Source of the DNA: Armatimonadota bacterium
GTDB lineage: Bacteria > Armatimonadota > UBA5829
Reading direction: 5' to 3'
NCBI GenBank assembly: GCA_029907315.1
Contig: JARYME010000026.1
Location: 1-32,670 of the forward strand
DNA: 32,670 nucleotides
Below, one piece after another: positions 1 to 32,670 of this stretch (position 1 is its first letter; the number at the start of each line of letters is the position of its first letter). A model generated the notes under the pieces. It was not told the origin of the DNA, made no database searches, and saw only the letters and a program-made list of their open reading frames with translations. The translations under genes and the position numbers were made by a program.

Positions 1-79
1 ATGCTGTCTCCCAAAAAGACTATTTTGTCACCATCTTCAACAAGCCGTTTTTTCTCACGGTTCTCGTCTCGCCATGTTC

Positions 80-1516
80 TCACGCCTGACTCCTATCCTC
101 CTCAATCATTGTAAACCCATACAGCTGTGCCAACTGCTTAACTTGTCTGCGCCAGTCGCCAAAAACGGTCACCCTGTGCCAACCCATATCCCAGTTGTCG
201 AGAATTGCTTGCGCGTTTGTCTTGGCCGCTAGTTTTGTTCGACATGCCTTGGGCTCATCTACGTTGCGCGTCGTCTTGCCGGTGTGCACCACGCCGCGCT
301 TACTCCAAATATCGAACTCAAGTGTGGTTACATCTTCTCCGCTCGGCAGTAGGGACTGCACTGAAGCACCTTTGCCGTCTTCGGCGTGGGACCTGATTAT
401 ATAAGGGTTGGACTTGCCGTGAGGACCGTATGGCCGGTTGTGCGATACGCAGTGAGCGTAGATTATTTCGTTTCTTGCCGTGTCTATGACAGGATCTGAC
501 ACATAGCCCGGCCTGCCGGTGAGATACCGCATCAAAAGCTGCGTGCAAGTCGAGTTTATGTCGGCTTCGCATATCCCAGTCGACCCGTCATTATTCATCT
601 GGAAATGAGATAGGCACGGATAGGCAGTAATCCGACCCGAATAGAACATCCCCAGGCAGTCAAGGGTTACCGCGTCTGCCTTAGCGTCTTGCATTGCCCG
701 GCACAGTGCCAAGTACATCCGGGCAGACTTGACAATCTCCTCGCGCGTAGGCTCGCGCACCGATTTCGCATTGGAAATCCAATAGTCAGCCCACTCCGCC
801 GCCTCCTGCACGTTCGAACGCTCGTAGTAAGACGCCAGCTCCTTAGAATCCAACCTGACTACGTTCGCCCCGAAAACCGTCTTCACCTGGTTTGATATGC
901 CGGCTATATCGGCATCCACTACGTCCAAGATTGTGGTTTCCTTCATTGCCCGGATGACTCCGAAAAGCCGTACTGCAGAGGATACGTCGCGAAAGTCGGA
1001 CGAAGAAACCGTCACAACAGGCAGCTTCTCTTTTCGCACAGTCGCGTTGGTAATCAGCGTCTCGCCGGAACCAGCGTATAAATCGTCTACCATTACCACA
1101 GGTTTGCCGCTGTGCGCGATTGTATTGGGGACGCCTGTCCATATGCCTATGTTGTATACGACAAACCCGTCGACATCACCCAATTCCTGAACTGCAGCCC
1201 TGCCGGCATCTGCATTCGTCGCGTGCCGAACTATAAAATCTATGTTGTTGCATTCGGCTCTCAGCTTGCGGGTGAGCTTGTCAGCAACAGCGTCGTAGTC
1301 GTAATCCTTCGTGGGCCAAGTCGGATTGCCGGCCGGTATGTGTGAGAAAATCAGTCCAACCCGTGCCTTCCCCTTCGGGAACACCGGTGTACGACGCACC
1401 AGCGCTGCATTGCCCTCTGCCCCACCGAAGGGAGCCAGAATAAGAGCGCCCGCAGTACCGCCCGCAATCTGCAGGAACCGTCGCCGCGAGACGTACCCAT
1501 AATAGCAACCTGCCAT
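80..1516 (-). CDS. Tat-exported L-fucose isomerase-like protein
   Basis: This 478-residue protein looks like the L-fucose/L-arabinose isomerase fold carried outside the cytoplasm. Residues 10-30 form a twin-arginine signal (SRRRFLQIAGG followed by a hydrophobic stretch). The core has the paired metal-ligand pattern of FucI: Glu317 (in ICEADIN) and Asp341 (in YVSDPVID) lie 24 residues apart, the same spacing as E. coli FucI Glu337/Asp361. His355 (in YAHCVSH) is a candidate third ligand. The total length is shorter than FucI (about 590 residues). The start is supported by an AAGGAGGG sequence 8 bases upstream of the ATG. It diverges from the TIM-barrel gene at 1641 across a 124-base gap. The fold and export are fairly clear. 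The substrate is not, and it may be a sugar-binding or non-catalytic relative, because known isomerases of this fold work in the cytoplasm. Confidence 0.75.
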   Translation of the reverse strand: MAGCYYGYVSRRRFLQIAGGTAGALILAPFGGAEGNAALVRRTPVFPKGKARVGLIFSHIPAGNPTWPTKDYDYDAVADKLTRKLRAECNNIDFIVRHATNADAGRAAVQELGDVDGFVVYNIGIWTGVPNTIAHSGKPVVMVDDLYAGSGETLITNATVRKEKLPVVTVSSSDFRDVSSAVRLFGVIRAMKETTILDVVDADIAGISNQVKTVFGANVVRLDSKELASYYERSNVQEAAEWADYWISNAKSVREPTREEIVKSARMYLALCRAMQDAKADAVTLDCLGMFYSGRITAYPCLSHFQMNNDGSTGICEADINSTCTQLLMRYLTGRPGYVSDPVIDTARNEIIYAHCVSHNRPYGPHGKSNPYIIRSHAEDGKGASVQSLLPSGEDVTTLEFDIWSKRGVVHTGKTTRNVDEPKACRTKLAAKTNAQAILDNWDMGWHRVTVFGDWRRQVKQLAQLYGFTMIEEDRSQA

Positions 1517-1640
1517 CTCCCAGACCCTCCTTCACCGAGGCGTCACGCACAGTTTTACCTGGATACACTGCTCTTGTTAACCAAAACAGGGTGCAATTCC
1601 TTGCCGCGTGTGCTAAGCTGATTAGACGGAGGTGGTCGCA

Positions 1641-2438
1641 GTGCAGAAGATAAAGATCGGCAACCTGGAAGTGTCACGATTCATATTGGGCGGCAACCCC
1701 TTCAGCGGGTTTTCCCACCAATCACCAGAACTCGACCGAGCTATGGTCCATTATTTCACGGTTGATAGAATCAAGCGGGTCCTGCGAGAAGCTGAATCAT
1801 TGGGCATTAATACTCTTGTGGCGCGTGCGGACAACCACATTGTCAGGGTGTTAATCGAGTACTGGGACGAGGGTGGCAAGATACAATGGATTGCTCAAAC
1901 CGCTCCGGAGATGCTTTCGATTCAGCGCGGCATTGAGAACGCTATCAAAGGTGGAGCAAGCGCATGTTATATCCACGGCGGTGTGATGGACCAACTTTTT
2001 GAGACCGGCAGGCTTGATGAGGTGGCGCCGGCGATTGACATGATCCGGCAAGCAGGGATACCCGCCGGCATAGCGGCTCATAACCCCGAAGTGCACAAAT
2101 GGGCTGATCGAGAGCTAGACATCGACTTTCATATGTGCTCCTACTACAACCCGGCGCCGCGGAAAGAGTCGGCGGAAATAAGGCCAGGTACTATTGAAAG
2201 ATTTCAGGACAGTGACCGCGATGCTATGGTCGAAACAATACGCAGCCTCTCCTCGCCCGCAATCCACTACAAAATCCTTGGCGCCGGTCGAAAAGATCCG
2301 GCCGACGCTTTCGCCTTCGCAGTCAAGCACCTCAGACCTTGTGACGCCGTATGTGTCGGCATATACGACGAACACAAGAGCAATATGCTGCGCGAGGATG
2401 TCGAGCTGTTCGAGCAGGCACTTGCTGCATATGCTTAA
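1641..2438 (+). CDS. Conserved TIM-barrel-like protein of unknown function
   Basis: The protein is about 265 residues long and looks like a (beta/alpha)8 barrel. The N-terminus (IGNLEVSRFILGGNPFSGF) recalls the opening strand of aldo-keto reductases, but I do not see the AKR catalytic Tyr/Lys/His set, so I do not call it a reductase. Alternating hydrophobic strands and helices run to the end, with a His/Asn cluster (AAHNPEVHKW) near the middle. I chose GTG at 1641 because GGAGGTGG at 1628-1635 lies 5 bases upstream; the in-frame GTG at 1632 would sit inside that ribosome binding site. There is no signal peptide, so it is cytoplasmic. It diverges from the exported isomerase-like gene and precedes a glycosidase-like gene, which points to sugar metabolism, but no function can be read from the sequence. 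Confidence 0.7.
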   Translation: MQKIKIGNLEVSRFILGGNPFSGFSHQSPELDRAMVHYFTVDRIKRVLREAESLGINTLVARADNHIVRVLIEYWDEGGKIQWIAQTAPEMLSIQRGIENAIKGGASACYIHGGVMDQLFETGRLDEVAPAIDMIRQAGIPAGIAAHNPEVHKWADRELDIDFHMCSYYNPAPRKESAEIRPGTIERFQDSDRDAMVETIRSLSSPAIHYKILGAGRKDPADAFAFAVKHLRPCDAVCVGIYDEHKSNMLREDVELFEQALAAYA

Positions 2439-2688
2439 TATTCATTTCGGTATTTAGTCCAACAACCCCTTGCGCGAGGCGCATTGTTATGGTATTGTTC
2501 ATTTCGAACAACCCGGCACCCGGCCGTTGTGCGGTGAAGTTCTTAAGCGTACGGGTTGGTAGAGAAAAGACTTTCATTGGTAGTTGGGCAGCTGTGTAAA
2601 GAGATACTGACAATCATTGCCGGGTCTTGCGCATCGGTGCCGGAAGCTCTTGCTTTCGCTGACTAGAAGTCCGCTGCGAGGGGGTTGC
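2439..2688. other. 250-base gap with a GTTC/GAAC inverted repeat
   Basis: No convincing gene lies in this gap. It contains an inverted repeat, TTGTTC at 2495-2500 and GAACAA at 2506-2511, separated by 5 bases. This could be an operator or a small hairpin. No good promoter pair is visible. The 3' end carries the ribosome binding site GAGGGGG (2678-2684) for the following gene. Confidence 0.4.
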
Positions 2689-4896
2689 ATGATGAATGCA
2701 TTGCCTGTTGGTCCGGAGTATGTGTCCTCACCCGAAAGGCGTGCCCGCTACTTCGAAGACCTCGAACGCTGGGGGTTCGATACAGCATACAACGCCTTCT
2801 ATGCTCACCCCTACGATGACGTCGTCGGCAAACTGCGAAGTTCATACATCGATTTCGCATCGGAAGCACGCAAGCGGGGTTACCCTGCTTGCATCCAGAT
2901 TCAGATCACGGTTTGCGCCGGTGACCGCGTCGGTATCGAGGAAGCGCAGTACAACGAGGCGAACGAACCAGAACGCTGGGGGCAAAACGGCTTTTTCGGT
3001 TCATTCAGCTCTGACGCGTGGCTCGATTATTTGAAGGAGATAACCCAGCTCTTCGTTGGCGAATACGGCTACAACCGGGTGGTCTTCGAAGAGCCGATGT
3101 ACCGCGTAGACATTCCCGGAACCAAGGACAGGTTCTACCAAAAGTTTGTTGAGGCACACCCGGATGTTGCCTATCCCAGCTCGAGAACCGAATCGCGGGA
3201 GTACCTGAAGGTCCAGCAAGCCAAAGCCGAGTCTCTCACCAGATTCTGCAGCGAGTTGGTAGCGCACGCTAAGTCTGTAGGGGCTGAGGCCGTTGGCGTG
3301 ATGCCTTGGTTCTTTATTCCGACCATCGAAAATACTCCTGCGGGCACCCTTAATCCGTCTTGCGATATCAAGGCGATAAGCAAGATTGAAGGGCTGGATT
3401 TCCTGGTCGTGAGAATGCAGCCCGACAACATCTTTTGCGGGACGATGCGCACCGGCGACGAAATGACAAGATCGCCGCTACTTTACTACATTGAGGTGAT
3501 GGCCCACGCGCTGGGCAAGCCCATAATAGCGGTCAGCAATCCATCCGACGAACACACCGACTATCCTTCGCTGCCGCTTATTCCTTTCGACTTTTACAGG
3601 GACGCGACGGTTGCCGCCGTCGCTGCTGCGCCGAACGGGTTCACGAGACACTGGTACGGTCAAAACTACGGCAAAGACACAGAGCATATGGCAGTCCTAA
3701 GCAGCGCGGCGCAGCGTGCCAACCGATTGGGCAATCCGAGATCGCCGGTCGCGTTTGTGTTCTCGTATGCGGGCACCCGACACGCTGAGCCTTGGACCTA
3801 CGAAACCGTGTTCAAACACTATTGGGCGTTGGCTAAGGAACTTGCATTTAATCACGGTGTGCCCATGCTCACATTTCACGCGGATACGCTTTCGGAAGAC
3901 CTAGCCGCCCATCCTGAGGTCAGGGTGCTCGTATTCGACGAACACTTCCCTCTGAATAGAGACCAGTTCGCGGCCTTGCGTAGGTGGTGGAAACCTTACG
4001 AAAGGCGCGCAGCTGTATTGTTCGCGTCCGGCTTGGGGTTTGCCGCGGGAACGGACATTCCCGGTGCGGTACCGTCAACATTAGCACACCCAGGGCTCCT
4101 GGAATTAATGGGCCTCAAGCAAGCAGAGGAAGCTCCGCAGTTGCCGACAAAGACTCCGCTGACGCTGGCTTACGTATCGCGTGTACGCCGAAAGGCCTTT
4201 TTGGGCGAGAGTGCTGTGCTGGACACCGACGTTGTAGCGAACGTCAAACGAGCTTTCGGATCGCGCGCCGACGTCCTCTACGCAGCTAGTGTTGACGAAT
4301 CACAAGTGCCGGTGGTGGCGGAATATCGAGATCGCAGCACTATAGCGATTTTCTGCGGTTTCGGACTGACGCAGGGCACGGCCAATGCTGCAGCAAAAGC
4401 TGTGCTCTTCGCGATGCGAGAATCGCACGCGCTGCCCCTCGTGCTGGAACCTTGCACCAAGGGACTGCTATGGAACACAAACAAATTGGGTTACGTGATA
4501 GTCGGCAACGTTTCGGACGAGACCGGCCGGGCTAGGCTGAATGTCGGCAGAGCACTGGTCTGGGACTGCGAACGGTCTATTATCCTTCCCGAAGGGGTAT
4601 GTGAACTTGAAATACCTCCCCACGGATTCTGGCTCTGTAGGGTCTTCAGCCGGCGGTCCAAGCTGTTGGATGTAATCGGCGCAAGCGCGGTTTACGAGAT
4701 AATCGACGGTTCAGGTCGAGCGGATATTCGGTTGTTGGCCGGCCGTCGCACCAATTTGGTTGTGCGCTACCTACCGGAAACTGTCCTGGTGGACGGACGT
4801 CCCTCTTCTATAAACTGTCAGCCCCTCGGCTCCCTATATAGTGTTACCGTGGAACAATGTCCTCCGGGACAGCACCTAATCTCCGTGCGCTGGTAG
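2689..4896 (+). CDS. Putative glycoside hydrolase-like protein, cytoplasmic
   Basis: This large protein (736 residues) has an N-terminal TIM-barrel-like half (about residues 1-340). An FEEP motif on a strand there is a plausible catalytic Glu site. It is followed by a Rossmann-like region (about 355-560) resembling the glutamine-amidotransferase-like trimerisation domain of GH42-type beta-galactosidases, and a small beta-rich C-terminal domain that ends HLISVRW. There is no signal peptide. The start is ATG 2689 or the adjacent ATG 2692, with GAGGGGG at 2678-2684 suitably spaced. A TTG extension to 2617 is possible but has no ribosome binding site. It follows the TIM-barrel gene in the same direction. 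The domain order suggests a glycosidase acting on a small imported sugar; the family and substrate are not recognised, and the domain calls are by eye. Confidence 0.65.
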   Translation: MMNALPVGPEYVSSPERRARYFEDLERWGFDTAYNAFYAHPYDDVVGKLRSSYIDFASEARKRGYPACIQIQITVCAGDRVGIEEAQYNEANEPERWGQNGFFGSFSSDAWLDYLKEITQLFVGEYGYNRVVFEEPMYRVDIPGTKDRFYQKFVEAHPDVAYPSSRTESREYLKVQQAKAESLTRFCSELVAHAKSVGAEAVGVMPWFFIPTIENTPAGTLNPSCDIKAISKIEGLDFLVVRMQPDNIFCGTMRTGDEMTRSPLLYYIEVMAHALGKPIIAVSNPSDEHTDYPSLPLIPFDFYRDATVAAVAAAPNGFTRHWYGQNYGKDTEHMAVLSSAAQRANRLGNPRSPVAFVFSYAGTRHAEPWTYETVFKHYWALAKELAFNHGVPMLTFHADTLSEDLAAHPEVRVLVFDEHFPLNRDQFAALRRWWKPYERRAAVLFASGLGFAAGTDIPGAVPSTLAHPGLLELMGLKQAEEAPQLPTKTPLTLAYVSRVRRKAFLGESAVLDTDVVANVKRAFGSRADVLYAASVDESQVPVVAEYRDRSTIAIFCGFGLTQGTANAAAKAVLFAMRESHALPLVLEPCTKGLLWNTNKLGYVIVGNVSDETGRARLNVGRALVWDCERSIILPEGVCELEIPPHGFWLCRVFSRRSKLLDVIGASAVYEIIDGSGRADIRLLAGRRTNLVVRYLPETVLVDGRPSSINCQPLGSLYSVTVEQCPPGQHLISVRW

Positions 4897-4975
4897 CCGT
4901 TCTCACAAGGGCATCGCAAGTCGAGAATAGAGTTTTCGAAGATCCTGTTCTACGAGTCAAGCGCGGCGTATATGG

Positions 4976-5005
4976 TTGACCGTTTCCGCTTCAGAGTGCG
5001 ATAAT
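4976..5005 (+). promoter_or_regulatory. Sigma-70-type promoter for the SIS gene run
   Basis: The -35 box TTGACC (4976-4981) and -10 box GATAAT (5000-5005) are separated by 18 bases. Transcription would start near 5012, leaving a leader of about 110 bases before the ATG at 5124. It is the first recognisable promoter of the plus-strand run that continues towards galK. Confidence 0.6.
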
Positions 5006-5029
5006 CTCCAGGGCTTCATCGGAGAGATC

Positions 5030-5103
5030 ACCGCGGTTGGACTTGGGCGGTTTTCAGCCGGACGTCACAACTTTCTGAGTAACCCAGGTGCAACCGCGGT
5101 TTG
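5030..5103. repeat. Two ACCGCGGT palindromes in the SIS leader
   Basis: ACCGCGGTTGG occurs at 5030-5040 and ACCGCGGTTTGG at 5093-5104. Each is centred on the 8-base palindrome ACCGCGGT, and the two are 63 bases apart (about six helical turns). Both lie between the promoter and the start codon, where a repressor pair could act. Chance occurrence in GC-rich DNA is possible. Confidence 0.35.
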
Positions 5104-5123
5104 GAAGGAGAACAACACAAGCT

Positions 5124-5837
5124 ATGGCTGCGAGTTCGGAACGCTACTACTGTATTGTGAACGATCTGTTGGCTAGGATTGCTTCGACACAGCACGAACG
5201 GATCCAACAGGCAGCAAAAGTAATTGCAGACCACATCGCGGACGGAGGCATCCTGTACCTGCTGGGCAGCGGACATTCGCTGGCAGTAGCTATGGAAGCC
5301 TTTCATCGAGCAGGCGGTCTTGCTCCTGTGGACGTAATCTACGACCGCACTTTCGGCAGAGCAGAGCGGCTTGAAGGTTATGCAGAGACGCTGCTGAAGG
5401 ACTATAATATACCTGCGGGCGGCGTAGTCATAATAATTTCCAATTCCGGGCGCAACGCTTTGCCGATCGAAGTCGCTTTGCACTGCAAAGCCCGTGGGAT
5501 CACAACCATAGCCATCACTTCTCTGGCTCACTCGCAGGCTGTTTCATCCAGACATTCGAGTGGGAAGAGGCTTTTCGAAATAGCCGACATCGTGATCGAC
5601 AACTGCGGAGTTTTTGGAGACGCCGCACTCGACGTCGAAGGCGTCCCCGCGAAGGTCTGCCCTACGTCGGGCATAGCTGGTATGTTTATCATTGAGTCAA
5701 TTGTCGCACAAGTTATCGAGAACCTTGTCAAGGCAGGCCACGAGCCACCTGTCTTCATAAGCGCCAACGTGGACGGCGGAGACGAGCACAACGCTCGGTT
5801 ATACGAAAAGTACTGGCACAGAATCAGAGGACTGTAG
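5124..5837 (+). CDS. SIS-domain sugar isomerase-like protein, UPF0309 type
   Basis: The protein is a 237-residue cytoplasmic SIS (sugar isomerase) domain protein. Characteristic pieces in order are LLGSGHSLAVAMEAFHRAGGLAPV, written here only as its LGSGHS core, then RLEGYAETLL, the phosphosugar-loop-like IIISNSGRNALPIE, ITSLAHS, DIVIDNCG, and the C-terminal PPVFISANVDGGDE. These match my recollection of the UPF0309 family, whose members are of this length and are thought to bind or isomerise a phosphosugar. The start is ATG 5124 with GGAAGGAG upstream at a rather long spacing of 13 bases; GTG 5088 is an alternative without a ribosome binding site. The next gene begins 2 bases after the stop, so they form an operon. 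Family placement is confident; the reaction is not known. Confidence 0.8.
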   Translation: MAASSERYYCIVNDLLARIASTQHERIQQAAKVIADHIADGGILYLLGSGHSLAVAMEAFHRAGGLAPVDVIYDRTFGRAERLEGYAETLLKDYNIPAGGVVIIISNSGRNALPIEVALHCKARGITTIAITSLAHSQAVSSRHSSGKRLFEIADIVIDNCGVFGDAALDVEGVPAKVCPTSGIAGMFIIESIVAQVIENLVKAGHEPPVFISANVDGGDEHNARLYEKYWHRIRGL

Positions 5838-5839
5838 AT

Positions 5840-7006
5840 ATGAACCCACGCATACCCGTAGCCATTCTAGCCCTACTAGTTTTGGTCGCTCTCGTGTGGC
5901 GAATTGCCAATCCTCCTGCACCTCCCATGCCCGGTCCCCTGGGCACGATTCCCACTTGGGACAGCCAAACCAAGATCGGCAATATGAGTTCCTGTGCAGT
6001 GAGCCCTTCGGGCCAGTATTGGGCAGGGGCCTGGAACGAAAAGAAGAAGGACGGCGAGTTGCGGTCGGCGGTCCTGGTCATAGACCTAGAAAGGTCGCGC
6101 AGCTACCAACAACCGATGAAAACGGGTTTCTTTGTCACAAGCATCGGCTGGGCTGACGACGCGAACCTTTGGGCTCTGCTGATCAACTCAGATAGTCCAG
6201 AAGGTGCGACTCAAGCCAAACTAGCGTGGATACGTCGCGCGGGCAAAGACCGGTTGAACTATGACCTGAGCGCCCTCAAAGAACCTGTCGTAAGAATTTT
6301 GGATTGGCCCGAGCGCTCGAAATTGTTCCTTGGGGAAATAAGGCGTGCCTCTGCCCCACGCGTGGGAGTGTTCAACCGTCAAGGCAATGTCGTGGGGAAA
6401 CTCGTCGACGCGCCGGTGCCGCGCGGGAGCTCACTTGGAAAGACCGGCGCGCTAAGCAGCAACGGCAGGCTTTTTGTTTTCTCGATCATAGAGGACAAGA
6501 TCGGTGGCGCCGTGAGTTACTATCTGGGTGATTCTACATCTGGTACCGCAAAGAGAATTTTCGGCTCAGAGCAGCTGCCTGGGCGCGTTGAAGACCTATG
6601 GGTCTCGCCCTATGGAGTACTGGTCGCGTGCGCAGAACGCGAAAACTTCCACGTGTTGGTTTATCCGCTCGCTGCCCCGCGGCCGAAGCTGACAGCAATC
6701 CAGCAGCTCAAGCTGCGCCCCGATGAGTTATCAAAATACTGGCCCGACGCGCCGCGAGTGATGATGTTTGCTACCTATAACGGCGGCTACGCTCTCGACA
6801 TGGCGACTGGTAAGCTACGGCAATTGTTCGATCTCACGAAACTCGATAGGTACTCCGATGTCTGGCGCAGACAGATCCAGGACGGCAGGCTTTATCCGCG
6901 CAAAGACGGTGATTATACGTCAGTTTCGGTCTTGGCTGACGAGGTGGACATCAGGGTAATTAGGAAATCGGGCGACCGAGGACCAAATATTCTGCCGCGG
7001 CGCTAA
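5840..7006 (+). CDS. Membrane-anchored protein of unknown function, possibly beta-propeller
   Basis: This 388-residue protein begins with a single hydrophobic segment (about residues 5-21, VAILALLVLVALVW) that is a signal anchor or uncleaved signal peptide. A Pro-rich linker and a large extracytoplasmic domain follow. The domain is rich in short beta strands with repeated patterns such as SPSGQYWAGAW, SSNGRLFVFS and SPYGVLVACA, which resemble blades of a WD40/TolB-like propeller. No catalytic motif is visible. It starts 2 bases after the SIS gene stop, with GAGGA upstream, and ends 3 bases before the uridylyltransferase gene, so the three are very likely co-transcribed. I do not recognise the family; the propeller reading is inference from spacing of the strands. 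Confidence 0.7.
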   Translation: MNPRIPVAILALLVLVALVWRIANPPAPPMPGPLGTIPTWDSQTKIGNMSSCAVSPSGQYWAGAWNEKKKDGELRSAVLVIDLERSRSYQQPMKTGFFVTSIGWADDANLWALLINSDSPEGATQAKLAWIRRAGKDRLNYDLSALKEPVVRILDWPERSKLFLGEIRRASAPRVGVFNRQGNVVGKLVDAPVPRGSSLGKTGALSSNGRLFVFSIIEDKIGGAVSYYLGDSTSGTAKRIFGSEQLPGRVEDLWVSPYGVLVACAERENFHVLVYPLAAPRPKLTAIQQLKLRPDELSKYWPDAPRVMMFATYNGGYALDMATGKLRQLFDLTKLDRYSDVWRRQIQDGRLYPRKDGDYTSVSVLADEVDIRVIRKSGDRGPNILPRR

Positions 7007-7009
7007 CAA

Positions 7010-7825
7010 ATGCTTGTGCAAGACCCTTCAGCGGAGCGCGGCAGCCCGCGAGTAACTGCATCGGAGGACATGGAGAAGGCAGCGGCACCAGTTGGGTTGA
7101 TTCTTGCCGCAGGACGCGGAACGCGCTTCGTGCGCACCGGCGTTCCTCCGAGACCTAAGGTGCTCGAGCCTCTCCAAGGCAAGCCGCTTGTGTGCCACGT
7201 GCTGGAAACCCTGCGCGAAGCAGGTGTGAAGCGCGTTATCGTCGTGGTTGGTTTCGGAGCTGAGCAAGTCGAAAGCGTCTTAGACAGCGCAGTCGAGTAC
7301 GCTCGACAGGATGTTCAGCTAGGTTCGGGGCACGCCGTGAAGTGCGCGCTGGCATCGCTTCCCCAACCCGAAGGACCTGTCGTGGTGATGTGCGGAGACA
7401 GTCCGCTTTTTAAGACGGAGACGATCCGTGCTATGCTGGACGAACAGCGCAAGACCGGCGCAGCAGTCGTTCTGACGTCGGCTGTGGTCGAAGACCCTAC
7501 CGGCTACGGGCGCATAGTTCGAGATGAGAAGGGATTGGCTCAGCGGATAGTCGAGGAAAAGTGTGCAAACGCCGCGGAGCGCACTATAAAAGAGGTCAAC
7601 GGCGGAGCGTACGTTTTCTGGGGTCCCTGGCTGGCTTCGAATATAGAGCGCATGTCGAAGAACGACGCGGGGGAGTACAACCTGACGGACATGATTCGGC
7701 TCGCAGTTGAGCAGGGTAAGAATGTGAGTGTGGTCCGGTGTGAGCCTGATGAGATACTAGGGGTAAATACCCCTGATGATTTAGTGCGCGCGGAGGCTGT
7801 TTTGAGAAGCCGTCTGCGGCACTAG
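7010..7825 (+). CDS. GlmU-type nucleotidyltransferase without acetyltransferase domain
   Basis: This protein matches the N-terminal uridylyltransferase half of GlmU, which makes UDP-GlcNAc from UTP and GlcNAc-1-phosphate. Visible motifs are LILAAGRGTR, PKVLEPLQGKPL, QLGSGHAV, CGDSPLF, GYGRIVRDE, RIVEEK and EVNGGAYVF, in the GlmU order. It has 271 residues and stops where full-length GlmU would continue into the left-handed beta-helix acetyltransferase. There is a small insertion after the GTR motif (FVRTGVPPR). Cytoplasmic. The start is uncertain: ATG 7010 lacks a ribosome binding site but follows the previous stop by 3 bases, and ATG 7070 has GGAGG only 2 bases away. Because galT and galK follow, the real substrate could be glucose- or galactose-1-phosphate rather than GlcNAc-1-phosphate. 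Confidence 0.8.
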   Translation: MLVQDPSAERGSPRVTASEDMEKAAAPVGLILAAGRGTRFVRTGVPPRPKVLEPLQGKPLVCHVLETLREAGVKRVIVVVGFGAEQVESVLDSAVEYARQDVQLGSGHAVKCALASLPQPEGPVVVMCGDSPLFKTETIRAMLDEQRKTGAAVVLTSAVVEDPTGYGRIVRDEKGLAQRIVEEKCANAAERTIKEVNGGAYVFWGPWLASNIERMSKNDAGEYNLTDMIRLAVEQGKNVSVVRCEPDEILGVNTPDDLVRAEAVLRSRLRH

Positions 7826-7840
7826 TTCGAAGGGTGGCTT

Positions 7841-8011
7841 ATGGCGAAGTCTGACGAACGGACTCCTCAGTCTGTGAAAATGCAAAAGAAGCGAATCATA
7901 CTCGACGACGGCAGGTACCTGATTTACTATTCCTTCGGAGAGAAACGCGGCGAAGACGAAGGCGGAACGTCCGAGTCGAATGCGTGCAGTGGTGCGGAGG
8001 ATAGAAGCTGA
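7841..8011 (+). CDS. 56-residue protein translationally coupled to galT
   Basis: This small gene encodes 56 residues. Its middle (residues 16-32, KKRIILDDGRYLIYYSF) is the only ordered-looking part and resembles a short beta hairpin; the C-terminal 24 residues are acidic, Gly/Ser-rich and probably disordered. ATG 7841 has AAGGG at 7830-7834. The stop codon TGA (8009-8011) shares its last base with the ATG of galT (TGATG), and the galT ribosome binding site GGAGG (7996-8000) lies inside this gene. That layout implies translational coupling. It lies 15 bases after the uridylyltransferase gene. I do not recognise the protein. A role as a small accessory or regulator of GalT is inference from position alone. 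Confidence 0.6.
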   Translation: MAKSDERTPQSVKMQKKRIILDDGRYLIYYSFGEKRGEDEGGTSESNACSGAEDRS

Positions 8012-9012
8012 TGTCTGAGCTGCGATGGCACCCGATACTGGAAGAGTGGGTAATTACCGCGACGCATAGGATGGATCGCACATTCCTGCCGCCTGATGAT
8101 TTTTGTCCGCTGTGTCCCACCAGATCCGAGGAGTATCCGACTGAAATCCCAGCGCAGGACTACGAGATAGTCACGTTTGAGAATCGGTTTCCTTCGTTAC
8201 AGCACCCTCCTCCTAAGCCTGCGGTACGAGACTCAGAGCTCTACAAGGTTCGACCTGCCGACGGCATCTGCGAAGTGTTGTGCTACACATCTAGACATAC
8301 AGGCACACTGACCGACGCAACAGTCAACGAGATAAGAAACCTTGTCGAAGTGTGGGCTGACCGCTTCAGGGAACTCGGCTCCAAGGACTTCATAGACTAC
8401 GTGCTTATTTTCGAGAACAAGGGCACCGTGATAGGGGTAACGCTTACACACCCTCACGGGCAGATATATGCGTTTCCATTCGTCCCGCCTAAGATTCAGA
8501 GGGAACTCCAGTCGGCTTCGAAGCATATGGCCACAACTGGCAGGTGTCTGTTCTGCGACATCATCAAAGAGGAAGTCGCTGACGGGCGCAGAATAGTCGT
8601 GGAAAACAATTCTTTCATCGCTGTGGTGCCATTTTTTGCAAGGTTTCCGTATGAAGTGTATGTGTTTCCGAAACGGCACCACCAAACCATGTTGACACTC
8701 GACGATAACGAGCGCTGCGATCTTGCCGGTATACTGAAAGCTGTGCTTCTAAAATACGATAACCTGTGGGGCATTTCGATGCCTTACATGATGATTATGC
8801 ACCAGGCGCCTACGGACGGTCGCGACTACGGCTATTATCACTATCACATAGAGTTTCATCCGCCGCATCGAACTAAGGATAAACTAAAATATCTTGCCGG
8901 CTGCGAAACTGGAGCCGGCACATACATAGTCGACGCGCTGCCGGAAGAAACGGCTGCTAAACTGCGTGAAGCTGAACCGAGCACGATGAACAACACATTT
9001 CTCGAAATGTGA
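8011..9012 (+). CDS. galT: Galactose-1-phosphate uridylyltransferase
   Basis: GalT exchanges UMP between UDP-glucose and galactose-1-phosphate in the Leloir pathway (cytoplasm). The sequence shows the active-site motif HPHGQ at residues 147-151, in which the second His carries the uridylyl group. It also shows the N-terminal zinc pair Cys32/Cys35 (CPLC), FENRFPSL at 56-63, and the second HIT-like half with HYHIEFHPPHR. The length of 333 residues is usual for the family. ATG 8011 overlaps the stop of the small upstream gene by one base and has GGAGG 10 bases upstream. galK lies 1.6 kb downstream in the same direction, with only a radical SAM gene between. No galE or galM is present in the window. 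Confidence 0.92.
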   Translation: MSELRWHPILEEWVITATHRMDRTFLPPDDFCPLCPTRSEEYPTEIPAQDYEIVTFENRFPSLQHPPPKPAVRDSELYKVRPADGICEVLCYTSRHTGTLTDATVNEIRNLVEVWADRFRELGSKDFIDYVLIFENKGTVIGVTLTHPHGQIYAFPFVPPKIQRELQSASKHMATTGRCLFCDIIKEEVADGRRIVVENNSFIAVVPFFARFPYEVYVFPKRHHQTMLTLDDNERCDLAGILKAVLLKYDNLWGISMPYMMIMHQAPTDGRDYGYYHYHIEFHPPHRTKDKLKYLAGCETGAGTYIVDALPEETAAKLREAEPSTMNNTFLEM

Positions 9013-9114
9013 GGGAAGAATTTTCCTCCTACCAGGTGTAGCCGAATCGAGCTGTCGAACGCTTTTGGTAGTTCCGAAAGATGGTTTAAGTAGCCAGTGA
9101 AGGGGTGGTAAGAG

Positions 9115-10617
9115 GTGTCTCGAATTAAGAAAGTTGCACTTATCGAACCGCGAGCCCCAGGATATCACGTCTATAGTCGAATTGCGCTTCCGCGGTTGGG
9201 GCTTCCGCTAATAGGCGCTATGCTGAAGCAGCGCGGTATTGATGTAACCGTGTACTGTCAGGACTTCGTGGATATCGACTATTCAGACGTGCTGAGCTCT
9301 GACCTTGTGGGGATATCGACAACCACGTCAACTGCTCCCGAGGGCTACCGCATTGCCCAACGCATAAGAGAAGCAGGTATACCTGTCGTGATGGGAGGGT
9401 CACACGTTACATTCCTCCCCGACGAAGCCCTTCAGTACGCAGACTTCTGCGTGCGGGGAGAGGGCGAATACACAATGTTGGAGCTCGTTGACGCGATAGA
9501 ATCCGGCTCCGGGTTTGGAAACATCGCCGGATTATCCTACCGAATAGGAGACGAAATCCGCCACAATCCGCCGCGGGAGCTCGTTCAAGATCTTGACGCC
9601 CTTCCATTTCCGGATCTTTCGCTGATAAGAGGACGCGAGAAGATGGGCATTACCCCCATTGCCACCTCCAGAGGATGTCCTTACAACTGCAACTTCTGTA
9701 GCGTGATCAAGATGTTCGGCAGGGGGTACCGGCAGCGAAGCGTCGACAGCGTAATAGAAGAGCTCAGATACCTACAACCCGAAACGGTATTCTTTTATGA
9801 CGACAACTTTGCCGGCAACCGCGAGCGGGCAAAAGCTCTACTGGAACGTATGTTGTCCGAAGGATTGACGCCTTATTGGACTGCGCAGGTGCGGGTGGAC
9901 ATCGCACGCGACAGAGAGCTGCTTGCGCTTATGAAACGCAGCAATTGCTATATTCTGTACATCGGCCTGGAATCGGTTAATCCGGCGACACTGCAGGAGT
10001 TCAACAAGAAGCAAAGCGTAGAAGAAATCATCGAAGCGGTCCGCATCATCCACGAACACGGCATCATGATTCACGGCATGTTCGTATTTGGCGCGGAGCA
10101 CGACGATGTGAGTGATCTGCGCGCCGCAGCAAACTTCGCGCTGCGTACAGGGATAGACACCGTGCAGTTTATGATTCTTACACCCTTGCCCGGAACGGCT
10201 TACTTTGATCAAATGGAGCGCGAGGGCAGGTTGCTAACGCGGGAGTGGCATCTTTACGATGGGCAGCATGTGGTATTCCAGCCGGCTCAGATGAGCCCCT
10301 ACGAATTGCAAAAGGAAACATTCAAGGCGATGAGGCGGTTCTACAGCATCTACGAGTGCGTCAAGATGTTTGCACCGCCGCAGTTTCTCCGCTTTATGCT
10401 CAAGCTCAACTTCAACTTACTGAGAGGCAAGTGGCAGGACGCCAGGTTGCAAATGCGGGTTGCGCTTCGGAGATGGTTCTACCGAGCCTATGGCCATGTA
10501 CTAATCAAGCGTTGGGAAGCTGCCAACAAAGACTTCGGTGAAAAGATCAGAATGCTGGCCGAAAAGGCCCGCTCTATGGGCGCAGCCAAACAAACGAGCG
10601 TGGGAAAGGCAAAGTGA
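9115..10617 (+). CDS. B12-binding radical SAM protein
   Basis: The first 150 residues form a cobalamin-binding Rossmann-like domain (GLPLIGAMLKQRGIDV, DLVGISTTTST, VVMGGSHVTF, VRGEGEYT). The radical SAM domain follows, with the cluster motif Cys188-x3-Cys192-x2-Cys195 (SRGCPYNCNFCS). The C-terminal part is basic and helical, as in BchE- and HpnJ-like enzymes that modify lipids or tetrapyrroles. The family carries out methylation or ring rearrangement using a 5'-deoxyadenosyl radical. The GTG start has AAGGGGTGG upstream at good spacing. Its stop overlaps the galK start by one base (TGATG, or four bases if GTG 10614 is used), so it is coupled to galK. Substrate unknown; the position suggests a sugar or glycolipid, but this is inference. 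Confidence 0.85.
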   Translation: MSRIKKVALIEPRAPGYHVYSRIALPRLGLPLIGAMLKQRGIDVTVYCQDFVDIDYSDVLSSDLVGISTTTSTAPEGYRIAQRIREAGIPVVMGGSHVTFLPDEALQYADFCVRGEGEYTMLELVDAIESGSGFGNIAGLSYRIGDEIRHNPPRELVQDLDALPFPDLSLIRGREKMGITPIATSRGCPYNCNFCSVIKMFGRGYRQRSVDSVIEELRYLQPETVFFYDDNFAGNRERAKALLERMLSEGLTPYWTAQVRVDIARDRELLALMKRSNCYILYIGLESVNPATLQEFNKKQSVEEIIEAVRIIHEHGIMIHGMFVFGAEHDDVSDLRAAANFALRTGIDTVQFMILTPLPGTAYFDQMEREGRLLTREWHLYDGQHVVFQPAQMSPYELQKETFKAMRRFYSIYECVKMFAPPQFLRFMLKLNFNLLRGKWQDARLQMRVALRRWFYRAYGHVLIKRWEAANKDFGEKIRMLAEKARSMGAAKQTSVGKAK

Positions 10618-11783
10618 TGACACAAGAGAGAGTTAAGGAAGTTACAGATCACTTCCGGAGGGTTTTCGGCAGCGAACCGCAGAGAATAGTCAGAGCTCCG
10701 GGGCGCGTCGAGCTCTTGGGGAATCACACCGACTACAACGAGGGTTTCGTGCTTCCGGCAGCCCTAGACCTAGACGTTATGGCGGCGGGAAGCTTGCGCA
10801 ACGACGATCTGGTGTCGGCTTACTCAGCGAACTTCGACACCCTTGTAGAGTTTCCTCTTTCCCGAATCGAAAAAGATCTTGTGAATACCTGGTCGAACTA
10901 CGTAAGAGGCGTACTGAAGTTCTTGGGTGAATCCGGTGTTCGGCTCCAAGGGGTCAACATGGCAATCAGCGGCAACGTGCCGGTCGGATCGGGGCTGTCG
11001 AGTTCAGCAGCAATCGAAATGGCGGTCGGTTTCCTGATGCAGGCGCTTGTCGGATTTGAGATGTCCGGTCCAGACCTCGCCTTAATCGGTCAGCGGGCTG
11101 AAAACGAGTTTGTCGGCGTAAGCACCGGGATAATGGACCAGTTCGTTTCACGACTCGGCAAGAAGGACCATGCGCTTTTTCTGGACTGTCGCACGCTGTG
11201 CTATGAGCACGTGCCGCTTGAGACAAGGTCTATAAAGATAGTCGTGTGTGATACTATGAAGCGCCGCGGGCTCGTAGACAGCGAGTACGATCAGAGGCGC
11301 GCACAGTGCGAGGAGGCCGTGCGGCTACTCAGCCAATGGATTCCTAATGTGCGAGCACTCCGAGATGTGAGCAAGGGTGACTTCGAACTGTATAAGGACA
11401 GACTGCCCGAAGTGATACGCAAGCGCGCGCAGCACGTCATATACGAAAATGAGCGGGTACTTAAAAGCCGAGAGGTGCTCAACGCCGGAGACTATGAATC
11501 TTTCGCTAGGCTCTTGGATGAGTGCCACGAATCGGCGCGAGATCTCTACGAAGTCAGTTGCGCCGAGTTAGACACGATGGTGGAGATTTGTCGACAGGCG
11601 CCAGGGGCGATGTGCGCGAGGCTGACGGGAGCAGGGTTTGGCGGCTGCACGGTCAGCCTTGTTCGCGATGAGCACGTCGACGCGTTCGTGAACGCGGTTA
11701 AGACGGGTTACGCTGAACGCACCGGTGTAACACCTGCAATCTACGTTTGCACGGCGGAGGACGGCGCTAGCATTGTTCAGTAG
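10617..11783 (+). CDS. galK: Galactokinase
   Basis: GalK phosphorylates galactose at C1 with ATP, the first committed Leloir step (cytoplasm). It is a GHMP kinase with all three hallmarks: the galactokinase signature GRVELLGNHTDYNEGFVLPA near the N-terminus, the ATP-binding loop VPVGSGLSSSAA near residue 122, and the C-terminal TGAGFGGCTVSLV. The length (388 residues) is normal. ATG 10617 is preferred because AAAGG lies 7 bases upstream; GTG 10614 is an alternative adding one residue. The start overlaps the radical SAM stop codon, so the two are translationally coupled. With galT nearby this is one functional unit. Confidence 0.93.
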   Translation: MTQERVKEVTDHFRRVFGSEPQRIVRAPGRVELLGNHTDYNEGFVLPAALDLDVMAAGSLRNDDLVSAYSANFDTLVEFPLSRIEKDLVNTWSNYVRGVLKFLGESGVRLQGVNMAISGNVPVGSGLSSSAAIEMAVGFLMQALVGFEMSGPDLALIGQRAENEFVGVSTGIMDQFVSRLGKKDHALFLDCRTLCYEHVPLETRSIKIVVCDTMKRRGLVDSEYDQRRAQCEEAVRLLSQWIPNVRALRDVSKGDFELYKDRLPEVIRKRAQHVIYENERVLKSREVLNAGDYESFARLLDECHESARDLYEVSCAELDTMVEICRQAPGAMCARLTGAGFGGCTVSLVRDEHVDAFVNAVKTGYAERTGVTPAIYVCTAEDGASIVQ

Positions 11784-11852
11784 GGTTCGTCTGCGGTTCC
11801 TTAGTAGGTTCTTTACTCTCGGTTCACGCGGTCCAATGAGAGGTGAACAGCG

Positions 11853-12383
11853 GTGAACTGCAGGAAGTGCGGTGCTGAGCTTCACCCTGAACAAAAAGTC
11901 TGTATACAGTGCGGTGAAGTAACGGCTGCAGGCGGCAAATTCGATGTCGAGGAGGAGCGTGCCTGGCGTCCGACACCTCGACAACTGCAAGCAGCCGGCG
12001 GGCTGGCTGCGCTTTTGATCCTGATTTTCGTGTTTTACAAAGCACTCCACGTAGTGCCGCCCGATGTAGTTGCAAAGAATTGGTTCGAGGCTATGCTTTC
12101 GCGCAGCTATGCGGCGGCAGACGATCACGTCACTACCTCGTTCCAGCAGGATTTGAGCGCTAGAATGATGGATATGCGCGCACTTGCCGAAACGTGGATC
12201 GAGGACATAACCGCCAACAATGCAAAATACACATTCAGCCCTCCCGAATTTGACAATTCAGCCAGCCCTCGTAAGGCTCGAATCATGATCACTATCCAAT
12301 CTCCTGACGGCCAAATTGTGCGGCAGGTCCTGCTGGATATGATCAAAATCGGTAGGCGGTGGAAGATAGATAGAGCGCTATAG
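11853..12383 (+). CDS. Zinc-ribbon membrane protein with C-terminal NTF2-like domain
   Basis: The 176-residue protein starts with a zinc ribbon (MNCRKCGAE...VCIQCGE, two CxxC pairs at residues 3-6 and 17-20). A short acidic and basic linker follows, then one transmembrane helix (about residues 50-66, GGLAALLILIFVFYKAL). The C-terminal region of about 105 residues has the pattern of DUF4878/NTF2-like extracytoplasmic domains: a helix with WFEAMLSRSYAAADDHV, then strands ending with RRWKIDRAL. The GTG start has GAGAGGTG 7 bases upstream. It stands 69 bases after galK and 129 bases before pyrK and may be its own transcript. The topology is a guess: ribbon inside, C-terminal domain outside. Function unknown. 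Confidence 0.7.
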   Translation: MNCRKCGAELHPEQKVCIQCGEVTAAGGKFDVEEERAWRPTPRQLQAAGGLAALLILIFVFYKALHVVPPDVVAKNWFEAMLSRSYAAADDHVTTSFQQDLSARMMDMRALAETWIEDITANNAKYTFSPPEFDNSASPRKARIMITIQSPDGQIVRQVLLDMIKIGRRWKIDRAL

Positions 12384-12512
12384 ACTGAGCAGAATACCCT
12401 GCGACCGTCCCCCAATCGCCAATGTTTACGCGCAGCCACCCATTCGCACCGATTCCCAAAGCAAATAGAGTTGCAGGACCCACATAAGCCTCTGCAGAAT
12501 ACTCTTGGCAGT

Positions 12513-13346
12513 ATGAAGGGCGTTTATGAGTGCAAGGTCGTAGCAAACACCGCCGAAGCACCTGACATCTCCCGACTCGTGTTGTCCTGCCCACAGATTG
12601 CTCGTGAGGCGGAAGCCGGCCAGTTCGTAAATGTTCGCGTGTCGGTTATGTCCGACCCGCTGCTTCGAAGGCCGTTTTCGATTGAATGCGTGAACCTCGA
12701 CGAAGGCACGTTTTCATTACTATACGTCATCAGAGGTAAGGCGACGAGGCTGCTTGCAGACGTGGCACCCGGTGAAATGCTGAGCGTTGTGGGCCCGCTC
12801 GGCAAGCCCTTCGATGTCGGTTGCTCGGATGACGCAGTGCACGTTCTTGTTGCGGGAGGGTGCGGAGTCGCACCGATACATTTCCTATGCTCCTCGCTGG
12901 TCGGTAAATTTGGGGTCGACAGGGTAGTCGTGCTGGTCGGAGCGCAGACGAAATCGGCTGTGCTCTGCGAAAATGATTTTCGTGCGCTTGGCGTTAATCC
13001 TCTGTTCTCCACAAACGACGGCACTTACGGCGCCAAGGGTCTCGTGACGGACATGTTGTCGGATTACTTCTCGACTCTTCCCACCGGTCAAAACACTGCA
13101 GGCGTGCGTGTGTACGCCTGCGGACCCCGAGATATGCTCAAAGAGGTCGCTCGGATTTCGCGTGAAGCACAGGTTCAAAGCTGTCAGGTGTCACTGGAAA
13201 ACGTTATGGCGTGCGGAATCGGGGTGTGCCTTGGCTGCGTCCAGAAAATAAAATGTGACTCTTGTGGAACCCCAGACGAATGGCTGTATAAGCGAGTATG
13301 CACCGAAGGTCCCGTGTTTGAAGCCGGCGAGGTCATATGGGAATAA
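12513..13346 (+). CDS. pyrK: Dihydroorotate dehydrogenase B electron-transfer subunit
   Basis: PyrK carries electrons from the PyrD flavin to NAD+ in de novo pyrimidine synthesis. The FAD-binding motif RRPFSIE, the NAD-binding [11 protein letters not shown], and the C-terminal [2Fe-2S] cysteines ([11 protein letters not shown] ... RVCTEGPVF) are all present in order. An extra Cys pair (KCDSCG) is inserted between the third and fourth cluster cysteines. About 278 residues from ATG 12513, which is in frame with a TTG at 12471; neither start has a clear ribosome binding site, and conservation begins at KGVYECKVV, favouring 12513. Its last 10 bases overlap pyrD. Confidence 0.9.
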
Positions 13347-14299
13347 ACGAACAAAAGCATTCAGGAAACTGCCAATTTGGAAACGGTTCCCCGCCGCGTT
13401 TAGCGGTACGCATAGGCCGCATCGAAATGAAGAACCCTGTTACCGTTGCCTCCGGCACGTTCGGCTTCGGCCAGGAAATGGCTGAGTTTTATGATTTGTC
13501 GAGGCTGGGCGCAATCACGGTGAAGGGCACATCGCTCCATCCCTGGCGTGGTAACGACTATCCGCGCACTGTAGAGACGCCTTCAGGCCTTCTAAACGCT
13601 ATAGGACTGCAGAACGACGGCGTGGATTCATTGATCAACGAAAAGCTACCTTTTCTCAGACAGTTCGACGTACCTGTTATCGTGAACGTGGTGGGACACA
13701 CCGTCGAAGAATATGCAGAGGTGGCTGCTCGCTTGGACGATGCCGAAGGCGTGCACGGTTTGGAGCTCAACATCTCGTGCCCGAATGTCAAGGAAGGATG
13801 CTTGGCTTTTGGATCCACACCGCAAGGGGCTGCGGAGGTCGTGGCTGCCGTTCGGCGAAGAACTAAGCTGACGCTCATCACTAAACTCTCGCCAAACGTC
13901 GGAAACATCGTCGAAATCGCAAGGGCCGCCGTGGACGCTGGTAGCGATGCGCTATCGCTGATCAACACCCTGCTAGGTACGGCGATCGACCCCTGGACTA
14001 GAACGTTTCGTCTTGCGAACAAAACCGGCGGGCTCTCCGGTCCGGCGATAAAACCGGTGGCGCTCAGAATGGTTTGGGAGGTGGCTCAAAGCGTTGACGT
14101 TCCTATTATCGGCATGGGTGGGATTATGAACGCGCTCGACGCGGTCGAATTCCTACTCGCGGGGGCGAGGGCTGTGGCGGTCGGCACGGCAAATTTCGTT
14201 AACCCGATGGCTGCTGTTGAGGTGATCGACGGCATCGCAGAGTACCTGCAGACTATGGGTATTTCAGACGTTAACGAGATAGTCGGAAGCGTCGCCTAG
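13337..14299 (+). CDS. pyrD: Dihydroorotate dehydrogenase B catalytic subunit
   Basis: This is the FMN-containing class 1B enzyme that oxidises dihydroorotate to orotate with PyrK. Recognisable motifs are [33 protein letters not shown], the active-site loop [10 protein letters not shown] (Cys148 as general base), and the C-terminal FMN phosphate site [20 protein letters not shown]. It has 320 residues. The first 20 (to GSPP) are an unconserved extension before the usual RLAVRIG start of the family. ATG 13337 has GAGG upstream inside pyrK, and overlaps pyrK by 10 bases. The overlap and the pairing with PyrK make the 1B assignment firm. Confidence 0.93.
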
Positions 14300-14415
14300 T
14301 CACCGCAGCCGCGGCGTGTTTTGAACCCTTGCCGATGGGGGTAAGTTAAGGCTAACACAGCGATGCCGTTTGGCTCAAAGCTGATTATAGGACGAAAAAG
14401 GAGGACAGAAAGGCA

Positions 14416-14817
14416 ATGCCTGCATTTTCAGATCCGTTCTACGGAAATGTACCACCTAAGAAACTCACATTAGGCGAACTAATCAGGGCTATCAGGCTCA
14501 ACATCGCCGCCGAGGAGGAAGCGGCCGCGGTTTACGAAGCTCACGCTGAGGCGACCGACAATCCCCTCGCGCGAAAAGTTCTCTTGGACATTGCCAATGA
14601 GGAGAGGGTCCACGTCGGCGAGTTCGTAGAGCTCTTGGATATCCTGACTAAACAAGAAGAGAAGGCTTGGATGGAGCAAGGGTACGAAGAAGTTCGAGAG
14701 CTTGCCGAAGAGGTCGCTAGGGGAGATGTGGAACCCGCAAGTCCTGCGGAAAAGGCTGCAGAAGCGAGCGGTGCAGCGGGTGAACAGACCACTATCGGGT
14801 CTCTGAAGGAGGATTAA
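14416..14817 (+). CDS. Encapsulated ferritin-like cargo protein
   Basis: This 133-residue protein is the iron-storage cargo of the adjacent encapsulin. Two helices (about residues 17-46 and 50-80) carry the ferroxidase ligands expected for the EncFtn type: a Glu cluster at 33-35 and the ExxH pair Glu63/His66. The family assembles as a ring of dimers to complete its diiron site. After a charged third helix and an Ala/Glu/Pro-rich linker (about 104-124), the C-terminus TTIGSLKED (residues 125-133) matches the canonical family 1 encapsulin targeting peptide that docks cargo to the inner shell wall. AAGGAGG (14398-14404) precedes the ATG at a spacing of 11 bases. The shell gene starts 2 bases after its stop. 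No convincing promoter was found in the 116 bases upstream. Confidence 0.9.
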   Translation: MPAFSDPFYGNVPPKKLTLGELIRAIRLNIAAEEEAAAVYEAHAEATDNPLARKVLLDIANEERVHVGEFVELLDILTKQEEKAWMEQGYEEVRELAEEVARGDVEPASPAEKAAEASGAAGEQTTIGSLKED

Positions 14818-14819
14818 CC

Positions 14820-15626
14820 ATGGCAAACAAGTTTCTCGGTCGTGAAGATGCGCCTATTGAGGAAAAGACGTGGAAAGCTTTGGACGAGGCGGTCATAAGA
14901 ACCGTAAAGGCTCAGCTGTCCGGTAGAAGACTGCTTGAGATCGAGGGTCCCTTCGGTCTTCACACAAAGTCCGTCCCCTTGGAAGACGCTGTGATCGAGG
15001 ACGGCAAGGTGAGCGTTTATGCAGCGCGTGTGTTGCCTGTTCCATTGATGCAAACGACGTTCACACTCTCAGCTCGCGACCTTGCTGCGTTCGAGAAAAC
15101 GGGCTTCGCATTTGATTGCAAAGAAGTGGTTGATGCAGCAGCGGCGATTGCCCAGGCCGAAGACGTACTGGTGTTCGAGGGTAGCAAGACCTTGGGCATA
15201 GAGGGTTTACTAACTGCAAAAGGTACTGCGTCAGTCAAACTGAGCAGCTGGCAAGACGTGGGTGCGGCTGCCAACGACATAATCAAAGCCGTAACCGCCT
15301 TGGATGAGGCGGGCTTCCATGGACCATATGCTCTCGCACTGGCACCGAGTTTGTACAACCTGCTTCAGCGGGTGTATCCTCACGGGAACCTTACCGAAGC
15401 TCAGCACATTCAAAGCATAGTAGGAAGCAAGGTCATCAAGGCACCGGCTCTCAAGCAAGGAGGAGTGCTTATAGCTTCGGGCAAACAGTTCGCGTCCCTG
15501 GTTTTGGCCCAGGATTTGATGGTCGGGTTCATCGGCCCAACCGGTTCCGGCTTTGAGTTCCAGTTGTCGGAAAGCTTGGTGCCGCGGATAAAGGTTCCGT
15601 CTTCCATCTGCGTGCTCAAACCTTGA
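14820..15626 (+). CDS. Family 1 encapsulin shell protein
   Basis: The protein (268 residues) has the length and sequence of HK97-fold encapsulins of the Linocin_M18 family, which self-assemble into a protein nanocompartment in the cytoplasm. Visible signatures are the N-terminal REDAPIEEKTWKALDEAV, RRLLEIEGPFGLHTKSVPL, the DCKEVVDAAAAIAQAED region, GIEGLL, GPYALALAPSLYNLL, and the C-terminal LAQDLMVGFIGPTGSGFEFQLSES with E-loop-like tail. The size is that of T=1 (60-subunit) shells such as the Thermotoga maritima one. ATG 14820 lies 2 bases after the cargo stop with GGAGG (within 14808-14812) as ribosome binding site, so cargo and shell are one operon. Iron storage and protection from oxidative stress is the known role of this pair. 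Confidence 0.93.
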   Translation: MANKFLGREDAPIEEKTWKALDEAVIRTVKAQLSGRRLLEIEGPFGLHTKSVPLEDAVIEDGKVSVYAARVLPVPLMQTTFTLSARDLAAFEKTGFAFDCKEVVDAAAAIAQAEDVLVFEGSKTLGIEGLLTAKGTASVKLSSWQDVGAAANDIIKAVTALDEAGFHGPYALALAPSLYNLLQRVYPHGNLTEAQHIQSIVGSKVIKAPALKQGGVLIASGKQFASLVLAQDLMVGFIGPTGSGFEFQLSESLVPRIKVPSSICVLKP

Positions 15627-15637
15627 CAACACTTGCT

Positions 15638-15710
15638 GCACGGCCTGCGGACGTGACACTGCACGGAACCGAAAGGGGTTTAGTCGGGGCCGAGAGTCCG
15701 CTGGCCGTGC
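15638..15710. other. Large imperfect hairpin between encapsulin and UroD-like genes
   Basis: GCACGGCCTGCGGAC (15638-15652) pairs with GTCCGCTGGCCGTGC (15696-15710) at 14 of 15 positions, enclosing a 43-base loop. The loop contains a second CTGCACGG, identical to 15636-15643, which could pair with the same 3' arm, and a short AACC/GGTT stem. The 3' arm has no T-run, so it is not a typical intrinsic terminator. It may be a processing or attenuation structure that separates shell expression from the next gene. Confidence 0.5.
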
Positions 15711-15735
15711 CATTCATTTGGGCTGGTGGCAACCC

Positions 15736-16875
15736 TTGAACAGCTACCCTACTCATTCGTCTTTGGCTGTCAACATACGTCCGGTCGTCCCTCGCGATGA
15801 GTATGTCGACTATATGACATTCCGGTCCTGTGCCAGACCGCTTTTCACGGAGCTTTTTGGGCCTCTGGTCGGTCTTAAGGAAGAATGGCAAGCCCAGGGT
15901 GCATCCCCCGAAGAGTTGGATCTCTCAGCGTTTCGCTACCGCGCGCCGATGCGCACAGTTGTCCCAGTGAACACGGGTTGGATAGGTGGAAACGACGAGA
16001 CTGTTCTGGAGGAAACCGGCGATTACGTGATCACCCGCGATAGGATGGGTCGGCGCACGAAGCTCTTCAAGGGCCGTGCGACACTGCCCCTGCCTTTGGA
16101 CTACCCTGTAAAGAGCTTTGATGACTGGCTGAAGATAAAGCGCCACTATTTGTACTGCGATGAGCGTTTCCCGCCTCAGTGGGACAGCAAAGCTTTGAAT
16201 CTGATTGCGCAAGGGTGGGCAACGGTTGTCCGTATACCTGGCGGATTTGACGAGCTTCGCCAACTTATGGGCGAGGAAAACGCCTGCCTAGCCTTTTACG
16301 ACCAGCCGCATCTGGTGCGCGACGTGATAGATACCATCACCGAAACCGCGCTGCGCGTGTTGGACAAGGTGTCCAGTGTCATTCCCATAGACGAGTTGAC
16401 GGTCCACGAGGACCTGGCAGGCAAGAGCGGCCCTCTCATAGGGCCCAATCACTTCGATGAATTCATAGCGCCCTACTATCGCGGCGCCTGGGAGCTGGTT
16501 TCCTCACGAGGCACCAGGCTCTTCAGCCTCGATTCGGACGGCAACATAGAGCCCTTACTGTCTTCGTTCGTGGAAGCCGGGATCAACGTGGTCTACCCAA
16601 TGGAGCCCGCGGCGGGCATGGACATAGTCGCAGTGCGACACCGGTTTGGAACGCGACTCGCATTTATGGGCGGTATAGACAAGCACGTTCTGCGTCGTAA
16701 CCGCGCTGAAATCGAAAGAGAGCTGGAATACAAGATACCACCGATGGTGCATACTGGTGGATGCGTGATTTCCTTGGATCACCGCATTCCCAACGGCACT
16801 CCCTTGGACAACTACAAGTTTTACATCGACAAAGCTTGGGAAATAATGGACCGCGAGTCCGCCACAAAAGACTAA
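15736..16875 (+). CDS. Uroporphyrinogen decarboxylase superfamily protein
   Basis: The 379-residue protein belongs to the UroD/corrinoid-methyltransferase fold. Supporting features are an N-terminal helix with MTFRSCARP, TELFGPLVG, a central HEDLAGKSGPLIGPNHFDEFIAPYYR, FSLDSDGNIEPLLSSF, YPMEPAAGMD, FMGGIDKHVL, and the C-terminal HTGGCVISLDHRIPNG segment. The last resembles the metal-binding end of MtaA/CmuA-like methyltransferases. True HemE residues are not evident, so heme synthesis is unlikely. Start uncertain: TTG 15736 has GGTGG 6 bases upstream; TTG 15718 and ATG 15814 are alternatives. It follows the encapsulin gene by about 110 bases containing a hairpin. A role in corrinoid-linked methyl transfer is possible, but the substrate is unknown. 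Confidence 0.75.
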   Translation: MNSYPTHSSLAVNIRPVVPRDEYVDYMTFRSCARPLFTELFGPLVGLKEEWQAQGASPEELDLSAFRYRAPMRTVVPVNTGWIGGNDETVLEETGDYVITRDRMGRRTKLFKGRATLPLPLDYPVKSFDDWLKIKRHYLYCDERFPPQWDSKALNLIAQGWATVVRIPGGFDELRQLMGEENACLAFYDQPHLVRDVIDTITETALRVLDKVSSVIPIDELTVHEDLAGKSGPLIGPNHFDEFIAPYYRGAWELVSSRGTRLFSLDSDGNIEPLLSSFVEAGINVVYPMEPAAGMDIVAVRHRFGTRLAFMGGIDKHVLRRNRAEIERELEYKIPPMVHTGGCVISLDHRIPNGTPLDNYKFYIDKAWEIMDRESATKD

Positions 16876-16924
16876 GCTAAGCGGCCTCGCAACGCAGAGC
16901 CTGCACGCACGAGCACCCCTAGCT

Positions 16925-19423
16925 TCACCTACCCCACACTTGGATTGCCAATCGGTTTGCCCCCTCTACCGTCAAGTTATCTATTGTCACCTCATACGCC
17001 TCACCAGGCAGCAAATCGAAATAGTTATCCGAGGGTCTGGCTTCTGCAGGGAGGTTCGATATGGCGACATTTCTTGCAAATCCGTTCGGTGCAATGGTCA
17101 TTTTGTGGCGTTTTTCATCGACCTGTTCTCGCTGCACCAGAAGCCTCGGTTTTGGAAACTGCATTTCGGCGAATGGAAGTGGAAAATAGAAATTCCTTGC
17201 CACAAGCTGCCCCTTCGTTTCCAGGACAGCAACCAAACACTGCCGTGCAGGGTCCGAAAACACCTCCAATAGGTTCTTGCTTTCCCAAAACGGCGCCGAC
17301 TGATTTGCCGGAAGGTTTACACTGACCTCCTGCAGCCTCAGCTCGCTCGTTTCGAAATCGAGAACTCCGACCCGCAGTACTCCGTTTACGTCCTCATCTC
17401 TGTTGTCGGACGTGACGTAAACCTGGACAGTTTGGTCGAGCTGTTTGAACGACACCAAAACCGGCGCGCAGGCTCTCTTGGCGTAATAGTACGCAGGCTT
17501 GGGACGCAGATAATAGTCTACTAAACTCCATCCTACTGCAGGCCAGCAGTCATCGAACATCCAGTAAAGCGCCCCAGATATTGCCCACTTTTCCCGTCTG
17601 AAGTGCTCGATTTCGGCTTTCACGAACTCGCCCTGCAAAATCCCCGAATATGCCGCGAATTCCTCCGCCGATTTGAAATCACCCATCAGCCGACGGGTGA
17701 GATCAACGAGTATCTGCTGATGCGTAAGCCCATCCGTGCGGCCGGAGTAAGGGTTGTCCTTGTTGTGAAATTCCCAGCACTCGCCGGTCGGCGGATAAAG
17801 CTGATCTTCCGGTATGAACTCCTTGAGGGATTCTATTTGAGGCGAACCTTGAGCATAGAACTCGCACACGAACGGTGCGCGATCTTCTTCGATGTAGTGC
17901 CTCCACTTTCTGTGGTCGCCGAGGTAAGTCCTGAACCAGCTTCCCCCATGCCAAGTTCCTTGCGAAGGATCGTTGCCAACTTTTCCACCATAGGGCGTGG
18001 ACGGACGATAGGGGCGGCTGTGATCCAGCCTTTTTAGAGCATTAGGTATGACCTCGTAGAATAAGCGCTTGCCGGGCCAGCTATCCTCCGGCGAGTAGTT
18101 CATCTCGCATTCGTTGTTGCCGCACCAAACGACAACACATGGATGATTCCGAAGCCTTTTCACAACCGTCTCAACCTCATCCGAAACCTGCGCGGCAAAA
18201 TCGTCTCTGTCGGGATACGACGCGCACGCAAACATGAAGTCCTGCCATACGAGGATTCCCATCTCATCGCAGGCCTTGTAAAACTCCGAATCCTCATAGA
18301 TACCGCCGCCCCACACCCTGAGCATATTGAAGCCCGCATCCTTGGCGAGGCTCACCAGCTTGCGATACCGATCGCGGCTCACTCGCGAGACGAAATGGTC
18401 GGCAGGTACCCAGTTGGCACCCTTACAAAAAACCTCCTCGCCGTTCACCAACAGTGTAAGTCGGTTGGAACCGTCAATATCGTGCTCGACAAAACCGACA
18501 GTGCGGATGCCAAAGGTGGTTTCAGCAGCATCCTGCACCTCGTCCTCGTGGCGAACGCCTACCATGCATCTGTAAACAGGCTGCTCTCCGAATCCATTGG
18601 GCCACCACAACTGCGGTTGGTCGAGCGTTGCCAAAATCTCTACCACATCACCGTCTGGAGGTATTGTCTCAGTAAGCTGTATCCGCTCGATCTCCTCGCT
18701 CAGCGAGATTACAACGTGCAACTCAGCATCAAGGGCTCGGCCAGTGTGATTTGCCAGCTCCACGCTTATCCAGATGCTAGCGCTGTCGCCTTCCAACTCA
18801 GGCTCAACATGCACATCCCTTATCGCCAACCTGTCTTCCGAGACCAACCTTGCGTCACGCCAGATGCCCGCTCCGACAAATCGGTGTGTCCAGTCCCAGC
18901 CGAACGCGCACTGCATCTTTCTCGCGTTGACACGCGGAGTGTCAAAGCAACCGAAAAGGCCGTTGTGGTCCATTCCCGCAAGTACTCTGCTGGTAGGTTC
19001 GAATTTAACCGCCAAAAAGTTCTCCCCTTCTCGGATGTATTCAGTAACGTCGAATCGATGCGGGATGAACATATTCCCTGCCCGGCCTATTTCTTTGCCG
19101 TTCAAGAAGACCGAGGCAAACATATCCAATCCCTCAAATTCGAGGAACGTCATCGAACGAAGAAATTCTTTTTCCACTTCGAAAGTGCGGGTATACCACC
19201 ATTCCTTCTCTTCTATCCACTGCACCTCGCGTGCGTTCATTCCATAGAAAGGATCCGGTATCAGACCTGCGCGGTGCAGGTCGACGTGAACCTCACCGGG
19301 AACCTGCGCATCGACGACCACAGCCCCTGATGGCGGTATTTGGCTGTCATCGCGGAGATCCAAGCTACCGGGATCGGCACCTACAAGCCTCCAAGTTCCA
19401 TTAAGTGAGAGTGTCTGTTTCAT
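16925..19423 (-). CDS. GH2 beta-mannosidase
   Basis: This is an 832-residue clan-A glycosidase. Domains in order are a sugar-binding jelly roll (residues 1-190, with LNGTWRL, VPGEVHVDL, WWYTRTFE and LNGKEIG), an immunoglobulin-like domain, a TIM barrel (about 300-640) and C-terminal beta domains. The acid/base is Glu438 in WCGNNE and the nucleophile Glu521 in CEFYAQ. Motifs such as GANWVPAD and RVWGGGIYE are typical of beta-mannosidases. There is no signal peptide, so it likely acts on imported mannosides. I chose ATG 19423, which follows GAGGAGG by 7 bases; longer starts to 19516 lack a ribosome binding site. It converges with the UroD-like gene and diverges from the ABC importer, whose substrate may be its own. 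Confidence 0.88.
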   Translation of the reverse strand: MKQTLSLNGTWRLVGADPGSLDLRDDSQIPPSGAVVVDAQVPGEVHVDLHRAGLIPDPFYGMNAREVQWIEEKEWWYTRTFEVEKEFLRSMTFLEFEGLDMFASVFLNGKEIGRAGNMFIPHRFDVTEYIREGENFLAVKFEPTSRVLAGMDHNGLFGCFDTPRVNARKMQCAFGWDWTHRFVGAGIWRDARLVSEDRLAIRDVHVEPELEGDSASIWISVELANHTGRALDAELHVVISLSEEIERIQLTETIPPDGDVVEILATLDQPQLWWPNGFGEQPVYRCMVGVRHEDEVQDAAETTFGIRTVGFVEHDIDGSNRLTLLVNGEEVFCKGANWVPADHFVSRVSRDRYRKLVSLAKDAGFNMLRVWGGGIYEDSEFYKACDEMGILVWQDFMFACASYPDRDDFAAQVSDEVETVVKRLRNHPCVVVWCGNNECEMNYSPEDSWPGKRLFYEVIPNALKRLDHSRPYRPSTPYGGKVGNDPSQGTWHGGSWFRTYLGDHRKWRHYIEEDRAPFVCEFYAQGSPQIESLKEFIPEDQLYPPTGECWEFHNKDNPYSGRTDGLTHQQILVDLTRRLMGDFKSAEEFAAYSGILQGEFVKAEIEHFRREKWAISGALYWMFDDCWPAVGWSLVDYYLRPKPAYYYAKRACAPVLVSFKQLDQTVQVYVTSDNRDEDVNGVLRVGVLDFETSELRLQEVSVNLPANQSAPFWESKNLLEVFSDPARQCLVAVLETKGQLVARNFYFPLPFAEMQFPKPRLLVQREQVDEKRHKMTIAPNGFARNVAISNLPAEARPSDNYFDLLPGEAYEVTIDNLTVEGANRLAIQVWGR

Positions 19424-19451
19424 CGCGCTCGCCTCCTCATCTCGACGCAGT

Positions 19452-19460
19452 AGTATACCA
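19452..19460 (-). promoter_or_regulatory. Extended -10 promoter for the GH2 gene
   Basis: Read on the minus strand, TGGTATACT is an extended -10 element (TGn before TATACT). The 16-18-base upstream position has no good -35 box, as is usual for extended -10 promoters or promoters needing an activator. Transcription would start near 19445, about 22 bases before the chosen ATG. Confidence 0.4.
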
Positions 19461-19537
19461 CAACCTGCTGTGTTCTTGATGAGCCGCACGCCTTGCAAAA
19501 GTAATGGTTGAAACAATCAAACCAAGAAACCTACCTC

Positions 19538-19564
19538 TTGCACGTTGTGCTCGAACGTTATAAG
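19538..19564 (+). promoter_or_regulatory. Possible promoter for the ABC importer operon
   Basis: TTGCAC (19538-19543) and TATAAG (19559-19564) are separated by 15 bases, shorter than ideal. The site overlaps a GCAC/GTGC inverted repeat at 19540-19550. This is a tentative call. Confidence 0.3.
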
Positions 19565-19601
19565 CTTTAAACTGAGAAGCAATTACAGAACGAACTGAGA
19601 G

Positions 19602-20861
19602 ATGAGTCGGCTGACACGAAGGGAATTCCTAGCTGCGTTGACGGGCATCGCGCTTGGTGCGGTTGTGCCTGGCTGTTCCAAGCGAGCCGATTCTGGCAAG
19701 ACCGTGCTCACCTACAACACCTTTTGGACCGGCCTCGACGCACACGCCGAGGTGATGGATTGGCTCTACCGCGAGTTCCGCAAGCGCCATCCGGAAATCG
19801 ACTTGCAGGTTGTGCAGGTCGCAGGCGGAGCCCAAGACAACGGCCAGAAACTTATGGCCGAACTCGCTGCCGGAGGAGGACCCGACGTTCTTCATGACAC
19901 CACATACGACCAAGTACGCCCTGGGTACTGTTTGGACCTGACCGAGCATATTGCCCCCTGGCGTGATCGATTCTACCCGGAAGCCCTCGCGTCGTGCACT
20001 TGGGAAGGACGAGTCTTCAGCCTACCTACTGAGTATTCTATGGTTCCATGTATCTGGAACACGAAGCTCCTCAGAAAGGTTGGAAAGAATATACCCGCCA
20101 CATTTGACGAGTACTTGGATGTCGGACGTGCACTGCGAAAGATCAATATACCCCTCACGAGTCTCAGTATGAACGGCGCTCACATATTCTTCTCAATCCT
20201 CTTCGGTGACCCGAGGGCGGTTGACGTAATACGTCGGGAACAGTGGGAATCGGAGCCGTTTCTTCGTGCAGTGAAAGTAGTCAAGAAGATAAGAGATGAA
20301 GGGCTAATTCCGGAAAATGATATCGAGCTGCAGTTTGCGGGCGGCGCGTCACTTTTTCAGCAGGACCGGATGGGCCACTATATGAACGGCGCCTGGACAC
20401 TGATCAACGAGATAACAGCTGAGGGTGTAGATCCTACCTTGCGCGAGCGTGTCGCCTTTGCTCCATTCCCGGCTTACGAGGGTGCCAGACCGATAAGGGC
20501 TTGGGTGGCGACAAAGACCGCGATCAACAGTAAACTGGAGAACGAACCTGAGAAACTCAAAGCAGCACTTGCATTTCTAGAGTTCTTTACAAGTCCGGAG
20601 TCTGCCAGGCGCTTCATAAGCATGGCACATTCACCGCAAGGTGTAAGGGTTCCGCTGACGCGAGAAGAGGCAGGCCCACTGCTGTATGAATTTATGAGCA
20701 CCAGGCATCAGGCGACCAGCGTTTTCGTTATCCCCAATGAGCCTGGCTACTTTTCGGAACAGTCTCAAGCCCGAGCTCTGCCTGATATGTTTGCGGCGAT
20801 TGACGAGGGCGCGTCTGCAAAGGAAGCGCTTAGGTTTTTCGCCGAGGTGCTGATGTCCTAG
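19602..20861 (+). CDS. ABC sugar transporter substrate-binding lipoprotein
   Basis: This 419-residue protein is an extracellular solute-binding protein of the carbohydrate class. The N-terminus has a twin-arginine motif (LTRREFLAA), a hydrophobic core and a VVPGC lipobox, with Cys at residue 25. It is therefore predicted to be a Tat-exported lipoprotein. The mature part follows the family 1 pattern (YNTFWTGLDAHAEVMDWLYREF, FRKRHPEIDLQVV, LAAGGGPDVL, ENEPEKLKAALAFLEFF, FTSPESARRFI). The start has only GAG-rich sequence upstream. Two permease genes follow, 22 bases and then with overlap. The absence of an ATPase gene is common for this importer class, which shares an MsmK-type ATPase from elsewhere. 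The substrate is probably a mannoside or other oligosaccharide, given the divergent GH2 gene. Confidence 0.9.
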   Translation: MSRLTRREFLAALTGIALGAVVPGCSKRADSGKTVLTYNTFWTGLDAHAEVMDWLYREFRKRHPEIDLQVVQVAGGAQDNGQKLMAELAAGGGPDVLHDTTYDQVRPGYCLDLTEHIAPWRDRFYPEALASCTWEGRVFSLPTEYSMVPCIWNTKLLRKVGKNIPATFDEYLDVGRALRKINIPLTSLSMNGAHIFFSILFGDPRAVDVIRREQWESEPFLRAVKVVKKIRDEGLIPENDIELQFAGGASLFQQDRMGHYMNGAWTLINEITAEGVDPTLRERVAFAPFPAYEGARPIRAWVATKTAINSKLENEPEKLKAALAFLEFFTSPESARRFISMAHSPQGVRVPLTREEAGPLLYEFMSTRHQATSVFVIPNEPGYFSEQSQARALPDMFAAIDEGASAKEALRFFAEVLMS

Positions 20862-20883
20862 GTCTAAAGAACCGGCCGAGACT

Positions 20884-21852
20884 ATGAGCGTAAACACGTC
20901 GAAACCGAATGACAAACCGCGGGAAGCCGGTGAAGGCGGACAACCGCTGCTCGTCAGCAGTGCGCGAGCGAGATACCGCAAGCGGCTTGCGTATGCACTG
21001 GCATTCTTGCTTCCCGGATTGGGATTGTACTCCGCCCTAATCTTGTATCCCACAGTTCAGTCGCTTATCTACGCGGTTCAGGATTGGGATGGGCGGACTC
21101 CTCGGTTTGTAGGACTCGCGAACTTCGCAGAGCTGATCCACGACCGTCTTGTGTGGGTCGGTGCGGCAAACAATCTGCGGGTGCTTTTCCTCCTCCTTGT
21201 ATTCCAGCTTCCTCTGGCTTTGATTCTTGCATATATGCTGAGCCGAAGACCGCACGTTGCGGGTTTTTTCAGATTCGTCTATTTCGTCCCCAGCATTGTC
21301 GGTGCGGCCACGATGGCGTTGCTTTGGGGCTTCATATACGAACGCGACCACGGCATACTGAACACCCTGCTGAGAACCCTCGGCTTGGAGCATTGGATAC
21401 AACCCTGGTTGTCGAAGGACGGCGTAGTGCAGTGGGCTGTAGCTGTGCCTGGCGTCTATGCCGGGGTAGGATTCTTTGTGATCATATTCATGGCTGCAAT
21501 CGCTGAGATTCCTGAAAGCATCTATGAGGCCGCCGAGCTGGACGGAGCATCCGGCTGGCATCAGCTCATATATATAACGTTGCCCAGCATCCAAGGTGTG
21601 TACGCTATGGCTTGCGTGCTCGCGGTAACCGACGCGCTCTCTGCATTCGTTTTTCCTTTCATCCTGACGAACTGCGGACCACTACACCGGACAGAAACCC
21701 TCACCAGCTATGCGGTATGGCAGTCATTCCGCAACTACCGCAGAGGCTACGGCGCTGCGATAGCCGTATTCCATTTTGCCATCGCAGTTGTTGCCACTCT
21801 GCTTATCCGCCGTTTTGCGAGACGTGAACAGGAGATCAGTAAGGCGCTGTGA
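20884..21852 (+). CDS. ABC sugar transporter permease, MalF type
   Basis: The 322-residue inner-membrane protein has six predicted transmembrane helices, the first at about residues 38-58 (LAYALAFLLPGLGLYSALIL). The EAA loop that contacts the ATPase is visible at about residues 203-231 (IPESIYEAAELDGASGWHQ). The N-terminal 35 residues are a charged cytoplasmic tail. It starts 22 bases after the binding-protein gene, and its last four bases overlap the start of the second permease (GTGA). Confidence 0.92.
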   Translation: MSVNTSKPNDKPREAGEGGQPLLVSSARARYRKRLAYALAFLLPGLGLYSALILYPTVQSLIYAVQDWDGRTPRFVGLANFAELIHDRLVWVGAANNLRVLFLLLVFQLPLALILAYMLSRRPHVAGFFRFVYFVPSIVGAATMALLWGFIYERDHGILNTLLRTLGLEHWIQPWLSKDGVVQWAVAVPGVYAGVGFFVIIFMAAIAEIPESIYEAAELDGASGWHQLIYITLPSIQGVYAMACVLAVTDALSAFVFPFILTNCGPLHRTETLTSYAVWQSFRNYRRGYGAAIAVFHFAIAVVATLLIRRFARREQEISKAL

Positions 21853-22697
21853 GAAAGCAGAAGACAAAACCCTTTTTTAGACCTTCGGACTTACTCGCTT
21901 ATGGGGTTCTCTGTCTTTGGGCGCTTGCAGCGGGCTATCCACTAGTATGGATGGTGATCACCGCTCTCAAGAAGGACGCGGAGCTGTATAGAGCCCCGTT
22001 CGCTCTGCCACAGAAACCGCACTGGTCCAATTTCGTCGACGCCTGGGTTCATGGCCATCTGGGACCGTGCGTGATCAACAGTATCGAGGTCACACTACTA
22101 TCCCTAGTACTCGGATTAGGGCTTTCCACAGCGTGTGCCTTCGCATTTTCGAGGCTGAACTTCGGCCCACTCCAAACATTCTTGTGGAGCTACGTGATGT
22201 TCGGCTTCCTGGTTCCGGACTCAGTGCGGTTTTTCCCCTTGATGGTATTCTTTGCTAAAATCGGCCTTTTCGACTCCATTTGGGCGCTTGCACTCATATA
22301 CGCAGCAGGCGGTATACCGTGGAACACATTCTTCCTGCGCGCTTTCATGGAGAGAATCCCGCGAGACTATGAGGACGCCGCCGTTGTCGACGGTGCTTCC
22401 ATCTGGCAAGTATTCAAACACGTGATCGTGCCGCTTTCGAGAGCACCGCTGCTGACCCTAGCCACATTTCACGTCCTGGCGGTGTGGAACGAGTTCCTCA
22501 TGGCATTCTTCCTCACCAGTTCGGAAAGCGCTCGCACCCTGCCGGTCGGTGTAAGAATGCTCACGGGAGCTCTCGCCACCAATCAAACAGCGATTGCTGC
22601 CGGCCTTGTCATCGCTGTAGTGCCCATGGTGTTGTTCTTTGTCATCTTGCAGAAGCACATCATACGAGGTCTAACCGCAGGCAGCTTGGTCGGCTGA
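21849..22697 (+). CDS. ABC sugar transporter permease, MalG type
   Basis: The partner permease has 282 residues and six hydrophobic helices. Its EAA loop is RIPRDYEDAAVVDGASIWQ at about residues 171-189, and the C-terminus QKHIIRGLTAGSLVG is typical of MalG-type subunits. The GTG start overlaps the previous stop codon (GTGA), implying coupled translation. It is the last gene of the importer operon and converges with the DUF4838 gene 60 bases away; I see no terminator hairpin in that gap. Confidence 0.92.
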   Translation: MRKQKTKPFFRPSDLLAYGVLCLWALAAGYPLVWMVITALKKDAELYRAPFALPQKPHWSNFVDAWVHGHLGPCVINSIEVTLLSLVLGLGLSTACAFAFSRLNFGPLQTFLWSYVMFGFLVPDSVRFFPLMVFFAKIGLFDSIWALALIYAAGGIPWNTFFLRAFMERIPRDYEDAAVVDGASIWQVFKHVIVPLSRAPLLTLATFHVLAVWNEFLMAFFLTSSESARTLPVGVRMLTGALATNQTAIAAGLVIAVVPMVLFFVILQKHIIRGLTAGSLVG

Positions 22698-22756
22698 CTT
22701 GTGTGAGCCCCAAAACACGGCAAGACGAATACATCCCGTAGCGCCTGGCAACGAGC

Positions 22757-25183
22757 TCAGTCAGGTCTAACGGGCAGCCAGTCCTCGTCCGTAGCAATCA
22801 GGTACACAGGCCCACAAATGCCCCCAGGTCCTAGTGTACTGTTTACCCGCACGGCGATGGTATTTTCCTCGCCGTATTTGACCCAGGGCTCAGTCGGCAG
22901 TTCGAACCCCGGAAAGCCCAGTAGAGGGTGACGATTGTTCTCATATTTCATTCTGCCGGTCGCGTCAAAATAGAAAGGCCTGCTCTTGAGGTCGATTTTG
23001 GGCATAGCGGTGGTTCGCACCGAGTGTTCCCAAACCGGCTTGCCGTTGAGGTAAACCAGTGCCTCCTCCGCGACACCCGGAAACCAAACGTAAACGTGTT
23101 TGTATCTCTGCCATTCCTCCGGTACGCGAAACCGCTGTCTGTACCAGGCCGTTCCTTTGTCGGATCTTGAACCGGAGCGCCACGTGGAATCGTCGAAGTT
23201 TACAGCGTACCACTGCTCAGTAAAGCCAAGGTCCGATGGGTCGGCTTTGGTACGCCAGCTACTTTCGTCAAGCTTGATAGTGTGCAAGGCGCTCGACGGA
23301 AATGAAAGCGCGTGTCGGAGCTCGCTTAGACGCTGCTCGAAATCCGGACGTCCCTCGCGTATGTGCGTCACTTTCTCAGCCTTCCCTATGCGTTCAAACT
23401 CTTCCAAGATCGCGCGCAACCTCTCCCGGTCGGACCCAGCGCGCAAACGAGGCTGAAAGGCGCCGTAGTAGTCCACAAAGCCTATTTCCTGACTGATCTG
23501 AGCATAAAGTACAGGAAATCGCGCCAGATCCACGCGCCGAACGGTCACAGGATCCTTCGCCAGACGGCGCGCCTCATCCAGTAAGCCAATCGCTTTCTTC
23601 AGGAAATGTTCTTTCTGCAGGAAGACGATGTCAGGGTAATAGCGTATGCCGCACATAAGAAGGTTTCGATCGGAGGGCTGCCTGCGGTTTTGCTCCCATA
23701 TGTCCCAAAGCAGCATCTGGTACTTCCACATAGGTTCTGCTGCCTCACGAAAATAGCCATATACGAAGTCTCGCAGCAAATCAATGGTCTTCAGTGAGGG
23801 ATCCCACAGCTTTTTTGCCCACACCCAGCTGCGCATGACGGCATTCTCACCGCCGGGGCTTTGATATGCTCCCTGAAGCATTATGCCCCTGGTTCCGTGT
23901 TTGATGAGAATCTCGATGTCGCGGTCGACCACCTGCCAGTTGGGCATCGGAACCGGATAGTGATGAAAGTTAACAGTGTAGTGCCAGATTGTGGTGGCGG
24001 CACCTAGGGCGTGCCAACCTTTCATCGCCGACTTGAACTGTTCGGTCTCCAGAACAGTCAAGAAAGGCCTCTTCCACGCGTGGCGGTCCGTGCACAACTG
24101 AACAATAACCCGCTCGTTGGGCTTAACGGTTTTCGGAGGCTTGGCCGTGCCTAGGTATGCCAGCGTTGAGACCTTCACGTTCGGAAATTCGTCCTTAATC
24201 GCGTCAGCGACTTTATTGCAAAACAGTATCAAGCTCGCAGCCGGGGTGCCTTCTGGCAAATTTATCTTCTTGCAGTTGGCACACTCGCAGTAGCCGGTGC
24301 AGTCGTTCTGAGAGATACTTATCAGCTCGCAATGCGGAAAATTGCGAAGTCTGGCTTTTACCTTATCGACGGTGATGCGCAGGACGTCGGGGTTCGTGAG
24401 GCACAGTTGGGTTGCTTTTCGCCTGCCGTCTACCAGCGCGAAGTATTCCGGGTGCTCGTCAAAATACTGCGATGGAGGGACGAGCCAGTCGAAGGAGTGT
24501 CCGAACCAAGCGTAATCCGTAACGCCGCCCCATTCTTCCGGGACCTTGACCAAAGGTGCGTTGGTTCTATTCCGCAGTGCCCAGTCAGGGTCGAACGCAT
24601 CCCAATAGAAAGGATCTCGTATCTCAAGCACAGGTTTGTAAGTTCTGGGGACTATCGCGACTCTCAATTCCCTAAGCCGTGGAATATCGGGCTCGTAGCG
24701 GTCATACCACCGGCAGCCCAGGTCTTCCTCCAACAAAGCGTAAACCGCGTTTATCGGTCCGCGTCGTCTGCCGCCGACCAAAAACAGATTGGCGTTCTCC
24801 TCGATAATGGAATAGCCTTCGTCTCCAAGATCCGGCAAACTTCGGTTTCCGAGGAGCTTGGTCCGACCTATGCTGAAGAACTTACTGCCAAGTCTGAGTT
24901 GGCTCTCTTGGACTACGGGGAAGTCGGCGGAGGTAATCTCGTGTAGCCAGTAGGCCAGATCTTCGGCAGCCTTCTTTTCCTGCGAAGTCGGTCGATCAGG
25001 GAGGACTATCACATATTCGGCTTGTCCGTCCCGCGCCAGCGTCAGCACCGGCCCTGGTTTACCCTCAGGTCTGAGCGCATTTTGCCAACCTGGACGAGGA
25101 AACGGCGAGTCGGCAAAACCGGTCGGACAAAGAAAGAAAGTTGCGACAATGAGACACACAAACACCACAATTCTGCCTGCCAA
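22757..25183 (-). CDS. Secreted DUF4838 glycoside-hydrolase-like protein
   Basis: This 808-residue protein begins with a signal peptide (IVVFVCLIVATFFLCPTGFA, cut near residue 24). An alpha-glucuronidase-like N-terminal domain follows (about 45-150, PTSQEKKAAEDLAYWLHEIT). The DUF4838 core (about 170-500) has the CECANCK motif near residue 295, WHYTVNFHHY and a VYGYFREAAEPMW helix. A C-terminal jelly roll (about 645-790) resembles the sugar-binding domain of GH2 enzymes (WYRQRFRVPE, VYLNGKPVWEH). The family is thought to act on or bind uronic-acid-containing or complex glycans, but its activity is not well established. The TTG start has AGAGGTGA 7 bases upstream. It lies 61 bases downstream of the sulfatase gene in the same direction, so they form an operon. 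Confidence 0.82.
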   Translation of the reverse strand: MAGRIVVFVCLIVATFFLCPTGFADSPFPRPGWQNALRPEGKPGPVLTLARDGQAEYVIVLPDRPTSQEKKAAEDLAYWLHEITSADFPVVQESQLRLGSKFFSIGRTKLLGNRSLPDLGDEGYSIIEENANLFLVGGRRRGPINAVYALLEEDLGCRWYDRYEPDIPRLRELRVAIVPRTYKPVLEIRDPFYWDAFDPDWALRNRTNAPLVKVPEEWGGVTDYAWFGHSFDWLVPPSQYFDEHPEYFALVDGRRKATQLCLTNPDVLRITVDKVKARLRNFPHCELISISQNDCTGYCECANCKKINLPEGTPAASLILFCNKVADAIKDEFPNVKVSTLAYLGTAKPPKTVKPNERVIVQLCTDRHAWKRPFLTVLETEQFKSAMKGWHALGAATTIWHYTVNFHHYPVPMPNWQVVDRDIEILIKHGTRGIMLQGAYQSPGGENAVMRSWVWAKKLWDPSLKTIDLLRDFVYGYFREAAEPMWKYQMLLWDIWEQNRRQPSDRNLLMCGIRYYPDIVFLQKEHFLKKAIGLLDEARRLAKDPVTVRRVDLARFPVLYAQISQEIGFVDYYGAFQPRLRAGSDRERLRAILEEFERIGKAEKVTHIREGRPDFEQRLSELRHALSFPSSALHTIKLDESSWRTKADPSDLGFTEQWYAVNFDDSTWRSGSRSDKGTAWYRQRFRVPEEWQRYKHVYVWFPGVAEEALVYLNGKPVWEHSVRTTAMPKIDLKSRPFYFDATGRMKYENNRHPLLGFPGFELPTEPWVKYGEENTIAVRVNSTLGPGGICGPVYLIATDEDWLPVRPD

Positions 25184-25244
25184 AACGACATCACCTCTAC
25201 CAAATGGTTAGCTTGTGCCCGCGTACAAATCGCGGCAAAAACAT

Positions 25245-26783
25245 CTATTCCGCAGGTGCATTGAGCGCGTTGGGATAGTTTTTCCTTATCAATGCCAGTT
25301 GTGCCCTGATCATTCGTTCTGCGCGGGCGTTTTCTTCCTCGGGTGAGCAGATATTTCGCAGATCTCTTTCGAGCTCCCTGAATTTGTCGGGGTACTTATC
25401 AACCAGGTTGACCAGTTCGTTGGGGTCATTTTCCAGGTCGAAGAGCTGGTGAGGAGCATCGATGTAGTAAATCAGCTTCCAGTTGTCTTTCCTGATCATG
25501 AAGTGGCTCGCCCTCTTCCCGTGCCCGTGGTATTCTGCGAACACTACCCGGTCCGGATCGTCGCGTTTGATTTCCTGAAGCGGCGTCCCCTTCCAAGACC
25601 GCGGTCGCACTCTGTCCAGTCCCAGAGCACGAAAAATGGTAGCATTTAGGTCAAGGAGATCGACTGGCGTTCGAACCCTGGTTCCAGGCTTGAAGCCTGG
25701 ACCAGCCACTATGAGCGGCACTGCGGCAGCATCCTCATATAACGTGCATTTTCTCCACATCCCGAACTTGCCCAACATCTCACCGTGATCGGATGTGTAC
25801 ACCAATACCGTCCTGCGGCTCAAACCGGACCGATCCAGTGCGCTGATGAGTTTCCCCAGCATCCGGTCGACGAACGTAACCTTGCCGTAGTAGCCGCGCC
25901 TGTTGCCGGCGATGTTTTCGGGTGTCCAGTCCGGGTGGTCTTCCTCAAAATGCAGGTGGTGGTCCGCGACGAACGGGTGCTGAGCTGACTGCTGCTCCCT
26001 GCCATATCGTGGCATGTCGTTCATCGGATACAGTGCCCAGTCCTCCGGGAGACACGTATGAGGGAAGTGCGGACTTACCACGTTGACTGTCAGAGTCCAC
26101 GAAACGCCATGCGCGTTAAGGCTTCGACCTTTGGTCGTTATCCAGTTCACAGCCTTTTCCACAAGCTCGGCATCGCGCGCACATGCATTCTCGCGCGGAC
26201 CGTATTCCGTTGCCACATAATGCGCCCCTGCACGTACGGCCACAGGTCTGCGCTGGATGTTGCAGTCACCCGGCGGCCGACGGTTTCCAGGAGATATAAG
26301 CTCGCAGAAACCGGACCGATCTGAGTGACAGTACGTGTCCATCTTGCCTATATAAGCCGTGTATACGCCTGCCTGAGCAAGGACCTGACCGTACGTTGGG
26401 AACACCCATCCGCGATATAGGGGGTTGTTGTAGCGCTCTTGGTACACACTGCAATTTGAATATGCTTGCACCTCGTGGTTTCTGAGACCGCTCATAAAAC
26501 TCGACCTACTGGGCATACACAAAGGTGCCGGGCAGTATGCGTGTTCGAACACTACACCTCGCCTTGCCAACTCCTGCATGTTCGGAGTGTGCAAGAAATC
26601 GGGATAGCCTGGACATAGGTAAACGGACGAGTAGCGAGGGTTGTGTTCATCCGACATCAGAATGAGCACGTTTGTCGGTTCATTGCTCGCCTGGACTGCC
26701 TCGCCCGGATCTGAAACGACGTAGGCCGCAGCTCCCAGAGCAACGCCAGCCTTCCTGAGAAACTCTCGCCGCGTGATGCGCAT
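25245..26783 (-). CDS. Tat-exported sulfatase, formylglycine type
   Basis: The protein (512 residues from ATG 26783) hydrolyses sulfate esters, probably on glycans. A Tat signal opens it (ITRREFLRKAGVALGAAAYVV). Metal-binding VLILMSDEHN at residues 39-48, the formylglycine-forming motif Cys89-Met-Pro-Ser-Arg, and TSDHGEMLGKFGMW follow in the usual S1-family order. The C-terminal RKDNWKLIYYIDAPHQLFDLENDPNEL segment is also typical. It needs a formylglycine-generating enzyme (FGE or anSME), and none is in the window. AGGTGG is 11 bases upstream; longer starts (ATG 26804, or 26885) lack one. It diverges from the GH4 gene and precedes the DUF4838 gene in the same operon. Confidence 0.9.
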   Translation of the reverse strand: MRITRREFLRKAGVALGAAAYVVSDPGEAVQASNEPTNVLILMSDEHNPRYSSVYLCPGYPDFLHTPNMQELARRGVVFEHAYCPAPLCMPSRSSFMSGLRNHEVQAYSNCSVYQERYNNPLYRGWVFPTYGQVLAQAGVYTAYIGKMDTYCHSDRSGFCELISPGNRRPPGDCNIQRRPVAVRAGAHYVATEYGPRENACARDAELVEKAVNWITTKGRSLNAHGVSWTLTVNVVSPHFPHTCLPEDWALYPMNDMPRYGREQQSAQHPFVADHHLHFEEDHPDWTPENIAGNRRGYYGKVTFVDRMLGKLISALDRSGLSRRTVLVYTSDHGEMLGKFGMWRKCTLYEDAAAVPLIVAGPGFKPGTRVRTPVDLLDLNATIFRALGLDRVRPRSWKGTPLQEIKRDDPDRVVFAEYHGHGKRASHFMIRKDNWKLIYYIDAPHQLFDLENDPNELVNLVDKYPDKFRELERDLRNICSPEEENARAERMIRAQLALIRKNYPNALNAPAE

Positions 26784-26874
26784 CGTTTTGTTCACCACCT
26801 GCATTCTCGGTTTGACGCGTACTCTCGCATTTCCTCCGGTTGCAGGCATGATGTGCAGGAACCGCTGAGCCGAA

Positions 26875-26885
26875 GTGCTAAGCAC
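26875..26885. promoter_or_regulatory. Palindrome GTGCTAAGCAC between divergent sulfatase and GH4 genes
   Basis: An 11-base perfect palindrome (5+1+5) lies in the 145-base gap between the divergent starts at 26783 and 26929, the usual place for a shared operator. The first nine bases recur at 1610-1618, in the other divergent sugar-gene gap. No regulator gene is in the window. Confidence 0.35.
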
Positions 26886-26928
26886 ATTCTTGACGAAGAA
26901 ATCTACAACGACGGAAAGGAGTGCAGCA

Positions 26929-28239
26929 GTGGCAGGTCAGTCAGTGAAGATCGTCTCCATCGGAGCCGCAAGCATCTTCGGACGAGGAATTCTAGCGGAC
27001 GTGTTCGGCTCGCCGGAGTTCAACGAGCTCGATACGACGCTTGTTCTAGTCGATATCAACCGCGAAGCTTTAGACCGCATCTATAGACTAGGACTCCTTA
27101 TGAAAGAGCATCTGGGTTCGAAGGTGAAGCTGGAGGCAACAACCGACCGCTTGGAAGCTTTGCCCGGTGCAGACTACGTCATAACATCGGTGGCCATACT
27201 CCGTTACGAGCTCTGGGAACAGGACTTTCGAGTCCCTCTTGCGTTCGGATTCAAGCACGTTCTAGGAGAAAACGGTGGACCAGGCGCGATATTCCACGCG
27301 TTGCGCAACTATGAACTTATGCTCCCCATAGCGCGCGATATGGAACGACTGTGCCCGGACGCTTTGCTCCTGAACTTTACGAACCCGGAACCGAGAATAG
27401 TCAAGGCGATTTCCGAACTTACGAACATTAGGTGTGTGGGCTTGTGCCACGGCGTTCAGAGCTCTCGAGAAGGCGTTTCGGAGATTCTCAACAGGCCCAT
27501 TGACGAGCTGGAAATAATCGCCGGCGGTCACAACCATTTCTTCTGGGTTACAAAGATCAGAGACCGCAAAACCGGGGAGGACCTCTACCCAGCACTTCGC
27601 AAGCGCATTCTCGAGGACCCGAACTGTCCCCAGGCGCCTCCGCTTGTCAAGAAGATGGTCGAGATTTTCGGGCTCTACACCTACCCTTCCGACGACCATA
27701 TCGGCGAGTACCTCCAGTTTGCAAGTGAGTTTACAGGTGTGCTGTGGCACTACGGCCTGGAGACGAAGCGTGTGCCGCGTGATGGGCTTAAGCCTGAACC
27801 GTGGCCCTACGAAGATTACATCGCCGGGCGCAAACCTGTCGACCAAGAGCTCACGCGAAAAACCGGCGAGATCGCTATACCCATCATTCTGGACATAGAA
27901 CTAGATCGCAAACGCTGGGAATGCGCGGTCAACGTTCCGAATGACGGCCTTTATATCGAGAACTTGCCGGATTATATGGTCGTAGAGGTGCCCGCCATCG
28001 TAGACCGTGACGGCGTGCATCCAGAAAAGATAGGACCGCTCCCGGACGCCTTGGCTGCCTACTGCAGCCGACAGGGTGTGATCCAGAAGCTCTTGGTCGA
28101 GGCGTACGCAAAACGCTCAAAGAACCTGCTTTTGCAGTGTTTGCTGTTGGATCCGGTGGTCGACAGCGTTACCAGAGCCGAGAAGATGCTTGACTACATG
28201 CTTGACCTTCAGCGAGATTTCTTGCCGGAGTTCAAATAG
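26929..28239 (+). CDS. GH4 NAD-dependent glycosidase (alpha-galactosidase or alpha-glucuronidase type)
   Basis: GH4 enzymes cleave glycosides by an oxidation-elimination mechanism needing NAD+ and a divalent metal. The protein has 436 residues. Visible parts are the N-terminal Rossmann start VKIVSIGAASIFGRG, GADYVITSVAILR, NFTNPEP at residues 149-155, the metal-binding Cys173-His174 in GLCHGVQ, and GGHNHFFW at 199-206. The CHG form argues against the phospho-alpha/beta-glucosidases (which have CN or similar) and fits alpha-galactosidases and alpha-glucuronidases. The GTG start has GGAAAGGAG 7 bases upstream; an extension to 26875 overlaps the palindrome and lacks a ribosome binding site. It is cytoplasmic. 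The galK/galT genes and DUF4838 context support both substrates, so I cannot choose. Confidence 0.85.
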   Translation: MAGQSVKIVSIGAASIFGRGILADVFGSPEFNELDTTLVLVDINREALDRIYRLGLLMKEHLGSKVKLEATTDRLEALPGADYVITSVAILRYELWEQDFRVPLAFGFKHVLGENGGPGAIFHALRNYELMLPIARDMERLCPDALLLNFTNPEPRIVKAISELTNIRCVGLCHGVQSSREGVSEILNRPIDELEIIAGGHNHFFWVTKIRDRKTGEDLYPALRKRILEDPNCPQAPPLVKKMVEIFGLYTYPSDDHIGEYLQFASEFTGVLWHYGLETKRVPRDGLKPEPWPYEDYIAGRKPVDQELTRKTGEIAIPIILDIELDRKRWECAVNVPNDGLYIENLPDYMVVEVPAIVDRDGVHPEKIGPLPDALAAYCSRQGVIQKLLVEAYAKRSKNLLLQCLLLDPVVDSVTRAEKMLDYMLDLQRDFLPEFK

Positions 28240-28261
28240 CACCGCAATAGAATAGAACTGT

Positions 28262-28307
28262 TGAGCGTTCCGGCCTTCTTGAGCGAAGATTTGGGCCGGA
28301 ACGCTCA
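28262..28307. terminator. Two-sided hairpin overlapping the comM stop codon
   Basis: TGAGCGTTCCGGCC (28262-28275) is a perfect inverted repeat with GGCCGGAACGCTCA (28294-28307). The 18-base loop holds a further TCTT/AAGA stem around GAGCG. It lies between the convergent GH4 and comM genes, and its right arm contains the comM stop codon (28305-28307). There is no T-run on either side, so it may stop or stabilise both messages rather than be a classic intrinsic terminator. Confidence 0.6.
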
Positions 28308-29840
28308 GCCCCAGTACTTGCGATCCAAACTTCGGTACTGAAGCGCCTCAGCCAAGTGCTCTATGCGAATGCGCTCTGAGTCGCCCAGATCTGCAATAGT
28401 CCGACTGAGCTTCAGAACACGGTCGAACGCTCGAGCCGAAAGTCGCAGTTGTTCCACGCCCTGTTTGAGCATTGCTTCGGCGTCTGCGTCCAGCTTACAG
28501 AACGTCTTCAAGTGCCGGCTGGTCATCTGTGCGTTGGAGTATATTTTCGTTCCGGCGAACCTTGCCTGCTGTATTTCGCGCGCTTGACATACCCTCTGCC
28601 TTATCTTTTCCGAAGATTCCCCGGGTGTCTTGCCCATAAGTTCGTCTTGCCTCAGCCGCGGCACCTCTATGTGTATGTCGATGCGGTCGAGCAAAGGTCC
28701 GGAAATCTTCTGCACATACTTATGGATCATATTCGGCGTGCATGTGCACGGCTTCAGGTGATCGTTGAAAAAACCACATGGGCAAGGGTTCATTGCGGCA
28801 ACAAGCATGAAACACGCAGGATATGTCAGCGATGCTTGAGCTCTAGCTATGGTCACCTTGCCGTCTTCGAGCGGCTGGCGCATGACCTCGAGAACATCAC
28901 GCTTGAACTCCGGCAGCTCATCCAAAAAGAGCACGCCGTGATGAGCCAAACTGACCTCTCCGGGCCTCGGGTATGTGCCGCCACCAGTGAGACCCGCGTT
29001 TGAGATACTGTGATGAGGAGATCGGAACGGTCTGCGAGTAATGAGCGCTTCGTTGGGACTCAGTAGTCCGCAAACACTGTATAGCTTCGTGACTTCAAGC
29101 GCTTCATTCATACTGAGCGGCGGAAGTATTGTGGGCAGTCGTCGAGCAAGCATAGTCTTGCCGCTCCCGGGTGGACCTATCATCAGCAGGTTATGGCCGC
29201 CAGCTGCAGCCACTTCCAATGCCCGTTTTACCGTTTCTTGACCTTTCACGTCCGCAAAATCAACATCGTAAACGGGATCACCCAGACCATCCAGCTCATT
29301 AGGATCGAACACAGCCGGCAGCATGTGTTCCGGATCATTGAGGAGCTCAACCACTTCAACCAGGCTCTGCACCGGGTATACGTCGATTCCCCCAACGATG
29401 GCTGCCTCCTTCACATTGCGAGCCGGAACTATGATCCTCTTGAACTCTTGCTCTTTCGCACTGAGCGCTATAGGCAGTACTCCGCTCACTCCCCGAACCG
29501 AACCGTCAAGGCTCAGCTCTCCCAGGATTATAGTATCGTCGAGTGAGTCCCCATCTATCTGCCCGGATGCCGCCAAAATGCCTACTGCAATAGGTAAATC
29601 AAAAGACGGACCTTCTTTGCGTACGTCCGCGGGCGCAAGGTTGATTGTGATCTTTCTTGAAGGAAACTCCAGGCCGCTGTTCTTGATCGCTGTGCGGACG
29701 CGGTCGATTGATTCGCGAACTGCCGCATCAGGCAAGCCGACAATGGTAAAGCTGGGCAGTGCAGCCGCAAGATCGACCTCTACGTCTATCGGGTACGCAT
29801 CTATGCCGTTGAGGGCACTGGACTTAACATGCGCTAGCAT
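28305..29840 (-). CDS. comM: ComM/YifB family AAA ATPase
   Basis: ComM is a hexameric Mg-chelatase-like helicase that helps branch migration during natural transformation and recombination (cytoplasm). The 511-residue protein has an N-terminal Lon-like domain starting LAHVKSSALNGIDAYPIDVEV, then Walker A GPPGSGKT at 222-229, Walker B VLFLDELPE, and a Cys-rich NPCPCGFF...CTC segment typical of the family. The C-terminus ends SLDRKYWG. ATG 29840 matches the family start (MLAHVKSSA); GGAAGG lies 10 bases upstream. A TTG at 29849 would leave no room for a ribosome binding site. A perfect-consensus promoter precedes it. Confidence 0.92.
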   Translation of the reverse strand: MLAHVKSSALNGIDAYPIDVEVDLAAALPSFTIVGLPDAAVRESIDRVRTAIKNSGLEFPSRKITINLAPADVRKEGPSFDLPIAVGILAASGQIDGDSLDDTIILGELSLDGSVRGVSGVLPIALSAKEQEFKRIIVPARNVKEAAIVGGIDVYPVQSLVEVVELLNDPEHMLPAVFDPNELDGLGDPVYDVDFADVKGQETVKRALEVAAAGGHNLLMIGPPGSGKTMLARRLPTILPPLSMNEALEVTKLYSVCGLLSPNEALITRRPFRSPHHSISNAGLTGGGTYPRPGEVSLAHHGVLFLDELPEFKRDVLEVMRQPLEDGKVTIARAQASLTYPACFMLVAAMNPCPCGFFNDHLKPCTCTPNMIHKYVQKISGPLLDRIDIHIEVPRLRQDELMGKTPGESSEKIRQRVCQAREIQQARFAGTKIYSNAQMTSRHLKTFCKLDADAEAMLKQGVEQLRLSARAFDRVLKLSRTIADLGDSERIRIEHLAEALQYRSLDRKYWG

Positions 29841-29870
29841 CCAAGTCAATCCTTCCCACCAGTTTCGGCC

Positions 29871-29900
29871 ATTATAGGAACGGCAGTACTAAACTGTCAA
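29871..29900 (-). promoter_or_regulatory. Consensus sigma-70 promoter for comM
   Basis: On the minus strand the -35 TTGACA (29900-29895) and -10 TATAAT (29876-29871) are perfect consensus, separated by 18 bases. Transcription would start near 29864, about 24 bases before the chosen ATG at 29840. A CACGGC/GCCGTG hairpin (29905-29920) lies just upstream. The remaining gap towards pabB (29921-30054) shows no gene I can support. Confidence 0.85.
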
Positions 29901-30054
29901 CGAACACGGCAGCCGCCGTGCAAGACAAACCTTTATCAACAGTACGAGTTTGTGCACGCAGCAGTCGAGCCAACTCAAAAACAAGCGTGCGTACCGCTCC
30001 CGAGCCGACCGCGCGAGAAGTCCCGCCCCAAAACTCGAGAGATTATCGAACACC

Positions 30055-30082
30055 TGGACAGCAAGGTCGGTAACCATATAAC
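30055..30082 (+). promoter_or_regulatory. pabB promoter abutting the start codon
   Basis: TGGACA (30055-30060) and TATAAC (30077-30082) are 16 bases apart and resemble a sigma-70 promoter. The -10 box ends immediately before the ATG at 30083, so the transcript would begin near 30089, just before the in-frame ATG at 30092. The reading frame has a stop at 30071-30073, so no earlier start is possible. Confidence 0.55.
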
Positions 30083-30091
30083 ATGCACTGT

Positions 30092-31510
30092 ATGCGGTAT
30101 GTCGAATTCGATTGTGCCCCAAGCGTAAACGAGTTGATGGAGCACATCGAATACCTGCCCGATCGGTTCATAATCGAGGACGTCGGATCAGGCAGGGCCG
30201 TGATAGGCGCTCAACCGTTTCTGAAACTCACATCGAAAGACGGGATTACAGTTTGTGACCAGGCAGGCACACAAACCATCCTGCCGGGTGATCCATTCGA
30301 AGTCCTGAGCAATACACTCAAGCAGTTTGCTTGCGAGCCGATACGCGGAATCCCGTTCGCAGGGGGAGCAGTTGGATACCTCGCCTACGATCTTGGACGC
30401 GCAATCGAGCACCTGCCCACGCTCGCGGTGGAGGACGTCTCTACCCCCGACTACTGCCTCGGCTTCTATGATTCGGCTTTGATCGTAGACCTGCCCCGCC
30501 GTTTGTGCATAGCGGTCTCGCAGTCGGGAGATAAAGATGCCCTTCGATTCTGGTACGATTTGGCGAAGGCATCCGATCACAGCGGGAAGCCTGCCCACCC
30601 GGATCTAGACATCGTAAACAGCCCCGATAGACTGCTCCACACGATAAGCCGCCGCACAGGGGAACTCAGAAGCAACTTTACTAAAACTGAGTACTTGCAC
30701 GCGGTCGAACGTGTCAAGGAGTACATAGCTGCAGGTGACTGCTACCAAGTAAACCTGTCCCAGCGTTTCGATACAGAGCTTACCGTGCCGCCGTGGGAGC
30801 TTTACAAAACACTTAGAAGAATAAACCCGGCTCCTCACAGCTGCTTTATGCAAATGGGGGAGCCGATACTTGCGAGCGCGTCACCGGAAAGCTTTCTGAG
30901 CTATGATCCGGTTACTCGTACTGTCACGACGCGACCAATAAAGGGCACTCGTCCTAGAGGTTCCACGCCGGAAGAAGATGCGCGTCTCGCTGAAGAACTT
31001 GCGTCCAGTGAGAAAGATCGAGCAGAGAATGTGATGATAGTCGACATGGAGCGCAATGACTTGGGTCGGGTTGCGCGTTACGGCACAGTCCGCGTACCGG
31101 AGTTGTGGCGGATTGAAGCACACCCCAACGTTTTTCAGATGGTGTCGACAGTACAAGCCGAACTCGCTGAGGACAAAGACGCCGTAGACCTGCTGCGTGC
31201 GTCGTTTCCAGGCGGATCGATAACGGGAGCTCCGAAGGTGCGTGCCATGGAAATCATAGAGGAAATCGAACCTCACAGGCGCGGGATATATACAGGATCA
31301 GCTGGTTTCATCGATTTTACTGGCAGGGTGGAGCTGAGCATTGTCATTCGCAGCTTTGTCGTACAAGCTGGCAGAGTATATTTTCACGCCGGCGGAGGCA
31401 TAGTGGCTGATTCGGATCCGGAAATGGAGTACGAGGAAACGCTGCACAAGGTGTCCGGTCTAGTTGCGACCTTGGAGGAGTGTGGGTGCAAGAGCGGTTC
31501 GCGTATGTGA
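30092..31510 (+). CDS. pabB: Aminodeoxychorismate synthase component I
   Basis: PabB combines chorismate and ammonia (supplied by PabA) to make aminodeoxychorismate for folate. The 472-residue protein has an N-terminal beta domain and the chorismate-binding domain, with FTKTEYLHAVERVKEYI, CYQVNLSQRF, the PIKGTRPRG motif (PIKGT, as in PabB, rather than the PIAGT usual in TrpE), VDMERNDLGRV, EAHPNVFQMVST, and the C-terminal FPGGSITGAPKVRAME and GRVELSIVIRSF. Start is ATG 30092 or ATG 30083; neither has a Shine-Dalgarno sequence. The end overlaps the pabC start by about 25 bases. PabA is not in the window. Confidence 0.9.
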   Translation: MRYVEFDCAPSVNELMEHIEYLPDRFIIEDVGSGRAVIGAQPFLKLTSKDGITVCDQAGTQTILPGDPFEVLSNTLKQFACEPIRGIPFAGGAVGYLAYDLGRAIEHLPTLAVEDVSTPDYCLGFYDSALIVDLPRRLCIAVSQSGDKDALRFWYDLAKASDHSGKPAHPDLDIVNSPDRLLHTISRRTGELRSNFTKTEYLHAVERVKEYIAAGDCYQVNLSQRFDTELTVPPWELYKTLRRINPAPHSCFMQMGEPILASASPESFLSYDPVTRTVTTRPIKGTRPRGSTPEEDARLAEELASSEKDRAENVMIVDMERNDLGRVARYGTVRVPELWRIEAHPNVFQMVSTVQAELAEDKDAVDLLRASFPGGSITGAPKVRAMEIIEEIEPHRRGIYTGSAGFIDFTGRVELSIVIRSFVVQAGRVYFHAGGGIVADSDPEMEYEETLHKVSGLVATLEECGCKSGSRM

Positions 31511-32328
31511 ACGGTCGAGTCGTACCTCTTCGAGAGGCTCAAGTGAACGCTGCCGACCGAGGACTGCTATACGGTGACGGCTTGTTCGAAACCATTCGTG
31601 TGATAAACCGCAAGTGTATACGGCTGGACAAGCACTTCACGAGACTCGAATCTGGTGCAAGTATTCTGGGCATTGATGGCATTCCTGATAACCGCACCCT
31701 GGCTGATGCCATACTCTCTGTCGTCGACGCCAACAATTTGGCGGATGCAAGGGTGCGGCTAACCATTACACGAGGCATTTCCTCAGGTCCGGGACTGCTG
31801 GGGCACTGTTTAGGCTCACCTACCGTGGTCATTACAGCAAACGAGCTCCAGCACTCCGAACCTCAGCCGGCACAGGTAATCATATCTCGGCTGACTAGGC
31901 GCGACGAGCACAGCCCTTTGTCGTCGGTAAAATCGTTGAACTACCTGCCGAACATCCTGGCCCTGCGAGAAGCACAGGAGGCAGGAGCCGACGACGCTAT
32001 CTTGCTGAATACACAGGGAAATGCTGCGGAGGCAACTGTTGGCAACATCTTTTTAGTGTTCGGCTCGACCCTTGTGACCCCGTCACTAGATCAAGGAGTA
32101 CTACCGGGAACTGTACGCGGAACCGTGATTGAGCTAGCGACGTCGTTGGGCTTAGAAGTCGTCGAACGAGCGATTCGACGTGAGGAACTGGCGCGCGCAG
32201 ATGAACTCTTCTATACAAATGCTATTCAGCTTGTCAGGAGCATCAGCGCGGTTGACGGGAGAAAGATCGGCGGGTGCGAATACCCGGTCGCCCAAACAAT
32301 AAGGGAAGCCCTCGCCGAAGCCGACTAG
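31486..32328 (+). CDS. pabC: Aminodeoxychorismate lyase, class IV PLP enzyme
   Basis: PabC releases pyruvate from aminodeoxychorismate to give p-aminobenzoate, using pyridoxal phosphate. The 280-residue protein has the class IV fold signatures YVNGRVVPL, DRGLLYGDGLFETIRV, the PLP-binding Lys149 in SSVKSLNYLPN, and EATVGNIFLV followed by GVLPGTVRG. A branched-chain aminotransferase or D-amino acid aminotransferase is possible by sequence alone, but the overlap with pabB favours lyase. GTG 31486 is chosen because GGAGGAG (31474-31480) lies 5 bases upstream; GTG 31480 is in frame but sits in that site. It converges with the partial gene at the window end. Confidence 0.85.
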   Translation: MQERFAYVNGRVVPLREAQVNAADRGLLYGDGLFETIRVINRKCIRLDKHFTRLESGASILGIDGIPDNRTLADAILSVVDANNLADARVRLTITRGISSGPGLLGHCLGSPTVVITANELQHSEPQPAQVIISRLTRRDEHSPLSSVKSLNYLPNILALREAQEAGADDAILLNTQGNAAEATVGNIFLVFGSTLVTPSLDQGVLPGTVRGTVIELATSLGLEVVERAIRREELARADELFYTNAIQLVRSISAVDGRKIGGCEYPVAQTIREALAEAD

Positions 32329-32366
32329 GCGCCTCAGAGCGTAGAGGTGAAGACCCCGTCGCTCAA

Positions 32367-32670
32367 CTACTCAAATCTAGTCTCGGTTATCACCAGATCT
32401 TGGTCACCCACAAGTTGGACGCGCACTGGCCCCGATTTCCTTTGCACAGGCCAGCTCACCTCTTTCTCTTCGCCGGGACGCACAATCGCCGGGACACTGA
32501 GACTGTTGTTGTCAAGCCGAAATCTAACTGATGCGGGCTCTCGTGACTCGTTCCGGAGTCTGACCACGAACCTCGACACCGAACGGTCCAACTGTCCGAA
32601 GAATACGCCCCAGCCGTCGGCTTTGGGATCGGGCACTGGCTGCAGCCACCCGTTGGCGGTAAAGTGGTAG
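32367..32670 (-). CDS. C-terminal part of a beta-sandwich protein, cut by the window end
   Basis: The reading frame has no stop up to the window edge, so at least 100 residues of a longer protein are present; the true start lies beyond 32670. The frame reads YHFTANGWLQPVPDPK near the edge, then GWGVFFGQLDRSVSRF, and has alternating strands (FVVRLRNES, ASVRFRLDNN, KEVSWPV, VRVQLVG) of a beta-sandwich domain, as found at the ends of secreted or carbohydrate-active proteins. Function cannot be stated. It converges with pabC, 38 bases away. Confidence 0.55.
   Translation of the reverse strand, partial: YHFTANGWLQPVPDPKADGWGVFFGQLDRSVSRFVVRLRNESREPASVRFRLDNNSLSVPAIVRPGEEKEVSWPVQRKSGPVRVQLVGDQDLVITETRFE

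Follow-up and report, generated by a model that had tools for sequence, protein, structure and literature searches.

A B12-binding radical SAM gene in the galT–galK operon of an Armatimonadota bacterium: an old operon member with a possible role in envelope lipid or glycan modification

Organization of the locus

The stretch of DNA analysed here (the window, 32,670 bp of contig JARYME010000026.1) comes from a 3.3 Mb Armatimonadota metagenome-assembled genome (MAG) that is 97% complete (G000). At positions 9115-10617, on the forward strand, it carries a gene with a GTG start, termed rSAM, whose 500-amino-acid product is recognized from the open reading frame listing and Pfam as a B12-binding radical SAM protein. 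The gene is flanked on the same strand by galT, encoding galactose-1-phosphate uridylyltransferase (8011-9012; TIGR00209, 217 bits vs a cut-off of 102), and galK, encoding galactokinase (10614-11783; TIGR00131, 384 bits vs a cut-off of 227). A preliminary description, made from the sequence alone, had placed a B12-binding radical SAM gene between galT and galK and about 100 bases after galT. Both points are borne out: the Pfam domains and the two gal families all exceed their cut-offs, and the gap between the galT end at 9012 and the rSAM start measures 102 bases (9013-9114, forward strand), with a purine-rich, ribosome-binding-like stretch, AAGGGGTGGTAAGAG, ahead of the GTG codon. At the other end, galK begins with GTG (10614) or ATG (10617) in the sequence GTGATG and overlaps the rSAM stop codon TGA (10615-10617). 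The translational coupling to galK described earlier can be inferred from that overlap.

The three genes belong to a longer forward-strand run. The upstream members encode a SIS-domain sugar isomerase-like protein (5088-5837; NF002805, 287 bits vs a cut-off of 135), a conserved 388-amino-acid protein with no Pfam match (5840-7006) and a GlmU-N-like sugar-1-phosphate nucleotidyltransferase that lacks the acetyltransferase half (7010-7825; PF12804/PF00483 and NCBIfam). After galK, the next member encodes a small zinc-ribbon-like protein (11853-12383; PF13240, below the cut-off) in which inspection by eye suggests one membrane stretch; in relatives this gene remains with rSAM and galK. The run ends with pyrK and pyrD, the latter named from its sequence. 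No Rfam match is present anywhere in the window, and a cobalamin riboswitch was thus not found; a consensus promoter scan gave no signal exceeding chance.

Two other regions of the window deserve mention. Upstream and in the same direction is an open reading frame of 759 amino acids (2617-4896) with no Pfam or NCBIfam match. At 14416-15626, an encapsulin shell protein gene (Linocin_M18, 260 bits) lies directly 3' of one for a ferritin-like protein of 133 amino acids, which ends in TTIGSLKED, a sequence resembling an encapsulin cargo tag. The pair probably constitutes an encapsulated-ferritin nanocompartment.

Elsewhere in the genome galE is found (428 bits vs a cut-off of 262), and therefore the Leloir set (galK, galT and galE) is present. 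CobS (PF02654) was not found in the G000 genome; hence the bacterium may rely on cobalamin from its surroundings.

Domains, cluster motif and fold

The product of rSAM is almost certainly a B12-type radical SAM protein. Pfam gives 73.1 bits for Radical_SAM (PF04055, cut-off 29.5) and 55.5 bits for the B12-binding domain (PF02310, cut-off 32.1). The B12-binding domain spans approximately residues 26-124 and the radical SAM core residues 184-331, and basic helices occupy the C-terminal end (423-499). The cluster motif CxxxCxxC is formed by C188, C192 and C195, which do not vary in either of two alignments, of 22 and of 35 relatives. No other cysteine is invariant in these alignments, so nothing points to a SPASM-type auxiliary-cluster domain.

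An AlphaFold model of high confidence (pLDDT 92.2, pTM 0.89) places the C-terminal helices at 423-436, 440-470 and 474-499; a hydrophobic-moment scan finds them basic and moderately amphipathic. The nearest folds in the PDB are MgmA (9ccb), AprD4 (6fd2), TsrM (6wte), OxsB (5ul4) and CysS, the first four with a fold probability of 1.00, TM-scores on the query of 0.61-0.71 and identities of 15-23%. The N-terminal Rossmann domain finds its fold matches in OxsB, TsrM and CysS. AprD4 is a dehydratase that is not known to use cobalamin despite a related N-terminal domain, a reason for caution over cobalamin binding by rSAM. The loop after strand 3, which holds the residue under the cobalt, is rich in Thr and Ser in rSAM, the alignment to a BchE reference being uncertain there; for this reason the residue was not taken as a sign for or against methylase activity. 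Does the fold point to a substrate? The reactions represented among these nearest folds differ and are diverse, including C-methylation, sugar dehydration and ring contraction, and therefore the fold does not name one for rSAM.

Relation to known families

The preliminary description held that a tight grouping with a family of unrelated role, such as those of bacteriochlorophyll or hopanoid synthesis, would count against a function of rSAM in sugar metabolism. No such grouping is seen, as BchE, HpnJ and HpnR all score below their curated cut-offs. The top NCBIfam match, BchE (TIGR02026), covers residues 22-477 and reaches 165.9 bits vs a cut-off of 481, about a third of what equivalog assignment demands; for scale, an annotated BchE reference scores 828 bits. 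HpnJ (TIGR03471) is second with 158.5 bits (cut-off 577.6), followed by HpnR (TIGR04367; 137.7 bits, cut-off 650) and the B12 radical SAM protein of ladder-type lipids (TIGR04072; 115.8 bits, cut-off 360), all short of equivalog level. Matches on plasmids comprise one labelled BchE reference, and the remainder have no family assignment at the threshold used. By these profile scores, rSAM appears to represent a subfamily outside all curated families tested, without an assigned function and found here mainly in Armatimonadota. Its nearest relatives outside this phylum are in two Bacillota MAGs (about 46-50% identity), an Oligoflexia MAG (42%) and a Spirochaetales MAG (40%). The Bacillota proteins (L045:4992-6770 and L040:2444-4456) have a C-terminal extension that by eye resembles a STAS-type domain.

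Several identities were considered and set aside. A bacteriochlorophyll role was dropped because rSAM attains a third of the BchE cut-off, although BchE shares with rSAM the order of B12-binding domain, radical SAM core and C-terminal extension. Squalene-hopene cyclase (PF13249) was not found in G000, G001, G002, G015 or G017, which makes hopanoid production improbable in the window's genus; with HpnJ and HpnR below threshold as well, a hopanoid role was dropped for this genus. Gms, the GMGT synthase, is likewise a radical SAM enzyme that acts on membrane lipids, but it is a SPASM-domain enzyme (PMC11186832), whereas rSAM has no further invariant cysteines, and this identity was also abandoned.

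Conservation of the gene order

Is the position between galT and galK peculiar to one genome? A search of 291 Armatimonadota genomes (E ≤ 1e-90) yielded rSAM orthologues in 21, of which 11 belong to the order of the window. In 10 of these 11, rSAM is directly 5' of galK with a gap that does not exceed a few tens of bases, and these ten make up the full set of genomes in the order with both genes. The position of galT is more variable. It is closely upstream of rSAM in five genomes (G000, G002, G014, G005 and G015). In G001 it is about 600 bases away on the upstream side, with a small unassigned open reading frame in the gap, and in G011 one alpha-L-rhamnosidase-like (GH106) gene (L119:9561-12662) separates it from rSAM; in G004, G008 and G013 it is elsewhere and the rSAM-galK pair is retained. 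The galT-rSAM-galK neighbourhood, whose conservation was a point to be checked, is thus conserved within the order and not unique to the window genome.

Orthologues with 93, 82 and 70% identity retain the order in independent MAGs. Between rSAM and the G002 orthologue dN is 0.04 and dS about 1.9, which is near saturation, with dN/dS far below 1; judged from such substitutions, the gene is under strong purifying selection. Retention in independent MAGs together with this ratio argues that the locus is the product of neither chance nor misassembly.

Outside the order, galT and rSAM are adjacent on one strand in G107 (family f11), with galK elsewhere. In the rSAM tree the G107 protein clusters with those of f27/f30 with high support and outside the f1/f2 clade, and so the galT-rSAM pair there is not the window's version acquired by recent transfer. 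The other outside-order orthologues lie at contig ends or among unrelated genes, most of them away from gal genes. A Gfo/Idh/MocA oxidoreductase gene adjoins the orthologue in G060 (L127:8058-9056, overlapping) and in G046 (L126:5416-6750).

The separation of f2 from f1 is well supported in the tree, which fits a single entry into the operon before these families split. The rSAM gene probably entered the galT-galK operon once, before the f1/f2 split, with later losses. The recurrence of the neighbourhood within the order, and of the galT-rSAM pair in G107, marks the operon position as old, and rSAM is very probably an inherited member of long standing.

Separation of rSAM from the gal genes

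In four genomes (G009, G003, G016 and G026) galT and galK are directly adjacent and there is no rSAM orthologue, G009 being of the same genus as the rSAM-bearing G005. The converse is found in G017. Here an intact rSAM has the zinc-ribbon-like gene as its next neighbour downstream, and the place that galK would occupy between the two is empty; galK was not found in this genome, which is 92% complete, such that a copy elsewhere could be missed. Within a 19 kb contig, galT is an internally deleted remnant (L211:8306-8647, G017:C161) in which the start is fused to residues about 111-204, and the broken galT holds regardless of the completeness of the genome. The gal-only genomes and G017 together indicate that each of the two, enzyme and Leloir pathway, can occur without the other: rSAM is not present with, and lost with, galK and galT as a Leloir enzyme would be. 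Its survival in G017 beyond that of galT makes it improbable that galactose use requires this enzyme.

One other B12 radical SAM gene near galK was found, 92 bases after galK in G029 (L132:8306-11016). It belongs to a different family and clade and is so placed in one of the 16 genomes that have that family; it was therefore dropped as a recurring link with galK, and it illustrates that single adjacencies do occur.

What might the enzyme do?

Three features, namely the candidate membrane-facing helices, the similarity to BchE and HpnJ over the full length and the location in a sugar operon, speak for a membrane-associated, BchE/HpnJ-like enzyme that acts on an envelope lipid or glycan and is co-expressed with UDP-sugar supply. 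This is put forward tentatively, at somewhat less than an even chance, and an envelope lipid or glycan as the substrate is held with about the same reserve. The protein would bind cobalamin, sit at the membrane via its basic C-terminal helices as a candidate anchor, and, by means of a 5'-deoxyadenosyl radical, modify an envelope lipid (sugar-bearing or other) or glycan, much as BchE, HpnJ or GrsA do. Its gene would be co-expressed in an operon with the enzymes that set the supply of UDP-glucose and UDP-galactose, the protein itself constituting no Leloir step. For GrsA, membrane anchoring via C-terminal helices has been proposed (PMC11186832). HpnJ makes a cyclitol ether from a lipid-attached sugar (PMC12583986) and offers a precedent that makes lipid-sugar chemistry a plausible type for rSAM; close kinship is not claimed, as rSAM is below the HpnJ threshold and the window's genus has no detected squalene-hopene cyclase. 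The calditol synthase (Cds) of Sulfolobales, a radical SAM protein proposed to ring-contract a hexose lipid headgroup (PMC9385802), is likened to rSAM by its described chemistry alone and serves as a lead, again with no close kinship claimed. A more specific and highly speculative version, for which the chances are slight, makes rSAM a bacterial radical enzyme of a new type, turning the galactosyl (hexosyl) headgroup of a lipid into a carbocyclic or C-modified one by ring contraction or some other rebuilding. Retention of the gene in the galactose operon would then tie headgroup production to UDP-galactose supply.

The main rival, nearly as likely as the envelope lipid or glycan reading, is that rSAM is an incidental passenger, which landed downstream of galT in an ancestor and is transcribed with galK while its role is unrelated to sugars. 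The clean presence or absence of rSAM between galT and galK in sister genomes is what would be expected of a passenger, as are its persistence in G017, where galT is broken and galK undetected, and the unrelated neighbours of most orthologues outside the order. The unrelated family beside galK in G029 points the same way, and the next operon members (the zinc-ribbon protein, pyrK and pyrD) are likewise not galactose genes. Yet rSAM and galK are unbroken in all ten genomes of the order with both, even in the three from which galT has moved off, and the adjacency of galT and rSAM recurs in G107.

Could rSAM instead be a cobalamin-dependent C-methyltransferase whose substrate is a small molecule, a peptide or a cofactor? 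Methyl transfer is the best-known reaction of the superfamily (PMC13331322), and MgmA, a glutamine C-methyltransferase, is the best PDB match both by sequence and by fold. However, identity to MgmA is just 23% in the fold alignment, the MCR glutamine C-methyltransferase family reaches 109 bits vs a cut-off of 360, and an unsystematic look beside rSAM saw no precursor peptide or biosynthetic cluster; this alternative is considered unlikely. More doubtful still is a sugar-use step, whereby rSAM would convert a modified galactose or sugar phosphate to a form acceptable to GalK and GalT. The location inside the operon with an overlap of galK agrees with it, as do sugar-related neighbours of orthologues (the alpha-L-rhamnosidase-like gene in G011 and the Gfo/Idh/MocA oxidoreductase gene in G060) and the presence of AprD4, a sugar-acting radical SAM enzyme, among the nearest folds; but in G017 the orthologue remains intact although galT is broken and galK was not found, and the full galT-galK pair is retained without rSAM in G009, G003 and others.

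The preliminary description had suggested that the enzyme acts on a galactose-derived sugar or glycolipid. Its functional proposal is partly supported: the family identity and the operon are confirmed, and a galactose-derived substrate is weakened. As to a Leloir metabolite, G017, the gal-only G009 and G003, and the location of most outside-order orthologues away from gal genes all speak against it. A sugar-bearing lipid or glycan keeps its place among the candidates because GalE also makes UDP-galactose, and galactosyl donors can come from this source too. In the open-licence literature, no paper was found that joins galactokinase or the Leloir pathway with a B12 radical SAM enzyme.

Significance

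The relatives provide a natural series, with genomes carrying both rSAM and the gal genes, the gal genes only or the radical enzyme only, which makes the question of function testable. The stable place of rSAM in a sugar operon is a hint as to where its substrate should be sought. Should the enzyme prove to modify a glycolipid, HpnJ and calditol synthase would gain a bacterial counterpart; otherwise, the locus would stand as a caution against inferring function from operon position.
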